64,000 nucleotides of DNA, from the NCBI GenBank assembly GCA_001897525.1, contig MKTB01000017.1, positions 1 through 64,000 of the forward strand, written 5' to 3'. The notes under the pieces were generated by a model. It saw only the letters and a list, made by a program, of their open reading frames with translations. It was not told the DNA's origin and did not search any database. The translations under genes were made by a program, and so were the position numbers. Numbering within the stretch: position 1 is the stretch's first letter; every line of letters begins with the position of its first letter. Source of the DNA: Bacteroidetes bacterium 43-16. GTDB lineage: Bacteria; Bacteroidota; Bacteroidia; Chitinophagales; Chitinophagaceae. Positions 1-64,000 of this stretch are shown piece after piece.

Positions 1-131
1 CTTATTTTTGCTTTTTACTAATCTTTTTTAAATAAAAAATAAAAATTGCTTTTGAATTATCCAAACAATTAGCTGGAAAAGGCGTAGGAGCCACTTTTTT
101 TTCTAAAAGTAGCTTGTTTTCTACATTAAAA

Positions 132-887
132 ATGTATGATACTAAAAAATGGGAAAATCTTCTCCTGCAAGCTGAAAAGGAGAAACAATCATTGTTAAGC
201 AACAATAAATCCTTGTATACTAAACTGGAATCCCTAATGGCTGAGGATCAGACTTGGAACAATTTCAGAATAAATGGTATAACAGATCGTTCAACTTCAA
301 AACAAAGTAAGGATAGTTTTGAACGGGAAACATGGAAGGGTGTGCAGCGGATTTCGGCTGCAACTTTTGATTGTTTTAAAAAATATGGATTTCCTTCAGA
401 ATTTGATATTGGCCCAAATATTACCAATGATACAAGCATTAATAATTTTCCCTTTTTTTGGACAATTATTGTGCATAATTACCAGGGAATTGCGCATTCA
501 GATACGCTCTTTACAAGCGTTTTGAGACAAGCCTTAGCTGATGGGAAAATTAAACCATCCTTATTTGCACTCTTGCAAGATTTTGGAAACATCAATTTTA
601 AGCGACCTTATTATGGAACATCTAAAATGTATTGGTCTGTAAATAATAAGTTGTATGTCATTCCATTTTATAAGGATGGAGAACACTCAAATACGATAAA
701 ATTAAACAGGTCATTAATTGGATTACCCACTATTTCAGAACTTGAAGAGTTCTTGTTGAAGATGCAAAATAGCAGTAATAAACCCGAACTTCAATATTTC
801 ATCTTTAGTGCCAAGCCCACCAAAGTAGCGTTGAGTTCTTCAGATTTAGAAAATGATTTTATTAAACCAATGCAACTAGTAAAATGA
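132..887 (+). CDS. Unrecognised protein of the grasp-with-spasm RiPP locus
   Basis: The product is about 251 residues and I do not recognise its family. No signal peptide or membrane segment is visible. It lies 10 bases upstream of the ATP-grasp maturase gene on the same strand, so it is probably the first gene of the operon inside the window. The frame stays open upstream to a TAA at 33-35. I chose the ATG at 132; a TTG at 114 is possible. Base composition is very AT-rich, like the next three genes. A role in peptide maturation or leader recognition is only an inference from position. Confidence 0.7.
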   Translation: MYDTKKWENLLLQAEKEKQSLLSNNKSLYTKLESLMAEDQTWNNFRINGITDRSTSKQSKDSFERETWKGVQRISAATFDCFKKYGFPSEFDIGPNITNDTSINNFPFFWTIIVHNYQGIAHSDTLFTSVLRQALADGKIKPSLFALLQDFGNINFKRPYYGTSKMYWSVNNKLYVIPFYKDGEHSNTIKLNRSLIGLPTISELEEFLLKMQNSSNKPELQYFIFSAKPTKVALSSSDLENDFIKPMQLVK

Positions 888-897
888 AACATAATTT

Positions 898-1848
898 ATG
901 ATTCTTATTCACGCTCGCCAATCTGATTTCACCACTTTAAAAGTAATTCAATGGTTGATTGAATGTTTCAAAAAAGATATCCTAAGAATAAATTCCATAA
1001 TGGACATTGTTCCCACCTTACAATTTAATTTTGATCACAAAACGTCTTCATTACCCTTCAAATCCTATTATTTTAATGGAGGTAATCCAGCTTTTCGACC
1101 GGAGCAAATTTTTAGGGAAGAATATCAAGAACTCAATCTGCAGCTATCCAAAAGACTTTTTGACGATTTTATTTCTGTTTTCAATGCTTCTTTTGATATT
1201 GACTTAGAACAAAAGAGAATTTTCGGACTAAACCCCTTTCAATCATACCAAAATCATAAAATAAAAGCATTATCTCTGGCTAAATCAACGGGATTGAAAA
1301 TACCTTCTAGTGAGGTGATAAATAACAAAAAAGCTTTATTGTCATTTTTAAAAAAGCACGGGAATATTATTACTAAAAGTATAACAAATGGCGCAGATTT
1401 TAAAAATTCCGAAGTTCTAATTAATGGGGAACGTACGGAAATTGTTACCGATAAGATGGTGGAAAACCTTCCACAAGTATTTTATCCAATGCTTTTTCAA
1501 GTAAATGTAAAAAAACAGTTTGAGGTTAGATGTTTCTATTTTAGAGATCAATTTTATTCGATTGCTATTTTTACTTACAGTGAATCAACTAATGTTGATT
1601 GCCGTAATCGAAACTTTAATGATCCGAATAGAGAAGTTCCTTTTCAACTGCCACTAAAAATACAATCAAAACTGTCTAATCTCATGAAACAACTTGGGCT
1701 AAATTATGGAAGTATAGATCTTATCTTAGGCACTGATGATGAATATTATTTTTTAGAGGTAAATGAATCTGGCCAATATGGGTTTGTTTCAACAGCAGGG
1801 AATTTTCATATAGAAAAACAGATCGCACAATATTTAGCTTATGAATAA
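898..1848 (+). CDS. gwsG: ATP-grasp peptide maturase, grasp-with-spasm type
   Basis: This 316-residue protein matches graspetide ATP-grasp ligases. These use ATP to join Asp or Glu side chains of a precursor core to hydroxyl or amine side chains, giving omega-ester or omega-amide macrocycles. Near the C-terminus are an EVRCFYF stretch and the metal-binding FLEVNESGQ block (L286-Q293) typical of the family. The SPASM partner and C39 exporter downstream support assignment to the grasp-with-spasm group. The stop overlaps the start of the next small gene by 8 bases, suggesting translational coupling. The gene is only about 25-30% GC, unlike the exporter genes. No precursor with a double-Gly leader was found in the window. 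Confidence 0.87.
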   Translation: MILIHARQSDFTTLKVIQWLIECFKKDILRINSIMDIVPTLQFNFDHKTSSLPFKSYYFNGGNPAFRPEQIFREEYQELNLQLSKRLFDDFISVFNASFDIDLEQKRIFGLNPFQSYQNHKIKALSLAKSTGLKIPSSEVINNKKALLSFLKKHGNIITKSITNGADFKNSEVLINGERTEIVTDKMVENLPQVFYPMLFQVNVKKQFEVRCFYFRDQFYSIAIFTYSESTNVDCRNRNFNDPNREVPFQLPLKIQSKLSNLMKQLGLNYGSIDLILGTDDEYYFLEVNESGQYGFVSTAGNFHIEKQIAQYLAYE

Positions 1849-2035
1849 CAAAATTAAGATTGCAGAAATTGTTGAAAAAGATAAACTCAATTCTTTGGCA
1901 ATAAGTTTACAAAACTTAAGTGTTATCAAATTGAGTAATGCAATTTTTGTAAATCGCTATCTAGATATCCAAAAATATCAAACGAAAAATATAGAGATAA
2001 GACTTCCAAACAAAAAGATTTCTAAAATCATATGA
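1841..2035 (+). CDS. 64-residue protein coupled between gwsG and gwsS
   Basis: A lysine- and isoleucine-rich 64-residue product whose start overlaps the end of gwsG by 8 bases and whose stop overlaps the gwsS start in an ATGA arrangement. This tight packing supports translation. It has no double-Gly or Gly-Ala cleavage site, no Thr/Ser plus Glu/Asp-rich core and no signal peptide, so it does not look like the exported precursor. It could be a short leader-binding or scaffold protein, but no domain is recognised. Confidence 0.6.
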   Translation: MNNKIKIAEIVEKDKLNSLAISLQNLSVIKLSNAIFVNRYLDIQKYQTKNIEIRLPNKKISKII

Positions 2036-3117
2036 TCAATAGCATATTTGATTCTAATATCCCATTAGTATTATTTCAAAATTGTCAATTAGTAAAAGGC
2101 CAAAACAGGGGTACTATTTGTGATTTACAATTTGGGAATCTTTATATTGTACCTAATTCTATGATAGATTTTTTGTTGAAGTACAATAAAAAATCTATTA
2201 TGGAAATTTTAAAAGAAATTGGTGAGGAGAATAAACAAAACTTAAAAGAATATCTGGATTTTCTTATTTCCGAACGATTAATTTTTTTCTCTCAACACAG
2301 CCAATTATTTCCACAACTTAATTTAAACTGGGAAAGCCCTTTAATGATAACCAATGCAATAATTGAACTAACGGAGGAGTCTTCTGATGTAATTAATAAT
2401 TCGATTTCGCACTTAGATATTTTGGGATGCACAAATTTAGAAATAAGAATTTTTTCAGAAGCAGAAACGCTAAAACTAATTCAATCAATTTCAGGAATCT
2501 TAGAAGGCTCAACGATTACTTCAGTTAGTTTTTTAATTAAAGACAGTCCTGAGTTAGCTATAAGTTCACTTGTCAATTTATGTGACCAATATGGAAGAAT
2601 TACCTCTGTCGATATCTTAAATTCCAATAAATCTGAAGTATTCTATTCTCATAAGATTCATACGACTATTACTTACCATACAACAATGCTCTCTAGTCAA
2701 TGCTGTGGCAAGATTTGTCAACAGTTCTTTTCCGCTACTTTAGATATTTTCACAGAATCCCAACACCACAACACCTGCCTTAACCGGAAAATAGCAATAG
2801 ATGCAGAAGGGAACATCAAAAACTGCCCTTCGATGAAAGAAAGCTTTGGTAATATCAAAGATACCAGCCTTGCTGCAGCCATCAATAAGCCAGGCTTTAA
2901 AAAATATTGGAATATCAAAAAAGATGAGATTACTAAATGCAAAGACTGTGAGTTCCGTCATGTATGTACCGACTGCAGGGCTTACCTGGATGATCCGGAG
3001 GATATGTATTCGGCACCGCTTAAATGTGGCTATGATCCATACACTTGTGAATGGGACGACTGGAGCACCAACCCACTAAAGACTAAAGCAATCATGCACT
3101 ATGGCTTAAATACTTGA
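2032..3117 (+). CDS. gwsS: SPASM-domain peptide maturase, grasp-with-spasm type
   Basis: A 361-residue protein with a C-terminal SPASM domain that should bind auxiliary Fe-S clusters. The cysteines follow the CX9-15GX4C pattern (C249 and C265), then CX2CX5CX2C (C303, C306, C312, C315), then C332 and C339. The N-terminal two thirds lack a CX3CX2C radical-SAM motif, so this looks like a SPASM partner without a standard radical-SAM centre, as known for grasp-with-spasm systems. It acts with the ATP-grasp enzyme encoded upstream. Composition changes inside the gene: the part before about 2740 is AT-rich, while the SPASM part resembles the exporter genes, which suggests a recombination join. Confidence 0.85.
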   Translation: MINSIFDSNIPLVLFQNCQLVKGQNRGTICDLQFGNLYIVPNSMIDFLLKYNKKSIMEILKEIGEENKQNLKEYLDFLISERLIFFSQHSQLFPQLNLNWESPLMITNAIIELTEESSDVINNSISHLDILGCTNLEIRIFSEAETLKLIQSISGILEGSTITSVSFLIKDSPELAISSLVNLCDQYGRITSVDILNSNKSEVFYSHKIHTTITYHTTMLSSQCCGKICQQFFSATLDIFTESQHHNTCLNRKIAIDAEGNIKNCPSMKESFGNIKDTSLAAAINKPGFKKYWNIKKDEITKCKDCEFRHVCTDCRAYLDDPEDMYSAPLKCGYDPYTCEWDDWSTNPLKTKAIMHYGLNT

Positions 3118-3158
3118 ATAAGCATATATGCTTTTCAAGACCCAGCTAAAACCAAACT

Positions 3159-5423
3159 ATGAAATACGCATTTTACCAACAACTCGATTTTATGGATTGT
3201 GGTGCTACCTGCCTGCGTATGGTAGCAAAACAATATGGGCGGGAGTATGCTATAAATAAACTGCGAAGAATATGTGAAACCGGCAATCAGGGCGTAAGTA
3301 TGTTTGCCATCAGCAATGCGGCTGAGCTTATCGGGTTCAATACCCTGGGGGTAAAGGTTAAGGCTAAAGATCTTCATGAAGCACCTATGCCCTGTATATT
3401 GCACTGGCAGGAGCATCATTTTGTTGTCCTTCATGAAGTTAAAACTAAAAGCAGCATATTCAAGAGGAGCACAGCAGAAGACTTGAAGTTTGTGGTTGCA
3501 GATCCTGCAACAAAGGGCCTGATGGCTTTTGATTATGATACTTTCTGTGCACTATGGCATGGTAAAGAAGCACAGGAGGGCATAGCTCTTGTTTTGGAAA
3601 CCACCCCGGAATTCTATAAAAGTGAAGATAGCTTTGGCGAAGAAAAAAAGGACAAACAGGTTACCTGGAGCAAATTAATGGGTTACCTTTTTCAGCACAA
3701 AGCTTACTTTTTTCAGATTATGATTGGTCTGGGTGCAGCAAGTTTATTACAATTACTGATCCCGTTTCTCACACAAGGTATTGTAGACCGGGGTGTAAAT
3801 ATGCAGAATGTAAATTTTATATACATTGCATTATCCGCCCAGTTTGTATTGATGCTGGGCCGTACTATAATAGAATTTTCCAGGCAGGGATTATTATTGT
3901 TTATCTCTACTAGAATAAACCTGAACTTACTGAGCGATTTCTGGAAAAAATTAATGCGCCTGCCTATTGCCTATTTTGATGCAAAGCAAACGGGCGATAT
4001 CATGCAGCGTATAGGAGATCAGCACAAAATAGAGCGTTTCCTGACCGGTAACAGCATCAATGTTTTATTCTCCCTCATCAATCTGTTGGTCTACTCTATA
4101 GTAATGCTGCTGTACAGCGTTCCTGTATTTTTCATTTTTGTGATTGGCAGTGTACTGTATGTGGGCTGGATCTCCATTTTTCTAAAGGCAAGACGAAAGC
4201 TGAACTATAAACAATTTGCCCTTGCATCCCGGGAGAATGCTGCCACCCTGGAAATGGTGCAAGGCATGCAGGAAATTAAACTCTGTAATGCGGAGCAATC
4301 GTTCCGCTGGAAATGGGAAAATATGCAAAGAGGCCTGTTCCGGATCGGGTTCCGGGGTTTGTCCTTATCCCAGATGCAGGCTGCCGGGGCGCTTTTTATC
4401 AATGAAGGCAAAAACCTGTTGGTCACCGGTATTGTGGCCATTGCAGTCATCAAAGGGGAATTAACACTTGGCGCCATGCTGGCTATTCAATATATATTAG
4501 GGGCACTGAACAACCCGGTACAGCAATTTACCGGCTTTGTCCAGGAATTTCAGGATGCTAAAATCTCGCTGGAAAGATTGAATGAAATCCATAATGAAGA
4601 AGATGAACCTTTAATGACAAGGGCAGAAGAAAGGAGAGGAGGACATTCAGAAGTCGATATAAGTATCCGAAACCTCACATTTGGTTATTTTTCCCGGGAA
4701 GATGCACAGGTCTTAAAAAACATTTCCTTAGATATTCCGAAAGGTAAAGTAACGGCCATTGTCGGCATGAGTGGAAGCGGTAAAACAACATTACTTAAAA
4801 TCCTTCAGAAGTTTTATGACGAAAAGTATAAAGGCAGTATTGGTGTCACGATAGCCGATCCTGCACTTCAGGATAATGCGAGAAAGGAACTGAAGCAGAT
4901 CAACCCTGCAGCCTGGCGTAATCGCATGGGCTGCGTAATGCAGGACGGGTTTCTCTTTAATGAGACCATTGCCGGAAATATTGCTGTTGGTGAAGAGGAG
5001 CCGGACCACGCAAGGCTGAGCTATGCAACTGAACTTGCCAATATCAAAGATTTCATCACCGCTCTGCCAAAGGGATTTCAAACTAAAATTGGCATGGAAG
5101 GTCTTGGGGTAAGTATGGGGCAAAGACAACGTATTTTGATTGCCAGAGCTGTTTATAAAAATCCCGATATCCTGTTTTTTGATGAAGCGACCAACTCCCT
5201 CGATGCGAATAACGAAAAAGTAATTCTCGAAAATTTAGAGGCCTTTTTCAAAGGCAGAACAGTCGTAGTGGTAGCGCATCGCCTAAGTACCGTCAGGAAT
5301 GCGGATAAGATCGTGGTACTGGACCAGGGTATGATTGCGGAGGAAGGTACCCATGCAGAACTGACGGCGCTAAAAGGAAAATACTTTGAATTGGTAAGAA
5401 ATCAATTGGAATTAGGCAACTAA
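3159..5423 (+). CDS. C39 peptidase-containing ABC exporter (PCAT)
   Basis: A 754-residue transporter that would cut a double-Gly leader and export the mature peptide across the inner membrane. The N-terminal C39 domain has the catalytic Cys in FMDCGATC (C14), His in HHFVVL (H87) and Asp in VADPA (D115). A six-helix membrane domain follows, roughly residues 170-460. The nucleotide-binding domain has Walker A GMSGSGKTT (536-544), a signature-like GVSMGQRQRI, and Walker B DILFFDEATNSLD (670-682). The signature departs from LSGGQ. The gene is followed at 11 bases by the membrane-fusion protein. Its composition is normal for the window. Confidence 0.93.
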   Translation: MKYAFYQQLDFMDCGATCLRMVAKQYGREYAINKLRRICETGNQGVSMFAISNAAELIGFNTLGVKVKAKDLHEAPMPCILHWQEHHFVVLHEVKTKSSIFKRSTAEDLKFVVADPATKGLMAFDYDTFCALWHGKEAQEGIALVLETTPEFYKSEDSFGEEKKDKQVTWSKLMGYLFQHKAYFFQIMIGLGAASLLQLLIPFLTQGIVDRGVNMQNVNFIYIALSAQFVLMLGRTIIEFSRQGLLLFISTRINLNLLSDFWKKLMRLPIAYFDAKQTGDIMQRIGDQHKIERFLTGNSINVLFSLINLLVYSIVMLLYSVPVFFIFVIGSVLYVGWISIFLKARRKLNYKQFALASRENAATLEMVQGMQEIKLCNAEQSFRWKWENMQRGLFRIGFRGLSLSQMQAAGALFINEGKNLLVTGIVAIAVIKGELTLGAMLAIQYILGALNNPVQQFTGFVQEFQDAKISLERLNEIHNEEDEPLMTRAEERRGGHSEVDISIRNLTFGYFSREDAQVLKNISLDIPKGKVTAIVGMSGSGKTTLLKILQKFYDEKYKGSIGVTIADPALQDNARKELKQINPAAWRNRMGCVMQDGFLFNETIAGNIAVGEEEPDHARLSYATELANIKDFITALPKGFQTKIGMEGLGVSMGQRQRILIARAVYKNPDILFFDEATNSLDANNEKVILENLEAFFKGRTVVVVAHRLSTVRNADKIVVLDQGMIAEEGTHAELTALKGKYFELVRNQLELGN

Positions 5424-5434
5424 ATGCCAGGCTT

Positions 5435-6664
5435 ATGAAACTGAATGTACTTTCAAAATACGGCACACTTATTACTGCTGCCATACTCATAGTAGTAGCT
5501 GCTTTTACCTGGTGGATCAAATACCCGGAGACGGTAGCTACACGCTCAACGCTAACAGGGATCAATGCACCAAAGCCCGTTATTGCCAAACAAAACCTGC
5601 GCCTGCTTCGTTTATTTACGGAAAATAATCAGCAGGTACAAGAGGGGCAAGTCATTGGTGTGCTGGAGACAACAGCGAAATATGAAGAAGTATTAAAGCT
5701 GGAAAAAATGCTGGATACGATCGCCTCTTATTTTGAGCAAAACCAAAAGGACCTAATTAAACAACTAATACGGCAGCCTTATCAACACCTTGGTGAAGTG
5801 CAAAGCGACTATCAATCTTTTATACAGGCTTATATTCCTTACCGGGATTATGTTTTGGGCGATTATGCCGGGAAAAAGAAAGCCTACCTGCAAAAAGACC
5901 TGGATATGGTGCATCAATCCGGAACTGTTCTGAACGAGCAAAAACAACTGCAACAAAAAGACCTGGGCCTGTCGGAGACGACCATTGATAAAAACAAAAA
6001 ACTGCTGGAGGAGCAACTCATTTCTGAACAGGAGTACCGGGAGTTGAGTAGCCAGTACCTCAGCAAGCAAATGAGTGAACCCCAGATGAAATCAAGTTAT
6101 ATCGGGAATGCTACTCAAATAAATGCCATTCATAAAGAACTGACAGAAATAGATAACCAGGTCCTTACCCAGCAGTCGCTTTTCCAGCAGTCGGTACTAC
6201 AGCTAAAGCATAAAATAGCGCTTTGGAAACAGAACTATTTACTGGTAGCGAGTAGTACCGGCAGATTGGTGTTTACTTCATTTATACAGGAAAATCAGCA
6301 GCTGGCTGCCGGTAAAGTGGTGGCGCATATTGTGTCCCCTTTAAGTGATATTTACCTGGAAACATTAGTGCCCCAAGCCAATTTCGGGAAAGTAGCGATC
6401 GGGCAAAAAGTGATCCTTAAGTTTGATGCCTATCCCTGGCAGGAATTTGGTACGGTGACCGGGAAGGTGGCCTACATCAGCCCCGTACCTGCCGACAGTG
6501 GCTATTACCTCGCAAAAGTAATCTTGCCAAACCAGTTGCATACCAACTATAAAAAGGAAATCCCTTTTGTGGAAGGGCTGATCGCCGAATCGGCTATAGT
6601 GACCCGTGATCTGCGCCTTGCCGAAAGTCTCTATTTTGACCTGCTCAAAACCATTAAGCAATAA
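5435..6664 (+). CDS. HlyD-family membrane-fusion protein
   Basis: This 409-residue periplasmic adaptor would join the C39 exporter to the TolC-like channel. One N-terminal membrane segment (about residues 13-29) is followed by a biotinyl/lipoyl-like half-motif, a long Gln- and Lys-rich coiled-coil hairpin (about 85-270) and a C-terminal beta-barrel region. The gene starts 11 bases after the exporter stop and ends 19 bases before the channel gene, so the three make one type I export unit. Confidence 0.88.
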   Translation: MKLNVLSKYGTLITAAILIVVAAFTWWIKYPETVATRSTLTGINAPKPVIAKQNLRLLRLFTENNQQVQEGQVIGVLETTAKYEEVLKLEKMLDTIASYFEQNQKDLIKQLIRQPYQHLGEVQSDYQSFIQAYIPYRDYVLGDYAGKKKAYLQKDLDMVHQSGTVLNEQKQLQQKDLGLSETTIDKNKKLLEEQLISEQEYRELSSQYLSKQMSEPQMKSSYIGNATQINAIHKELTEIDNQVLTQQSLFQQSVLQLKHKIALWKQNYLLVASSTGRLVFTSFIQENQQLAAGKVVAHIVSPLSDIYLETLVPQANFGKVAIGQKVILKFDAYPWQEFGTVTGKVAYISPVPADSGYYLAKVILPNQLHTNYKKEIPFVEGLIAESAIVTRDLRLAESLYFDLLKTIKQ

Positions 6665-6683
6665 TTAAAACCTTTGCACCGAA

Positions 6684-8024
6684 TTGAAAAAAATAGTTTA
6701 CCTTTTATTATTGCCCGGGCTGCAACAAGTGTATGCACAGGATGCTGTCTGGACTTTACAATCAGCTATCCGTTATGCGCAAGAACATAACCCGGGCCTT
6801 AAGACCGCAGCATTAGATGCCCGCAGTAGTAAAATGGCCTATGCCTACAGTACGTACAATCGCTTGCCCTCGCTGAGTTTAAATACTAATTATGGCGGCA
6901 ATTATGGTCGTTCCATTAATCCCACTACCAATGCCTTTGAGCAGACAAGGTTTTCCTCTGTAGGCCTGAGCGCCGGGGCCAATGTATTGCTGTTTGGCTG
7001 GTTTGAAAAGAAATATGCCATTGATAAAAGCCGCCTGCAATACCAGTCCGCTGGTTTACAGGTGGCGCAGCAAAAGGAGGAACTGGTCTTGACCGTAGCG
7101 ACTGCTTACCTGCGCGTATTGCTGAGCCGGGAGCAGGTTGCAACTATGCGGCAACAGATCGCCATCAGCCAGGCTGGTAAAGATCGGATCATTAAATTGA
7201 TGGAAGCAGGGAAGAGCAATGTGCTGGAACGTTCACAAGCCGCCACACAGTTGTCTGCAGACAGCAGTGCTTATTTTCAATCCTTACTCAACCAGGAGCA
7301 AGCTATGCTTGACCTGAAAGTAATCCTTAACCTCGATCCTGGTCTTGAAATGGAAATAGGAGAACTGGCCGCGGAGACAGCAGGCTTTATAGAGCAGCCG
7401 GTGGCAGAAGAGATCTACCAGGTGGCACTCCTGCATATGCCCGAGATCAGAAATCATTTTTTACAAACGAAATTGGCACAAAAAGAAATTGCCCTGAGCA
7501 AAACTAACCTTTATCCGAAGCTAAGCCTGTATGTATCTTCGGGTACTAACTATTCCAGCTCCTTTTATGAAATGCTGCCCAATGGTGGAGCGCAATTGAT
7601 GAGCTTTGGCAGGCAGTTAAGGAATAATAGGGCACAATCGGTGAGTGTAGGTCTTTCTGTACCCCTGTTCAATAACCTAAGTACCCGGCAAGCGATCAGG
7701 AGCGCTCAACTGGCCCTGGAAAAAGTGGCTATGGAGCAGGAAGCAAGCCGCTTAAAACTCAAACAGGCTATTTATAAAGCAGTAATAGATTATGAGCTGG
7801 GCCGTCAGAAGTACCTGGCTGCTGAAAATGCCTTGTCTCATGCAGGCCTGGCTTTCAAGGCTGCAGAGATACGGTTTGCGGGTGGGTTTATCAATCATTT
7901 TGAATACCTCACAGAGCAGAATAAGCTGCTTAAGATCCGGAATGAAGTGACGGCCTTAAAGTATGAGTTCTATTTCAAAAAACTAGTAATTGACTACTAT
8001 AAGGGAGCATTTAATACAGATTAA
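6684..8024 (+). CDS. TolC-family outer-membrane efflux channel
   Basis: A 446-residue TolC-like protein with a signal peptide ending near VYAQ (about residues 15-19), then the repeated helical-barrel architecture: Ala- and Gln-rich helices and the two NPG/TNLYP-type segments seen in Bacteroidota TolC proteins. It completes the export route for the RiPP locus. The start codon appears to be TTG at 6684; no better ATG lies upstream, and the TTG start gives a complete signal peptide. Confidence 0.87.
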   Translation: MKKIVYLLLLPGLQQVYAQDAVWTLQSAIRYAQEHNPGLKTAALDARSSKMAYAYSTYNRLPSLSLNTNYGGNYGRSINPTTNAFEQTRFSSVGLSAGANVLLFGWFEKKYAIDKSRLQYQSAGLQVAQQKEELVLTVATAYLRVLLSREQVATMRQQIAISQAGKDRIIKLMEAGKSNVLERSQAATQLSADSSAYFQSLLNQEQAMLDLKVILNLDPGLEMEIGELAAETAGFIEQPVAEEIYQVALLHMPEIRNHFLQTKLAQKEIALSKTNLYPKLSLYVSSGTNYSSSFYEMLPNGGAQLMSFGRQLRNNRAQSVSVGLSVPLFNNLSTRQAIRSAQLALEKVAMEQEASRLKLKQAIYKAVIDYELGRQKYLAAENALSHAGLAFKAAEIRFAGGFINHFEYLTEQNKLLKIRNEVTALKYEFYFKKLVIDYYKGAFNTD

Positions 8025-8046
8025 TTACAGCTTGGCAGACCACTTT

Positions 8047-8481
8047 TTAATGTAAGGTATTGCTGTTTGCTATGCCATACCTTATGGCAGTTTCAAGCAC
8101 CCTGGTGTTAATGGCTTTACATGACTTGAACTTAATGCAATAGCCACTTACACTAGCCTTTCCGATTTCTTTGTCAAAGTTTTGGGCCAGGCTGGTCTTA
8201 TCCTTTATACCGAGGATATGAACGGATATGCCGGCTTTGTTGGCACTTAGTCCAATTTGAAAAAACTCCCGGCTTGTTCCGTTTGCATACTTTATCGTAT
8301 ACGATCCGTAACCTATTGTCGGGTTGGCAATCGGGTTGTTTTCGTTGTTCATGCCGTCAAAGAACCCTAGTTTACCTTTGGGGAGTATCTGAAGTATGAG
8401 CTGGTGTAATGCCTGCATATCACTCCTTTTATGTTCATCCTGGCTGTTAATATATGCCTTGACCTGTTCTTCTATGTTCAT
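8047..8481 (-). CDS. DUF1801-family protein
   Basis: A small cytosolic protein of about 144 residues with the DUF1801 pattern: an N-terminal helix MNIEEQVKAYI, then a beta-rich core with GYGSYTIKYANG and a basic segment GYCIKFKSCKAIN. The frame extends 15 codons further upstream, but the ATG at 8481 matches family starts. It converges on the TolC gene with 22 bases between stops. The molecular role of the family is not settled; it resembles the fold of small frataxin- or YdhG-like proteins. The next two DUF1801-type genes lie at 11031 and 11467. Confidence 0.75.
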   Translation of the reverse strand: MNIEEQVKAYINSQDEHKRSDMQALHQLILQILPKGKLGFFDGMNNENNPIANPTIGYGSYTIKYANGTSREFFQIGLSANKAGISVHILGIKDKTSLAQNFDKEIGKASVSGYCIKFKSCKAINTRVLETAIRYGIANSNTLH

Positions 8482-8806
8482 ATTGAAATCAATGAATGAT
8501 CGCTTTGCAGCGCTTAGTTTTAGCACTTATATGGATCAAATATACCGCAGCCTTACTACAATTTGATGAACTTGCCGGCAAACTAAAAGTTATGTTGCGG
8601 TTCCTTCCATTCGAGGTTTTTTTATTTTTTATATATAAGGTGAATTTTTTATTTGATGGCTTGTCTAAGCTTGTTTAATTATTGTTATTAATATATATTA
8701 CAGAAAATCAATTTGTTACTAATGGTATATTTATAAATAATATTAAATAAATAATGTCTTTATTTTCGATTTAAGATTTACTTTAGGGCTCAAATTTTTT
8801 TCAAGT
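8482..8806. other. AT-rich intergenic region upstream of a secreted-protein gene
   Basis: About 325 bases with no credible gene. The right half is extremely AT-rich, with many short A and T runs. It should hold divergent promoters for the DUF1801 gene and the secreted protein at 8807, but I could not find a good TAnnTTTG element for the latter. Confidence 0.5.
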
Positions 8807-9544
8807 ATGAAAACATTTATTACTACATCACTGCTTTTATCGGCAGTTATTTTGCTGAACAGCAAGGAGACCAGCGCCCAGGTAGGTATTGGTACCACAA
8901 CACCGCATGCTTCTGCTGCGCTGGAGATCAACTCGACTAATAAAGGACTGTTGATTCCCCGGGTAAGCCAGAGCAACCGTCCTGCTTCACCTGTAGCGGG
9001 TTTGTTGATCTACCAAACGGATAATACACCAGGCCTTTATTTATACAATGGTAGTGCATGGGTTGCTTTGAGTGCCGGAGGTTCTGCCTCAGCAAGCCTG
9101 TCTTATGTATGCAGAGCTTCTTCTCCTTATATAGCCGGAGGTGCAGCAGCGGGCCCTTACTTCTTTAACCCTGTTCCTTTCCAGGTAACCGAAGTAATTA
9201 ATACCGGTAATAATGCTGCAACTTCCGGCAGCGGCACGTCTAAGCTTACCGGATTTGTGGTACCGGCTACTTGCACGTTTACTAAAATAAAATTAGCGGC
9301 CCGCGTCATTAGCGGTGGGGTAGATAATAGTACTAATAATGTCACAACGGTTACTTTATTTAAAAATGGCGTTTCAACCGGGCTATCGGTACAGGTAACT
9401 ACAGGCAGTGCAGTAGGTAGTTCAGGTGCTAACGCTACTACAGGTAGCATTAGTGCTGCAGGGGGTGATATCATATCCTACCAATATACACAGACTAACC
9501 AGGAGCCTACTACCTCTTATTCTATCGTGCTCGAAGGCCAATAA
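8807..9544 (+). CDS. Secreted Gly/Ser/Thr-rich protein with VGIGTTTP repeat segment
   Basis: A 245-residue protein with a signal peptide (MKTFITTSLLLSAVILLNS, cleavage near TSAQ). It then has the VGIGTTTPHASAALEINSTN segment common at the start of large secreted Bacteroidota proteins that resemble tail-fibre or adhesin heads, with NKGLLIPRV after it. The rest is rich in Gly, Ser, Thr and Ala and probably forms a beta-sandwich. No T9SS sorting domain is present. The next gene, 24 bases downstream on the same strand, does have one, so the pair may be co-transcribed. Function is unknown. Confidence 0.78.
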   Translation: MKTFITTSLLLSAVILLNSKETSAQVGIGTTTPHASAALEINSTNKGLLIPRVSQSNRPASPVAGLLIYQTDNTPGLYLYNGSAWVALSAGGSASASLSYVCRASSPYIAGGAAAGPYFFNPVPFQVTEVINTGNNAATSGSGTSKLTGFVVPATCTFTKIKLAARVISGGVDNSTNNVTTVTLFKNGVSTGLSVQVTTGSAVGSSGANATTGSISAAGGDIISYQYTQTNQEPTTSYSIVLEGQ

Positions 9545-9568
9545 TCATCGCTCACTAAACAGATAATC

Positions 9569-10549
9569 ATGAAAAGTATTCCAATATTATTATGTTTTGC
9601 GGGCCTGGCCGGTATTGCTCAGGCACAGCTTTCCACGGGTGCCACTGGTATTACCATTAAATCTGGTACGGTATTTTCCGCTGAAGGATTGACCTTAACG
9701 CCCGATACAGATATAAGTTTGCAAAACCAGACCATCAGCTTTTCTGCTACTCCCGCAACTGCCGGTAGTGGTGCCACCATTTCAAAAGTATATACGATAA
9801 ACCCGGCATTGACCTTTTCCGGTACCTTGGGTATCAAGTACACCGCAGCTGAATTAAATGGTAACCTGGAAAATACCCTGGACCTGGTCAAAGCAGATGG
9901 CTCCGGCACCTTTACGGCCTTTAACAGCAGTACTACAGGTAGTGCCGGTACTTATTATGTCTCGGCTCCGGGTTTAAGCAATGTGTCGCTGAACCGCCTG
10001 TCTGCTACCAGTGCTTCCGTGCCTTTGCCGCTGCGCTATGATGACTTTAAGGTGGTCTCAGGGCCGGGTTGCGCTTCGCTGCTGAGCTGGAATGGCTATA
10101 AAGCCTCCGTGTCTAATTTCGCTATTGAGCGCAGTGGGGACGGCAAGCATTATGAAGCCTTGTCCCTGGAGATACACCAGGATGGTAACCATTTTTTCAG
10201 TAGAGATACTAAGCTTTTAAAAGATAAAAATTTCTACCGGCTGGCCCTGAGTGAGCGGGGCGAAGAGGTCGTGTACAGTAATGTGGTGAGTATCCATAAT
10301 ACTTGCCTGTTGGCAGAAACCAATATTTATCCCAATCCTGCGGGCAAAAACATTACAATAAGTCTTGCTGCTGCGCCTGAGCATATAGCGACTATAGATT
10401 TGCTGGATATTAGCGGAAAGCAGATACTGTCTTTTAAGACATCGCTACAGACCAGTACGCTGGACCTGAAGTCTGTGGCTGCCGGGACTTATTTACTGAA
10501 GGTACAGGAAGGTGTAAATACAGAGTATATAAAGTTCGTTAAGCAATAA
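9569..10549 (+). CDS. T9SS type A sorting-domain protein
   Basis: A 326-residue protein with a signal peptide (cleavage near AQAQ, residue 19). Its beta-rich middle part is of no recognised family. The C-terminal 75 residues form a type IX sorting domain, with IYPNPAGKNITISL, then LLDISGKQILS, then AAGTYLLKV. It should be moved across the outer membrane by the type IX machinery, which fits the PorT homologue at 55118. It sits 24 bases after the preceding secreted-protein gene and is followed by a strong terminator. Confidence 0.88.
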   Translation: MKSIPILLCFAGLAGIAQAQLSTGATGITIKSGTVFSAEGLTLTPDTDISLQNQTISFSATPATAGSGATISKVYTINPALTFSGTLGIKYTAAELNGNLENTLDLVKADGSGTFTAFNSSTTGSAGTYYVSAPGLSNVSLNRLSATSASVPLPLRYDDFKVVSGPGCASLLSWNGYKASVSNFAIERSGDGKHYEALSLEIHQDGNHFFSRDTKLLKDKNFYRLALSERGEEVVYSNVVSIHNTCLLAETNIYPNPAGKNITISLAAAPEHIATIDLLDISGKQILSFKTSLQTSTLDLKSVAAGTYLLKVQEGVNTEYIKFVKQ

Positions 10550-10562
10550 ACAAATGCTGAAA

Positions 10563-10599
10563 AACAAGAAAAGCACTCCAAAAGAGTGCTTTTCTTGTT
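10563..10599. terminator. Bidirectional intrinsic terminator
   Basis: A perfect 16-base inverted repeat (10563-10578 and 10584-10599) with a five-base loop. The arms carry A and T runs on both sides of the GC-rich AGCACTC core. It lies between convergent genes, so it can end transcripts from both directions. Confidence 0.9.
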
Positions 10600-10631
10600 C
10601 CGGTAATTTTGATTTGTATCCGCGGCATAGC

Positions 10632-10985
10632 CTAAGCCCTTAAGATCTTTTCCATGGCTTTACCTTTGGCCAGCTCATCAATCAGTTTATCCAGGTAGCG
10701 TACTTTTTGTACCAAAGGGTCTTCCAGGTCTTCTACACGATAACCACAGATGACTCCTTTGATCTTCGAAGCATTCGGGTGGAAAGCCGGGGCTTCCGCA
10801 AAGAAGGTTTCAAAAGTCGTTTGACGGTCGATCTGGTCCTGCAAAGCCGCAGCATCATATCCTGTCAGCCAGAAAATGATCTCATCTACTTCCGCTTTGC
10901 TACGGCCTTTGCGTTCTGCTTTCTGGATATAGTGTGGGTAGACCCCGAAAAATTTTAATGCGTATATTTTTTCAGTATGATTCAT
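10632..10985 (-). CDS. DUF2200-family protein
   Basis: A 117-residue cytosolic protein matching the DUF2200 family. It has the N-terminal [20 protein letters not shown], an EIIFWLTGY segment and a C-terminal [17 protein letters not shown] helix. The length is normal for the family. No biochemical function is established. It is the last of a run of small minus-strand genes and may be read with the gene at 11031. Confidence 0.85.
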
Positions 10986-11030
10986 ATCGGTATCCCTTTA
11001 TGTGTTGTTGCAGGCAAATTGTTTTATTGA

Positions 11031-11399
11031 TTAAGATTTTTCCGCGACTTCCTGTTTCCTGAACTGTAACAGACGTTCTATGAAATCCAGGGGCAATGGC
11101 TGGTCGTGTGGAAACTGTATGGCCGCTTTGCTTACTTTCAGGTTTTTAAGTTCCGGCTCAAATGCCTGTAGCAAGGCTTCGCTCCAGGGGTGGGACAGGC
11201 TGAGGTGCTGTTTGAAGCCCGAATAGTAAATGAAGAATTGCTTACCGATCTTAAAGGCCGGGATCTGGTAACTGATCACTTCCTGTGCCTCCGGTGCTAC
11301 ACGGTGCACCAGCTCACGAATGGCCTGCATTCTGTTTAAAGGCTCACCGCTAAAGGAACTATGATAAGCATCGATATCTCTGAAGTCTGTTTTCGCCAT
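11031..11399 (-). CDS. DUF1801 / YdhG-like small protein
   Basis: This 122-residue protein has the DUF1801 hallmarks: AIRELVHRVAPEAQEVISYQIPAFK near residues 25-50, a hydrophobic FFIYYSGFKQHLSL strand, and a C-terminal AIQFPHDQPLP loop with a basic helix. Relatives are sometimes annotated as iron chaperones because of a frataxin-like fold, but this is unproven. The gene is separated from the upstream operon by a terminator at 11432-11467. Confidence 0.8.
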   Translation of the reverse strand: MAKTDFRDIDAYHSSFSGEPLNRMQAIRELVHRVAPEAQEVISYQIPAFKIGKQFFIYYSGFKQHLSLSHPWSEALLQAFEPELKNLKVSKAAIQFPHDQPLPLDFIERLLQFRKQEVAEKS

Positions 11400-11431
11400 A
11401 GTGTTATCATTTTTTTTTTACAGATAAAAAT

Positions 11432-11467
11432 AGGCAAATCCGGGTATTGCCAGACCCGGATTTGCCT
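11432..11467 (-). terminator. Intrinsic terminator after the ArsR/SRPBCC operon
   Basis: A 14-base inverted repeat (11432-11445 and 11454-11467) with an eight-base loop. It is GC-rich at the top and followed on the minus strand by a T-rich tract. It begins at the stop of the gene at 11467-11871. Confidence 0.85.
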
Positions 11468-11871
11468 TATTTTAACCTTTCCAGTTTGCCTTTTCTTTTG
11501 ACCAGGTTTTTATAATCCCATTGTATTTCCCTGGACTTTTGCAGCCAGCGTTCCAGGTCAGGCAGCTTGATCTCAGCTACATCATTGTAGAAAACAGAAG
11601 CATCTTTAAACTTTTCTCCCCGGACATTGAGCCCGGCTTCTTCAAAGTCAGCACCGCTCCAGAACATCAGTCGCACACCTGCTTTCTGTTTGCTGTAGCC
11701 TGCGATGGGATTGCCTTCCAGGAACCATACCGGGTGGGCATGCCAGACTTTATGTTCCGCGCCGGGCAGGTGAAGATTAAGTGTTGCTGCCAGCACACTA
11801 CAAATGGCCTGGTCGGTCTCCGATTGTGCCTCGTTGTAGGCCTGTATGTCTGTTGAAATAGTTGCTTTCAT
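11467..11871 (-). CDS. DUF1801-family protein in the ArsR operon
   Basis: A 134-residue protein with the DUF1801-type core: HKVWHAHPVWFLEGNPIAGY, then VRLMFWSGADF, then KFKDASVFYND. It is the last gene of a four-gene minus-strand unit (ArsR regulator, helix-hairpin-helix protein, SRPBCC protein, this gene) with 12 bases to its upstream neighbour. The set resembles the common ArsR/SRPBCC/DUF1801 groups of Bacteroidota, whose physiological role is not established. Confidence 0.8.
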   Translation of the reverse strand: MKATISTDIQAYNEAQSETDQAICSVLAATLNLHLPGAEHKVWHAHPVWFLEGNPIAGYSKQKAGVRLMFWSGADFEEAGLNVRGEKFKDASVFYNDVAEIKLPDLERWLQKSREIQWDYKNLVKRKGKLERLK

Positions 11872-11883
11872 GTATCCTTATTG

Positions 11884-12381
11884 TTACAGCTTGTTCAATA
11901 GATCTTCCAGTTGGTTGAGCCCCATAGTAAAGCCTTCTTTGAAGCCCATGGTCATGATCTTTTCCAGGGTTTCCAGGCTCTCTACCTTGATGGTAATGTA
12001 CACCGTCGTTTTGCCAGAAACGGAACTGAATACATTCTGCCAGTGCATACGGTCGAAGGAGCTGTCTATAGTACCGGCTTCATCACAAAAGGCATCCAGG
12101 CCGGTATAGCTTTTGCCGGCTACGATGGTTTCATAATCAAAGCGGCACCAGTGTGCCTGGTCTTCCGGGCTGATCATAGAATAGAGCCAGGTGCCGCCTT
12201 CCTTAAAGTCCAGCGATTTAGTGCGGTTACGATAGGGTAGTGGTGCCCACCATTGGTCCAGCAGCTCTGCCGTGGTCCAGGCGCGCCAGACCAGTTCCTG
12301 GTCTGCTGCAAATTCGCGGGTTACGTGTATGGTGTTGTCTTCTTTGTTGACCGAAAAGTCAAATAACAGGTTCGTGTTCAT
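11884..12381 (-). CDS. SRPBCC (AHSA1-like) domain protein
   Basis: A 165-residue START/SRPBCC-fold protein. Typical features are an early TREFAADQELVWRAWTTAELLDQWWAP segment (about residues 20-47), a central FKEGGTWLYSM strand, and a C-terminal helix GFTMGLNQLEDLL. This fold binds hydrophobic ligands in a deep cavity, and the AHSA1 branch is often paired with ArsR regulators. It sits 21 bases downstream of the helix-hairpin-helix gene in the same operon. Confidence 0.87.
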   Translation of the reverse strand: MNTNLLFDFSVNKEDNTIHVTREFAADQELVWRAWTTAELLDQWWAPLPYRNRTKSLDFKEGGTWLYSMISPEDQAHWCRFDYETIVAGKSYTGLDAFCDEAGTIDSSFDRMHWQNVFSSVSGKTTVYITIKVESLETLEKIMTMGFKEGFTMGLNQLEDLLNKL

Positions 12382-12402
12382 TTTTGTGTTGTTTTATGAT
12401 GG

Positions 12403-12708
12403 TTATTTTGAATGAGTGTTTGCCTTAAAATACAGTCCTGCTGCTGCCAATGCTTTTTTGAATGCAGGTAAGGAGGCTTTTCCTATGCCATGCAGGGAGA
12501 GGATATCTTTTTCGGTACAGGTCGCCAGCTTTTCGATGCTGTCAATGCCCTGGTGTAATAAGGCATTGCGCGCAGGGCTACTTAAGCTAGCCAGGAATCC
12601 GGATTCGGGTTTATTAAGTTGCGCACAGACCGGGCAGTTGGGGCAGTCGCTGCTCTTGTAGAACTGGTGTCCTTTTTCACAGATCCGGAGTGTTTTAGCT
12701 GTTGCCAT
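12403..12708 (-). CDS. RNA polymerase alpha C-terminal-domain-like (helix-hairpin-helix) protein
   Basis: A 101-residue protein with an N-terminal CX2CPVC zinc-ribbon-like knuckle (CPNCPVC, about residues 18-24) after ICEKGHQF. A helix-hairpin-helix unit similar to the alpha-CTD follows: ALLHQGIDSIEKLATCTEKDILSL, then HGIGKASLPAFKKAL. It probably binds nucleic acid or protein. It lies second in the ArsR operon, 15 bases after the regulator gene. Confidence 0.78.
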   Translation of the reverse strand: MATAKTLRICEKGHQFYKSSDCPNCPVCAQLNKPESGFLASLSSPARNALLHQGIDSIEKLATCTEKDILSLHGIGKASLPAFKKALAAAGLYFKANTHSK

Positions 12709-12723
12709 AAGTTAATGTATTAT

Positions 12724-13035
12724 TTAGTTTTTAAGTTGGTCCAGCAGGTTATCGAGTTGGTTGAACTTGGTAGCCCAAATGCTGCGGAACTGTTCCAGCC
12801 ATTGATCGATCTCTTTTATTTTTTCAACTTCCAGTGTATAGTAGATCTCGCGGCCCTGCTGTGCCGTTTGCACCAGGCCACATTCCGTTAGTATTTTCAG
12901 GTGTTTGGATACCGCTTGCCGGGTGCTGTCAAAATGTGTGGCAATCGCATTGGGTGTCATTGCCTGGAGGGCAATGAGGGTGATGATAGCGCGCCGGGTA
13001 GGGTCTGCAATGGCCTGGAAAATATCTCGTCTCAT
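12724..13035 (-). CDS. ArsR-family winged-helix repressor
   Basis: About 103 residues starting [15 protein letters not shown], the standard beginning of this branch. The frame extends 13 codons upstream, but that part overlaps the promoter. The winged helix includes [20 protein letters not shown] as recognition helix and a wing with GREIYYTL. No metal-binding cysteine pair is seen, so the signal is probably not a metal. It heads a four-gene operon, and a long inverted repeat surrounds its minus-10-like element, so self-repression is likely. Confidence 0.88.
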
Positions 13036-13044
13036 AAATAAAAA

Positions 13045-13086
13045 GCAACCGTTCAGTTGCAAATATACGTGCAATTGAACGGTTGC
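13045..13086 (-). promoter_or_regulatory. ArsR operon promoter with flanking inverted-repeat operator
   Basis: Two 17-base arms (13045-13061 and 13070-13086) form an inverted repeat with 16 of 17 positions matched. Each arm is GCAACyGTTCArTTGCA-like. Between them, on the minus strand, lies TATATTTG (13060-13067), a match to the Bacteroidota TAnnTTTG element. The operator therefore brackets the promoter, 10 bases upstream of the ArsR start. Confidence 0.75.
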
Positions 13087-13124
13087 GGAAATTTTTTAAC
13101 AAAAAATAATTACGTTTAAAGATT

Positions 13125-13904
13125 TTAGCTTTTATAAGCGATTACAACAGGTTGGTAATAGCCGGAAGTTTCTGGCAGCAGCCATTGGATCTGTTTAAAG
13201 CCGCAGGCTTCCATAAGTGCAGAGAGTTCTGCCCGCTGGTAAGCTCTGTAGGTCGTTTGGCGCAAATAGGTATCATAATGCTCATCCTGACCTTTGAGGG
13301 TGAAATGATTTACCGTGTAAGTATTAGGAGTGAGCCAGTCCCATACCTGGAAAGCTATGCTTCTTTGACCTTTGTTGTCTTTCACAACAGGTAAGGTACT
13401 TCCCGGACGGGTGTTCAATAGCTGATCGTAATCCCGGATGCTGGCCAGGAAAAGGCCGCCATCGTTCATTTTTGATGCAATGCTTTTGAGCGCCAGGCTC
13501 ATTGTCTCATTGGTGAGGAGATGGGGTAGTGCATTATCGCAGGCAATCACCATATCGAAAGTGCCGCTTATGCTTGCTGCCAGCCGGGTGAAATCTGCAG
13601 TTTTGAAAATAATGTTCCGGAGTTGCCTTTCTTCTGCCTCATGGTGTGCTCTTTCTATTGCTTTGGGGCTAAGGTCTGTTGCCGTAATGTGGTAGCCCAA
13701 CTGTGCCAGGCCAATGGCCTGCGTACCTATTCCGCAAGCACAGTCCAACAAGGTATTTACTTTACGGGTAGCATATTTTTTGATCAATTGGTCTAAGGTC
13801 CGGGCTTGCTGTTGGATGGCTTCATGCCAATCTTCAAACAGCAGGTGATAATCACCGGAGAGTTCATCGTAAAATTTTTGGTTCAGCTGTTGGTCGGTTG
13901 GCAT
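13125..13904 (-). CDS. Class I SAM-dependent methyltransferase
   Basis: A 259-residue cytosolic methyltransferase. Motif I is LLDCACGIGTQAIGLA (about residues 52-67), motif II is ITATDLSPKAIERA, and the acidic motif near DMVIACDNALPHLL matches Rossmann-fold methyltransferases. The substrate cannot be told from sequence. It is probably transcribed alone, since the ArsR operator downstream starts a new unit. Confidence 0.88.
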   Translation of the reverse strand: MPTDQQLNQKFYDELSGDYHLLFEDWHEAIQQQARTLDQLIKKYATRKVNTLLDCACGIGTQAIGLAQLGYHITATDLSPKAIERAHHEAEERQLRNIIFKTADFTRLAASISGTFDMVIACDNALPHLLTNETMSLALKSIASKMNDGGLFLASIRDYDQLLNTRPGSTLPVVKDNKGQRSIAFQVWDWLTPNTYTVNHFTLKGQDEHYDTYLRQTTYRAYQRAELSALMEACGFKQIQWLLPETSGYYQPVVIAYKS

Positions 13905-13978
13905 GGCTGTTTGATTTGTTTACTGCTATACTATTATTCGTATCTGAAAAATGAAAATATTCTTACAATAATTGTGCC

Positions 13979-15151
13979 TCAGGGCACTGATATGATGCGC
14001 TTACTTATGGTTTTATATTGCTTATCCCTGCTCACAAGGGTGTAGCGACCTGCCGGCAGGTACAGGGGCTTTTTATCTTTTGCGCTACTGAGTTCGATCA
14101 TGTCGACCGGGATACCGTCCTGCTCTTCACCTGAACGATAAGCCAAAACCTGTATAGGATAAGTCTTTGAACTGCTCTTGGGTATCTGGTAGGCATTCCT
14201 GCCACCGGTGCGCCAATGTGGGCGTTCCTGTATGTAGCGCGTTATGGGATGAATGACGACAAGATCTGTTTGTACAGGTGTGCTGATACCCCTGAAGGCT
14301 GAAGCATGCTGATCGATCAGTACAAAAGGCTCGGTCTCTTTTGTGGCATAAACCAGGTAATGGCTGAACTCCGGGCTGCTTTTTTCTGAAAACTTTACCT
14401 GGTCGATGGTAAAGGGATCGATACCGGTAAATTCCTTCAATCGCCCGGCCATAGCCTTTTCCCAGTTGCGCACCTCGCCTTCAAAGACATGGTCGAAGCC
14501 GCAATGGATGATCATTTTTTCTCCGGGATGCGCTTTCATAAATTGCTGTATGTGCTGTGCCTGCTCTATCTCGCGCTCTTTCCCGTTTTTGCCTTCTGTG
14601 GCTTCATAGCCAAAAATAGTGAAGCCTAATTTTCGAGCTTCATAGATCAGTTGGGCAAACTCCGGTTCCTGTGTGTAATACCCGCTTTCCTTAACTGCAT
14701 AATTTCTTGTATTGATTGCACTGTCTTCGATCGCTTCCAGTCCCAGGTAACGGTAGCCCTGCTCATACAAGCCTTTTAACAGGCCGGCGGTAAAGTGCCG
14801 GTGCATGGGATTATGATGGGCTTCATTAATGATGATGATTTGCTCTTCTTTCGAGCGATTTACAATATAGTCCCGGGCGTTTATCAACTCTGCATTTTGG
14901 AGCAGGGCTGTGTCGGCGGCAGTAGGGCTGTATTTGCGGCTTTGCACGGCTTTGTCCCAGGTCGCCAGGGTGTTTTTGTGATCTCCCACAAAGGAATAAT
15001 TAACGGCAGCTGTCTGGTATTTCCAGGCTGTGGTATCCTGCTCAATGGCTGCTTGCAGGTCTGCTTTTAGTTTATAAGTTTCCCCGGGTGTTTGCGCAGC
15101 GGCCCAAAGGCTGTTCATGCTGAGGAGGAGGTATAAAATTGTTCTGTTCAT
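13979..15151 (-). CDS. Secreted protein with ChaN/erythromycin-esterase-like fold signature
   Basis: A 390-residue protein with a signal peptide (MNRTILYLLLSMNSLWAAAQ). It has IIINEAHHNPMHRHFTAGLL, a later YRYLGLEAIED and an MIIHCGFDHVFEG block, which resemble the conserved His and Glu positions of the ChaN-like and EreA-like superfamily. The C-terminal 120 residues are of another, unrecognised type. I chose the ATG at 15151 because it begins the signal peptide. Catalysis is not proven. Confidence 0.7.
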   Translation of the reverse strand: MNRTILYLLLSMNSLWAAAQTPGETYKLKADLQAAIEQDTTAWKYQTAAVNYSFVGDHKNTLATWDKAVQSRKYSPTAADTALLQNAELINARDYIVNRSKEEQIIIINEAHHNPMHRHFTAGLLKGLYEQGYRYLGLEAIEDSAINTRNYAVKESGYYTQEPEFAQLIYEARKLGFTIFGYEATEGKNGKEREIEQAQHIQQFMKAHPGEKMIIHCGFDHVFEGEVRNWEKAMAGRLKEFTGIDPFTIDQVKFSEKSSPEFSHYLVYATKETEPFVLIDQHASAFRGISTPVQTDLVVIHPITRYIQERPHWRTGGRNAYQIPKSSSKTYPIQVLAYRSGEEQDGIPVDMIELSSAKDKKPLYLPAGRYTLVSRDKQYKTISKRIISVP

Positions 15152-15219
15152 AATGAGGTATACTTGTGATGGTGCAAAGCTCTTGCTGTACCTGCTGAAA
15201 CAGGCTAGTATCAATACTG

Positions 15220-15618
15220 CTATTCATTTATCTTTTCGGCAAATGCAATAATATGCGCGTCGCTGTCTGCAAAGTAACAAACTTTATCGCCCCAATCCAT
15301 TGCGGTGACCGGGAGGACCAGTTTAGCACCTGCTTCCAGGGCATTTTCATACTCCAATTGTATATCGTTTACCTGCAGGTAGAGTTCACACCGGGGTATA
15401 CCACTCCCTGTTTCTGGATGCGGCAATTTTTCCCCTAGTATTTTGGCAATTCCATGATTGGGCATTAGTCCGAGCTTGCAATTGGCCGCCAGCTCAAATT
15501 CAGTCATGCCGGGTACGTTCAATACCGGTTCCTGGCGAAAGAGCCGGGTGTAAAAAGCGGTGCTGGCTTGCTGATCGTGAACGTAAAGAATGGTTTCAAT
15601 AAACTGTAGCTGCTTCAT
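15220..15618 (-). CDS. VOC (glyoxalase/dioxygenase-fold) family protein
   Basis: A 132-residue VOC protein with the expected pattern: FIETILYVHDQQASTAFYTRLF at the start, then FELAANCKLGLMP and a second half with CELYLQVNDI and MDWGDKVCYFADSDAHIIAFAEK. It is divergent from the Fur-like regulator gene and shares with it a 110-base region holding a 25-base inverted repeat. The ATG at 15618 is preferred to a TTG three codons upstream. Confidence 0.85.
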   Translation of the reverse strand: MKQLQFIETILYVHDQQASTAFYTRLFRQEPVLNVPGMTEFELAANCKLGLMPNHGIAKILGEKLPHPETGSGIPRCELYLQVNDIQLEYENALEAGAKLVLPVTAMDWGDKVCYFADSDAHIIAFAEKINE

Positions 15619-15671
15619 AATGGTCAATAATATGCTTTAGTTTTTGCTAAAGTAATACTTTTCAAAGCAGC

Positions 15672-15711
15672 TATCGCTAACAAAATATTAGCGATAATTG
15701 TGGTAATTTTG
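15672..15711 (+). promoter_or_regulatory. Inverted repeat and promoter upstream of the Fur-like gene
   Basis: A perfect 9-7-9 inverted repeat TATCGCTAA/TTAGCGATA (15672-15680 and 15688-15696) is followed by TAATTTTG (15704-15711), a TAnnTTTG element for the plus-strand regulator gene. The repeat covers the upstream promoter region, as expected for an operator of the adjacent regulator or of another repressor. Confidence 0.7.
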
Positions 15712-15727
15712 TAGTTTATAGTTTATC

Positions 15728-16117
15728 ATGAAACAGACCAGAAATACCACCGCTAAATCCAGGATCATCAGTATGCTTCAGGCATCTGGTGTAGCTTTGT
15801 CTCATTCAGAAATTGAAGAAACAATTGATATCCCGGTGAACAGGGTGACTATTTACCGTATCCTGGAACGACTAATCGATGAAGGAACTATTCACAAGGT
15901 GGTGAATACAGATGGTGCCATGAAGTTTGCCATGTGTCACAATTGTTCCGTAACTCATCATCATAATCACATACACTTCAGTTGTGTAGATTGTAAGGCG
16001 GTTACCTGCCTGGAGGGTGTGGTGCCTTCTTTTAAATTGGCCAAAGAGTATGAAGTGATTGATGTAAACTTTACCCTTTCCGGCCGTTGCCCTAATTGCA
16101 GTGCTCAAGCACAGTAA
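15728..16117 (+). CDS. Fur-family (Zur-like) metal-responsive repressor
   Basis: A 129-residue Fur-family protein. An N-terminal winged helix with NRVTIYRILERLIDEGTIHK (about 38-57) is followed by a dimerisation domain with the metal ligands HHHNHIHFSC (H77-C86) and two CX2C pairs (C86/C89 and C121/C124) for structural zinc. Members sense iron, zinc, manganese or peroxide. Zinc is suggested by the His-rich TonB operon on the opposite strand, but this is inference. Confidence 0.87.
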   Translation: MKQTRNTTAKSRIISMLQASGVALSHSEIEETIDIPVNRVTIYRILERLIDEGTIHKVVNTDGAMKFAMCHNCSVTHHHNHIHFSCVDCKAVTCLEGVVPSFKLAKEYEVIDVNFTLSGRCPNCSAQAQ

Positions 16118-16217
16118 TTTTATTTTTATTTTCCGTTTCTTTCATTGCTGCTCACCAGGTTTCAATCGAATTGGTGAATAGCTATTTTCTTCTTTTGCTT
16201 CATACGCTAAGTAAGGC

Positions 16218-18371
16218 TTACCAGGCCCAGCGCAGCATCAATTGTGTATTAAAGCCCTGCTCGGGCAGATTCAGTATCCTGTAGCGACTCATGTTGTTCA
16301 TATAGTTTGTGTTGGTAATATTCCTGAGTTGCAGGAATAAGGTAAGCTTATGAGCGGCTATGTTGAAGGTATTGGCAGCAGCAAAGTTGAGCAGGAAATA
16401 ACCGGCTGTACTTGCCTCATTCCGGTCCACTCTGTTTTGTGCGGCAAAGTATTGCCCTGAAAGACTGAAGCTGGTTTCCCGGAAAAGCTTGCGCTGCAGC
16501 CCTTGCGGCTGCCAGGTGATCTCTTCCAATATAGAAAATGGGGGTGTGAAGGGTAGGCTCAATCCGCTTTCGCGGTTCTCGTTCCAGACGTATTCCAGGG
16601 AGAGCTTATTCTGCCATCCGGTTTGCAGGTCCCAGTCTGCCTGTGCTTCAAGGCCTGCAAACAGCGCTGTTGCACCCCTGTAAAGATAGATTTGTCCTGC
16701 ATCGGGCAGGGGAGAGAAGCGTGCCGAAGGGCTGAGGTAAATGTAGTGGGTAAAATAGTTCAGGAAAGGACTCAAGCGGAGTTGATGGTTTTTCTGCGTG
16801 AATACCATTCCTGCATCTATCATATAGCCTTGTTCTGCTTTCAGGCTGCTGTCGCCCATCTCGTGGCGGAAAGTGCCGTGATGTACGCCATTGGCGGTGA
16901 GTTCGGCCATGACAGGCATACGGTAGGCCGAGCCTAAGTTGGCTGTTGCTTTTATGTTGCGATGGATTTTCCAGGCAGCTCCTACTGAGCCGGAGGTATT
17001 GAAATAAGTCCTGTTGATCCCCGGACTGCGCTGTGTTTGTCCTGTTTCATTGCCTGCACTATCGTATTGGAAGGTGTAAGCAGCCGCGGCACTTTGTTGC
17101 CCGTAATCCAGCCGGATGCCTGCATTGAAGAGCAGGTCTTTGCTGTGCCGGTATTCGGTGAAGTTATATATACCTGCCTGTAGTGAGGTGTAGGCAGGTA
17201 TGAGGAATTCATAACCGCCTCTTTTATTCTCCTGTTGCTGGAAAGAGAGGCCTGTAGTGCTGCTCCAGCGTTCATCACCATTATAGATGTATCGTATGTT
17301 AGCGGAGAGTGTATATAAATCGAGTGCCAGTGCCTCATTCCCCTGCGGGGCAGGGCCATAACCATGTGCGTGTGGTGGTGACATTTCCTTGCGTGTATTG
17401 AGCTGGATGCCGAGGTCTGCCTCTATTCTTCCTTGAGCTAAGAAAATTGTGGTGTTGGAAATAAGTTTTGTATGATTGATCTGCTGATAAGGTAATCCTA
17501 TGTGCCGGTAATGCCCGTTATCTGTGAGTTGATAAGCCCTGGGCACGCCAAATGCGCCCACAAAGAAGCCTGCTTTCTGTCTATAGCTGGACAGGTAAAT
17601 ACTGGTATTGCCCCATTTTTTGCGTACCCCGGTCCTTAAGGAGAAATTCAGTTCTTTACCGGCAGTATTTTTCAGGCGCTGATTGTAGATAGGTAAGGTA
17701 TAGCCGTTATACATAAATGTTTCGGCCGGTACCCTGTAGCTGGCGTAGTCCTGGTAGGTGGCCCTGGCAAGGAGGTAATAACCGTCTTTGTTCCAAAGTA
17801 CCCTTCCGCTCCATCCCAAAAGATCATTGTTGGACTTGTAGGTGTTGATGAGCTCTATGCCGAAGGTATCCTGGTAAGGTATATGAGCCGGGAGTATATT
17901 GATGACACCGCCAATGCCGTCTGAACCGTAAAGTACAGATACCGGGCCTTTGATGACCTCAACCCGGTCCACATTATACTGGTCTATTTCGAGGCCATGG
18001 TCCATGCCCCATTGCTGGCCTTCCTGCCTGATCCCATATTCATTGACAATAACCCGGTTGAGACTCATGCCGCGGATGACGGGTTTTGAAATGCCTACAC
18101 CGGTATGTATAGCGCTGATACCGGGCAGTTTTTCCAATGTATGGATAAAAGTATTGCCCTGGTTGAGGAGCAGTTGTGCACTTGACAGGTATTGCAGGTC
18201 TAAGGTACGGGCAATAGGTGTCCTGGAAAGATAATCTTCGCGGACTATGGCTTGCTCTAAGACGAGGGTGTCTTTTGACAGGTCAAAGGGTTGCCGGTCT
18301 TGTGCCTGGCCGGTATGGATAAGGGCAAAGAGCAGTATCAGTACGCAATAAAAGGTAGTGAGTATTCTCAT
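16218..18371 (-). CDS. TonB-dependent outer-membrane receptor, probably for a metal
   Basis: A 717-residue TonB receptor. After a signal peptide ending GQAQ (about residue 24), the plug domain has LEKLPGISAIHTGVGISKP, VIRGMSLNRVIVNEYGIR and VEVIKGPVSVLYGSDGIGG. The 22-strand barrel ends in the aromatic LMLRWAW. Extracellular-looking His clusters (PHAHGYGP near residue 339, NGVHHGTFRHEMG later) recall zinc receptors such as ZnuD. No carboxypeptidase-like N-terminal extension is seen. Its start overlaps the stop of the lipoprotein gene by four bases, so the two are coupled. Confidence 0.88.
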   Translation of the reverse strand: MRILTTFYCVLILLFALIHTGQAQDRQPFDLSKDTLVLEQAIVREDYLSRTPIARTLDLQYLSSAQLLLNQGNTFIHTLEKLPGISAIHTGVGISKPVIRGMSLNRVIVNEYGIRQEGQQWGMDHGLEIDQYNVDRVEVIKGPVSVLYGSDGIGGVINILPAHIPYQDTFGIELINTYKSNNDLLGWSGRVLWNKDGYYLLARATYQDYASYRVPAETFMYNGYTLPIYNQRLKNTAGKELNFSLRTGVRKKWGNTSIYLSSYRQKAGFFVGAFGVPRAYQLTDNGHYRHIGLPYQQINHTKLISNTTIFLAQGRIEADLGIQLNTRKEMSPPHAHGYGPAPQGNEALALDLYTLSANIRYIYNGDERWSSTTGLSFQQQENKRGGYEFLIPAYTSLQAGIYNFTEYRHSKDLLFNAGIRLDYGQQSAAAAYTFQYDSAGNETGQTQRSPGINRTYFNTSGSVGAAWKIHRNIKATANLGSAYRMPVMAELTANGVHHGTFRHEMGDSSLKAEQGYMIDAGMVFTQKNHQLRLSPFLNYFTHYIYLSPSARFSPLPDAGQIYLYRGATALFAGLEAQADWDLQTGWQNKLSLEYVWNENRESGLSLPFTPPFSILEEITWQPQGLQRKLFRETSFSLSGQYFAAQNRVDRNEASTAGYFLLNFAAANTFNIAAHKLTLFLQLRNITNTNYMNNMSRYRILNLPEQGFNTQLMLRWAW

Positions 18372-19177
18372 GCTGAAATGTAGACTTTGATCAGTTGTTC
18401 ACTCTGGTTGTTCCATTTGTCATAGGCTTTCAGGCGAAAGATGGCCAGGCCGGAAGCGAAATAGGAAGGAATGGTATAGGTTCTTTGAAAAGTGTGTGTG
18501 GTACTTTCATTGCCGGAGAAGGCTTCATTAATGATGCTGTAGTCAGTACCATCTGCGGTAACACAAGTGATCTCCAGGCGGCCATTGCTTAATGACAGGT
18601 TATCGGTCACTGTACCTTTGAAAATAAGGTCCTGGCCTTTTTGTATGCTTACCGAGTCAGAGGCGGGTAATTCATAAGTGATCACAGGTGCTTCACGGTC
18701 TCCGGCATTGCTGACGATGAGGTTGAATTCTTTAAAAGGTGCTTCATTACCCTTTTCGTCGATCAGGCGTATGATGCAGTGATAATTGCCTGAGAAGGCA
18801 TCTGCCGGTAAGGGGATAGCTTCTGTAATGGTTATTTGTTTCCCGGAAATGTCGGCTACCTTAAGGAAGCGCCACTCACTTAAGGGCCTTTCATGGGCAT
18901 GGCAATCAAAATTGCTGTGTATGTCTATCTTATACTGTGCCAGGTTTTCCTGGCCGCTAAATGCTATACTTAAGCTTAATGGTGTGCCTGAGGTCAGTTG
19001 CAGCACATTGTCACAAGTAGTGCCGCATACTTCGGCAGTAGTTACCGGTACGCTTGTTTCCAGTACCTCGATTTTAAACGCATCTGTGTTGACAGGCGCA
19101 GCCTGCTTTTTGCCACAGGAAGCGAGGAGCAGGAGTAAGGAAAAGAGGGCAAGTATTGATCTGATTTTTGTTTTCAT
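18368..19177 (-). CDS. DUF4625-type lipoprotein of the metal-uptake operon
   Basis: A lipoprotein of about 269 residues with lipobox LLLASC near residue 20. Two immunoglobulin-like beta-sandwich parts follow, with YKIDIHSNFDCHAHERPLSE, a His/Cys-rich loop, and APVITYELPASDSVSI starting the second half. This resembles the DUF4625 family. It lies directly before the TonB receptor gene with a four-base overlap and after the His-rich T9SS gene. A metal-binding role at the cell surface is inferred from that loop and from context. Confidence 0.75.
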   Translation of the reverse strand: MKTKIRSILALFSLLLLLASCGKKQAAPVNTDAFKIEVLETSVPVTTAEVCGTTCDNVLQLTSGTPLSLSIAFSGQENLAQYKIDIHSNFDCHAHERPLSEWRFLKVADISGKQITITEAIPLPADAFSGNYHCIIRLIDEKGNEAPFKEFNLIVSNAGDREAPVITYELPASDSVSIQKGQDLIFKGTVTDNLSLSNGRLEITCVTADGTDYSIINEAFSGNESTTHTFQRTYTIPSYFASGLAIFRLKAYDKWNNQSEQLIKVYISA

Positions 19178-19273
19178 ATACAATTCTTTTAAGGGTTTTA
19201 GTAAATATGGGCAGGCATAGATATGCCCGGCCCATATTTGATTGGATAAAAACCAGGGTTATGAAAAAGAGTT

Positions 19274-20224
19274 TTAAAGCTTGTTGAATTTGATCCCTAT
19301 AGCCGCATCAGGGCTCTTAAGGCTCAGTATGTAGGTGCCTGCAGGCAGTGCGCTGAGGTCAAATTTTTGTTGATGGTCGCCGCTGTTTAGGGGGCCTTTA
19401 TTTATGGTGCTGATGATACGTCCGCTCAGGTCCATAATATGAAAACTTAATTCGGTACTTTGTTGCAGGCTGAAGGGCAGGGTCATTTCCTGGCGGGCAG
19501 GATTGGGGTAGGGGCTTCTGACCTGCAGCCCGTTTTTGGCCACTTTGCTCATGCCGGTATGCTCTTCCATTTCAACAATAGGGTATAGGGCCAGGTGTGT
19601 GGCGATCTGTACCGGTGTAGTGAACTGGGTATAGAAATCTCTCCAGTTGGGCGCTCCGTGGCTATGGGCCTGGAATACATTGCGGAACGGTGTGGCCGTG
19701 ATATCTGCGGTGGTGCGGGTGCCATGCGGTGCGTAGTACAGTCCTACGGTATCTCCTGCCAGCCCGTCGTGGGCATAGTCTCCCAGGTCCATGCTTACAA
19801 AGAAGGCCTCTTCAACATGGGCTTCATTGTGGAAAAGGATGACGGTAGGGCCGCCCAGGTTGGCATCTTCCAGGTGCAGGTGACCATCTTCAATACTGCT
19901 GGCCCCTGCCGGCTTTCCTGTTGCGGGATCTACATTCCAGAGCCGGAAATCAATTTCAAAGTGAGGATTGGTTACCGTACCGGTTGAAGTGGCTATGTGG
20001 GCGACCACACCGAGTACATGTACATGTTCATCAATAAGGTATTTCTCTCCGAACTGCTGTTGTTCTTTAGAGTTATGACCGGCGTAGAAACCCCAGTCAT
20101 TACCGGTGTATTTGCCTGCTTCCAGGCTGGGCGTGCCGGTAAAATTTTTAAGGGTGTCGGTGTTTTGTGCGAATGTCTGAGTCAATGCGCATAGGGAAAG
20201 AAGGAGTAATGATGTGCTTTTCAT
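19274..20224 (-). CDS. His-rich T9SS type A sorting-domain protein
   Basis: A 316-residue secreted protein. It has a signal peptide (cleavage near TFAQ), a beta-rich middle part with many histidines (EHVHVLGVVAH, DGHLHLED, FHNEAHVEE, YAPHGTRT, FQAHSHGAPNW), and a type IX sorting domain near the end (YPNPARQEMTLPF, then MDLSGRIIS, then LPAGTYILSL). The histidines suggest metal capture at the surface. The frame is open 17 codons upstream, but the ATG at 20224 begins the signal peptide. It heads a three-gene operon with the lipoprotein and TonB receptor under a promoter with two palindromes. Confidence 0.85.
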   Translation of the reverse strand: MKSTSLLLLSLCALTQTFAQNTDTLKNFTGTPSLEAGKYTGNDWGFYAGHNSKEQQQFGEKYLIDEHVHVLGVVAHIATSTGTVTNPHFEIDFRLWNVDPATGKPAGASSIEDGHLHLEDANLGGPTVILFHNEAHVEEAFFVSMDLGDYAHDGLAGDTVGLYYAPHGTRTTADITATPFRNVFQAHSHGAPNWRDFYTQFTTPVQIATHLALYPIVEMEEHTGMSKVAKNGLQVRSPYPNPARQEMTLPFSLQQSTELSFHIMDLSGRIISTINKGPLNSGDHQQKFDLSALPAGTYILSLKSPDAAIGIKFNKL

Positions 20225-20249
20225 GTTTACTGAAATTTTAAATAATAAA

Positions 20250-20300
20250 TGCAACAATGTTGCAAAAGTAGACAAAAATCCAATAATGCAACATTGTTGC
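20250..20300 (-). promoter_or_regulatory. Promoter with two Fur/Zur-like palindromes
   Basis: A 7-1-7 palindrome TGCAACAATGTTGCA (20250-20264) and a 6-1-6 palindrome GCAACATTGTTGC (20288-20300) share the same half-site, with centres 37 bases apart. On the minus strand, TACTTTTG (20263-20270) fits the TAnnTTTG element and a TTG lies 21 bases upstream inside the second palindrome. The sites thus cover both promoter elements of the His-rich protein/lipoprotein/TonB operon. Confidence 0.8.
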
Positions 20301-20392
20301 TTTAATATTTTTTCTTTTTTAAAATGAAAATGCTTCCTGGTAACGAGGTTTATGCCGCGGAGCTTGTTGTGATAGCAGGTGTATCAATAAAG

Positions 20393-20422
20393 AAGCCGGG
20401 CAAAACTATTTTTGCTCGGCTT
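20393..20422 (-). terminator. Intrinsic terminator after the DNA alkylation repair gene
   Basis: A 13-base stem (AAGCCGGGCAAAA with its partner at 20410-20422, one G-T pair) and a four-base loop, about 40 bases downstream of the gene at 20462-21265. Confidence 0.75.
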
Positions 20423-20461
20423 AATGTAAAAGACAATACTTGCTATCGTAATTTCTGTTGA

Positions 20462-21265
20462 TTACTTATTGATAGATCTCAGCGCTTTTTTAATGATGTA
20501 GCCGGTCGCTTTGGTAGGGCTTTCTGCTTCCCAGCGTTTACATAAGTTCTGTACAAATGCGGCCTGCGTTTTACCAGCATCATTCAGCCAGTTGCCCACA
20601 CTGTCCTGCACGTATTTTGCCGGATCATTTTTTAAAGGTTCTAAAATGGATAGGGCTAGTTCCGGGTTTTGTTTCAGGGCTTCGATATGTGTGCACCAGA
20701 CACCGCGTGGCCGTGTGGATTCGGTCGCAAACCTGCGGATATTTTCATCGGGATCTTTTGTCCAGCCGGAAAGTATGGATATGCTTTGCTCCAGGTGCTG
20801 TGCTATTTTGGGCCTTACTGCCATCCAGCAGATCTCACGTACACCGAAATGGGTATCGGCGGCGAAGGGTTGAATCTGTTGCAGGGTTTCTGTAAGGTTC
20901 AATGCTTCATTTTTACCGATGGCATAAGTGGCCCAGCAGCGTACCAGGTCGGCCTTGTGGCTTGCCATTGCTTGTAGTAATGTACTATCTTTATGAACTG
21001 TGCTTAATTCGAAGAGACCGGTTCCTATGGCCTCATTAATGGTGTTGACGGTTCGTTTACTGAGTTGTTCTATCTTATGGCGCAGTGCTTGCATATAATC
21101 ACTGCGCCCTTGTTCCCGGAGTAAATGTTCCAGGAGTAGTGTTTGGTCCACCGCCAGCCATTCCACCAGGTTGGCCGTTTCCAGTTGCCCGGCATTCAGT
21201 TGCTGTAAGATATCGGGGCTAATATCTTTTGTGGACCGTGCTCCTTTCCTTTTGATTGCTGTCAT
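20462..21265 (-). CDS. DNA alkylation repair protein (AlkC/AlkD-like HEAT-repeat glycosylase)
   Basis: A 267-residue all-helical protein with HEAT-like repeats. The conserved block WTKDPDENIRRFATESTRPR, followed by GVW (about residues 165-190), and the later DPAKYVQDSVGNWLND match AlkC/AlkD-type glycosylases that remove alkylated purines. The length suits the family. It is probably monocistronic, with a terminator downstream. Confidence 0.85.
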   Translation of the reverse strand: MTAIKRKGARSTKDISPDILQQLNAGQLETANLVEWLAVDQTLLLEHLLREQGRSDYMQALRHKIEQLSKRTVNTINEAIGTGLFELSTVHKDSTLLQAMASHKADLVRCWATYAIGKNEALNLTETLQQIQPFAADTHFGVREICWMAVRPKIAQHLEQSISILSGWTKDPDENIRRFATESTRPRGVWCTHIEALKQNPELALSILEPLKNDPAKYVQDSVGNWLNDAGKTQAAFVQNLCKRWEAESPTKATGYIIKKALRSINK

Positions 21266-21348
21266 TGCATGCCTGCTTTAAATGTGTATCCCGTAAAATT
21301 ACTAAAAGCAAACAGTATAGAAGCAATAATAAGCTTTCAATCAAGGGG

Positions 21349-21720
21349 CTAATCTATCGGCCTGTTTTGTTTAACGACGGGTTCAAGATCGCTCCAGGCT
21401 CCGCCGTTATAGACCTGTTTAAAGCCTCGTTCTTTCAAGAGTTGCGCTACTTTTACACTGCGCAGGCCATGGGAGCAGGTGGTGATATAGGTTTTGCCGG
21501 GGTCTAGTGTTATATAGCGCTCCCGGATCGTTCCCAGGGATATGTTGAGGGCACCTGCTATATGTCCTGTGTTGAATTCTTCTTCTGTTCTCACGTCCAG
21601 GATGATGGCACCGTTCTTGATTTTGGAGGCTAAACCATCTGCCAGTGTGAGGTAGCGGTAAGTGCGGTAGGAAAGGTAGATCAGCAGGAGTGCTGTTGCG
21701 GTAATGATCAGGTATTTCAT
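21349..21720 (-). CDS. Membrane-anchored rhodanese-domain protein
   Basis: A 123-residue protein with one N-terminal membrane segment (about 3-22) and a rhodanese domain. It has ILDVRTEEEFNTGHIAGALNI, then the active-site loop TCSHGLRS with the catalytic Cys near residue 82, and GGAWSDLEP at the end. It probably carries sulfur as a persulfide at the membrane. It stands alone between two unrelated genes. Confidence 0.87.
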   Translation of the reverse strand: MKYLIITATALLLIYLSYRTYRYLTLADGLASKIKNGAIILDVRTEEEFNTGHIAGALNISLGTIRERYITLDPGKTYITTCSHGLRSVKVAQLLKERGFKQVYNGGAWSDLEPVVKQNRPID

Positions 21721-21802
21721 GTGTTTGGATGCCGGGATATTTTGTGATTGATATAAAAGGTAGGACTAAAGCTTGCTGCAGGTATGTATAGATTTGGTTT
21801 AT

Positions 21803-22261
21803 TTAGCGGAAGTAGGGTCTGCTGGCCAATGGAGAGAATGGCCAGGGTATGGCTATAAAAATAAGGAACAGCGATATGGCATACCAGGTGAGCATGGTTT
21901 TGAATTTATCCCGGTCTGCTGTTTGTCTTTTGGCCAGTGCTGAACCTATGGTGATCAGTACGATGGCGCTTAGCATCACTGTGCTGTGGACGAGTGCAAA
22001 AAAGGTGAGGTCAAAACTTTTTATGGCAGTCTTGAAGTTGGCTAAAAAATACCTGACTATAGGGCTTTGGGAGTAGAGCAGCATACCGACCATCAATTGT
22101 ATATGGGCTATGGTAGCGGTCCAGTGCCGTATGGCATTGTCTGTTTTTGTAAAGGCAGCATGGTTGAAGTAACCTTTGCAGGCCCTGTACAGTGCGAGCA
22201 GCAGGCTGGCGAGTACAAGCCAGCGCAAAGAATTATGGTAAAAGGTAAGCGTTTGGTACAT
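21803..22261 (-). CDS. Four-helix membrane protein under TetR control
   Basis: A 152-residue integral membrane protein with about four membrane segments. The first begins SLRWLVLASLLLALY, and His residues in HNSLRW, RHWTATIAHIQLMVGM and ALVHSTVML are placed like heme ligands of cytochrome b561-type proteins, but the family is not certain. I start at the ATG at 22261 (MYQTLTFYHN). A TetR-type palindrome lies just upstream and the TetR gene is next on the same strand. Confidence 0.75.
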   Translation of the reverse strand: MYQTLTFYHNSLRWLVLASLLLALYRACKGYFNHAAFTKTDNAIRHWTATIAHIQLMVGMLLYSQSPIVRYFLANFKTAIKSFDLTFFALVHSTVMLSAIVLITIGSALAKRQTADRDKFKTMLTWYAISLFLIFIAIPWPFSPLASRPYFR

Positions 22262-22279
22262 CTTGTTGATTTGATGCTG

Positions 22280-22318
22280 CAAAGCTACATAAAAAACATA
22301 CCGAATGGTATGTTTTTT
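22280..22318 (-). promoter_or_regulatory. TetR-type operator and promoter
   Basis: A palindrome AACATACCGAATGGTATGTT with flanking A and T runs (22291-22302 and 22307-22318) lies upstream of TAGCTTTG (22280-22287, minus strand), a TAnnTTTG element. The position fits repression of the membrane-protein gene by the neighbouring TetR protein. The repeat could also act as the TetR gene's terminator. Confidence 0.7.
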
Positions 22319-22329
22319 TGTTCAAAAAA

Positions 22330-22920
22330 TTATTTTAAAGTATTAAGGTAATTTTTGAGTTCTTTAAGATAGGGCAGGTAAGCCTTTTTATCGTTTTCTA
22401 ATTTTCCGAAATTGCGTGCGCCCCAATAGCCTGCCATGATAAAGAGGGTGACCTGCTTCGGGTGTACGTCTTTACGTACATAACCGTTTTGCTTGCCTTT
22501 TTCCAATGCTGCGGCCATAACCTGGTGCCATTGTTCGGTGATCCCGTTTAAGGCACGTGTGAAATCTTTGTTCCAGGGAGTCATCTCCTGCGTGAAGTTG
22601 GCTGCGGGGCAACCGTAGGCTACTTTCAGGAAATCATTTTTCATTAAAAGGCCATACATCAGTTTGTAGATAGCGGTTAAAGGGTCTGCTTCTTTTGCCA
22701 AAGGTTCAATAAAGCTGTTGGTAAGCGTGGGCTTCATGAGTTCGTTAATGATGGCCATGCCCATTTCATCTTTGGTCTTGAAATGGTAATAAAAAGCTCC
22801 TTTTGTCACCTGGGTGGTTGTAAGGATATCATCTATACTGGTGGTCTGGTATCCATGCGCATAGATCAGTTCAAATGATTTCTGTAAAATATGTAGTCTT
22901 GTTGCTGCTGCTTTTTTCAT
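22330..22920 (-). CDS. TetR/AcrR-family regulator
   Basis: A regulator of about 196 residues starting MKKAAATRLHILQKSFELIY. The helix-turn-helix covers SIDDILTTTQVTKGAFYYHF (about 27-46), followed by KTKDEMGMAIINELM. The C-terminal ligand-binding part has a CPAANF segment typical of TetR_C-type domains. The ATG at 22920 is preferred to 13 extra codons. The likely target is the operator at 22291-22318. Confidence 0.88.
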   Translation of the reverse strand: MKKAAATRLHILQKSFELIYAHGYQTTSIDDILTTTQVTKGAFYYHFKTKDEMGMAIINELMKPTLTNSFIEPLAKEADPLTAIYKLMYGLLMKNDFLKVAYGCPAANFTQEMTPWNKDFTRALNGITEQWHQVMAAALEKGKQNGYVRKDVHPKQVTLFIMAGYWGARNFGKLENDKKAYLPYLKELKNYLNTLK

Positions 22921-23007
22921 GCGGATATTGTTGCAAGATGCCGGAAGTATTGCACACAAAGAAAGAGAAACATTTTTTTCTGTGCAAGTTTTCCAGTTGG
23001 CTCAGCT

Positions 23008-23040
23008 AAACCTATAAGGTTTTTAAAACCTTATAGGTTT
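23008..23040. repeat. 33-base near-perfect palindrome, probable terminator
   Basis: Arms AAACCTATAAGGTTTT (23008-23023) and its complement (23025-23040) are separated by one base. It abuts the stop codon of the minus-strand DUF1990 gene, so it may serve as its terminator. With almost no loop it may extrude as a cruciform or be a dispersed palindromic repeat. Confidence 0.7.
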
Positions 23041-23609
23041 TATTGCTGTTCCACTTGTTTTTTGATATTTTTTAATGCCTGCCGGGTGCAGTAGGCCTGG
23101 TAGGGAAGGGTAAGGATAGGGCCGAGTATCCTGGTGATGAGATTGCCCGGCTCTGAAAAGGTATGTATGGTGATGGTGATCACTCCATCTGTTTCCTCAA
23201 TGGAGAAGCTCGAAATCCCTTGCTCTACATGGCCTTCCAGGGTTTCGTAGCTGAAACTTTTATGATGAGTTTCTTGCACAATCTCACTGATCCTGACCCC
23301 GAAAACAAGCTTCTGGCTGAAATAAGGGATAGGCGGCAGAAAAACCTGTTGCGCAATCGTATCACCGACTTTCATGGACCTCTGTTCTGCTTCCCATTGT
23401 GTTTTGAATACCAGGATTTTTGGAGGGAAGATCCGGTAATTGAAAAAGAAAGCCAGGTCCAGTTCCTGTAATGATTTACCGGTTTTTACAGTTATTGTAG
23501 TGCTTTTTTCCTTAAGCTTATTGCGGTCAAACTGCATTACCTTTTTTGTTTTTAAAACTTCCAGGTGCTTGCTGAGTCGATGCCATTGGTTCGCCAGGTA
23601 AATGTTCAT
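23040..23609 (-). CDS. DUF1990-family protein
   Basis: A 189-residue protein consistent with DUF1990. It has NYRIFPPKILVFKTQWEAEQR, then MKVGDTIAQQVFLPP, then FGVRISEIVQE and SYETLEGHVEQGISSFSIEE, and a C-terminal GPILTLPYQAYCTRQALK helix. The fold is related to SRPBCC-like cavities; function is unknown. An internal ATG (MQFDRNKLKEKS) is an alternative start. Confidence 0.75.
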   Translation of the reverse strand: MNIYLANQWHRLSKHLEVLKTKKVMQFDRNKLKEKSTTITVKTGKSLQELDLAFFFNYRIFPPKILVFKTQWEAEQRSMKVGDTIAQQVFLPPIPYFSQKLVFGVRISEIVQETHHKSFSYETLEGHVEQGISSFSIEETDGVITITIHTFSEPGNLITRILGPILTLPYQAYCTRQALKNIKKQVEQQ

Positions 23610-23672
23610 TTGATAAGGAAGGGTTGAACGGTAATTGATGGACTAAGTTAAGCAATCTATGAAATGTTGCAT

Positions 23673-24350
23673 TTACTTGCTGCTTAATTTTGCCACAAAT
23701 TGTTCAAAGGTCTTGTTTTTGTTGAAGAGTACCGGCCCGTGCCCGAAGCAGATGATTGCAGGGTTTAGAGCCGCCAGCCTGACCAATGACATAATGTTGG
23801 CTGCACGGTCGGTAGTGAACAGGTCAGGAGGGGTATGGAGACCTTTTAAAGTAGTGAGCATATTCATATGTGTAGCAGCATCACCGATGATCAGCAAGCC
23901 GTCTTTTTCTCTGAAAAAGGAAATATGCCCGGATGCATGACCCGGTGTTGCGATAACCCGGAAGTTGCCTAGTTGATCGTTTTCAGCCAGGGTCCTGGTG
24001 ACTTTATATCCCGGACCTGCCCAATACTTTTGCTGAAAGCGGGCAATAAGGTTTCGGTCGGAGGGGTACTCCTGGGTTACATAACCAGACTCCGCACGGC
24101 TTACCTCTTTCTCATGACAGTACAAGGGAATATTAAAGGTGTCACAGACCTGATCGCTGCAGCCCTGGTGGTCGGCGTGTGCATGAGTCAAAGCATGGGC
24201 ATGTACCGGGATCTCGCTGAGGCAGCGCGAGAGTTTGGGGAAGGAAGAGCGGATGCCTGAATCGATGAGCACGCCTTCTATGATATAGCAATTGATACTA
24301 TTCCTTGGCATGAGGGGAATATGATAGACTTCTTTTGCGATGTGTTGCAT
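23673..24350 (-). CDS. MBL-fold metallo-hydrolase
   Basis: A 225-residue metallo-beta-lactamase-fold protein. It has the metal motif THAHADHQG (the HxHxDH site), then TPGHASGHISFF and IIGDAATHMN, and ends with CFGHGPVL. All the expected ligands are present. The frame is open far upstream but overlaps the regulator gene, and the ATG at 24350 (MQHIAKEVYHIPL) gives a normal start. It lies 57 bases after a Crp-like regulator gene, probably in one operon. Confidence 0.88.
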   Translation of the reverse strand: MQHIAKEVYHIPLMPRNSINCYIIEGVLIDSGIRSSFPKLSRCLSEIPVHAHALTHAHADHQGCSDQVCDTFNIPLYCHEKEVSRAESGYVTQEYPSDRNLIARFQQKYWAGPGYKVTRTLAENDQLGNFRVIATPGHASGHISFFREKDGLLIIGDAATHMNMLTTLKGLHTPPDLFTTDRAANIMSLVRLAALNPAIICFGHGPVLFNKNKTFEQFVAKLSSK

Positions 24351-24406
24351 GAGGTATTTTTTTTCAAAAATAGCCTGGTGCAACAAGTACGAAAAGGACA
24401 TATGTC

Positions 24407-24997
24407 TTATAATTCCGGGTACAGTATGGCTCTTTTGGCCCGGGTAAGGGTACGCTGCGTGATGCCGAGGTAGGAAGCGATATCCTGTACCTCTGCTCTT
24501 TTGATGATCTCGGGTTGCTCTTCCAGGAGGTGCCGGTATTTTTCTTTCGCTGCTTTGTTTTTGAAATGAATATGGTAGTATTCTTTCTCTGCGAATGCCT
24601 GCCGGGTCAGGAGTTCCTGCAGGTATATCCAGGAGGGGAGCTTTGCAGCTAATTGTTGGAAGGTTGTGTAATTGATGACGAATAGGATACAATCTTCTAT
24701 GGCCCGGATACTTTTTTGAGTGCTTTTTCTTTCTATGAAACTATCAAAAACAGTTACAAACCGGTTTTCGAAGCTGAAGCAGGTGGTGTTCTCTTCCCCG
24801 TTTTCATCGCTTGTAAATGCTCTTACGGCACCTGTTGCAATAAATGCGAGTTGATCACAAATGCTGCCGGCCCTGATCAGCAGTTCATTTTTCTTTAGGT
24901 GCTTAGGGGTAAATTGGGCTGCTATATAAGCGACTTCCTGCGGGGACAGGAAGTCGAATTGTGCTAAATAATTATATAGTTTGTCTTCTGTTTTCAT
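24407..24997 (-). CDS. Crp/Fnr-family regulator
   Basis: A 196-residue protein with an N-terminal cyclic-nucleotide-binding-like domain (KNELLIRAGSICDQLAFIATGAVRAF) and a C-terminal helix-turn-helix (VQDIASYLGITQRTLTRAK). No Fe-S cysteine set is seen, so it is not a classical Fnr. It may control the MBL-fold gene downstream. It starts at the ATG at 24997. Confidence 0.88.
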   Translation of the reverse strand: MKTEDKLYNYLAQFDFLSPQEVAYIAAQFTPKHLKKNELLIRAGSICDQLAFIATGAVRAFTSDENGEENTTCFSFENRFVTVFDSFIERKSTQKSIRAIEDCILFVINYTTFQQLAAKLPSWIYLQELLTRQAFAEKEYYHIHFKNKAAKEKYRHLLEEQPEIIKRAEVQDIASYLGITQRTLTRAKRAILYPEL

Positions 24998-25051
24998 CTT
25001 CTAATCGTAAAGATGGCTAAATTAGTAAAAATGCAAAGTGCGTGCTATTAT

Positions 25052-25417
25052 TTATGCCTGCTGATTGAATAAACGTTTAGTGAGTTCGGGGAAGCGGTAG
25101 GCTGCAGCCAGCCATACGATGACCTGGATAATGGCCGGGGTCCATACAGCCTGGTTGTTGATGAAGTGTGCTGCCATAGCGCCACCCAGGTAGGCTACAG
25201 CCAGCAGGGTAGCCACGATGCCCGTTCTCCGGAAAAGCCAGAGGGCTACAATGACCAGTTCTGTTATGCCCAGTATGATTATGTTTTGTGTGCCACCGAG
25301 GGCTTTGGCCATTTCTATGGCCTGTGCTCCGCCTGATAGTTTTGTTACGCCACTTGCGGCCAGGAGTAATGCTACGATTGCGGTAAGTACCCAGTAAAGG
25401 ATTTTGTTGGTCTTCAT
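25052..25417 (-). CDS. DoxX-like membrane protein
   Basis: A 121-residue protein with four membrane segments matching the DoxX-like family (ALLLAASGVTKLSGG near the start; ITELVIVALWLFRRTG; YLGGAMAAHFINNQ). Such proteins are common partners of HxlR regulators and are linked to redox or quinone stress. It is divergent from the HxlR gene with 90 bases between starts. Confidence 0.85.
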   Translation of the reverse strand: MKTNKILYWVLTAIVALLLAASGVTKLSGGAQAIEMAKALGGTQNIIILGITELVIVALWLFRRTGIVATLLAVAYLGGAMAAHFINNQAVWTPAIIQVIVWLAAAYRFPELTKRLFNQQA

Positions 25418-25435
25418 GATTTTTAATTTAGGTCA

Positions 25436-25464
25436 CAAAAGTAATTTTAATTACTATACCTTTG
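25436..25464. promoter_or_regulatory. Divergent DoxX/HxlR promoter region
   Basis: TACTTTTG on the minus strand (within 25436-25443) and TACCTTTG on the plus strand (25457-25464) are TAnnTTTG elements for the DoxX-like and HxlR genes. Between them is GTAATTTTAATTAC (25441-25454), a short palindrome and a plausible HxlR site. GTTAC/GTAAC half-sites recur up to 25507. Confidence 0.6.
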
Positions 25465-25507
25465 TAATCTGTTACATAAAGGATAGTAGTTACATAAATG
25501 TTACTAT

Positions 25508-25864
25508 ATGATAAAACAATCAGTGCAGCATACAGAGGCTTCCTGCAAGAAAGCCCGGCTGGCGATCCAGGACACTTTAGATGTGGTGGGTGGCAAGTGG
25601 AAATTGGTATTGATCACCGTTTTAAGGGATGGCAAAAGAAAGTTCAATGAACTGTCCCGTGATGCGGGAATCAGCCCGCGTATTCTTTCCAAAGAATTGC
25701 AGGAGCTGGAGACCAATGGTCTTGTGCACCGGACGGTATGCAATACCAAACCGGTGACGGTGGAGTATTCGCTAACGGACTATAGCGAGACTTTATCGGA
25801 AGTGATCGTAGCCATGCATAAATGGGGCATGGCGCACAGAGACAAGATCATTAGCGGCCATTAG
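25508..25864 (+). CDS. HxlR-family winged-helix regulator
   Basis: A 118-residue HxlR protein. It has ALDVVGGKWKLVLITVL-like beginning (DVVGGKWKLVLI, about 28-39), RKFNELSRDAGISPRILSKELQELE and the wing VEYSLTDYSETL. A single Cys near residue 17 could be a redox sensor. It faces the DoxX-like gene and probably represses it. Confidence 0.88.
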   Translation: MIKQSVQHTEASCKKARLAIQDTLDVVGGKWKLVLITVLRDGKRKFNELSRDAGISPRILSKELQELETNGLVHRTVCNTKPVTVEYSLTDYSETLSEVIVAMHKWGMAHRDKIISGH

Positions 25865-25888
25865 GAAAGGTATTATCGCTCGCTTTTA

Positions 25889-26749
25889 CTATTTTGAATA
25901 AGCTGTTTTAGGATATAGTTTTTTGAATGCATTGTAAACGGCCTGGTGTATAACGGTAGAGTGCAGTTCTTCGGGCATATAGTCAAATACGGAATGGATG
26001 TTTTTGTTTTTACGGATGACCTGGTTCAAAGATGCTGCGGCGGCATACATTCGTGTATCTTCTTCTTTGCTGGGCACACCCAGGTAAACATTTACCGGCT
26101 TTTTTAAATGGGTAGACAATAAGCGCGCTGCATGGTTCAGCAGAGATCCCCCGTCCCACCAGAGGCTTGGACTGATGATGATATAATCGTCAAACAAAGC
26201 AGGACGTTTTAAGAGTACTTCTGTGGCAAACAGCCCGGCCAGGGACTCCCCGATAATCGTCCGCTTAGAGCCCACGGAATAGTTTTTATTGAGATAAGGT
26301 TGCAATTCTTTTTCAATAAAGTTCATGTAGGCTTCGGAGCCTCCGTATTTAGGGAAGCCGGATGCGGGGAAGCCTTCTTTTTTAAGGAAATCAAGGTTCT
26401 TCACGGCAAAGGTAAAATCCTGTTTCCTGGTATTGCCTGCTATACCTACGACAATACTTGGCGGAAAGCGTGCGATCCAGGACTGTGTATTGAAGCGGAC
26501 AATGCCGGTGAGGTGCAGGAAATCTTCTTCCAGCCCACCATCGAGTATATAAATGACGGGATATTTTACCGTATCATTTGCCTGGTAGTTTTCAGGCAGG
26601 TAGATATTGATTGTCCGGTCTTCTTTTAAATAGGAAGAAGCCAGGTTTATGGAATGACCTATTGTTATTGGTTTTTCGCCTGTTTGCGCGCGGCAAAAAC
26701 AAGTATATAGCAATGCCAGGGAAAATAGTAGTGTCCTGTATTTATTCAT
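25889..26749 (-). CDS. Secreted alpha/beta-hydrolase esterase
   Basis: A 286-residue protein with a signal peptide (cleavage near CRAQ, residue 21) and the putative-esterase (Fes/IroE-like) fold. It has DRTINIYLPENY, then YPVIYILDGG, then the nucleophile elbow IGESLAGLFA and a SPSLWWDGG segment. A His in EELHSTVIHQA can complete the triad. It is probably an extracytoplasmic ester hydrolase. Substrate is unknown. Confidence 0.87.
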   Translation of the reverse strand: MNKYRTLLFSLALLYTCFCRAQTGEKPITIGHSINLASSYLKEDRTINIYLPENYQANDTVKYPVIYILDGGLEEDFLHLTGIVRFNTQSWIARFPPSIVVGIAGNTRKQDFTFAVKNLDFLKKEGFPASGFPKYGGSEAYMNFIEKELQPYLNKNYSVGSKRTIIGESLAGLFATEVLLKRPALFDDYIIISPSLWWDGGSLLNHAARLLSTHLKKPVNVYLGVPSKEEDTRMYAAAASLNQVIRKNKNIHSVFDYMPEELHSTVIHQAVYNAFKKLYPKTAYSK

Positions 26750-26792
26750 GTCTTTTATTATTTTTTACCGGGGGTAAACCGGTTGTTATCTA

Positions 26793-27311
26793 TTATAGTA
26801 TTGCCTGTATTTTGTTGTGTACTTCTTGTATCCGTTCGGTCAATGTGCCGCTTATTGTAATTATCTCATTGTCGAGATCGCCGATCCATTCCTGTAGTAG
26901 ATCATCTACTTCCTGTCTTAAACGGGGAAGGTCTGTATCCTGGCATAATATCCGGTCGGGCGTTTCTATAGGGACAAATACTAAAAGGTCGATCTGCTCC
27001 ATAGCGGCCAGCATTTCCTGGTAGTACATCTGTATATTTTTGTCTTTACCTGTTACATAAATATAGGCCAATAAATCCAGGGGACAACGATCAAAGATGA
27101 TGTCTTCGGAACTGTTTGCTATTTGTTGCAGGGAGTGCCTGAACTGCGCCAGGTAATCTTCTGCTGTGGGTATTTCGGGGAACAAATATCCTTTTGCTTC
27201 CAGTTGCAGATAGGGTTCTTCTATGAAATGATAGTGGGGCAGAAGTTCTGTGCCTGCTTCTGCTAAGCTTGTTTTGCCCACCCTGTGGCTGCCTGTAAAT
27301 GCGATGCGCAT
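26793..27311 (-). CDS. P-loop ATPase/kinase-like protein
   Basis: A 172-residue AAA-type single-domain protein. It starts with the P-loop AFTGSHRVGKTSLAEAG (residues 3-19), then DIIFDRCPLDLLAYIYV as the lid or Walker B-like part. The shape resembles small nucleoside or metabolite kinases annotated as AAA-family ATPases. The substrate is unknown. Confidence 0.78.
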   Translation of the reverse strand: MRIAFTGSHRVGKTSLAEAGTELLPHYHFIEEPYLQLEAKGYLFPEIPTAEDYLAQFRHSLQQIANSSEDIIFDRCPLDLLAYIYVTGKDKNIQMYYQEMLAAMEQIDLLVFVPIETPDRILCQDTDLPRLRQEVDDLLQEWIGDLDNEIITISGTLTERIQEVHNKIQAIL

Positions 27312-27355
27312 AGTTTATCTCTTAATTTTGTTTAGTTCATTTTATTGTGCAGCGA

Positions 27356-27931
27356 TCAAAATGATTTCGGCTTTTTTTGCTCTGCGGCAAGTGTTGCCAT
27401 TTCATTAATGCGTTTTTCCCGTGTTGCTGCCTGTCGTGCCGCCTTTATCCGGTACAGCATCATTTTCTTTATACTCTTGCTGAGTCCCATAAAATAATCC
27501 ATTGCTCCTTTATGCTGTTTTAGGGCTGCTTCGAGGTCATCAGGGATGATCAGGTCCTCAATGTCGTCTAAAATAGTCCAGGAGCCATTTTGTTTGGCTA
27601 TTTCTATAATAGCATGACCAGCAGGTTTCATTAAGCCGGCATCGATCAGCCTGTCCACTTTTTCTTTATTGATCTTAGACCAGGTGCTTTTCGCTTTTCG
27701 TTTACTGAAAAACTGGTGTGCGGTATGCTCGTCTACTTTGACTTTTTTACTGTCGATCCAGCCATAGCAAAGGGCTACATCCACGGCTTCAGACCAGGTA
27801 ATGGTTTTCCTGCCCGATTTTTTGGCATGAAAGACCAGCCATACGGCCTGCTCTGAAAGATGGTTTTTGTCTAACCATTTTCTCCAGGCAGTCATGGTTT
27901 CGGGGTAAAATACAGGGGTATCTTTGCTCAT
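27356..27931 (-). CDS. YdeI/OmpD-associated family protein
   Basis: A 191-residue protein of the YdeI family. It has MTAWRKWLDKNHLSEQAVWLVF, then WSEAVDVALCYGWIDSKK and FFSKRKAKSTWSKINKEKV, with a C-terminal helical EKRINEMATLAAE tail. Length and motif order are normal. Function is unknown; other members are linked to bacteriocin or stress tolerance. Confidence 0.85.
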   Translation of the reverse strand: MSKDTPVFYPETMTAWRKWLDKNHLSEQAVWLVFHAKKSGRKTITWSEAVDVALCYGWIDSKKVKVDEHTAHQFFSKRKAKSTWSKINKEKVDRLIDAGLMKPAGHAIIEIAKQNGSWTILDDIEDLIIPDDLEAALKQHKGAMDYFMGLSKSIKKMMLYRIKAARQAATREKRINEMATLAAEQKKPKSF

Positions 27932-28011
27932 GTTATAGACCTTATTAAGTTTACCGGGTAAAAATAGGCTGGATCAGGGACAAGCCTATGTCAGCAGTAA
28001 AACGGTTTACA

Positions 28012-28590
28012 TTAACTTTTATAATCAAAATCTTTGACCTTGATCTTGCACATAGCTCCGGTGGCCGGGTTGTGCCAGACAATACCTTCAATCCCGGTAT
28101 TATTACCAAATTTTGATTGTTGCTCCGGCAGCCATTTTTTCAAACCTTCGAAATCTGTAGGTACTTGCTCATAGCTCACTTTTTGCCGCCAATCCGGCAG
28201 GGAGAAGAAAAATAAAGTATGGCCTTCTAATTGGAGGGGATTTCCCTGGATCTTTTCACCCAATGCCTCGGCGCTCCATTCACCGTCAGGGACTGATGAA
28301 AAATTGGTATTACTTAGTGCTTCAAAAAGGTAGCTGTCTGCTTTATCCTGTGGGTCTGCATCTACATACCAGGGATCTTTAATTCCATTTGCTTTTTGCT
28401 GCTTATCTGGATTCCTTCTTTTCTCAAGCCTTACTACGGTATGATTCCGGACCGTAACACGCACATTAGTACCGTCTAATTTTTCGGTAGCTAATGAATT
28501 TTTAAAATCAAAATCTTCAAGGACCAACTTTGGATTGACCTTGCGGTCGGTATCCCAGTTACGGTCGAAAATTGTAGGTATTTTTTCCAT
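28012..28590 (-). CDS. Compact RNA ligase-like nucleotidyltransferase
   Basis: A 192-residue protein carrying the covalent nucleotidyltransferase motifs of ATP-dependent RNA ligases. Motif I is EKLDGTN with catalytic Lys37, motif III-like is GEWSAEALGEKIQGN (103-117), IIIa is LFFFSLPDW, IV is IEGIVW (167-172) and V is CKIKVKDFDY (181-190). It consists of little more than the adenylation core, with no visible C-terminal specificity domain. It would join RNA ends through AMP intermediates. No kinase or methylase partner is adjacent. Confidence 0.8.
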   Translation of the reverse strand: MEKIPTIFDRNWDTDRKVNPKLVLEDFDFKNSLATEKLDGTNVRVTVRNHTVVRLEKRRNPDKQQKANGIKDPWYVDADPQDKADSYLFEALSNTNFSSVPDGEWSAEALGEKIQGNPLQLEGHTLFFFSLPDWRQKVSYEQVPTDFEGLKKWLPEQQSKFGNNTGIEGIVWHNPATGAMCKIKVKDFDYKS

Positions 28591-28624
28591 TTTTATTGAT
28601 TATTTTATAATTGAATATTCCTGT

Positions 28625-29086
28625 TTACACCTCTGTTTGGTAGATCCTCGAGCTTTCTCCCCAGGGATGATATCCTTGCCCGATATACTTAAAACCGAAT
28701 TTTTCATAATAAGCTGTAAGATCGGTACAAAGATTCAGATATTTAAAGCCAAAAGCCTTTGTGTCTTTTTTTGCCTGTTCGATCAATAAAGCGCTATAGT
28801 TATTGCCGCGGTATTGCTCCTCGATAAACAAGGCACAGAGCCAGGGATAGAGGTCCATCCGGCTGATAAAATCATTGGTGATGAGTCCGGCACAACCTAT
28901 GATCGTACCGTCGCTTTCCAATAAATACCACTGTGGTAATGCCTGTCCGGCATCAATACTGTGGCTGATGCAGTCTTCATAAATAAGCGGATCGATTTCC
29001 GGCTAGCTGTTTTGTAAATAGCGGACGGCTTGCTCTTTATATTCGGGATCGTTTCTTAACGAGATAATGTTCTGTTTATTTTTCAT
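28625..29086 (-). pseudogene. GNAT acetyltransferase gene with an in-frame stop
   Basis: Reading from the ATG at 29086 gives a normal GNAT beginning (IISLRNDPEYKEQAVRYLQ), an in-frame TAG at 29003-29005, then the rest in the same frame: [30 protein letters not shown], the acetyl-CoA loop [15 protein letters not shown] and [20 protein letters not shown]. The stop stands where relatives as I recall them often have Trp, so one base change from TGG would explain it. The start overlaps the end of the upstream lipoprotein gene by 11 bases. A short product from the TTG at 28921 is possible but would lack the N-terminal strands. Confidence 0.8.
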
Positions 29087-30050
29087 AGTATTCAAATGCG
29101 TCTATAATGTCCAGGTATGCGCCGTCGAAACCGGCATCTATTATTCTTTTTAAGTAGGAGGCATCATTGCCGTAGATAATGTTTTGCCAGGCGCTGTCCC
29201 AATATTTAACCTTGAAATTGCCTGCCCAGGCAGGGTTTTCTTTATCCAGCCATGCCGGGGGATGATTGCGCCAGCTGCTTTGCCAGTAGTAGCGGTATTG
29301 TTCTGCCTCTCCAACCGAGATATAACAGATGACCATTCTTTTTCCACCATTGTCCTTGTTTCTAAGCTGGTTGATCTCTGCTGCGGTAAAGCTGATATTG
29401 TCTGAAATAAACAGGTCCATGAGGAGCAGGTCGTAATTGGTTGCCGTGACGGCATCAATGAATGCCTCTTTTGTGTTGAAGGCATCCGGGTTGATCAGGT
29501 AAAGAAAGTTCCTGGCCTGGGCCAGATTGCTTATGATGCCTGCATTTTCATTATGTAATGGCGAGGCCGGTATCGCATTCAGTGTTCTTTTGTTGGCGGC
29601 AAAAGAAATATAGCCTGCATCAGAGTTCTGGCGGTAGGAGCTGATCACTTTTGATGGCGTAGCGCAATAATCGGTGACCAGGATCACTTTCCCTGCATTT
29701 TTGGATATATCCAGCAATGCCCTTAAATAATTATTGTCTTTGGCAGGGGTGGCCTGATCATCTTTCTTGTAGCCGAAAAACAGGTCTTCCTGTCCGTTGC
29801 CATCAATAGCATCGAGGTAGGACTTGTGTGGCTGCCCTGAGCTGGCACCATTGTCGCTGACGAGTTCGATACCGTTCTGTGGAATGATAATAAAACCCGG
29901 TTTAATGGATTTGGCGTAGGCACTGATGCTGATGACCAGTTCGCGCATCTGTTGTTTGTAACTGCTTTCATTATCTTCGGAAGTATTGTTCTTCTTACAG
30001 GAAATCAGGAATAAGCCTATTGCTAATAGTATGGTGCTGTATCTGTTCAT
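29076..30050 (-). CDS. Lipoprotein, TM1410/GH114-like (endo-alpha-1,4-polygalactosaminidase type)
   Basis: About 324 residues with lipobox FLISC near residue 18 from the ATG at 30050, then a TIM-barrel of the TM1410/GH114 type. It has KPGFIIIPQNGIEL, then VTDYCAT, then MVICYISVGEAEQYRYYW and DAGFDGAYLDIIDAFEYY, which holds the conserved acidic pair. It would hydrolyse an exopolysaccharide from the cell surface. The family and substrate are inferred from motifs. The last bases overlap the GNAT pseudogene start. Confidence 0.82.
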   Translation of the reverse strand: MNRYSTILLAIGLFLISCKKNNTSEDNESSYKQQMRELVISISAYAKSIKPGFIIIPQNGIELVSDNGASSGQPHKSYLDAIDGNGQEDLFFGYKKDDQATPAKDNNYLRALLDISKNAGKVILVTDYCATPSKVISSYRQNSDAGYISFAANKRTLNAIPASPLHNENAGIISNLAQARNFLYLINPDAFNTKEAFIDAVTATNYDLLLMDLFISDNISFTAAEINQLRNKDNGGKRMVICYISVGEAEQYRYYWQSSWRNHPPAWLDKENPAWAGNFKVKYWDSAWQNIIYGNDASYLKRIIDAGFDGAYLDIIDAFEYYEK

Positions 30051-30084
30051 GTGCTGCGTTTTATTGAAATGTGTTCCTTCAAAA

Positions 30085-30750
30085 TCAGGGTTGGTAAGGG
30101 AGTTCCAGTTGATCAAAATCTTTGATGGCAGAGAGTTTGATGCGTTTTGTGATCATTATATTGCTCCAGGTCTCTTTGAATACTTCTTCACCGCTTTCGG
30201 CATCCGGATCGGTATTTACTTTTTCCTGTTTCTTCTTGGTCAGGAAATTGATACTGGTGGTACTGCTGATGACCGCACCGCCATTGCTTTCATCATACCC
30301 GATCAGTTCAAAATCTGAATCTTTGAAGCGGAAGGTATAAGCCCAATAGCCGTATCGTCCATGTGCATAATGGACATAAAGGTTGCCTTTCTTGATATCT
30401 ACCATGAGTTCCGGTGCATAGTAAACACCGCCGTCCTCGTTTTCGGAAGAAAAGCAGTTGTAGTTTTTCACTGCCAGTTCATAGTGGTCTTTTTTGTTGA
30501 AGAGTATAATGATGCCACGGCGGTTGCGGTCTAGGCTGCCGCGGTATTCATCTTTGATCACTTTACTTTTGTCGGTGCCTTTAATGATGAGTACCTTGTC
30601 TTCAAGACCGTCTTTGTTCAGGTCTCCGCTTAGCTGTTCAAAGAGCACATAGCCTTTAGGGATAAAGAAGGAAATGTCTTTGCCAGCCTTGGTTTGGCTA
30701 AACAGCATAGGGGCAAAGCACAGGCAGAGGATAGTGAGTATTCTTTTCAT
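30085..30750 (-). CDS. Secreted protein with Ca-binding-like DxNxDG repeat
   Basis: A 221-residue protein with a signal peptide (MKRILTILCLCFAPMLFS). It has a DLNKDGLEDKV motif typical of FG-GAP or EF-hand-like calcium loops (about 43-53) and a beta-rich body with YYAPELMVDIKKGNLYVHYAHGRYG-type strands. No enzyme family is recognised. It is 34 bases upstream of the TM1410-like lipoprotein gene, likely in the same transcript. Confidence 0.7.
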   Translation of the reverse strand: MKRILTILCLCFAPMLFSQTKAGKDISFFIPKGYVLFEQLSGDLNKDGLEDKVLIIKGTDKSKVIKDEYRGSLDRNRRGIIILFNKKDHYELAVKNYNCFSSENEDGGVYYAPELMVDIKKGNLYVHYAHGRYGYWAYTFRFKDSDFELIGYDESNGGAVISSTTSINFLTKKKQEKVNTDPDAESGEEVFKETWSNIMITKRIKLSAIKDFDQLELPYQP

Positions 30751-30782
30751 TGTTAGCTATAATTATCTTTGATCAATGTGTT

Positions 30783-32153
30783 TTATTGAATAGATTTCAA
30801 CAGGGATTCTGTTGTTGACTTGTGCTGATTGATGATGATCAGCTGGCTTTTGTCTGCCAGTAAAGTTTTATAAGCAAAATCTTCTTTTGGCTTAAAGGAC
30901 CGGTTTTTTAATTCCTTAAATTTACTTTGGATCAGGGATAGTTTCCCGGCATGATCTTGTGTTACTATAATGACTTTTGTCAGCGGTGTCTGTTGCATTT
31001 TTTCAATGGTGGCAGCCGTAAGTTCTGTTTCATACTCTGCATAGGAGCGATACCGGAAGATACGGTTGATGGTGTTGAAATCATTATTATTTGCTGCAAT
31101 GACATAGCGGTAGGCCATTATATGCTCTGGCTCATTGATCCATCCTGGAAAATTGGTTGCGTATAGTTTGATGTATTGGTCTATGAAATTTTTGTCGATC
31201 GCTTTGTGTTCACTGATGTAGGTTTTGACTAAGGGATAGATCTTCCTGGCCATTAGATCGATATACTTATGGTAATACCAGTCGTTGTTATCCTGGTGCC
31301 CGGATAGTTGCTCATATACATAGCCATTGCCAAGTGCCGTAGCTAATACCTCATTCAGGAGCAGGTAAGCGTAGTTGCTGCAAGTGGATTTGTTTTCTTT
31401 AAAATACTGAACGATGTTGGTTTTTAGGTTAAGCGGCTGCTCATCGTAGACAATATGGTAGATCTCGTGCAGCATCACGCTGAACAGGTCTTTGTAATCT
31501 TTCAGGCTGGGCTGCACGGCACATACAAAATTGTTATAAAAAGCCTGCCCGGTAAACCAATCGGCATCCGGGAAGGGATACAAAGCGATCTCTAAAGGGA
31601 TAGTACTGTCCCATGCTGCATCATAAAATTGTAAGCCGGTTTCAAAATAGCCTTCTACCTGCTGGACTTTTGCGTACGCACGGATGTCCTGTAGTTGTTG
31701 TTCAAATTTTTCTTTATTCCGATCATAGATGAGTTCATTATACACCGGGATAAAAGCAGCCATGCTTGCGGTAAGCTCATTCAGTGTATTGATGGGCAAT
31801 ATCCCGATGGAGCGGAGCTTGAAATCATGGAGGCCATTGGCTTCTATCATATTTTTTTTCAGGATATCCCGGGTTTGCATAGGTATTTTTGAAGCATAGG
31901 GATAGGCTTCATAGGAATAGCTGTAGTCTATGGTTAATTGCTCAAAACTTTTAATGATTTCTTTATAGTGATCGGTATGATATTTAGACTGTTCAAATTT
32001 TGTTTTAAATACATTCTCCGGGGAATGTGCGGAAAGGTTTTGCATAAAAACAAATACCGCCAGCGGCTCAGAGTACTTAATATTAAAAGTTGTCTGGCCA
32101 GCAAAAGCGCAGGTGCTTATGAATAATAAGGCCAGTAATAGTTTAAATTTCAT
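30783..32153 (-). CDS. Secreted HExxH-type zinc metalloprotease-like protein
   Basis: A 456-residue protein with a signal peptide (cleavage near AFAG). It has a gluzincin-like zinc motif LHEIYHIVYDE (HExxH) and, about 40 residues later, LLLNEVLATALGNGY, whose Glu is a candidate third ligand. The rest is helical and not of a family I recognise. It may be a peptidase acting outside the inner membrane. It is 33 bases upstream of the DxNxDG protein gene. Confidence 0.7.
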   Translation of the reverse strand: MKFKLLLALLFISTCAFAGQTTFNIKYSEPLAVFVFMQNLSAHSPENVFKTKFEQSKYHTDHYKEIIKSFEQLTIDYSYSYEAYPYASKIPMQTRDILKKNMIEANGLHDFKLRSIGILPINTLNELTASMAAFIPVYNELIYDRNKEKFEQQLQDIRAYAKVQQVEGYFETGLQFYDAAWDSTIPLEIALYPFPDADWFTGQAFYNNFVCAVQPSLKDYKDLFSVMLHEIYHIVYDEQPLNLKTNIVQYFKENKSTCSNYAYLLLNEVLATALGNGYVYEQLSGHQDNNDWYYHKYIDLMARKIYPLVKTYISEHKAIDKNFIDQYIKLYATNFPGWINEPEHIMAYRYVIAANNNDFNTINRIFRYRSYAEYETELTAATIEKMQQTPLTKVIIVTQDHAGKLSLIQSKFKELKNRSFKPKEDFAYKTLLADKSQLIIINQHKSTTESLLKSIQ

Positions 32154-32415
32154 GATCTATGTATTCGTTTTCAATATTTTTTAATGCTGTGGTAAATATA
32201 AGTGGAAAGTTGTAAGAAAGGCCTGTGTTGCTTCACACACTGCTTATCTTTGATGCACTGATTAAAGACTGTATACATTGTTTGATATTAAAGGCGAAAA
32301 TGAAAATGGATAAAAATAATAAATTGTAAAGCTGTACTTATAAAACGTAATAGTCGGTCTGTTTTTTCTAATGCTTCAAATTTAATCAATACTCCTTTAA
32401 TACAGAACTGATGAT

Positions 32416-33621
32416 CTATTGCAGTTCGTATAAATCTCTTTTCCCGATTTTTATTTTAGTTCCCTTTTCTAATGGGATCCTGTTTTGAAAATCGGTCATT
32501 TTTTGATCATTAATTTGTACTGCATCACTTTCGATTAGTCTCTTTATCGCTGATCTTGACTGCCCTGGTTTTAAATGCAGACATAGATCAATTAATGAGA
32601 TCATATTGTTATCGCTGTCCATTGTGTCTAAAGCTACGGGTTCAAAGACTTTCTCCGCAATATTTTTGCTCTGGAACTGGGCACTGAAAAAGTCATCGGC
32701 TGCTTGCGCTGCTACAGTATCATGGTATTGGCTGATGATATTCTGCGCGATCATTTTTTTGATGTTCATCGGGTTCTCTCCTTGTGCTAATTGCTCCAGC
32801 ATCGTTTGCTTTTTAGCAGCGGAAAAATCAGTGGCCAGGTCCAGGAACTCTTCAATCAGGCTATCGGGTATAGACATGGTTTTGCCGAACATTTCATTAG
32901 GCTCATCAGTCAGGCCGATGGTATTGTTCAGGGATTTGCTCATCTTTTCTTTGCCGTCCAGCCCTTTCAGCAAGGGCATACAAATAACAATTTGCGGGTT
33001 CATGCCAAAATGCTCCTGCAATTGACGGCCCATAGTACAGTTGAACAGTTGATCGGTACCGCCCATTTCAATATCGGCCTTAATGTGCACGGAGTCGAAA
33101 CCTTGCAGGATAGGGTACACCAGCTCATGCATCGCAATGGGCGTATTTTCGGTGAAGCGTTTATTGAAGTCATTACGGTGCATTAACTGTGCCAGGGTCA
33201 CATGGGACAGCAATTGTATCGCTTCGGCAAAAGACAGTCCGGATAGCCAGGCATCATTAAACACGATCTCTGCCTTATCTGTATCGATGATCCTGGATAA
33301 CTGTTCCAGGTAAGTAGCAGCATTCTGCTGCACCGCCCCGGCAGATAAAGGTTGCCTGCTTTTGTTCTTCCCCGTAGGGTCGCCGATCCTTGCCGTAAAG
33401 CTACCCACAAGGATCACTACCTGGTGGCCCAGGTCCTGGAACTGGCGGAGTTTTTTCAATACCACGGCATGACCCAGGTGCAGATCGGGTGCGGTAGGAT
33501 CGAAGCCCAGTTTGATGACCAGTTTACGGTTTTCCTTTGCGGCTTGTTCCAGTTTCTCTTCCAGGCCGTTTTCGGGTAGTATGATGGCTACATTTGCTTT
33601 GAGTTGTTGTATCGTTTCCAT
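32416..33621 (-). CDS. tyrS: Tyrosyl-tRNA synthetase
   Basis: A 401-residue class I synthetase that charges tRNA-Tyr. It has the HIGH-type motif HLGH (48-51), the tyrosine-site block GGTDQLFN, the KMSKS motif (226-230) and a C-terminal S4 RNA-binding domain with SAIKRLIESDAVQIN. The start is the ATG at 33621; an upstream in-frame extension would run through a terminator. The gene is preceded by a 175-base leader with a Tyr-rich ORF and an intrinsic terminator ending 12 bases before the start, which suggests control by tRNA-Tyr charging. Confidence 0.96.
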   Translation of the reverse strand: METIQQLKANVAIILPENGLEEKLEQAAKENRKLVIKLGFDPTAPDLHLGHAVVLKKLRQFQDLGHQVVILVGSFTARIGDPTGKNKSRQPLSAGAVQQNAATYLEQLSRIIDTDKAEIVFNDAWLSGLSFAEAIQLLSHVTLAQLMHRNDFNKRFTENTPIAMHELVYPILQGFDSVHIKADIEMGGTDQLFNCTMGRQLQEHFGMNPQIVICMPLLKGLDGKEKMSKSLNNTIGLTDEPNEMFGKTMSIPDSLIEEFLDLATDFSAAKKQTMLEQLAQGENPMNIKKMIAQNIISQYHDTVAAQAADDFFSAQFQSKNIAEKVFEPVALDTMDSDNNMISLIDLCLHLKPGQSRSAIKRLIESDAVQINDQKMTDFQNRIPLEKGTKIKIGKRDLYELQ

Positions 33622-33633
33622 TTTTTTTGACAA

Positions 33634-33663
33634 TAAAAAAAGCCCGGGCGTATGCCCGGGCTT
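33634..33663 (-). terminator. Intrinsic terminator (attenuator) just upstream of tyrS
   Basis: On the minus strand, a perfect 10-base stem AAGCCCGGGC / GCCCGGGCTT (33654-33663 and 33640-33649) with a four-base loop is followed by a run of six T (33639-33634). It lies 12 bases before the tyrS start, in the direction of tyrS transcription, so full-length tyrS mRNA requires readthrough. Confidence 0.9.
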
Positions 33664-33690
33664 CAAGGTTATGTAAATAATATGATATAC

Positions 33691-33795
33691 TTATTGGTTT
33701 ATGATAACATATGAACACATCCTTCCCGGGCAGCTTATTCCGTAATAATAAGTGCTGAAAAATGGGAGGCGTAATATGTTGTTCAAATGTTTCAC
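33691..33795 (-). CDS. Candidate Tyr-rich leader peptide of tyrS
   Basis: A 34-residue ORF in the tyrS leader with three consecutive Tyr codons, TAT TAT TAC (33750-33742), inside PFFSTYYYGIS, plus one later Tyr. The first possible start is GTG at 33795, almost at the predicted transcription start; a TTG at 33786 would give 31 residues. Ribosome stalling at the Tyr codons would leave 33732-33721 free to pair with the terminator's first arm. Translation is not proven. Confidence 0.7.
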   Translation of the reverse strand: MKHLNNILRLPFFSTYYYGISCPGRMCSYVIINQ

Positions 33796-33803
33796 TGTGT
33801 CTG

Positions 33804-33835
33804 CAAAGCTATCTTTTATTTTTTTTATGCACAAA
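33804..33835 (-). promoter_or_regulatory. tyrS leader promoter
   Basis: TAGCTTTG (33804-33811 on the minus strand) with TTTG at 33832-33835 and a 20-base spacer. This matches the Bacteroidota consensus and puts the transcript start near 33797. Confidence 0.8.
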
Positions 33836-33959
33836 ATTGTTTTGTTACCTGTCCATATTGAGCATAAAGATCTTGCCGGTTATTGATACTGCCGGCTACC
33901 ATACATTGTGGCAGATAATCCGAAGTGATGGGCAAATTTTTCACCTGTGTCAAATTTAT

Positions 33960-34691
33960 TTACCTGGTTCCTGGATGCGCTGCTTCCTGGTAATATTCAT
34001 ATACCGCAAGGAATACGTCTTTTAATTTTTGTTTGTCCGGGTCATCATAGCTATACGAGATAGTAGGATTTCCGTAAGGGTCAAATTCCTGTGTTACTGC
34101 TACATTAAGTATTATCCTTTTGGTATCCCCTTCATTAATCGTTCTCTTGATTGTTTTTTCGTATAATTTATTGTCCTTTACCACATAGGCAAACGAGTCG
34201 ATTATTCGGATTGTGTCTCCATTCTTGTAAGTAGTTTTAATTATTCTGAAATCTTTATCCAGTTCAGATACCAGCATAAGACCTGATGGGTCGGCAGGAA
34301 TAATTTTAAAATGGTAATCGTCTGACCAAACGTATTTGTAAGTCCTTTCTTTTTTATTTTCAAATCCTGAAAGATACCTTTCTGTAAAGGTCCTGTATTT
34401 TCCTGTCCCGGAATAAGTGGTTATATGTTCTGTAGTGCTACTGTTTAAGTTGTAAAAACTATTTTCTTCTAACAAATTGCCCAGGCTATCATAAGTTTTG
34501 ATTATCCTTGTTGTGTAATGATTGGTATCAGTCGGGATGATTCCGTATTTTAAGACCGGGCACGCATAGATGATTGCCTTCTTCAAGCATCCGTTCAGTT
34601 CGGGTTGCTGGGCATAGGCATTGTTATTGTTCCATCCCTTGCAGGACAATAACAATTGAAAGAGGAAAAGTAAGACTACAGTTTTTTTCAT
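33960..34691 (-). CDS. Hypothetical lipoprotein with YD-like repeats
   Basis: A 243-residue protein with lipobox LLLSC (about 13-17). The body is beta-rich with YDSLGNLLEENSFYN and EFDPYGNPTISYSYDD, which resemble single RHS/YD-type turns. There is no recognised catalytic motif. It is the first gene upstream of the tyrS leader on this strand, with about 125 bases to the tyrS promoter. Confidence 0.7.
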   Translation of the reverse strand: MKKTVVLLFLFQLLLSCKGWNNNNAYAQQPELNGCLKKAIIYACPVLKYGIIPTDTNHYTTRIIKTYDSLGNLLEENSFYNLNSSTTEHITTYSGTGKYRTFTERYLSGFENKKERTYKYVWSDDYHFKIIPADPSGLMLVSELDKDFRIIKTTYKNGDTIRIIDSFAYVVKDNKLYEKTIKRTINEGDTKRIILNVAVTQEFDPYGNPTISYSYDDPDKQKLKDVFLAVYEYYQEAAHPGTR

Positions 34692-34885
34692 GCTTTTTTG
34701 CTCGGTTAAATACTCATTTTGTAAGGCCTTCGATACCCTTTATTTTGCCACTGTTATCCTTTTATGGTTTTTTACCTGAGGCCAATAAAGCGTTGTGTGC
34801 TGCTCATCTTCAGCTCTGTCTGAATGCCAAAAGGAATAATGTTGGTTTTTGGTCGAAATGAGCAGCCATAAAAACTGCTGTGCTA

Positions 34886-35404
34886 TTAATCCCGGATAGC
34901 TTGTTTTACTTCGGCAACCAATTGTTTGTTTTGTTCTTTCTCATTTTTTAACAGCATAGATTTTAACACCGACACAATAATCATTCCGGGTATCAAGCCT
35001 ATTAAACCGCCCAATCCTGCAGCTATTTTACGTCCTGGTAAAAATGCAAGCGGTTCTATATCATTGTAACCCATATAAGCACCCGCTGCAAGAAAAACCA
35101 ACAAGGTGATATAAGTAATTTGGTTACCCATTTTTGATGAATCATCTACTCCCAATGTTACCATATGCGCATTTGTTTTTTCCCATTTAATGGTCACTTC
35201 TGCGCCTATTTTATTGCCTTTACGCACTTTAATATCGTGTGTCCAATCTTTATCCAGATCCGGGAAGTTGCCCGCAGTTACGCTATATTCACGACCAAAT
35301 TTTGCATTTAATGCAGCTAGTGTTGCAGCGCTTACCTGCGTCAATGCTGTTTTGGTATCCACATTGTTATCTAACTGGCGTGTAATGGTTGTTGCTGTGC
35401 TCAT
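34886..35404 (-). CDS. Hypothetical membrane protein, two to three helices
   Basis: A 172-residue protein. The N-terminal part (1-90) is polar with an ALTQVSAATLAALNAKFG helix. Two membrane segments follow (about 94-115 and 125-150) around PGRKIAAGLGGLIGLIPGM, with a charged tail. It is not a family I recognise. It lies 55 bases downstream of the next hypothetical membrane-anchored gene, on the same strand. Confidence 0.65.
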   Translation of the reverse strand: MSTATTITRQLDNNVDTKTALTQVSAATLAALNAKFGREYSVTAGNFPDLDKDWTHDIKVRKGNKIGAEVTIKWEKTNAHMVTLGVDDSSKMGNQITYITLLVFLAAGAYMGYNDIEPLAFLPGRKIAAGLGGLIGLIPGMIIVSVLKSMLLKNEKEQNKQLVAEVKQAIRD

Positions 35405-35459
35405 GTTTTTATCGTTATTTGTTGTATTCCTTGTTCATCTGCAAGGAATGAGGTTATAA

Positions 35460-36131
35460 TTATTTTATTTTAGATTTAATTTGTGCTATAATTTCTGCTT
35501 CTACCTGGTCCTTGGAAAGTGACTTTGGAAAAGCAAATAAACCATATACCAGCTCTCCATATTTTACCTTTGAAGGTATCTTATCGTCAATGTCTATAAA
35601 GGTTCTCGTAGTATATTCATCTGCAACATAAAAAGGCTTACTGCCATCGTAAAACTTTTCAAATTGCAACTTTGTTTGATGGGTGCCTGCCGCTTTTGAC
35701 ATAAACGAGGCAAATGCTTCCCCTTCATACAAGACATTCAGATGAACAACAGCATATACTTTATCCAATGCGATGTCTAAGCGAAAGGGCTGATGATTGG
35801 TTTTTTCCGCATCATTCAAAATTACCTGAAAGTCGAACGTTTTCAATTCACTTTTATCATCATTCCATATGGTAACCTGATAATTCCCGGGAGGAACCTG
35901 ATTGTAGGAAAATTGATTATGAGCTAACTTATTATCAATGGTGTATATTTTTTCTAATGTTCCTTCTTTTCCAATTTTCTCAAATGTTACAGAACGGCTT
36001 ACTGCTGCTGTATTCAGGAAGGTAAATGCCTGAGTTGGTCCTTCTTTCCATTTCCAGAGAAATTGACCTAGTATTAAGGCCAGTCCTAGCACAAGGAAGA
36101 GGAGACATCCGATTCTAACCGGTTTTTTCAT
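35460..36131 (-). CDS. Hypothetical membrane-anchored protein
   Basis: A 223-residue protein with one N-terminal membrane segment (GCLLFLVLGLALILGQFLW, about 8-26) and an extracytoplasmic beta-rich domain with VPPGNYQVTIWNDD, which suggests a PEGA or carboxypeptidase-regulatory-like sandwich. There is no catalytic motif. It is adjacent to the lipoprotein gene at 36218, so the three genes from 34886 to 36832 may form one unit. Confidence 0.65.
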   Translation of the reverse strand: MKKPVRIGCLLFLVLGLALILGQFLWKWKEGPTQAFTFLNTAAVSRSVTFEKIGKEGTLEKIYTIDNKLAHNQFSYNQVPPGNYQVTIWNDDKSELKTFDFQVILNDAEKTNHQPFRLDIALDKVYAVVHLNVLYEGEAFASFMSKAAGTHQTKLQFEKFYDGSKPFYVADEYTTRTFIDIDDKIPSKVKYGELVYGLFAFPKSLSKDQVEAEIIAQIKSKIK

Positions 36132-36217
36132 GTTTGTTTTACTTTTCTAGTTTATAGTTATCCGAAATTGAGGTGTTGAATATGTCAATATATGTTAATC
36201 GTACAAAAAAAGTGTAT

Positions 36218-36832
36218 TTATTCCGTACCTAAGCTTCTTAAGTATTCATCTGCATAAACAGACAATGCTGCTTTATCCGTTATGTCTGTGTAAACGGGTA
36301 CCAAGGCCCAGCCCGTCTCCATCGCTCCTGTTTTCTTAAGCAGTTTTTCATAGGGCCAGATGGGCGCAAAGTCTAATTCAAATGCATTTTCGCCCCCTCT
36401 GAGCGGTCCTAGAAATTCTAATTCTTTTCCCCCTCCACTAGCATCAGCAACGGATTGTGACAGGCTGTTACTGGCTTCGTATAAATAAGCCGTAGACACT
36501 ACTGCATACTGCACCTTACCGGTCATATCTAAACAGGTATATTTAGTGCTGCTGTCTTTAGTGACCTGGTATTTTTCAAATAATACAATACATTTCTCTC
36601 CGTCAAAAACCATTAAATCTACTTCACCTATTTCAATGTATTCAGGGGCATTGCTGTGAGCAGGTACTTTCCTTTCTACTTCATATTGTCCATTTCTTTC
36701 AACTACGAGTCTTAACTCTTTATCACTTGAATTTAGAAACATAAATTGTCTTGCCTGCCTGGGTTCCCCACAAGAGGCTAATAAACTCGCTATTGCAACC
36801 ACTACAACTACTAATCCTAAAATTTTTTTCAT
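36218..36832 (-). CDS. Hypothetical lipoprotein
   Basis: A 204-residue protein with a clear lipobox (LLASC, Cys near residue 21) and a long hydrophobic start (LGLVVVVVAIASLL). The mature part has FLNSSDKELRLVVERNGQYE and a C-terminal helix ALSVYADEYLRSL. It is not recognised. It has the same strand and similar surface location as its two downstream neighbours. Confidence 0.65.
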   Translation of the reverse strand: MKKILGLVVVVVAIASLLASCGEPRQARQFMFLNSSDKELRLVVERNGQYEVERKVPAHSNAPEYIEIGEVDLMVFDGEKCIVLFEKYQVTKDSSTKYTCLDMTGKVQYAVVSTAYLYEASNSLSQSVADASGGGKELEFLGPLRGGENAFELDFAPIWPYEKLLKKTGAMETGWALVPVYTDITDKAALSVYADEYLRSLGTE

Positions 36833-37064
36833 ACTTTTTGTCTTTTTTATTTCTTGTTAGCAATAATAGGTTGCCAATCTGAATCTTTCGAAAAAAGTCC
36901 AAAAGATGCATTCAATGTGTTTTCAATTTTTTTGAATGGCCTGTTCCTTTGTCCTGATTTACATGTTCCCTATGGTTTGGGTGAAAATAATAGTACCATT
37001 TTCATCTTTTTTCCGACTGATTTCATAAAGATCTGAAGCCGATAAGTGTGGTAATATTGTTTCT

Positions 37065-37601
37065 TTAATAAGCACAGGAATTTTCATACGCTTTTCTAAA
37101 TCTTCTGCCTCGGGTATGGCTTATAATTAAATAGTCTTTTTCCTCTTCTAAGGCATTTAGTTCTCGTATTTCTTTTGCTTCTTGTTTATAAATTTCATAC
37201 TCCTGCTCACTAATAAAAAAAACAGAACTTTTAGATCTAAATACTATTTCCTTTTTAGATTGAATTAAAGAATGCTTAATAATAGGTTCTAAAACTTTTA
37301 CTTGTCCTGCCCATTCATTGTAAGGAAGGACAATGTAAGATGCTCCATATAAGATTGCTTTATATAGACTCTCTGCTTCCTGATTAAGCTCATAAGTTGC
37401 AATAGGAGGCCAGAAATTTTGCATATTTTCAATTTTTGGTAAAAAGAATATTTTCACTCCTCCCCATCCTAAACTTATTCCAAAAAGAGCTCTTATCTTC
37501 TCATGGCCAAAGTCTTTTCCATAATTGGACAGAATAACTGAATCTTCATAGGTAGCATCAAAGTACCACATAGAGTAATTAAATTCTCTTTTGATATTCA
37601 T
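37065..37601 (-). CDS. Hypothetical AT-rich protein
   Basis: A protein of about 178 residues beginning MNIKREFNYSMWYFDATYEDS. An in-frame ATG at 37664 would add 21 residues. It is acidic and Glu/Lys-rich near the end with KEIVFRSKSSVFFISEQEYEIY. There is no signal peptide. Composition is lower in GC than the flanking genes, like the next gene, suggesting recent gain. An immunity-like role is conceivable but not supported by any motif. Confidence 0.6.
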   Translation of the reverse strand: MNIKREFNYSMWYFDATYEDSVILSNYGKDFGHEKIRALFGISLGWGGVKIFFLPKIENMQNFWPPIATYELNQEAESLYKAILYGASYIVLPYNEWAGQVKVLEPIIKHSLIQSKKEIVFRSKSSVFFISEQEYEIYKQEAKEIRELNALEEEKDYLIISHTRGRRFRKAYENSCAY

Positions 37602-37740
37602 AATGTTATTATTTTCATTGTAGTTTCTTTGAAACGGTTTATCGCCCTTCCACAAATTGAACATAGTTATTTTTTCAATTTAAACACACATGATTTACTT
37701 ATTTCCTATGGACGGTGTAACAATAAACTTCTGAATTATT

Positions 37741-38457
37741 TTATAAAAGCTTATGTTCTGTTAGCTTTTGTTGGAACAATTTAAAATCCTTTTCAGGAAA
37801 CAATTTTGAAAGTACGTTGTAAGATGTTTTTAGTTGGTTTAACTGTTTAGCATATCTTGAAACTTCATCCGGATCTGCAAATAACATTTGCCAATTTTCG
37901 CAAGCCATTAATGCTACACAACTATTTAAATATTCTCTGAAAGTCAAATTAAGGTGTATCAAGTGTTCATCGTGAAATAAATATATTTCTTTTTCAAAAA
38001 TTTCTTTTGATGCACCTTTTTGGTAATTAATGCATCCGAATTGATACTTTACATGGGTATTATCAAAGACTCTTAAGTTTTTAATAATTTCATAGTCTTT
38101 ATTATCTTTTTCTACCAAATCGGTAAGCCAGGGAACTTCGTCTAAAAAAATATAAGGATGATTAAATGAGTAGGAACCATAAAAACTTTCCTTTTCGAAA
38201 GAACATTGATACTGCATCATATTTTTCCAGGTTGCTTCTATCAATTCTTTAAAGGAATCATCTAATCGGAAGGTGTATTCAGGAACATAACTTTCTTCTT
38301 CTTCCTCCTCATCCCCGTTTAAATTTATGAGTTGATTATTGAGTTGCGCCTGCATCAAATCTTCATTATCATCATATTTTGCATAAACATCAAATAGTTC
38401 ATTGTTGTCTAATTCGTTTTTAAGGTCTTTGAACTTTTTTGCTAAATCGTAATTCAT
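37741..38457 (-). CDS. Hypothetical acidic protein
   Basis: A 238-residue protein with a Glu-rich loop (GDEEEEEESYVP, about 49-60) followed by a globular part with FNHPYIFLDEVPWLTDL and LALMACENW-like helices (VALMACENWQML). It has no signal peptide and no recognised domain. It is AT-rich and codon-poor relative to the core genome. It sits with the preceding unknown gene in a patch between the membrane-protein group and the ankyrin pair. Confidence 0.6.
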   Translation of the reverse strand: MNYDLAKKFKDLKNELDNNELFDVYAKYDDNEDLMQAQLNNQLINLNGDEEEEEESYVPEYTFRLDDSFKELIEATWKNMMQYQCSFEKESFYGSYSFNHPYIFLDEVPWLTDLVEKDNKDYEIIKNLRVFDNTHVKYQFGCINYQKGASKEIFEKEIYLFHDEHLIHLNLTFREYLNSCVALMACENWQMLFADPDEVSRYAKQLNQLKTSYNVLSKLFPEKDFKLFQQKLTEHKLL

Positions 38458-38626
38458 TTTTTACAACTATTTCTTTAAACTCAATTGTAGGTTGCCTAAA
38501 AAGCTAAAATGCTTGTCACATCAAGCTTTTGTCGAAATGCGGCAAGATTGGAGCCTGAAATTTGTCTACATTTAGACGGTACTCCATATGACAAATTTGG
38601 CAACAATTTAGACAACCACTCACTAT

Positions 38627-40723
38627 TTACCTATTTATACTGCCATCCACCATGAATTGTGGTACATAATCGGATGTAGTTGCTAATTGCCAGCCTTTGT
38701 CATAAGCCATTGCTGCCAATGCGGTACAACTCCAGGACAAAAATCCATCGTCTTCTCTGCACAAAGGCGTTCCTCCACGATTTAAAGCTTTCTTCTGACT
38801 CCAGACTTCTTTGTGTGCCTGAAGTGCCAAAACATAATTATGATGGAATTCTGCTTCGTTGTTTTCCACCAGACTTTTGAATGCATTCAAAAAGCGACTT
38901 ATCTGGTAGATGCCAAATTTCTGTTTCACATCCGGACCAATGGAAGATTTGTATTTTTCGACATCAATTTGAACTTCTTCGTATAAAGTGTTACTAAAAT
39001 TTCCTGTGAGAAAGTATGCTTGCATCAATCTTAAATAACTTGTCACAAACGATTTTTTGTCCCAATCATCGGCATTGTAAATCCAATTTTTTATCGGGCT
39101 GTTCGCAATGATTTTTTGCTTTTCGGTATCACGTGCAATGACCGCCCATAACAAAGCATGCATTACACTTCCGTATTCACCACATGGCTCTACAAGAATT
39201 TCAAAAGGACCCTTTTCGTCAATGACAGCTTCTTTTGTTGCTCCTTCAAAATGAATCAAACGGGCAAATTCACTGAAACTATTCAGTCCGTAGCGAAACC
39301 ATTTTTGTTGTGTTTCTAATGCAGGTTGTTGCAAAACCGACATTTGAACTAATTCTTTTGCATCCCGGAAAGCAAACAATAGAAAACGGAAGGTCTGTTT
39401 GGATTTTTCTACCGATCGATCGAATTTTTCCTTGAGCCATTCGAAGTTATCGGCAATGATCTCCGGATGATCTATTTTATGAAGCGCAATGTGCTTGTCG
39501 TCTTTTGCCTTTTTTGCAACTGCTTTTGGTTTTTCTAATTTGTGTTTTTTGTACGCGGTGACTGCATGTTCAATCTGCACGGCATAATTGCTATCCAAAG
39601 GTTTTAAGAACGGTATTTGCAAGAAATGGAAATTCTTTCTGTCAAAAAACAAGAGATTCCCATTGCTGGTATGTCCCGTCAATTGAAAAGCCGCTAATGG
39701 TTTTGTCGCGCCTTCTAAACTAATTTTATCCAAGCAAGTGCCATCGAACCCAAATAAGTAAAGAATATTTTCTCCTTTGAAATAAATGATTTGTTCCTGG
39801 GCGTTAATTGCAAAATGAAATTCTTCCAATTTCCCCAACTTTATATGGTCTGGTTCAATGCCTTGCAATTGTGCACGTATCGTACCATCTATGTTAAGTA
39901 GCAGGAAACAAGTATCAGCACTCAAACGACGGAATTTGTCATAAACAGGAACCAGCAACAAGGATTCCGTTAGCGGATAAATGTTGCCAATCCATGGATC
40001 GAAGAAAGCCATTTTATTGTTCAATCGAATACTTGCGATCAAATTGTCTTCAAATGTATCGCCGCGATGAATGGTTTTTCCATCTTTCCATTCGATTCCG
40101 GGGAAATCGGTCTCGTAATGTGCACTTGGTCTTTTATTCAATGCAGCCAGTAATTTCAACTGTGGACGTTGTGTTGCATCATCAAAAGGAGTGTCCGAAA
40201 TTACGATAAAGTTACCACGTCGCTTGCCTTCGTCGTAAACGTATCCCATTTCGCTATCAACCAATGCTACCAAACGATTAGACTGTGGTAAAAGGGTCGC
40301 ATTGCAATACAAATTCTTCGCTGCCGCTTCTTGCTTTTGTGGAAAAAGATCATGGGCACTTCCCTTGGTATCGACCACCGTTGCGGTATAAGAAGCCGGA
40401 TCAATGTTTCCTGCTTCATCAATGATGTAACAACGGTTGGCAGGACCAGAAATGATGATTTGTCCGGAAGCACTTTCGCTCAAAGCAAACTCCCTTGACT
40501 CGTTGAATGCTCTGAATCCGTTCAAAACATCTACAACAGGAATCTCCTTTTCAAACACAAATTCTTTGGTGTATTGGAACAAATACAACTCTGTAAAATT
40601 GGCCATCAATAGCAAATGATTTCCATTTTTACGCGGCAAATAAGCGATGCAATTAATGAGCGTTAAAGGGTTCTTGGCGAATTTTTCTTCGGTAAAAAAA
40701 GGTAAGATAATTTTGTGTTCCAT
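38627..40723 (-). CDS. Large hypothetical protein paired with an ankyrin protein
   Basis: A 698-residue protein without signal peptide. The first 380 residues look like repeated beta-strand blades (LLLMANFTELYLFQYTKE, IIISGPANRCYIIDEAGN, IIYFKGENILYLFGFDG), so a beta-propeller is possible. The rest is helical (about 430-690) with WLKEKFDRSVEKSKQTFRF. A Lys-rich linker (HKLEKPKAVAKKAKDD) divides the two. The ankyrin gene ends six bases upstream, so the two are very likely co-translated. No family is recognised. Confidence 0.68.
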   Translation of the reverse strand: MEHKIILPFFTEEKFAKNPLTLINCIAYLPRKNGNHLLLMANFTELYLFQYTKEFVFEKEIPVVDVLNGFRAFNESREFALSESASGQIIISGPANRCYIIDEAGNIDPASYTATVVDTKGSAHDLFPQKQEAAAKNLYCNATLLPQSNRLVALVDSEMGYVYDEGKRRGNFIVISDTPFDDATQRPQLKLLAALNKRPSAHYETDFPGIEWKDGKTIHRGDTFEDNLIASIRLNNKMAFFDPWIGNIYPLTESLLLVPVYDKFRRLSADTCFLLLNIDGTIRAQLQGIEPDHIKLGKLEEFHFAINAQEQIIYFKGENILYLFGFDGTCLDKISLEGATKPLAAFQLTGHTSNGNLLFFDRKNFHFLQIPFLKPLDSNYAVQIEHAVTAYKKHKLEKPKAVAKKAKDDKHIALHKIDHPEIIADNFEWLKEKFDRSVEKSKQTFRFLLFAFRDAKELVQMSVLQQPALETQQKWFRYGLNSFSEFARLIHFEGATKEAVIDEKGPFEILVEPCGEYGSVMHALLWAVIARDTEKQKIIANSPIKNWIYNADDWDKKSFVTSYLRLMQAYFLTGNFSNTLYEEVQIDVEKYKSSIGPDVKQKFGIYQISRFLNAFKSLVENNEAEFHHNYVLALQAHKEVWSQKKALNRGGTPLCREDDGFLSWSCTALAAMAYDKGWQLATTSDYVPQFMVDGSINR

Positions 40724-40729
40724 GGTCCT

Positions 40730-41314
40730 TTACTTTCGGTAAGTATTTAATAATTCTTTTACAGAATCGATGATTTTTATTTCATTTCGATCCATCAGAT
40801 CGTAAATGGAATCACCGTTGCTGTTTTTCAGATGCGGATCTGCGCCGTGTTCCAGGATGGTTTTTATTTTGTCGGTAGCCAAAGGAGAATACGTCAACAA
40901 ATCAATCAAAATACTTTGTCCGGTACTTGGATTCAGTACATTGAAATCGACTTTTGCTTTGAGTAATGCTTTGAACATTTTACGATTGTATTTGTTCTCC
41001 TGCGCCATGGTCATGCTGTGTATGATATTGGCTTTCGTGCCATCGGTACTGGATTTTACATTCGGATTGGCACCATAATCAAGCAACAATAGAAAGGCAT
41101 CTACCTCATTTCTGCTTTCTGCCAAAGCGAGAATGGGCACTTCGAAATACGGATGGAAATAATCCGGGTTCACACCATGAACCAGCAAGGCTTCTACAGC
41201 CTCTTTGTTGGACATATAGGTGTCCAGGTATTTATCTAATAAGCTGGGAACTAAGTTTTTCTCCACAAGCAATTCAAATAATTGCTGCTTTCTCTCTTGT
41301 TCTATTTTTTTCAT
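40730..41314 (-). CDS. Ankyrin-repeat protein
   Basis: A 194-residue cytosolic protein with ankyrin-like repeats: VEALLVHGVNPDYFHPYFEV, FLLLLDYGANPNVKSST, FKALLKAKVDFNVLNPSTGQ and IKTILEHGADPHLKNSNGDS. These form a protein-binding surface. It is six bases upstream of the 698-residue protein gene, which may be its partner. Confidence 0.82.
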   Translation of the reverse strand: MKKIEQERKQQLFELLVEKNLVPSLLDKYLDTYMSNKEAVEALLVHGVNPDYFHPYFEVPILALAESRNEVDAFLLLLDYGANPNVKSSTDGTKANIIHSMTMAQENKYNRKMFKALLKAKVDFNVLNPSTGQSILIDLLTYSPLATDKIKTILEHGADPHLKNSNGDSIYDLMDRNEIKIIDSVKELLNTYRK

Positions 41315-41386
41315 CTTATTTAATGGGATGCTACTGTATGCGCATGGCTCAGTAGTCCCTGTCTTCCTAAAGCCCTTGTAGCAGCT

Positions 41387-41794
41387 TTAAAATTTAAAAA
41401 AGAAATACACCACAGCTACCCATTCCTTTTTGATGCCTTTGGCATAACCTATGGTACTTCTGCTGGAATTTTCTACCGTTCCGTCATCTTTGATGTAACC
41501 TATGGTAGAACGGCTGCTGTTTTCTACAGTACCGTCTTTCTTTACATACCCGATGGTGGAGCGGGAGCTGTTTTCAATCGTACCGTCACTTTTAATATAG
41601 CCAATCGTGGAGCGATTACTTTTCTCAATAGTGCCATCTTTTTTGATGTAACCAATGGTAGAGCCATTACTGTTTTCAATGGTGCCATCGCTTTTTATTT
41701 TTCCTATTGTACTCCTGGTGCCGGATTCAATCGTTTGTGCCTGTGCAAAGGTGATGCTAAATAAAGCAATCAGCAGCAATATTATTTTTTTCAT
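41387..41794 (-). CDS. Secreted 5-fold beta-flower repeat protein
   Basis: A 135-residue protein with a signal peptide (cleavage near AQAQ) followed by five to six copies of a 17-residue repeat of the form STIGYIKxDGTIENSxR, ending in GYAKGIKKEWVAVVYFFFK. The repeat matches what is called a 5-fold beta-flower protein in Bacteroidota. It should form a small beta-propeller-like ring outside the inner membrane. Function is unknown. The DNA repeats are diverged but visible. Confidence 0.85.
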   Translation of the reverse strand: MKKIILLLIALFSITFAQAQTIESGTRSTIGKIKSDGTIENSNGSTIGYIKKDGTIEKSNRSTIGYIKSDGTIENSSRSTIGYVKKDGTVENSSRSTIGYIKDDGTVENSSRSTIGYAKGIKKEWVAVVYFFFKF

Positions 41795-42034
41795 TTTTAA
41801 AACATTGATGTTTTTGATTATAATTTTACGCTACCGGCTTATTCCTTGATTTTGGAAGCACCCGGTTGCTTTTCGCTTCCAAAAATAAAAGAATATGAAC
41901 TGTATTTTTGAAAAATGAGTATTCGGCATGGTACAACGACTATCCGGGGCTTTCCGGGGAATATTCGTAGCTGCTTTCCGGGCCTTAACGCAAGCCGTTA
42001 TAGTAGTATTTTTAATACCATCTGGTTCATCAAT
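41795..42034. other. Intergenic stretch without recognisable gene
   Basis: About 240 bases, part of a 316-base gap, with no credible ORF. It holds short CCGGG/CCCGG palindromic bits and ends in the ytxJ terminator. It probably contains the promoter of the beta-flower gene, but no clear TAnnTTTG was found. Confidence 0.4.
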
Positions 42035-42036
42035 AA

Positions 42037-42066
42037 AAAAGACCTAAAATATCATTTAGGTCTTTT
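42037..42066 (-). terminator. Intrinsic terminator of the rimO-ytxJ transcript
   Basis: A 12-base stem AAAAGACCTAAA (42037-42048) with its complement (42055-42066), six-base loop, and a T run on the minus strand. It is 44 bases downstream of ytxJ. Confidence 0.8.
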
Positions 42067-42110
42067 GCAAATTCCGGTACACTTTTATAAGTGAAGGATA
42101 AACTTATATT

Positions 42111-42431
42111 TTATGAAGCACTGGCTTCCTTGATCACTTCTGCTTTAATGCGCCAATGGCTCTCATGATAGACCACTTCATTGTTTTTGATCACGAGGAC
42201 TTGTGGCGATTGGTGCCTGATCTGGTATTGCTCTGCGATCAGGTTAGAGATATCGCGATGCGCCAGCAGGTCCAGGTACCAGGCTTCGGCATCCATCTTG
42301 TTCATTTCATCCATTGCATCGGCGCTTATATTGCATTGTGTGCTGTGCTTAAAAATGATCTGCGCTTTTTCTGATGAGGCTTTATTGATAGCCTCAAGTT
42401 GTCCGGCCTCTTTTAATTCAATCCATTTCAT
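42111..42431 (-). CDS. ytxJ: Bacillithiol-system monothiol redox protein YtxJ
   Basis: A 106-residue thioredoxin-fold protein with a single active-site Cys in FKHSTQCNIS (about residues 28-37) and VLVIKNNEVVYHESHWRI near the end, as in YtxJ (DUF2847). It would exchange thiols with bacillithiol-modified proteins in the cytoplasm. It lies 19 bases downstream of rimO on the same strand. Confidence 0.88.
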   Translation of the reverse strand: MKWIELKEAGQLEAINKASSEKAQIIFKHSTQCNISADAMDEMNKMDAEAWYLDLLAHRDISNLIAEQYQIRHQSPQVLVIKNNEVVYHESHWRIKAEVIKEASAS

Positions 42432-42450
42432 AATAATATCTTCCCTGATT

Positions 42451-43767
42451 TTAATCTTCTTCTACCAGTTCTGCCTCCAGGTCATAATCATAAGCCTTGG
42501 TAATGCGTACTTTTACAAAATCACCGATCGGCAGATCTTCTTCTGTATTAATGATCACTTCATTGTCCACTTCTACACTGTCAAATTCTGTGCGGGCAAT
42601 ATAGCGACCGGCTTCGATCTTATCGATCAGTACCATCAGCTCCCTGCCGATATACTCCTGGTTTTTGGTATAAGAGATCTCCTGTTGCACTTCCATGATC
42701 TCCTGTGCTCTTTTTTCTTTCTCTTCACTGCTCAGGGTATCCTCCAGTTCATAGGCGCTGGTGTTCTCTTCATGAGAATAAGTAAAGATGCCCACGCGCT
42801 CAAATTGCATTTCCTCTAAGAAGGCTTTCATATCTTCCACATCTTCCTCCGTCTCGCCGGGGAAACCGGTGATCATCGTGGTGCGAATGGCGATGCCCGG
42901 CACTTCCTCCCTGATCTTACCGATCAGGTCGATCATTTCCTGGCGGGTGATCTGGCGCTTCATCGCTTTCAGCATCTTATTGCTGCAATGTTGCAATGGA
43001 ATATCTAAATAGTTACAAATATTGTCATGTTTGCGGATCACTTCCAGGATCTCCATCGGGAACTTGGTCGGGTAGGCGTAGTGCAGGCGAATCCAGGTGA
43101 GGCCTTCGATCTGTGCCATCTGGTCCAGCAGTTCTGCCAATGCGCGTTTCTTATACAGGTCCAGGCCGTAATAGGTCAGTTCCTGTGCGATCAGCATGAT
43201 CTCTTTCACCCCGTTTTTCACCAGGTGTCTCGCTTCTGTCAGGATGTCTTCAATGGGTTTGGAAACGTGGGTGCCCCGCATTAAAGGAATGGCGCAAAAG
43301 GAGCAGGTCCGGTTGCAGCCTTCCGATATTTTAAGGTAAGCATAATGCTTGGGGGTACTTAATAATCTTTCTCCCAGGAGCTCTTTTTTGAAATCAGCTT
43401 CCAGTTCTTTTAATATAAAAGGCAATTCCAGGGTACCAAACCAGGCATCCACTTCGGGGATCTCCAAGGCCAGATCCTGGCGATAACGCTCACTTAAGCA
43501 GCCGGTAACCAGTACTTTATCTAATTTTCCTGCTTCTTTTAAAGCCACTTGTTCCAGGATCGTATTCACCGATTCTTCTTTTGCTTTATCGATAAAGCCA
43601 CAGGTATTCACCACCACTATATTATGATCATGTTGTTCATTTTCGTGTACTACGGCAATTTCATTTGCTTTCAACTGACCACTCAATACTTCGCTATCCA
43701 CCAGGTTTTTAGAACAGCCAAGGGTAATAATGTTTACTTTATTCTGCTTAAGCGTTTTGCTTTTCAT
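42451..43767 (-). CDS. rimO: Ribosomal protein S12 methylthiotransferase RimO
   Basis: A 438-residue radical-SAM methylthiotransferase that modifies an Asp of ribosomal protein S12. The UPF0004 domain has cysteines C18, C56 and C90; the radical-SAM motif CNRTCSFC has C151, C155 and C158; a TRAM domain ends the protein. The pattern ITLGCSKNLVDSEVLSG distinguishes RimO from MiaB. The length is normal. It shares a transcript with ytxJ. Confidence 0.95.
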   Translation of the reverse strand: MKSKTLKQNKVNIITLGCSKNLVDSEVLSGQLKANEIAVVHENEQHDHNIVVVNTCGFIDKAKEESVNTILEQVALKEAGKLDKVLVTGCLSERYRQDLALEIPEVDAWFGTLELPFILKELEADFKKELLGERLLSTPKHYAYLKISEGCNRTCSFCAIPLMRGTHVSKPIEDILTEARHLVKNGVKEIMLIAQELTYYGLDLYKKRALAELLDQMAQIEGLTWIRLHYAYPTKFPMEILEVIRKHDNICNYLDIPLQHCSNKMLKAMKRQITRQEMIDLIGKIREEVPGIAIRTTMITGFPGETEEDVEDMKAFLEEMQFERVGIFTYSHEENTSAYELEDTLSSEEKEKRAQEIMEVQQEISYTKNQEYIGRELMVLIDKIEAGRYIARTEFDSVEVDNEVIINTEEDLPIGDFVKVRITKAYDYDLEAELVEED

Positions 43768-43872
43768 GTATTATTTTTGATTCAATTGACAAAGGTATGA
43801 CAATTTTGGAGCTCCGTTTGTCATTTATGCCTTAAGGGGATATAAATATTAACGATTTCCTATAGCGATGCG

Positions 43873-43904
43873 TTTGAAGTTTCCATTAGGAAATTGTATA
43901 TTTG
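43873..43904 (+). promoter_or_regulatory. ahcY promoter
   Basis: TTTG at 43873-43876, a 20-base spacer, and TATATTTG at 43897-43904: a textbook Bacteroidota promoter about 37 bases upstream of the ahcY start. Confidence 0.85.
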
Positions 43905-43940
43905 CGCTCGTTTTAATTCAGAAAAATAAAATTTAATTAT

Positions 43941-45269
43941 ATGAGTGTTCAATCCAAAACACATATTGATTTTAGTTTGCCTTACAAAGTTGCTGATATT
44001 TCTTTGGCAGAGTGGGGTAGAAAAGAAATTAAACTGGCCGAAGCCGAAATGCCGGGCCTGATGAGCCTGAGAGCTGAATATGGAGATAGCCAGCCTTTAA
44101 AAGGTGCACGTATTGCAGGTTGTTTGCATATGACGATCCAGACTGCTGTACTGATCGAAACATTAACTGCTTTAGGTGCTGAAGTGCGCTGGAGCTCTTG
44201 TAACATCTTCTCTACACAAGATCACGCTGCTGCGGCCATTGCGGCTACAGGTGTTCCTGTATTTGCCTGGAAAGGTGAAACACTGGAAGAAGCAGACTGG
44301 TGTATTGAACAAACTTTATTCTTCGGTGGAGAAGATCGTCCTTTGAATATGATCCTGGATGATGGTGGTGACCTGACCAATATCGTTCTGGATAAATATC
44401 CTGAACTGGTTGCTGCGATCAAAGGTCTTTCTGAAGAGACTACTACAGGTGTACACCGTTTATATGAGCGTATGGCTAATGGTACTTTACCAATGCCTGC
44501 GATCAATGTAAATGACTCTGTAACCAAATCTAAATTTGACAACAAATACGGTTGTAAAGAATCCCTGGTAGATGCGATCCGTCGTGCTACAGATATAATG
44601 ATGGCCGGTAAAGTTGCTGTTGTTGCAGGTTATGGCGATGTGGGTAAAGGTTCTGCAGAATCTTTAAGAGGTGCAGGTGCACGTGTTATCGTTACAGAGA
44701 TCGATCCTATCTGTGCTTTACAGGCTGCTATGGACGGTTTTGAAGTGGCGAGAATGGAAAAAGCCATTAAAGAAGCAGATATCGTGGTGACCACTACAGG
44801 TTGTCGTGACATCATTACAGAAAAAGAATTCCGTGCGGTGAAAGATAAAGCGATCGTATGTAACATCGGTCACTTTGATATCGAGATCGATATGGAATGG
44901 TTGAACAAAAATTACGGTCAGACCAAAGATACGATCAAACCTCAGGTAGATCTGTATAATATCGATGGTAAAGAAGTGATCGTTCTGGCTGAAGGCCGCC
45001 TGGTGAACCTGGGTTGTGCTACCGGTCACCCTTCTTTTGTAATGTCTAACTCTTTCACTAACCAAACATTGGCCCAGCTTGAATTGTGGACCAATACTGC
45101 GGCTTATGAAAACCAGGTATATGTATTACCTAAACACTTAGATGAGAAAGTAGCACGCTTACACTTATCTAAGATCGGTGTTGAATTAGACATCCTTTCT
45201 GATGCTCAATCTGCTTACTTAGGTATTCCTAAAGAAGGTCCTTACAAGCCTGAGCACTACAGGTATTAA
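43941..45269 (+). CDS. ahcY: Adenosylhomocysteinase
   Basis: A 442-residue NAD-dependent enzyme that splits S-adenosylhomocysteine into homocysteine and adenosine, renewing the methyl cycle. It has [16 protein letters not shown], the [16 protein letters not shown] segment, the NAD loop [17 protein letters not shown] and the C-terminal KPEHYRY. Codon use is that of a highly expressed gene. It is monocistronic, with a strong promoter and terminator. Confidence 0.97.
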
Positions 45270-45302
45270 TATTTCCTGAGCTTATAGCAAAGGTAATTTA
45301 TA

Positions 45303-45332
45303 AGAAACGCCCCGATCAATCGGGGCGTTTCT
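45303..45332 (+). terminator. ahcY intrinsic terminator
   Basis: A perfect 14-base stem AGAAACGCCCCGAT with its complement around a two-base loop, followed by a T-rich tract, 33 bases after the ahcY stop. Confidence 0.9.
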
Positions 45333-45364
45333 GTTTTATCTTTATAATTAGTTGCAGGACTGAA

Positions 45365-46234
45365 TTACCATCTGCTGTTTTCCCAGTTATGAGACCCTCT
45401 CATGGTACCTATTGTTAATTGTATCAATGGACCATTACTTTTATATTCAATCCGGCGATATTCATTAGCGCCCATATTACCTGATCCCGGCTGGAAATAC
45501 TTATTGAAAGATTGGTAGCCCATTGGGTATACACCTGCTCTGATTTTCCATTTCATCCCGCCAAAAATCCCTAATTCTGCAAAATAATAGGGTTGTACAT
45601 ATAATTTTGTCCTTGAATAATAAAGGCCTTCAGTACTACTGGTTATTGTCAGAACATTAAAGGTAGGTGCCAGGGTAGCGCCTATGGCAAAAGAAACCCG
45701 GTCTGCTTTATCATGTGAGGCGAAACCTCCTGTTTTGAAAGATATACCAATAGGAACCGCTACCATCGTCCGGGTATTTTTGAGTTTTGCCAGGTAAGAG
45801 GCATCAATGATTTTCATTTCGTCGGTGATGGGCACATCAAGATGAATGTTGGCATTGAATCCCCATACAATTGCGAATGCATTATTGCGGTTTATTTTGA
45901 TAAAATCAAATTGTGTAAGTGCTGATGCCGTAATCGCCGCTTTTGTTTTAAAGGTGAATGACTGTTTAATCACAGAATCCGGCCTGGTGGGATGCGTAGA
46001 TAAAGTACCATCTTCTGTTTTTAAAGTGCCTTGGTGGGGAAGCGTGATCCCTAATGTGAGATCAGCAGAATGTATCAAGCGAAGACCTTTACCCGTTTCC
46101 AGTGCCCTGTTGTACTGCTCCATTGCTTTTTGTTCTGCTCTTCTGTATGAGCCTGCCGAAGGGAAATATTGTGCGGTGGCATGCTCTATGCCGAATGCCA
46201 GCATAGCGATGCTAAGGATACTAATACGAAACAT
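45365..46234 (-). CDS. Outer-membrane beta-barrel-like secreted protein
   Basis: A 289-residue protein with a signal peptide (cleavage near ATAQ, residue 21), then a short helical stretch and alternating strands (FAIGATLAPTFNVL, KLYVQPYYFAELGIFGG, MKWKIRAGVYPMGY). It is probably an outer-membrane barrel with 10-12 strands. There is no recognised family or ligand. It lies between the ahcY terminator and its own upstream region. Confidence 0.68.
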   Translation of the reverse strand: MFRISILSIAMLAFGIEHATAQYFPSAGSYRRAEQKAMEQYNRALETGKGLRLIHSADLTLGITLPHQGTLKTEDGTLSTHPTRPDSVIKQSFTFKTKAAITASALTQFDFIKINRNNAFAIVWGFNANIHLDVPITDEMKIIDASYLAKLKNTRTMVAVPIGISFKTGGFASHDKADRVSFAIGATLAPTFNVLTITSSTEGLYYSRTKLYVQPYYFAELGIFGGMKWKIRAGVYPMGYQSFNKYFQPGSGNMGANEYRRIEYKSNGPLIQLTIGTMRGSHNWENSRW

Positions 46235-46331
46235 GTTAAGCTTATAAAATTTGGCGCAATGATACTACTTCAGTTTGGCTGATGCAAATGATCTGTGTAA
46301 TTAATTTATAAAATTATTTTAGGGAAAAAAA

Positions 46332-46355
46332 AGAGGCTTCCATGCTGAAGCCTCT
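46332..46355 (-). terminator. Intrinsic terminator of the large barrel gene
   Basis: A nine-base stem AGAGGCTTC/GAAGCCTCT with a six-base loop, followed by eight T on the minus strand. It is 15 bases after the stop of the gene at 46371. Confidence 0.85.
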
Positions 46356-46370
46356 CAAAGTATTAAATAT

Positions 46371-49286
46371 TTAATTTCCCGGTGGCGGGCCTCCCGGTCC
46401 TCCAGGACCTCCCGGAGCGCCCATCGGGCGACCGAAGTTTTCATTTTGTTGCATATCTTTCTCTGAGCTTCCGGACTTGAAAGACCTGATATTATAAGTA
46501 AAGGTCAGCATCAGGTAGCGTTGTAATACATTTGTTCTTACCGTCTGGTTGTAAGCATCTGTAAAAGTCTGTGCAAAGCTGGCATTCTGACCTAAGATAT
46601 CAAATACAGAAAGCTTGATCTCTCCCTGTTGCTTTTTAAAGATCTTTTTGGCTACACCGGCATTCCAGAGCAGGAAGTTCTGGTTGCTGCTTGCGATAAG
46701 GCCACTGTAGAACTGGTGATTCAATTCTGTGTTCAATACCATTCCTTTCCAGAAAATATAGTTGGCAGAAAGACGGGTGGCCTGGTTCAGGAAGTTATTA
46801 TCCGCATTGCTGTTCAGGGTGTTTTTTACAAAATTCATATTAGTGTTGGAAGACAAAGTAAAGTCTATGTTCTCACTGATATTGCTGCTGAACACAAAGC
46901 CTAAGCCTACATTACGGTTATTGGAGTAGTTGATATCCCCGTTGATCATCCCCGGGATCCTGGTAATACCGGCACTTAAGTTCAGGTTAATGTTTGATTT
47001 CAAAGGATTAATCGGTGTACCATAAGTGGTAAAGGCGCTTAAGCTGTAGTAACCGTCCAGGTTGGTCTGGGTCGTATATTGACCACCTCTTCCCAGGGTA
47101 ACTCCGTCGCGGATCACCATGTCGTTTTCCGCAATAATGGTATTGTTACCTACATAATCTTTGGTAGCCGTACCCCTGATCATAAAGAAGAACGTACTGT
47201 TATTGTCCGGGTTTGAAGTCGTGTATCTGGAAAACAGGCTGTGGGTATAAGACTGTTTCAGGTCAGGGTTACCAGAGGTTAGCTGTAATGGATTGCTGTT
47301 GTCAATTACGTCCTGCAATTGCGTTACACTCGGTGCATCGGTAGAGGTGCGGTAAAATAAACCCAGGTTGTTAGTTTTACTGAAATTAAAACGGAGCATC
47401 GCTCTCGGTAGAATGTTCTTAAACTCCCTGTTGATATCAGAGGCCGCCGGTAAAATTCTTTCTCCTTCCAGCGTAGACATTTGCGCACTGGCACCTATAT
47501 TGGCACGGATCAGTTTGTTGTTAAAGCCATAGTTCAGTCCTACAGCGTTTGTTTGGTAGATAGAGGTGAATTTATTGCTCAACAGCTCATCAGGACTGGT
47601 ATAGTCATTGGTCAGCAGGTCAAAGTTATTGGTCAGCTTTTCAGAATTGGTCCTCTGGAAGCTATTGGTATAGTTCACCTGTATATTGGATGTTTTAGAA
47701 AGCGGTTCGCTGTATTGCAGGCTTGTTCTCACCGTAAGACCATTGCGATTAATATCCGATTCCTGGTTCAGCGTATCGTTCAGGCTGGTATTGGTATAGT
47801 ACTGGTTATTGGCAAAGAAATTGCTCCAGCCTTTATTCTGATTGCCGGTAATATTGGAATGAATGTTGAAAGAACGACCTTGTTTTTTAAAACGGTGGAA
47901 GTACATCAGCATGTTGGTGAAGTTGTAGCCTTCCAGGTTAGAGTTGAACTGGTTGAGCGTACTGTTGAGCAATGAGCCGGTCTGGCGGGTGATCCCTTCC
48001 AGGTCTGAATGGCTGTTATTGGCCTGCAGGGAAACGGAGGGAATCCATAAAACAGTATTAAAGGAATCTATATTATAAGTAAGCCTTGCATTAAACCTGT
48101 GGTTGAAGTTAATGGCATTGGAATTGCTGTTTTCGGCATAATCCTGTCCTGCATTGGCATTATTCACATAGAAACGGTTCGTCTCCTGGATCGTGTTGGT
48201 GTTAGATTTATTGAAGAAGTAGCTGGCCGTTAATTCTACTTTACGGCTTAATTTATCGGCATAGTTGATCCCTATGGCATTGGTCGTAGCGATACCGCTC
48301 CTGTTATTGACCATAAAGTTGCCGGAAGCATCGCCGCCACGGCCACCACCGCCTCCGCCACGACCACCGAAACCACCACGGCTGCCGCCAGAGCTGGCTA
48401 CACCGAGCAGGTCCTGGCTGCTGAAGTTCTGGTTATTGATATTATTGCTTTGCGCTACGATGCTGATCCTGCGGTCACCTTTAAAGGAATTAATATTTCC
48501 TCCTAAGCTGTACAGCAGATCGCCCGAGCCGCCATTAAAGATCGTTTGCGCATCAGTACCGCCACCGGCATATACTTTTCCGAAAACACCTTCTCTTTTT
48601 TCCGTTTTAGTGACAATATTGATGGCTTTTATCGTTTCTCCATCATCTACACCGGTCATCCTCGATTGTTCCGATTTCTCATCATATACCTGGATCTTGC
48701 TGATCACCTCAGCAGGCAGGTTTTTTAAAGTATTGGCAGCATCATCTCCAAAGAAAGGCTTACCGTCTACCAGTACTTTACCTACCGTTTCGCCCTGGGC
48801 TTTCACCTGCCCGCCGCTAAGGTCGATACCCGGCATTTTTCTTACCAGGTCCTCAGCCGTTGCATCCGGGTTCACTTTATAGGAGCCGGCATTGTAATCG
48901 GTGGTATCTCCGCTTTGCTGTACCGCAACGCGGGTACCTTTTACCTCCACACCTTTGAGTGCGGTGCTGGAAGATTTGAATTTGAGCAGGCCCAGGTTCA
49001 CATCTTTATCGACGATCTGGAACTGCTTTACCATGTCTTCCAGCCCTATAAAAGAAAAAGTAACGCTGTACTTTCCAGGGATGAGGTCAGGAACAATAAA
49101 GCTGCCGTCTTCTTCTGCAGCAGCTCCGCTTACGTAAGTGCCTTGCTCATCTTTTACCTGGGCTGTTGCCCCGATAGCGCCTTCATTAAATTCGTCTTTA
49201 AGTATGCCGCTAAGGCTGAACTTTTCTTGTGCCGAAGCAGGTAGTATTGATACTAAAATCAATAGAAACGTAATTATTCTTTTCAT
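46371..49286 (-). CDS. TonB-receptor-type outer-membrane barrel with N-terminal CarboxypepD-like domain
   Basis: A 971-residue outer-membrane protein. After a signal peptide (cleavage near ASAQ) comes a carboxypeptidase-regulatory-like domain (GILKDEFNEGAIGATAQV to about residue 100). A plug with VRKMPGIDLSGGQVKAQGE, KVLVDGKPFFGDDAANTLKN and KIQVYDEKSEQSRMTGVDDG follows, and then a large Asn-rich barrel of the OMP_b-brl_3 type. Unusual parts are a Gly/Arg-rich loop GGFGGRGGGGGGRGGDAS near residue 305 and a Pro/Gly tail. The ligand is unknown; relatives handle peptides, glycans or metals. Confidence 0.88.
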   Translation of the reverse strand: MKRIITFLLILVSILPASAQEKFSLSGILKDEFNEGAIGATAQVKDEQGTYVSGAAAEEDGSFIVPDLIPGKYSVTFSFIGLEDMVKQFQIVDKDVNLGLLKFKSSSTALKGVEVKGTRVAVQQSGDTTDYNAGSYKVNPDATAEDLVRKMPGIDLSGGQVKAQGETVGKVLVDGKPFFGDDAANTLKNLPAEVISKIQVYDEKSEQSRMTGVDDGETIKAINIVTKTEKREGVFGKVYAGGGTDAQTIFNGGSGDLLYSLGGNINSFKGDRRISIVAQSNNINNQNFSSQDLLGVASSGGSRGGFGGRGGGGGGRGGDASGNFMVNNRSGIATTNAIGINYADKLSRKVELTASYFFNKSNTNTIQETNRFYVNNANAGQDYAENSNSNAINFNHRFNARLTYNIDSFNTVLWIPSVSLQANNSHSDLEGITRQTGSLLNSTLNQFNSNLEGYNFTNMLMYFHRFKKQGRSFNIHSNITGNQNKGWSNFFANNQYYTNTSLNDTLNQESDINRNGLTVRTSLQYSEPLSKTSNIQVNYTNSFQRTNSEKLTNNFDLLTNDYTSPDELLSNKFTSIYQTNAVGLNYGFNNKLIRANIGASAQMSTLEGERILPAASDINREFKNILPRAMLRFNFSKTNNLGLFYRTSTDAPSVTQLQDVIDNSNPLQLTSGNPDLKQSYTHSLFSRYTTSNPDNNSTFFFMIRGTATKDYVGNNTIIAENDMVIRDGVTLGRGGQYTTQTNLDGYYSLSAFTTYGTPINPLKSNINLNLSAGITRIPGMINGDINYSNNRNVGLGFVFSSNISENIDFTLSSNTNMNFVKNTLNSNADNNFLNQATRLSANYIFWKGMVLNTELNHQFYSGLIASSNQNFLLWNAGVAKKIFKKQQGEIKLSVFDILGQNASFAQTFTDAYNQTVRTNVLQRYLMLTFTYNIRSFKSGSSEKDMQQNENFGRPMGAPGGPGGPGGPPPGN

Positions 49287-49358
49287 AAAAATTACTGAGA
49301 TATTAATGTTTTTTGTCTTTAGGCAATCTAACTTAGATATAGTAACTGCTGCAATAGT

Positions 49359-50831
49359 TTAACCCGGCCGGAAATATTTTTTGAACTGAGTTTTTAGGGT
49401 CCTGATGGACTGGATCCCTAAAGCAAAAAACAGTACAAGAGCTGCCAGGCTCATTATTGCAGATTTATATAATATATGCAGCTGCCCCAGGTAATGCTTC
49501 ATGCCAAATCCTACCGCAATCAGGAGCAGCAGGAATAGAGATAACTGGAGCAATGTTTTATTACTGAGGCCCACATCAAGGTGTTTTTTACAATAATATA
49601 AGGTCAGGATACTTACCGTACTTAATGTAATAAAGGCATTCCGCGCTACGACTACCGCATTCAGGGGATTGTCTGCCTCCAGCATGATATAGTTCAGGCT
49701 TATATTTAAAATTAAAGCAATAAGGGAAATGAACAGCAGGGTCCTTATATTGCCATTTGCCGTAAGAGCAGTGCTATAGATATAATTGATACAATGCAGA
49801 GGGAAAGTAGCCATCAGCCAGAACAGGATGATGCCATCGTTTTGATTGATGTCTCTGTATTTGAGCAGATTTAATACTTCTACGTTCCAGAAGCAGCAAA
49901 CGACCATCACCACCAGGCTGAAAGGGACCAGTAATTTTGTGACCAGCCGGATCAGGCTGCTGTAATCTTCCTTTCCTGCGATCATTTTGGCATACATGGG
50001 AAGCAGTAGTCCTGCGATCAATACCCCCGTCATGTTGTTACTCACTTCCAGGATGCGGAACGATGCGGCAAACTTACCAGTAAGGCTGGGGTCTGCCGAT
50101 ATTTTTTCCAGCATAATGGTGTCCACGCGGAGGTACATGGCCATTAAAAAGATCGTGAGGGCATAAGGTAAACTCTGCCTGATGATGATCCATATTTTCT
50201 TAAAGTTGATATATCCCCAGTTGATCTTACCCAGCCGCGTGCATACATAAAAAGCAATCGCCGCACTGATGAGCAGGGCAAGGGATTGCACTTCGGCATA
50301 CCATTCGATCTGGAAGGGATGGGTCTTACTGAATGCGGAAAACAATAAAAAGCTTAAGAGGCCGATGGCAACTATGCGGTCCACGACAGAAAAGGTACTG
50401 TCTGTTTTGAAATGCTGCAGGGAAGATATATTACTCCTGAAAAACATGAGCATAGATGCAGATATCTGCATGAGGCAAAGGGTAGACAGCAGGAGAAAAG
50501 ACTGGCTGCTGTATCCCAGTATGGCCCCGAAGGATAAAGTGATGCCTGCATAGAGAAGGGCAAAGAGTAATTTGATCGCCAGCAGGTTGGGGAAGAGGTT
50601 GGCCATTGCCTTGGGCGACTTGGTCAGCACCCGGGTATTATAAGCCTGTAATCCGAAATCCAGGACGATCTGGAAAATGATCGTCACATTGAGCAAGGCC
50701 TGGTAAAGACCAAAAGCTTCATGGCCTACAGTATTTTGTACCGTCCGGTCAATCCCGAGCACCCAGAAGGGTTTCACAATAAGATTGATCAAAATGAGAA
50801 AAGTGATATTCTGGATGAAGCTTTTATGCAA
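49359..50831 (-). CDS. Polysaccharide flippase (Wzx/MATE-like)
   Basis: A 490-residue inner-membrane protein with about 14 membrane segments, matching oligosaccharide flippases that move lipid-linked sugar units. The N-terminus (FLILINLIVKPFWVLGIDRTVQ) and LTGKFAASFRILEVSNNMTGVL are typical of Bacteroidota lipopolysaccharide-biosynthesis flippases. No glycosyltransferase genes are nearby. Confidence 0.87.
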   Translation of the reverse strand: MHKSFIQNITFLILINLIVKPFWVLGIDRTVQNTVGHEAFGLYQALLNVTIIFQIVLDFGLQAYNTRVLTKSPKAMANLFPNLLAIKLLFALLYAGITLSFGAILGYSSQSFLLLSTLCLMQISASMLMFFRSNISSLQHFKTDSTFSVVDRIVAIGLLSFLLFSAFSKTHPFQIEWYAEVQSLALLISAAIAFYVCTRLGKINWGYINFKKIWIIIRQSLPYALTIFLMAMYLRVDTIMLEKISADPSLTGKFAASFRILEVSNNMTGVLIAGLLLPMYAKMIAGKEDYSSLIRLVTKLLVPFSLVVMVVCCFWNVEVLNLLKYRDINQNDGIILFWLMATFPLHCINYIYSTALTANGNIRTLLFISLIALILNISLNYIMLEADNPLNAVVVARNAFITLSTVSILTLYYCKKHLDVGLSNKTLLQLSLFLLLLIAVGFGMKHYLGQLHILYKSAIMSLAALVLFFALGIQSIRTLKTQFKKYFRPG

Positions 50832-50934
50832 GGCCGGTAAAATTGGTTGATGAACTAATTACACTATTTCTATGCTGTTGTCCAGGTTTAGCCTGTATCT
50901 ATATAGGGTCGCCTATCAAAGTTGTTCCGGGCTA

Positions 50935-51612
50935 TTAATCTTCCAGCAGGTCGGGCCTGCGCTCTTTGGTACGCTCCAGAGCCTGCTGGTAACGCCACTC
51001 TTCAATCAGTTTATGATTACCGCTCATCAGTTCTGCCGGAACCTTTACTCCCCGGAACTCTGCAGGCCGGGTGTAGACCGGAGGGGCCAGTAAATTATCC
51101 TGGAAAGAATCGGTGAGGGCTGAGGTTTCATCATTAAGCACACCCGGGATCAAGCGTCCGATCGCATCTACGACTACCGCTGCCGCCAGCTCTCCGCCAC
51201 TTAATACATAATCACCTATAGACAGTTCCATAGTAATATACATATCCCTGATGCGCTGGTCGATCCCTTTGTAGTGACCACAGATAATGATCAGGTTACC
51301 ACCAAGGGAAAGCCTGTTGGCAATAGGCTGGTTAAAGGTAATGCCATCCGGGGTCATAAAAATGATTTCGGCATATTCACGTTCCTCTTTTAATTTATCG
51401 ATCAGTATAGCCAGCGGCTCCGGCATGATGACCATGCCTGCACCTCCGCCAAACTGGTAATCGTCTACCTGGCCCTGCTTATAAGGCGTATAGGTCCTTA
51501 AATTATGCACCTCCACTTCCAGCAAACCTTTGTCCTGGGCCCTTTTCATAATAGAATGGGCAAAGGGACTTTCTAACAAACCGGGTACAACGGATATAAT
51601 ATCTATACGCAT
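50935..51612 (-). CDS. trmD: tRNA (guanine37-N1)-methyltransferase
   Basis: A 225-residue SPOUT-family enzyme that methylates G37 of tRNA with S-adenosylmethionine. Expected blocks are [45 protein letters not shown] and the knot sequence [13 protein letters not shown]. The length is normal. Its start is adjacent to the pyrF stop, so both are probably read together. Confidence 0.96.
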
Positions 51613-52431
51613 TTAGAGGATACTTTTTGCTTTTAATAATGCTGACATTTCTTTCTGGTAATCGCTTGCTGCGGTAGCTGCTGCTGCTGCAAAGTCTGTT
51701 CCACCGCTGGCATAAATGACGGCCCTCGATACATTCACCAGCAGGCTGCAGTCTTGATTCATTGCGGTCATCGCTACGGTGTTGAGGTCACCGCCCTGTG
51801 TGCCTACTCCCGGCACCAGCAAGAAGTGTTCTGGAATGATGCGGCGTACGTTTTCCAAAAATTCTATTCTCGTTGCCCCGATCACAAACATGGTATTCTC
51901 AACAGTACCCCAGGAAGCAACTGTACTTAATACCGATTCATACAGTAAACCATCCTTGAAGGGTTGCTGCTGGAAATCTGCACTGCCCGGATTGGAGGTG
52001 AGGCCGAGTACGATGGCAAATTTATCCTTATGTTGCATGAAAGGCGCTACACTGTCCTTCCCCATATAAGGCGCTACCGTTACGCTGTCGAAAGGGTAGG
52101 TCTCATAAAATGTTTTGGCATATTGATCTGCTGTATTGCCAATGTCTCCACGCTTGGCATCTGCTATGGTAAAGATGTTTTCAGGAATGTAGGCCAGTGT
52201 TTTGGCTAAGCTCTGCCAGCCCGGGATGCCCATGGCCTCATAAAATGCGGTATTGATCTTATAGGAAACGGTATAGTCTTTGGTAGCATCAATGATGGCT
52301 TTGTTGAATTCAAAAACCGGGTCTTCCATATCCAGTAAATGAGCCGGGATCTTAGTGATATCCGTATCCAGGCCAACGCACAAAAAGCTTTCTTTTTCTT
52401 TTATCGCATCAATGATTTGCGCTCTTGTCAT
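51613..52431 (-). CDS. pyrF: Orotidine 5'-phosphate decarboxylase (long type)
   Basis: A 272-residue enzyme of the last UMP-synthesis step. It has FLCVGLDTDITKIP at the start and the catalytic FTIADAKRGDIGNTADQYA block with Lys and Asp, then LVPGVGTQGGDLN near the end. The length fits subfamily 2 decarboxylases. It is immediately upstream of trmD. Confidence 0.95.
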   Translation of the reverse strand: MTRAQIIDAIKEKESFLCVGLDTDITKIPAHLLDMEDPVFEFNKAIIDATKDYTVSYKINTAFYEAMGIPGWQSLAKTLAYIPENIFTIADAKRGDIGNTADQYAKTFYETYPFDSVTVAPYMGKDSVAPFMQHKDKFAIVLGLTSNPGSADFQQQPFKDGLLYESVLSTVASWGTVENTMFVIGATRIEFLENVRRIIPEHFLLVPGVGTQGGDLNTVAMTAMNQDCSLLVNVSRAVIYASGGTDFAAAAATAASDYQKEMSALLKAKSIL

Positions 52432-52528
52432 AATTATCTCTTTTCTGACCGCGAAATTACAAATAGATTCTTAAAGGAATTGTATTGTTCAATTTTGTTT
52501 TTAGCTTTGCCGGAAGCGAGCAGGGCTA

Positions 52529-53134
52529 ATGGAAACAACAATTGCAGACATCATAATTTATATCGGGATCTTTGTATTTGCGATGACGGGTTCATTAAAG
52601 GCCCGCGCGCATGAGATGGATATCCTGGGCGGCCTGGTCCTGGCTTTCGTAACAGCCTATGGCGGTGGGACGGTTAGGGATGTGTTGTTGGGGGTAAAAC
52701 CGGTGAACTGGATCAATAATAATTTATCTATTGTCCTGGTCTTGATCGCTACCTGTATCATATTCCTCACCAAAAGTAACCTGGCTAAAGTGCGTAAAGG
52801 TATCTTTATCACTGATGCTATAGGCCTCGGTATGTTTACCATAGGTGGCATCGAGCGTAGCCTGATGTATGGAGCCAATAAGCCCTTTGCCCTCTTGCTG
52901 GGGGTGATGACGGCTACATTTGGCGGCCTGCTGGCCGACATCATCAGTAACCGCGAGCCTGAATTGCTGAAAAACGGGGAGATGTACGCTACCGTTTGTG
53001 CCATAGGTGGCCTGGTCTACCTGATCTTAAATATGGTCTTGAATGATAATGTGAGTATGATCATTGCTGTGCTGGTGACCGTAGCGGTAAGGATCTGGTC
53101 TAAATGGAAAAACTGGTCAGTACCTAAAATGTAA
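52529..53134 (+). CDS. TRIC-type cation channel family protein (YadS/UPF0126)
   Basis: A 201-residue membrane protein with seven helices in two repeats. The motifs are FVFAMTGSLKAR, TAYGGGTVRDVLLGVKPV and the second copy FGGLLADIISNREP. Such trimers pass K+ or other cations. It is followed two bases later by the NlpC/P60 gene. Confidence 0.9.
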   Translation: METTIADIIIYIGIFVFAMTGSLKARAHEMDILGGLVLAFVTAYGGGTVRDVLLGVKPVNWINNNLSIVLVLIATCIIFLTKSNLAKVRKGIFITDAIGLGMFTIGGIERSLMYGANKPFALLLGVMTATFGGLLADIISNREPELLKNGEMYATVCAIGGLVYLILNMVLNDNVSMIIAVLVTVAVRIWSKWKNWSVPKM

Positions 53135-53136
53135 TC

Positions 53137-53676
53137 ATGAATATCAGATTAATACTACTTGGTCTATTGTTGTCTGCAGGACTATATTCCTGCTCAGGGT
53201 CTAAGAAAGCTGCCCATAGCAAGGCTAATGATCCCAAGACGGCAAGTACAACAAAAAACACTGCTGCGTCCGGAACGGATAAGGAAAGGAGATCCATCGT
53301 TAATTATGCCCGCACCTTTATCGGGGTTCCTTATCGCTATGGTGGGAATAGCCCTAAAGAGGGTTTCGACTGCTCCGGCTATGTAAAATATGTCTATAAT
53401 AAATTTGATGTAAATGTGCCTCGTGTTACAAGAGATTATGTAAATTTCGGGAAGAGGATCTCATTATCTAAAGTCCGTTTGGGCGACCTGATCCTGTTTT
53501 CTTTATACGATGATAAATCTAAAATCGGACACATAGGGATCGTTTCGGGTATTGATAAAGACCGGGTGATGTTCCTGCATGCCGCTTCCGGCAAGAAGTC
53601 GGGACAGGTGATGGAAAGTGAATTGAGTGGCATTCATCTTTCCCGGATGCTGTTTATTACCCGGGTTTTGGAATAG
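53137..53676 (+). CDS. NlpC/P60 (C40) peptidoglycan hydrolase, lipoprotein
   Basis: A 179-residue protein with lipobox GLYSC (Cys about residue 19), a Ser/Thr/Lys-rich linker and a C40 peptidase domain. The catalytic Cys lies in GFDCSGYVKYVY (about 90) and the His in IGHIGIVSG (about 141). It cleaves peptide cross-links or stems of peptidoglycan in the periplasm. It is co-transcribed with the TRIC-like gene. Confidence 0.92.
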   Translation: MNIRLILLGLLLSAGLYSCSGSKKAAHSKANDPKTASTTKNTAASGTDKERRSIVNYARTFIGVPYRYGGNSPKEGFDCSGYVKYVYNKFDVNVPRVTRDYVNFGKRISLSKVRLGDLILFSLYDDKSKIGHIGIVSGIDKDRVMFLHAASGKKSGQVMESELSGIHLSRMLFITRVLE

Positions 53677-53726
53677 GACTAAGCTTATGCTTCATAAAAT
53701 CGTCTAAGAAAGAAATAAGCTTAGAT

Positions 53727-53861
53727 ATGTTGAAGATGAAACTCAGACCTCTTGTGTACAGTGCCTTCGTGCTTGCCGTGCTCCTGCTGACTTCATGCAG
53801 GGAAAAAAGACCTAAACCTACCCAGTATTATCCCAATGATGCTGTCGTTATGCTTCATTAA
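53727..53861 (+). CDS. 44-residue small lipoprotein
   Basis: A short ORF with a full lipoprotein signal: positive start MLKMKLR, hydrophobic core VYSAFVLAVLLL, lipobox LLTSC (Cys 24), then CREKRPKPTQYYPNDAVVM. It follows the NlpC/P60 gene by 50 bases on the same strand and precedes a terminator, so it is likely the last gene of that transcript. Function is unknown. Confidence 0.75.
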   Translation: MLKMKLRPLVYSAFVLAVLLLTSCREKRPKPTQYYPNDAVVMLH

Positions 53862-53885
53862 ACTGTTTTATAAATCCGGTAAATA

Positions 53886-53917
53886 AAAAAACGCATCAAT
53901 TAATTGATGCGTTTTTT
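53886..53917. terminator. Bidirectional intrinsic terminator
   Basis: A palindrome with ACGCATCAATT arms centred at 53901/53902, flanked by A and T runs. It lies between the small lipoprotein gene and lgt, which converge. Confidence 0.88.
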
Positions 53918-53937
53918 GCTATATATAATTTTTAATA

Positions 53938-54999
53938 TTAATTGGACACTTGCGCCGGTGTTATTTTCTTACTGGTGCGAAACAGTAAGATGGCTCCGGC
54001 TATGATGAGGCAGGTAGAGATCACCTCTGCCTGGGTAGGCTGTAAAGAGCCCATCCAGTCTATCCTTGTATTCACCCTTATTTTTTCTACCAGGAACCTT
54101 TCGATACCATTGAAGATGAGGTACACCCCGAAGAGTTGTAAAGGTCGGTGCAGTCGCTTGCGCAGGCTCATGAGAATAGGGAACAGGATCAGGACACAGG
54201 CAGCAAATTCCCATACAGAGGTCGGGAAGACCGCTGCCGGTAAGGCAAAATTATATTCTTTCTTTTCTCCATTGATGGCCATACCTTCATTATTCACGTT
54301 ATGCGCATAGTTCATCGCTACCATCCATCTTGGGATGCCGTTTGCAGGGTAGTAGATATTAGGCACTTTGCCGTCGAAATGATCCATATCGGCTCCATGA
54401 AGTTTCACGGTATTATTAAAATCTTCCATAGTGGCGCTCACCAGGGTACCATCTGCCTGGGTCACATAAGCACTGTTATAAACACCCCAGTCACCATCAC
54501 CGGAGAAGTGACAGCCCAGGCGACCGATACCATAAGCTAAAATAAGTGCAGGGGCTGCAGCATCACAGAGTTGTTTAAAACTAAGGTTGATCCTTTTCGC
54601 AAAAAAGTAAAGCGCTGCAGTAGCCATGATCAATCCGCCATAGAAGGTAAGACCGCTACGGGAAAACAGGCTGTCTATAGGATCCTGGATAAACTGGTCC
54701 CAGGTTTCTAAAGCATTAAAGATCTTAGCACCCGCAAATCCTGCTATGGCCGCAACAAATATGATGTCTGCTACACGTTGATGCGGGTAAACCTCTACTT
54801 TTTTGCCGGTTTTCTTATCGGTTTTGATTTGCGGTTGTACCAATCCAAGAGCGGCTTTTCTCTTCAGTTCATTACTTATGACCCAGGCACCGGCCAGGAA
54901 GGCCATGGCGACAAAGAAACCGAAGGTCTGTGCATATTTTAAAAACGGAATATCGATCCCGAACACATGATCAAAGAAAAAACCTAGATTTGGATACAT
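53938..54999 (-). CDS. lgt: Prolipoprotein diacylglyceryl transferase
   Basis: A 353-residue inner-membrane enzyme that adds diacylglycerol to the lipobox Cys, and therefore acts on the many lipoproteins in this window. It has seven or more helices, the conserved GRLGCHFSGDGDWG (about residues 163-176), and a C-terminal NGIERFLVEKIR. It is longer than the usual 270-300 residues because of an extra hydrophilic insert with YPANGIPRWMVAMNYAHNV. Confidence 0.93.
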   Translation of the reverse strand: MYPNLGFFFDHVFGIDIPFLKYAQTFGFFVAMAFLAGAWVISNELKRKAALGLVQPQIKTDKKTGKKVEVYPHQRVADIIFVAAIAGFAGAKIFNALETWDQFIQDPIDSLFSRSGLTFYGGLIMATAALYFFAKRINLSFKQLCDAAAPALILAYGIGRLGCHFSGDGDWGVYNSAYVTQADGTLVSATMEDFNNTVKLHGADMDHFDGKVPNIYYPANGIPRWMVAMNYAHNVNNEGMAINGEKKEYNFALPAAVFPTSVWEFAACVLILFPILMSLRKRLHRPLQLFGVYLIFNGIERFLVEKIRVNTRIDWMGSLQPTQAEVISTCLIIAGAILLFRTSKKITPAQVSN

Positions 55000-55117
55000 A
55001 ATGCTTTATGCTTGTATTGCTTGAAGTAAAAGAATGATTTAGCAAATGTAAGATTCACGCAGAAACCGGGCAAATATTACATCCGCCATTTATCAGGGGA
55101 TGGTCAAAAAATGAAGC

Positions 55118-55834
55118 CTATCCCTGTATTTGAATAGAGAAAGTGATCATCCTCGTATTCATTCTATCCACCATATTGGACAGATAGATCGTATTATCCG
55201 GAAAATGCGTATTCAAAAATCCCTGGCTGATCTTGATCTCCGGAGCGATCATAAAGTTGGGGTAATAAAATTCCAGTCCGAACCCGATCTCGGCGGAGAT
55301 ATCGATGGGTTTTACGCGGATCAGCTCATTGGATCTCCTGGAGCGTGCATTGGAAGAAAGGTCATAGTCGAACCTACCGCCCATCAGACCGTAAAAACGG
55401 AAGTTCTGCATACGGTCGCTTTTGAATTTCAGTTGCAAAGGCAATTGGGTATAGATAGACTCTATGGTATTGGTCTCCTCAGTATTGCTGCGCATAGTGG
55501 CCGTAAGTCTTTTTTCGGCAAAGGCTATTTTAGGTACAAAGCGCAGGTCTATGAACTTGGAAAGCCTTAAGCTGCCCATAAGACCGATATGAAACCCTGG
55601 TCCCCAGCCGGGCTGTATAGATTTGATAGAATCATCCATGGTAAAGGCCGCACTGGGACGTATCTTGAATGCAGAAGTGTTCATCCCGAACGATAGCCCG
55701 AAATAATATCTTTTTTGATCATGGTCTTCCATATTCATTACTCCGTCTCTACGGGCAAATACAGCATTGCTGATAGAAATGCAGAGGATTAATAATGTGG
55801 CCCATTTAATATGATATTGACTTCCTTTATTCAT
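55118..55834 (-). CDS. porT: PorT-family outer-membrane barrel (type IX secretion)
   Basis: A 238-residue barrel with a signal peptide (cleavage near VFA). The order YYFGLSFGMNTSAFKI, GPGFHIGLMGSLRLSKFIDLRFVPKIAF, LQLKFKSDRMQNFRFYGLMGG and APEIKISQGF matches PorT-type proteins. It lies 60 bases downstream of ubiE, an arrangement typical of porT in Bacteroidota. PorT is needed for type IX secretion, which fits the two sorting-domain proteins at 9569 and 19274. Confidence 0.85.
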   Translation of the reverse strand: MNKGSQYHIKWATLLILCISISNAVFARRDGVMNMEDHDQKRYYFGLSFGMNTSAFKIRPSAAFTMDDSIKSIQPGWGPGFHIGLMGSLRLSKFIDLRFVPKIAFAEKRLTATMRSNTEETNTIESIYTQLPLQLKFKSDRMQNFRFYGLMGGRFDYDLSSNARSRRSNELIRVKPIDISAEIGFGLEFYYPNFMIAPEIKISQGFLNTHFPDNTIYLSNMVDRMNTRMITFSIQIQG

Positions 55835-55893
55835 TAATGATTCATGTTTTCTTTGATGGAAACGGAAATTAAGGTTTTAATCGTATTCATCCA

Positions 55894-56631
55894 TTATTTT
55901 TCTGCCGTATATAAGGTGGTAATGCCCATAGTTAAAGGACGGGCATGTGCTTTTTTGAAACCGCACCTTTCCAGGATCTTTACAAACTCCTTACCTTCCG
56001 GGAAGGCTGCAACGCTGGCAGGCAGGTAAGTATATGCTGTAGCATCTTTAGAAACCATTTTGCCAATGGTAGGCAAGATATGTTTAAAGTAAAATTTATA
56101 CAACTGGCGGAAAGGGAATTTCTGTGGATGAGAGAATTCTAGGATGGCCAGGCGGCCGCCCGGGCGCATTACCCGGCACATCTGTGTAAGGCCGGCTTCC
56201 AGGTTTTCAAAATTTCTTACCCCGTAAGCACAGGTGATGGCATCGAAATGATTGTCTGCAAACGGCAGGTCCTCACTGTCTCCGTATTGCAAATGTATCT
56301 TATCCGTCAGTTGCCTGTCGGCCATTTTTTTTCTGCCCACTTCCAGCATACCTTCCGAAATGTCTACCCCGGTTACTGCATCAGGATTTAGCTTCAGGCA
56401 GGCAATAGCGAAATCGCCGGTGCCGGTGGCTACATCTAAAACTTGCCTGGGTTGAATAGGAGCTAAAGACCTGATGGCTTTTTTACGCCATCCCTTATCG
56501 ATTCCCATAGAGAGCAGGTGATTGAGAAAATCATATTTTCCTGCAATTCTGTCAAACATACCGGCAACCTGTTCTTTCTTGTTCAGACCGGAATCGGGTA
56601 GTGGGACCACTATCTTCTTTGCTGTATCCAT
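55894..56631 (-). CDS. ubiE: Demethylmenaquinone C-methyltransferase
   Basis: A 245-residue SAM-dependent methyltransferase of menaquinone synthesis (UbiE/MenG). It has VAGMFDRIAGKYDFLNHLLS, LDVATGTGDFAIACL, CAYGVRNFENLEAGL and LAILEFSHP. Three codons before the chosen ATG (56631) are also open. It is upstream of porT. Confidence 0.94.
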   Translation of the reverse strand: MDTAKKIVVPLPDSGLNKKEQVAGMFDRIAGKYDFLNHLLSMGIDKGWRKKAIRSLAPIQPRQVLDVATGTGDFAIACLKLNPDAVTGVDISEGMLEVGRKKMADRQLTDKIHLQYGDSEDLPFADNHFDAITCAYGVRNFENLEAGLTQMCRVMRPGGRLAILEFSHPQKFPFRQLYKFYFKHILPTIGKMVSKDATAYTYLPASVAAFPEGKEFVKILERCGFKKAHARPLTMGITTLYTAEK

Positions 56632-56718
56632 AAGCAGCAAAGTTAATTTATCTAGTTTGAAAATGCCAGACTTAATTTATAGCTAATGTGGAATATTTGA
56701 GAGGAGGAGTATGCTACC

Positions 56719-56760
56719 AAAAAAGAAAACCCAATGAGCATTCATTGGGTTTTCTTTTTT
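56719..56760 (-). terminator. Intrinsic terminator
   Basis: A perfect 19-base stem (56719-56737 and 56742-56760) with a four-base loop and terminal T run. It ends the transcript that contains the 66-residue gene at 56776. Confidence 0.9.
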
Positions 56761-56775
56761 GAACATAAATGAAAT

Positions 56776-56976
56776 TTACATTTTTTTATGCTCCAGTATA
56801 ATTGATTTTCCTTTGGTAGCACTTATGAATCTATTTAGGATGATCTCTTTTTCTCTTTTCTTTTCATTTAACCTGTCTGTGATTTTTTGAGCAATAGCAT
56901 TAAAAACCTCCTCTTGAAAGGAAGCTCTCTCTTTAAGATCCCGTCTGAATGTTTTTATGTTTGCTGATGTTGACAT
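56776..56976 (-). CDS. 66-residue hypothetical protein
   Basis: A short, charged, helical protein (DLKERASFQEEVFNAIAQKI and TDRLNEKKREKEIILNRF). It starts 44 bases after the stop of the disrupted Ntn-hydrolase gene and ends before a strong terminator, so it was probably in one operon with it. Family unknown. If the upstream gene carried the only promoter, the insertion would also have cut its expression. Confidence 0.6.
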   Translation of the reverse strand: MSTSANIKTFRRDLKERASFQEEVFNAIAQKITDRLNEKKREKEIILNRFISATKGKSIILEHKKM

Positions 56977-57020
56977 GATATTACAAAATTACTTAAATTT
57001 AAAATTACCTGTAATTAAAA

Positions 57021-57651
57021 TTAGGTAAAATTTTCGGGTTTTAAAATTTCATTTCCGGAAATAAATCTAAACCCTTCTTTATCAATTACAGCTAGTTTTA
57101 CCACACCGCCAACTGTCGGTATATTTTCTGTGTACTTTTGAAAATTAACTTCAATTTTCATCAATAATGCAGCCAGATCGACTGCTTGTTGCAGGCTTAA
57201 ATCGGCTAGTTTGTTTATTTTCATATCATCGAAAAACTGCATAGGCAGGTATGATTTAGCATTACTTAAGATATCTACAATGAAGTCAGCAGGTAATTCA
57301 GCCCTGTTTACTGCGAGTTTTTCAATTACTTTGTGGATCAATATGGGAGCTATATCTAAAAAGAAATCCAGTTCACCAAATAATATGCGTTCACTGATCC
57401 TGTTCTGCCCGTCACAAACCACCCGGTGAAAATCAGGCATGAGTTTGTACTGCGTTCCGTTAAAGGCGGCTCCTTTATTGTGCTCTTTTGAATTGGGCAG
57501 CACTTCCAGTTTATAAACTATGGTAGTTTCTTTCGTTTTGATGAAATGGGTGAAAATAAAAGTAGTATGTCCTATTTCTTCATAGGCATTGAGGTGTTCT
57601 GCTATTTCTTTGTTGAGATAGGCGGAAAACTCTTTGATTTTGGCATTTATA
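57021..57651 (-). pseudogene. C-terminal part of an Ntn-hydrolase (proteasome-like) gene split by insertion
   Basis: The reading frame is open from the element end to the TAA at 57021 but has no ATG near its beginning. About 208 residues follow, from INAKIKEFSAYLNKEIAEHL to a C-terminal VGGVVKLAVIDKEGFRFISG. That ending is typical of proteasome-type Ntn-hydrolases. Joined at the TATA duplication to the part at 62083-62460, it restores 335 codons in frame. A GTG at 57503 could give a partial product. Confidence 0.75.
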
Positions 57652-57664
57652 TAGTAGTTTAACC
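57652..57664 (+). repeat. Left terminal inverted repeat
   Basis: TAGTAGTTTAACC; pairs with 62070-62082 with a single mismatch at the third base. The next base also matches. Confidence 0.75.
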
Positions 57665-57709
57665 TTTTAAGGTCTTGTTAATTTTGTATATTTGAATAAA
57701 TTTAATTTT

Positions 57710-57955
57710 ATGAACTCAGAGAAAATATTAATACTTAAAGAACTTGCTAAAGATTTGACTGTTGAAGTTAGTAAAAGTGTCAGCTTTAATAAACTAAGTA
57801 TAAATACAGAATTGCCTAAAGACAGATTAGATACCCTTTTGACCGAGTTGGAAAATGAACGCTATATTGATCAGTACATTAAAGAAAATGACGATAATTT
57901 TCTTATTCGTCTAAAAGAGAAAGGTTTTGATGTTGTACGGGATGTTGAGGAGTAA
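57710..57955 (+). CDS. 81-residue winged-helix-like protein of the element
   Basis: A small protein starting MNSEKILILKELAKDLTVEV. The pattern NTELPKDRLDTLLTELENERYI followed by a short DDNFLIRLKEKG wing suggests a winged helix. It is the first gene from the left end, with a TATATTTG element at 57687-57694 upstream. An ATG 18 bases further upstream is possible. It may regulate the element. Its 3' end overlaps the next convergent gene by 53 bases. Confidence 0.65.
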   Translation: MNSEKILILKELAKDLTVEVSKSVSFNKLSINTELPKDRLDTLLTELENERYIDQYIKENDDNFLIRLKEKGFDVVRDVEE

Positions 57956-58187
57956 TTGGCTCAACTAAGTTACCCCAACCTTTATCTTTGTTGTAATTTG
58001 GACGTAACTCTTTATTCTCTCTAAATTCGATTTCTCCAGTATGGTAATTCAATGTCATGTATTGACTTGTTTCTTTAAGATATTTGGACAAAAGCTTATT
58101 CTGTCTGATTTTAAGTATTTCTTCTGCTAATTGTAAGTATTCATTATTCATAACTAATAATTTTCTATAAAATTCCTGAGTGTACAT
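57903..58187 (-). CDS. 94-residue hypothetical protein
   Basis: A helical start (FYRKLLVMNNEYLQLAEEIL) and a Pro/Asn-rich end (LVEPITPQHPVQHQ). It is not recognised. It converges on, and overlaps by 53 bases, the 3' end of the small plus-strand gene. Both may be real, as overlap in this orientation allows both, but confidence is limited. Confidence 0.5.
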   Translation of the reverse strand: MYTQEFYRKLLVMNNEYLQLAEEILKIRQNKLLSKYLKETSQYMTLNYHTGEIEFRENKELRPNYNKDKGWGNLVEPITPQHPVQHQNLSLLDE

Positions 58188-58309
58188 CACATTTGCAACG
58201 CTTATAATGCTTTCTTTTTGATAAAGTACGCTTATCTTTACAGCTTAAATCATTGCTTATAAGAATATAAATAAATCATAAGATATTAGATTATCGTATA
58301 GACTCATAA

Positions 58310-58426
58310 TGTTACTGCTCTAAACTACCACACAGAAACAGTTACGCAAGTATGAGATCAATACGTCCAGTACGGGCGTAGCTGTGTCTTTTGCGTAACT
58401 TAGGCTGTGGTAGGCCTTGAGCAGTG
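58310..58426. ncRNA. Nested-helix region, candidate structured RNA or recombination site
   Basis: Four nested pairings: ACTGCTC 58313-58319 with 58418-58424; CTACCACA 58324-58331 with 58405-58412; AGTTACGCAA 58339-58348 with 58390-58399; TACGTCC 58361-58367 with GGGCGTA 58373-58379, loop AGTAC. In all, 32 paired bases in a 115-base stretch. The ACTGCT..TAAACTACCACA arm recurs as a direct copy at 58465-58483. There is no ORF inside. It may be RNA, a regulatory leader of the gene at 58487, or DNA repeats bound by a protein. Confidence 0.6.
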
Positions 58427-58486
58427 AGAGAATTTCAGTTACGCCTATTTTTATTCATATTAATAACTGCTTAAAACTACCACAAA

Positions 58487-58897
58487 ATGCAAAAGCTAAT
58501 TTTAGTTACTGTGCTATTATGCGTACAGTGTTCTGTTTATTGTCAATCAAGCAAACAGAAAGTTCCACAATCAAAATCCACAACCAAAAAGAACGTACTA
58601 CAGCTTACTCCTTTTCGGACAGAGATATATGACATGAGAAATAATGATACTAAATTAGTATCAATATTCGATGGCCCTCAATCTAATATGTTAGTTACAA
58701 TTGAATCGAAAAGAATTGTATTTCAAAAAGGAACAAAAGAACTGATTTGGATTATCAATTCGAGACAAACAAGTAAAGATCAAACTCAAGTCCACTATAA
58801 TTGCAATAAACAAACAGGTTTCGTACTTAATTATAAGACAAAGGTACTAGCCCAAATTAATGAGCAAACAGAAGCAATGTTTGTGTATTACTTTTAA
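58487..58897 (+). CDS. Secreted hypothetical protein of the element
   Basis: A 136-residue protein with a signal peptide (LVTVLLCVQCSVYCQSS, cleavage about residue 20) and a Lys/Ser-rich linker, then a small beta-rich part with VTIESKRIVFQKGTKELIW. No family is recognised. It is directly downstream of the nested-fold region, so the direct-repeat copy at 58465-58483 lies in its 5' leader. Confidence 0.62.
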   Translation: MQKLILVTVLLCVQCSVYCQSSKQKVPQSKSTTKKNVLQLTPFRTEIYDMRNNDTKLVSIFDGPQSNMLVTIESKRIVFQKGTKELIWIINSRQTSKDQTQVHYNCNKQTGFVLNYKTKVLAQINEQTEAMFVYYF

Positions 58898-58918
58898 AGA
58901 GTATAAGTTGAAAAGTAA

Positions 58919-58944
58919 AAAGGTACAGATTGCTCTGTACCTTT
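58919..58944. terminator. Bidirectional intrinsic terminator
   Basis: An 11-base stem AAAGGTACAGA/TCTGTACCTTT with a four-base loop between convergent genes at 58897 and 58963. Confidence 0.85.
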
Positions 58945-58962
58945 AATAATTAGATGAAACAT

Positions 58963-59856
58963 TTAGGACGCTTCAAAATAATTGTCTTTTGAGTAATTAA
59001 GGAATCTATCAATTGATTCATTGTATCTTAATACAAAATCAATTAATTCCTGTTTAGGCTTTCTGTAGGCACCGTTAATCTTTTTAACTACAGCTCTGAT
59101 TCTACCATCCTCCAACTTATGCAATAAACCACTTTCGAGACTATCTTTCAATTTAAAGTTTAGTAGATCTCTGGCAATATAATTAGCTGAGACAAACCAA
59201 TTGTACAATGAATGATAAGCTCGTCCACCACTCACTTGCTTCTTAGGTAGCAAAATTATCTTTTTCCCATTAAACATTGGAAGAAGACAGTCCTTAGTTT
59301 GCCAATTGTTTGTAGATGAATCAAAATATTCTATCTTAAATGGATATGTATCTATAGAGTATTTATCACAAATCTGCTTAGTATAATTTGCAAAGATATC
59401 TCTACATACATTAGCTAATATATCTGACATAATATCTTGACCAATACCTTTCACTAAGAGTAAAACATTATGAGCCTCATTAGTAATTGACATGCCCTGA
59501 ATAGCAAATTTATTGTTTTGTAATGCATCATAGATTGTTGCAGCCCTAAAGTCAGAAACAGCTTTACCCTTATTTGAACCCGAATACCCTAAATGATATT
59601 CATTAGCTTCATGTAAATGGGATAAGAAGTCCAAACCATTGATTCTATCACCCATCATTACATAATTTCTATTTAATTTAGTTAGAAATTGTGTAATTCT
59701 GTTGTAAACTTCATCAACTAGTTTTACATCTCTATTATTTGCAATTAAAAAAGGACATATAAATGCTTTTTTGTCCTTTAATAATGGTATGTCAAAAAAA
59801 TCAAAATCTTTTGACTTTATTTCAAAGTATTCTGCAAATTGAATATTTGGTTTCAT
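58963..59856 (-). CDS. Unrecognised cargo protein of the element
   Basis: A 297-residue cytosolic protein. Notable segments are KDKKAFICPFLIANNRDVKL, LDFLSHLHEANEYHLGYSGS, HNVLLLVKGIGQDIMSDILA and KKIILLPKKQVSGGRAYHSL. There is no known catalytic motif or membrane segment. Accessory single genes of this size in mobile elements are often defence or toxin proteins, but nothing in the sequence proves it. It is flanked upstream by a probable small RNA gene on the opposite strand. Confidence 0.65.
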   Translation of the reverse strand: MKPNIQFAEYFEIKSKDFDFFDIPLLKDKKAFICPFLIANNRDVKLVDEVYNRITQFLTKLNRNYVMMGDRINGLDFLSHLHEANEYHLGYSGSNKGKAVSDFRAATIYDALQNNKFAIQGMSITNEAHNVLLLVKGIGQDIMSDILANVCRDIFANYTKQICDKYSIDTYPFKIEYFDSSTNNWQTKDCLLPMFNGKKIILLPKKQVSGGRAYHSLYNWFVSANYIARDLLNFKLKDSLESGLLHKLEDGRIRAVVKKINGAYRKPKQELIDFVLRYNESIDRFLNYSKDNYFEAS

Positions 59857-59940
59857 GATTATTCTATGTGTTATTTGTTCATCTCTTAAAATAGGCCGAC
59901 AGGATAAACGTTAATGTCAGGGTCTATTCTATATCAGTAG

Positions 59941-60091
59941 TTGCTAATCTCAATTTTACATAGTAACTTTGTAATATAAAACATACAAGGATAGCAGCGA
60001 GGGTGACTAACCCGCTGAATTTTAAAGCTCGAACTTAAAAAATTTTTTATCCTTTAACCGATTAATGAGACCAATCATTAATCGGTTTTTT
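59941..60091 (+). ncRNA. Candidate small RNA with its own promoter and terminator
   Basis: A TTG (59941-59943), 20-base spacer and TAACTTTG (59964-59971) form a good promoter. About 80 bases later is an intrinsic terminator: AACCGATTAATGA (60056-60068), complement at 60075-60087, T run 60086-60091. Inside is a hairpin (CAGC 59995-59998 and GGGT 60001-60004 with ACCC 60010-60013 and GCTG 60014-60017). No ORF is present. The predicted transcript is about 115 bases (from near 59978), on the plus strand between two minus-strand genes. Confidence 0.6.
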
Positions 60092-60494
60092 ATTGTTGTT
60101 CTAAGTCTTCTGACTCCTTTTCTTTTTTAATGATTTCTCGTTTAACAAATTTAATTATCTCCTCATTTTCGATCTTAATCTTTATTATATCATATATAAT
60201 ACGTTTTTGCTTATACTCTATACCTAAACTATCAAATAGACCTTTTGTATTGACGTAGAAATAATCACCTGCTTTATAGATTTTGAAAGCAGAACCTGTA
60301 TCCTCGGCAATTATTACACCATACAAGTTGTCATCGTTCGGATCATCTTCATTTATTGCAAATCGGATAGATTTATTCTCAGTTATATCTAGATATGGCA
60401 CAGCATCTGTAGAAAAGCCCAATTTTCCTGTTTGATGTATTGTAGCTTTTGCTTTATGGGATATTGTGTCCGCTTCTATGAATTTAAGCCTCAT
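60090..60494 (-). CDS. 134-residue hypothetical protein
   Basis: Starts MRLKFIEADTISHKAKATIH; 24 more codons are open upstream but look non-coding. The core IHQTGKLGFSTDAVPYLDI with NEDDPNDDNLYGVIIAED resembles a small beta-barrel DNA-binding-type fold found as unnamed proteins in Bacteroidota. The C-terminal part is a charged helix. It is upstream of the small RNA's terminator and converges on it. Confidence 0.62.
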   Translation of the reverse strand: MRLKFIEADTISHKAKATIHQTGKLGFSTDAVPYLDITENKSIRFAINEDDPNDDNLYGVIIAEDTGSAFKIYKAGDYFYVNTKGLFDSLGIEYKQKRIIYDIIKIKIENEEIIKFVKREIIKKEKESEDLEQQ

Positions 60495-60793
60495 TATTGC
60501 AAATTTATGGTTTATTTTATAATCCCTTTTAGTTTCTTTTAATTTCTTTATTGTATTTATATGCAAAAATATGTTAAATGTAAATAGTTGTAATTTTTTT
60601 TAAATATAAAAATGTATGATTTTCATTAAATTATAGATTTATATCTAAATTTGATGATCAATTTTTGAATATCATTTTTTAAGTTACGTATAATATAGTT
60701 AATTTCATGTTACAGCCCATCTATATACCATAGACTTCCTTTTATTAAAAAAAGTTGGTTTATTTTTAAATTTTTCAATTTCTTTTTGCTCTC
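60495..60793. other. AT-rich gap inside the element
   Basis: About 300 bases, over 80% A+T in places, with no convincing ORF or structure. It lies between the 134-residue gene and the transposase stop. Confidence 0.4.
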
Positions 60794-61837
60794 TTAGCAA
60801 GCAATCTTGAATTCCTTATATTTTTCTTTGTTAATTAGTTCTTTTAAAGTAAGTCTTCTATTAACATTCTCGAATGCACTTTGAAATAGTTCGCCCTTTT
60901 TAAGATGTCTCCGATTAAATCGGAACTGAAATTCATTAGTGTATCTTTGTAAGTGCTTTCTACTGACATTATGAAACGTTCCAAATATTGTACGCTTAAA
61001 CTGTGACCATGCATTCTCTACTCCATTGCTAGAATAGCCATCTGTAGCATAACGATGTTGCTTGTGATTTACTGATTTATGATCATACCAATCATCAAGC
61101 ATCCGATATACTTTGTATTCGTCTGTTACAATTGTTGATTCAATTTCGACAGTTCTGAATATTAATGGCTTTAAAGTCTTTGCTTTCGTATCTGGTACTA
61201 CTTTACAAATCAATATTGGGTGTTGTGTTACAACTTTCTCTCTAACTGTTTTAGTGGGAATTACTTTATGTGGTCTTTCTACCATGTCATATTCAGCTTG
61301 TTGATAAATACCAAATACAGGTGTCTTGTCCTTGAAGCTACGACCTTGACTATTAAAAACCTTTTTATTCCAATGACGATTTTTGTTCTTCCCACCGACG
61401 TAAGTTTCATCACACTGTACAACGCCATTTAATTTCTTCTTGATTGCATTTTCTCTAAGCATATATCTGATTCTATGCAACATAAACCAGGCTGTTGCCT
61501 GTGTAACTCCAATATCAGAGGCTAATTGAACAGAACTAATACTTTTTGTCCTAGTAATTACTGTATATATGACACAAAACCAAGTAGAGAGCGGGATTGG
61601 ACTATTTTCAAATATAGTTCCTTTGATTACTGAGAATTGCTTTTTACAATCAGCACATTTGAAACGCTTGTTTTTGCCATTCAAAGTATAAACCTTTGAG
61701 CAATTACAATAAATACAAGTAACATTGCCTCCCCAACGCATGTCTTTCAGAAATTCCACACACTTCTCACTATCCGAAAAATATTCGGACACCTGAGCAT
61801 AAGTGCTGAATTTCAATATGTTGTTGGGTATTGCCAA
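60794..61837 (-). CDS. IS1595-family transposase
   Basis: A 347-residue DDE enzyme. An N-terminal zinc ribbon (CIYCNC, then FKCADCKKQF, about 41-67) precedes a helix-turn-helix part and the catalytic domain. The first Asp lies in VQCDETYVGGKNKN, the second in STIVTDEYKVY, and the Glu-type end in GVENAWSQFKRTIFG. All parts appear intact. The start is a TTG at 61837, since a stop lies two codons upstream. It is 245 bases from the right end of the element and probably moves it. Confidence 0.9.
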   Translation of the reverse strand: MAIPNNILKFSTYAQVSEYFSDSEKCVEFLKDMRWGGNVTCIYCNCSKVYTLNGKNKRFKCADCKKQFSVIKGTIFENSPIPLSTWFCVIYTVITRTKSISSVQLASDIGVTQATAWFMLHRIRYMLRENAIKKKLNGVVQCDETYVGGKNKNRHWNKKVFNSQGRSFKDKTPVFGIYQQAEYDMVERPHKVIPTKTVREKVVTQHPILICKVVPDTKAKTLKPLIFRTVEIESTIVTDEYKVYRMLDDWYDHKSVNHKQHRYATDGYSSNGVENAWSQFKRTIFGTFHNVSRKHLQRYTNEFQFRFNRRHLKKGELFQSAFENVNRRLTLKELINKEKYKEFKIAC

Positions 61838-62069
61838 TACCTAAAGGTACCCTAGCAAAACCGAACAAACACCCTTGCTATAGTTGTTTTTTCGGAGAGT
61901 TTTTCGGAGTAATGTGTGTTTTTAGATATCAAATCTTACAAACATACATAGTAAATATTAGTGCTTTTAGATGATTTAGCGACTTGATTTTAGGATAGTT
62001 AAATCTTTCTAAATATCAACTAAAAATAGCACTCCTGTATAAGATGTGCCATTCATGCGCGTAATTTTA
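61838..62069. other. Right subterminal region of the element
   Basis: About 230 AT-rich bases. They include two copies of TTTTTCGGAG near 61888-61909, possible transposase-binding repeats. No gene is seen. Confidence 0.4.
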
Positions 62070-62082
62070 GGTTAAACTAATA
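62070..62082 (-). repeat. Right terminal inverted repeat
   Basis: GGTTAAACTAATA, the partner of 57652-57664, followed by the TATA duplication. Confidence 0.75.
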
Positions 62083-62460
62083 TATAGTTGCCTTGATTTT
62101 AGTTTCTATTTTTTTGCCAGGATAGCCTTTGTCTTTTTTGTTTTTAGCGATGATCTCATTCACAATCACAGCCAGCCTTTTATTATTTATTGTTGCACTT
62201 CCGGCAGTGGTAATGGCGGTGTAATTATCATATTTGAACAACTTCTCCTCATAATCTTTAGTATGGGAGGGTTTCCTTTCAAACAGGGCTAAAATATCTT
62301 TCGGGTCAATTTTTATTTCTTTAACAGATGTTCCCTTTGTTTTCGATTCAAAAAAATCGAGAAAATTATCATATTCAATTATCCTGTTCGTCGAGGTCAC
62401 GAGTGAGTCCGCAATAATGGCCACTCCTTTTTTAGCAATTACAGAAGCGATAAACGTCAT
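62083..62460 (-). pseudogene. N-terminal part of the Ntn-hydrolase (proteasome-like) gene
   Basis: The first 126 codons of the broken gene. It begins MTFIASVIAKKGVAIIADSL: Thr2 would be the nucleophile after Met removal, and VAIIADSLVTS is the classic second strand of proteasome-type subunits. TTAGSATINNKRLAVIVNEI follows. Because the element ends with an in-frame stop, the present product is 127 residues ending in KATIY. Its other 208 residues are at 57021-57647. The intact 334-residue protein would be larger than HslV or Anbu subunits. Confidence 0.72.
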
Positions 62461-62556
62461 AGGTTTTGGTGTATTTAATTATTTGTAATATTATAAATAA
62501 TTAATCAAACACGCAATTGCTTTTAATGTTTTCCTCTTGTTATTTCCAAATGAAAA

Positions 62557-62583
62557 GAAGGAGCTACAGTTTGTAGCTCCTTC
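62557..62583 (-). terminator. Intrinsic terminator of the barrel gene
   Basis: A perfect 12-base stem GAAGGAGCTACA (62557-62568) and complement (62572-62583) with three-base loop and a short T run on the minus strand. Confidence 0.85.
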
Positions 62584-62609
62584 GGTAAAACTGGTTAATA
62601 CCAGGAATA

Positions 62610-63470
62610 TTAGAAGTGGAACGCCAGGAAGATGTTTCCTGTAGTCACAGTTTGTAAACCCGTAGCTTTAGCTGCAGTGCGGCCTAATCTGCTGGTTTCA
62701 GTTTGTACTGAATTAGTAGCAGTATTGAAGCTTTCGTTAGTACCTTCACCAAAGTTTACATTACCATTGGAGTAGAAGGCCAGGCCTAATTCACCACCGA
62801 TAGCAATTTTAGGCGCGAAGAAGTACTCAACACCTGCAAAACCACCCAATCCGAAGCGGATGTTAGTGCCGGAAACTTCAGATACCGGGCGCACAGCGCC
62901 GGTACCCCATGCTGCTGTAGGGCTTTGGTTCAGAGAAGTCATTGCATTGCCATAGTCATACTCAACTTTTGAACGCTGACGGCCGATCAATACTTCACCA
63001 CCCCAGAAACCTTGTAAACGGCCGTAACCACGACGCATTTCATAACCCAGTCTCAAGTCGAAAGTAGAAGATTTAGTCGTTCTGTAATCCACAGTAGAGG
63101 CATTCACATCTAAAGGATTAGCAGCTACGCGCTGATCGTCCTGTACCGTTGCAGACTCCTGACCGTTTCTCAGGTTCATGTTGAGTCTTACTCTTACAGC
63201 ACTCTTGTCGGTTAAGAAATACTTACCGTAAAGTGCACCCTGGAAACCACTGAATTCAGGAGCATTATTATTGGCACCGGTAAACATATTACCTAAGTAG
63301 CGCAACATAGGAGAAGCATCTACGCCTATAGCGAAATCTTTCGCTTCAGGAATAAGCGTTTGGCCAGACTTGTTCTCTGTACCTGCCTTTCTTACAAAAT
63401 CATTCTGAGCAACAGCTAATGAGCTAGTAGCTAATACTGTGCCGATTGATAAAATAGCTAATTTTTTCAT
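62610..63470 (-). CDS. Outer-membrane beta-barrel protein
   Basis: A 286-residue protein with a signal peptide (cleavage near AVAQ, residue 22) and strands typical of OmpA-like or porin-like barrels (FDLRLGYEMRRGYGRLQGFWGGEVL, FGLGGFAGVEYFFAPKIAIGGELGL), ending in the aromatic FLAFHF. Codon use suggests high expression. Ligand is unknown. It lies 50 bases downstream of the lipoprotein gene, so the two may be one unit. Confidence 0.8.
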   Translation of the reverse strand: MKKLAILSIGTVLATSSLAVAQNDFVRKAGTENKSGQTLIPEAKDFAIGVDASPMLRYLGNMFTGANNNAPEFSGFQGALYGKYFLTDKSAVRVRLNMNLRNGQESATVQDDQRVAANPLDVNASTVDYRTTKSSTFDLRLGYEMRRGYGRLQGFWGGEVLIGRQRSKVEYDYGNAMTSLNQSPTAAWGTGAVRPVSEVSGTNIRFGLGGFAGVEYFFAPKIAIGGELGLAFYSNGNVNFGEGTNESFNTATNSVQTETSRLGRTAAKATGLQTVTTGNIFLAFHF

Positions 63471-63520
63471 TTAATACTTATGAAGTTTAAAACAATTTTT
63501 TGATCCTTAAAAGCACTTGA

Positions 63521-64000
63521 TTAGATATCGTCACCCACAGAGTTGTCGATAGTATAATCAGCAGCACCACTTAATTCCCAAGTAGGTAAGTTGTACACTT
63601 CACCAGGTACTAAATTATTGCTGGTAGCAGTTTTGCTGTTCCAGATTACGTTGATAGTTTCAGTAGAAGGGTTACCGTTTACTACAGCAGGTACTACTAC
63701 CTGACCTTTGAAGTCGGCAAACTTAACTGTGATTACAGAACCGTTAGCGCTCACCGGAGCTACGATAGAGAATTCACCAGTAGTTGCATTGAAAGTAACG
63801 TCCTTAATAGTATAAGTACCGCTTGCGCTTGAATTCAATTGAGCATAAGGTACTGTAGCAATGATCTGTACATTACCGGGAGCAGCCCATTTTGGCGTTG
63901 CAGTATTCTCGTCTTTATTGATTAAGATTTTACCGTTGATCGTTGCAGTTTGTTCTGCATTGATTTCTAAAGGTGTAGCAGGATCTTCTTTAGAGCAAGA
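63521..64000 (-). CDS. Partial lipoprotein (5' end beyond the window)
   Basis: The reading frame is open to the window edge: SCSKEDPATPLEINAEQ at the beginning fits the lipobox Cys and first mature residues of a surface lipoprotein. The visible 159 residues form beta-sandwich-like repeats rich in Thr, Ala and Val (ATINGKILINKD, GEFSIVAPVSANGSVITVKF). The end is acidic (IDNSVGDDI). It is upstream of the barrel gene on the same strand. The signal peptide is missing only because the window stops. Confidence 0.78.
   Translation of the reverse strand, partial: SCSKEDPATPLEINAEQTATINGKILINKDENTATPKWAAPGNVQIIATVPYAQLNSSASGTYTIKDVTFNATTGEFSIVAPVSANGSVITVKFADFKGQVVVPAVVNGNPSTETINVIWNSKTATSNNLVPGEVYNLPTWELSGAADYTIDNSVGDDI

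Follow-up and report, generated by a model that had tools for sequence, protein, structure and literature searches.

A probable ribosome-mediated attenuator with a conserved leader peptide upstream of an auxiliary tyrosyl-tRNA synthetase gene in Bacteroidota

The genome of Bacteroidetes bacterium 43-16 carries, on contig MKTB01000017.1, a tyrosyl-tRNA synthetase (TyrRS) gene, tyrS, that is preceded by a short open reading frame (ORF) with consecutive Tyr codons and by a terminator-like hairpin. This layout raises the question of whether the gene is switched by a ribosome translating the short ORF, as a first-pass annotation had proposed, and what kind of TyrRS would be placed under such a switch. 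Coordinates refer to the window, i.e., the whole stretch of 64,000 nucleotides that was analyzed (positions 1 to 64,000 of the contig), and all features of the locus lie on its minus strand.

The gene (32416-33621, ATG at 33621) encodes a protein of 401 aa that belongs to TIGR00234 and has the HLGH and KMSKS motifs. Upstream of it, direct reading of the sequence placed the promoter-like boxes, the GTG-initiated leader ORF and the TAT TAT TAC codons at the same coordinates as the first-pass annotation had. A TTTG box (33832-33835; a consensus match only), which we take to be the -33-type box of Bacteroidota, is followed 20 bases 3' by the -7-type box TAGCTTTG (33804-33811), itself 8 bases 5' of the leader start codon. 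The leader ORF, MKHLNNILRLPFFSTYYYGISCPGRMCSYVIINQ (33691-33795), has 34 codons and a TAA stop (33693-33691); its codons 7-14 encode ILRLPFFS (33754-33777), and codons 16-18 are the putative regulatory Tyr codons (33742-33750). Next comes an intrinsic terminator (33635-33663) whose arms (33663-33654 and 33649-33640) form a perfect 10 bp stem (33663-33640) with an AUAC loop. The perfect stem had been recognized before, but the T run has seven T (33641-33635), not six, and lies 13 bases, not 12, 5' of the tyrS ATG.

Three segments of the leader RNA could form alternative helices. Segment 1 (CCTCCC, 33764-33769) would pair with bases 33727-33721 of segment 2 (33715-33732), which is also the 5' side of a predicted antiterminator; its 3' side, segment 3 (33653-33674), overlaps the first arm of the terminator. 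The pairing of TGCCCGGGAAGG (33732-33721) with CCTT-gaag-CCCGGGCA (33668-33653) across a four-base bulge was borne out, and the helix is longer than had been described: beyond one A.A mismatch it gains 5 pairs (33719-33715 with 33674-33670), giving blocks of 8, 4 and 5 pairs.

The TyrRS under this leader is not the sole housekeeping enzyme. The 43-16 genome has two TyrRS, the window copy and one on a second contig (C23), which are 30% identical, and a housekeeping-type TyrRS (57-95% identity) was also present in all 20 genomes sampled from those of 80 genome-contig loci. These loci had been gathered with the TyrRS protein alone, as the best 80 of 172 confirmed in genome contigs, to which close genus and family relatives were added. 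Among the auxiliary TyrRS, HLGH was found in 86/86 and KMSKS in 85/86. An upstream ORF with Tyr codons and a terminator accompanied 79 of the 80 auxiliary genes (L003-L082, the best 80 of 172), none of 30 housekeeping tyrS genes (of 32) and none of 26 tyrS genes of other classes (of 27).

The auxiliary TyrRS is sparsely distributed. A close relative of the window copy (at least 65%) occurs in five of 149 genomes of the family (G000, G001, G004, G039 and G117, G000 being 43-16 itself), and a phylum sample of 395 genomes contained three, one of them the window's own, with a copy at 70% or above; the best copies after these (~45%) belong to other classes. In a tree of 63 proteins, all 48 auxiliary copies split from the 15 of other classes on a branch with 100/100 support. 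Sphingobacterium falls among flavobacterial rows (a 98/86 set), and a 45-row group (100/100) includes two of the family's five copies and excludes the other three. This pattern suggests that the auxiliary TyrRS was transferred among lineages, in a tree with several weak forks. A plasmid-borne gene is an explanation that we discarded, as one of 72,556 plasmid records matched at E ≤1e-100, a Pantoea megaplasmid with 52% identity. No Tyr-rich short ORF was found in the ~190 nt upstream of that TyrRS gene. The gene itself (Pantoea dispersa, L216 2980-4182) adjoins genes for a radical SAM protein, an O-methyltransferase and a dioxygenase, and could serve self-resistance in a biosynthetic cluster. 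At the window locus the neighboring genes were uninformative, with a Pfam match in one of five proteins, below its cut-off. Elsewhere in the window, ARAGORN predicted a 97-base tRNA-Ile with anticodon TAT (50604-50700, plus strand), which is unusual and probably spurious.

Conservation of the leader was read in 84 loci, i.e., the window, L003-L082, L084, L089 and L090 (L083 was dropped as the same locus as L003). All 84 have a counterpart of the leader ORF conforming to M-K-x-L-N-x-I-L-R-L-P-F-F-S-x-Y-Y with single departures allowed, and a later phylum search added two further loci with the leader (L118 and L119). The ORF begins with ATG in 79 loci, GTG in four and TTG in one, 133-186 nt 5' of the script-assigned tyrS start, the lowest value being that of L017, where the script misplaced the tyrS start. 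The use of GTG in the window counts somewhat against the leader there. The Tyr codons that the first-pass annotation expected in relatives are kept throughout: codons 16 and 17 encode Tyr in 84/84 loci, and 32 loci have a further Tyr at codon 18. Every locus has 18, 19 or 21 nt between the first Tyr codon and segment 2. In all 82 loci with a parsed terminator (the script found no perfect stem in L014, and L017 was excluded), the stop codon of the leader falls past segment 2 but short of the first terminator arm. As to the T run, 82 of the 83 parsed loci have its end 10-26 nt 5' of tyrS, L090 having been missed by the script. A chance layout is ruled out by this conservation together with the control tyrS sets described above. 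As to codon choice, codon 16 is TAT in all 84 loci and never TAC, and codon 17 is TAT in 52 and TAC in 32. A strict TAnnTTTG box was present within 50 nt in 53 loci and lacking in the other 31; in 52 of the 53 it ends 4-9 nt 5' of the leader start codon, so near that a 5' untranslated region may be all but absent from the leader mRNA.

Substitution patterns gave indirect evidence that the leader frame is read by ribosomes. Among the 84 loci, a diverse subset of 25 gave pN/pS values of 0.31 (codons 2-17), 0.20 (codons 7-17) and 1.06 (codons 18-26). Over nearly the same bases, the other two frames gave 1.67 and 1.63, and across the 84 loci they contain stops in 76 and 51, respectively. This in-frame contrast argues that the leader ORF is really translated, with the ILRLPFFS stretch conserved at the amino acid level. 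Codons 3, 6 and 15 are much freer, and codon 15 and codons from 18 onward vary more than Tyr16-17.

The predicted helices were evaluated by folding, shuffling and covariation in an alignment of 38 non-redundant leaders. Folded alone, the window terminator reached -20.8 kcal/mol (z -4.9) and the antiterminator -24.6 kcal/mol (z -3.9), and in neither case was any of 200 shuffles as good. Across the 38 leaders, 97.4% of the terminator cells were paired and both sides had changed in five of its ten pairs; its covariation score was reached by 0/500 shuffles, while its count of pair types was unremarkable (59/500). The antiterminator was paired in 76.2% of cells overall and in 93.6% in its core helix, where one pair is split exactly between C-G (19) and U-A (19). 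In its outer parts, where gaps in this alignment account for some of the loss, 48.6-66.1% of cells were paired. For the whole antiterminator, two of five measures (pairs changed on both sides and further pair types) did not exceed the shuffles. Compensatory changes, another expectation raised with the original proposal, are present for the terminator and the antiterminator core. The 1:2 pairing fared less well. Over the 38 sequences 87.3% of its cells were paired, with a covariation score reached by 1/500 shuffles on a segment 1 strand that is also coding, but the window hairpin, at -10 kcal/mol (z -0.7), was matched by 46 of 200 shuffles. By these measures the terminator and the antiterminator core covary, and the 1:2 helix is the weakest of the three.

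The effect of a ribosome on this competition was modeled by folding the leaders as far as the second terminator arm, which was excluded, while the bases under the footprint were kept unpaired. The set comprised the 38 aligned leaders, with L018 replacing L017, and yielded 37 results (the script assigned no terminator to L014). Mean 2:3 pairing was 0.99 with the ribosomal A site on Tyr16 or Tyr17 and 0.37 without a ribosome (37 of 38 leaders); placing the ribosome on the stop codon gave 0.42, and placing it at Leu10 gave 0.89. For 1:2 the mean was 0.37 in ribosome-free leaders and 0.18 when a ribosome occupied the stop codon. The window leader itself favors 2:3 in the model (0.79 without a ribosome and 1.00 with one on the stop codon), and its off state must accordingly rest on kinetics or on a ribosome standing between segments 2 and 3. 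Here the model permits pairs that span the ribosome, only the covered bases being kept unpaired; given the location of the stop codon between the two segments, such pairing across a ribosome would be sterically unlikely. That a ribosome at Leu10 also gives 2:3 means that stalls at other codons could switch the leader too.

Comparison of the loci reveals a constrained leader frame, invariant Tyr codons, kept spacing, a covarying terminator and antiterminator core, and a second TyrRS in the genomes sampled, and the auxiliary tyrS is very probably controlled by a ribosome-mediated transcription attenuator. Transcription would start just 5' of the GTG. With charged tRNA-Tyr plentiful, the ribosome would pass the Tyr codons and reach the stop codon, where it would separate segment 2 from segment 3; 1:2 could then re-form, the terminator would fold and tyrS would be off. 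Under tyrosine shortage, or with the housekeeping TyrRS blocked, charged tRNA-Tyr would become scarce, and the ribosome would be expected to stall on the Tyr codons, covering segment 1 and freeing segment 2. The 2:3 helix would then exclude the terminator, RNA polymerase would read through and the spare TyrRS would be made. The attenuation interpretation of the first-pass annotation is supported in this by the Tyr codons, stem covariation and spacing of the relatives, and it is refined in several respects, among them that the gene is an auxiliary rather than the sole TyrRS, that the 1:2 arm is the weakest, and that only two of the Tyr codons are invariant.

Leaders of similar build were found before other genes of the lineage. 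In the 43-16 genome, an aromatic leader, MANINRAYYHFWFYFFSKEAGYHLSEL, and a terminator lie directly 5' of the prephenate dehydratase gene pheA (PF00800; L179 1501-1657, equivalent to G000:C18:119054-119210, plus strand), in the same arrangement as the tyrS leader. The pheA gene was detected in 42 of 60 genomes of the family at E ≤1e-20, and among 30 loci read (L186-L215), 28 had an upstream ORF dense in Phe/Tyr codons; one miss, L208, is at a contig end and its coordinates may be off. A covariance model of the tyrS leader (R1) matched 258 of 395 class-wide genomes at E ≤0.01, a tally that we discarded because most of the matches listed cover only the later part of the model (an A/T-rich stretch and the terminator); only 43-16 exceeded 60 bits, and it is itself a training sequence. 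A leader peptide was present in three of seven loci read among full-length weak matches elsewhere, and in one of eight read among the 23 weak matches in the 43-16 genome. Loci with a terminator near the gene include a YYYY leader before a biopterin-dependent aromatic amino acid hydroxylase (L148, minus strand, from 1501), an FFYFYFYF leader before a prephenate dehydratase (L149, from 1501) and an MMCCC leader, with three Cys codons in a row (CCC), before a nitrite/sulfite reductase (L151, from 1501). The pheA survey and the weak matches together show predicted leader-peptide attenuation to be common in this lineage, and with pheA attenuators so widespread in the same family the mechanism is not new in Bacteroidota.

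These pheA leaders bear on a reading that keeps the same switch but makes stalling depend on the nascent ILRLPFFS in the exit tunnel. The leader would then count codons and equally act as an arrest peptide, and what it detects might be a ligand such as free tyrosine, a compound that binds the ribosome or the consequence of TyrRS inhibition. We consider this reading possible but somewhat doubtful. Codons 7, 8 and 12-14, which lie outside segment 1, had a pN/pS of 0.14 (bootstrap 0.08-0.23; 25 diverse loci), and codons 19-26, after the Tyr run, had a pN of 0.55 versus a pS of 0.50, a pattern indicating selection on the residues that would occupy the exit tunnel with Tyr16-17 in the A site and none on later residues. 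The codons before the aromatic run of the family pheA leaders appeared unconstrained (1.20 for 28 leaders in a crude right-aligned comparison), and those leaders have 7-12 aromatic codons versus two to four Tyr codons (within codons 10-20) in the tyrS leaders. The constraint could, however, serve the sensing of Phe, Leu, Arg or Pro codons, an RNA polymerase pause or initiation; the five tyrS leaders of 43-16's own family gave 0.20 for codons 7-15 and a less extreme 0.28 for codons 7, 8 and 12-14; and the Tyr codons are invariant all the same. Judged by its relatives, the leader is a conserved peptide and more than a carrier of Tyr codons. A hybrid may be proposed tentatively, in which the auxiliary TyrRS and its leader were passed around Bacteroidota and the stall at two to four Tyr codons is sharpened by nascent ILRLPFFS in the exit tunnel. 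Codon sensing and peptide arrest would then be combined in a single device, which would most likely serve to stand in for a housekeeping TyrRS that has been poisoned.

The remaining explanations dispense with Tyr sensing or with the leader's translation. A general sensor of slow translation, responding for example to ribosome-targeting antibiotics without Tyr specificity, would fit the release of segment 2 by a ribosome halted at Leu10, but it is improbable for a leader that keeps Tyr16-17 in all 84 loci in front of a TyrRS gene while codon 15 and those from 18 onward are much freer. To a T-box or another RNA with tRNA or a metabolite as its direct ligand we give almost no credence: T-boxes control tyrS and tyrZ in Firmicutes, but a translation-free element does not account for a reading frame under strong amino acid constraint. 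The Rfam scan of the whole window gave no family at gathering score, which rules out a T-box, a riboswitch or a leader known to Rfam at that threshold; of 14 matches at E ≤1 in 32500-35000 none was a T-box, and Leu_leader (RF00512) scored 28.6 bits, below its gathering score of 50 bits. No more credible is an unrelated small protein gene with its own terminator, tyrS being transcribed from another promoter. Conservation of the first half of the peptide would suit such a gene, but the short distance between T run and tyrS start leaves little room for a promoter, and the antiterminator covariation, the invariant Tyr codons adjoining a TyrRS gene and the lack of constraint past those codons all speak against it.

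Read as a ribosome-mediated attenuator, the locus offers a clean, testable case for Bacteroidota, which use different promoter boxes and rarely use Shine-Dalgarno sites. A switch tied to a spare enzyme is familiar from synthetases that resist antibiotics, and on that ground one would predict that tyrosine analogues or inhibitors of TyrRS induce the gene. The conserved peptide before the Tyr codons lets one ask whether a nascent chain tunes a classical attenuator, and the long aromatic pheA leaders in the same family are a ready-made comparison.

Attenuation of amino acid and aminoacyl-tRNA operons was reportedly treated by Lopatovskaya et al. in 2010, in a work that may already list tyrS cases of this kind. 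The Bacteroid-trp motif (RF01692) is presumably a Trp leader, and the window had no match to it at gathering score. This motif was described as a cis-regulatory candidate in Bacteroidetes (PMC2864571). In Flavobacterium psychrophilum, which shares a class with 43-16, leader attenuation was inferred at amino acid biosynthesis operons and structured 5'UTRs were reported at pheA, hisG and aminoacyl-tRNA synthetase (aaRS) genes, in a study whose main text does not contain the words tyrS or tyrosine (PMC9723704). Among the matches listed in the literature searched, with the main text alone of that study, no attenuated tyrS in Bacteroidota was found. From the comparison of loci, the tyrS leader would be a new case of a known mechanism, spread over several Bacteroidota families, and its conserved peptide may make it a variant.

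The trp, his, phe and leu operons of Enterobacteria are under classical ribosome-mediated attenuation. The principle, as described for amino acid operons (PMC1183508), is shared by the tyrS leader in its ORF with cognate codons, its mutually exclusive helices and its intrinsic terminator 5' of the gene. Unlike the enterobacterial attenuators, it precedes an auxiliary TyrRS gene, its peptide is conserved before the regulatory codons, its ORF stops between segments 2 and 3, and Bacteroidota-type boxes stand very near its start codon.

Closest in logic, by analogy, would be the attenuator of Streptomyces trpRS1 and the His leaders of bacillar hisS*. Vecchione and Sello are said to have shown in 2010 that the auxiliary, indolmycin-resistant trpRS1 of Streptomyces is regulated by ribosome-mediated attenuation. 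Common to both systems are a second aaRS distinct from the housekeeping one and this mode of control; the present leader differs in concerning tyrosine rather than Trp and in belonging to another phylum, and its TyrRS is not known to resist an inhibitor. In bacilli, the duplicated genes hisS* and hisZ were predicted by comparison to be preceded by His leader peptides (PMC2965389). There, too, a leader-peptide attenuator stands on a duplicated aaRS gene or a relative of one, for histidine and in Firmicutes. Bacillus subtilis TyrZ is likewise a second TyrRS, and tyrZ is regulated by a T-box, in contrast to the leader peptide here. A review that gives the inducing condition of TyrZ as unknown places auxiliary and housekeeping aaRS pairs at about 30% identity (PMC9437257). 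Set beside these systems, the kind of switch is known, and its use on a spare TyrRS, together with an unusually conserved leader peptide, appears to be new.
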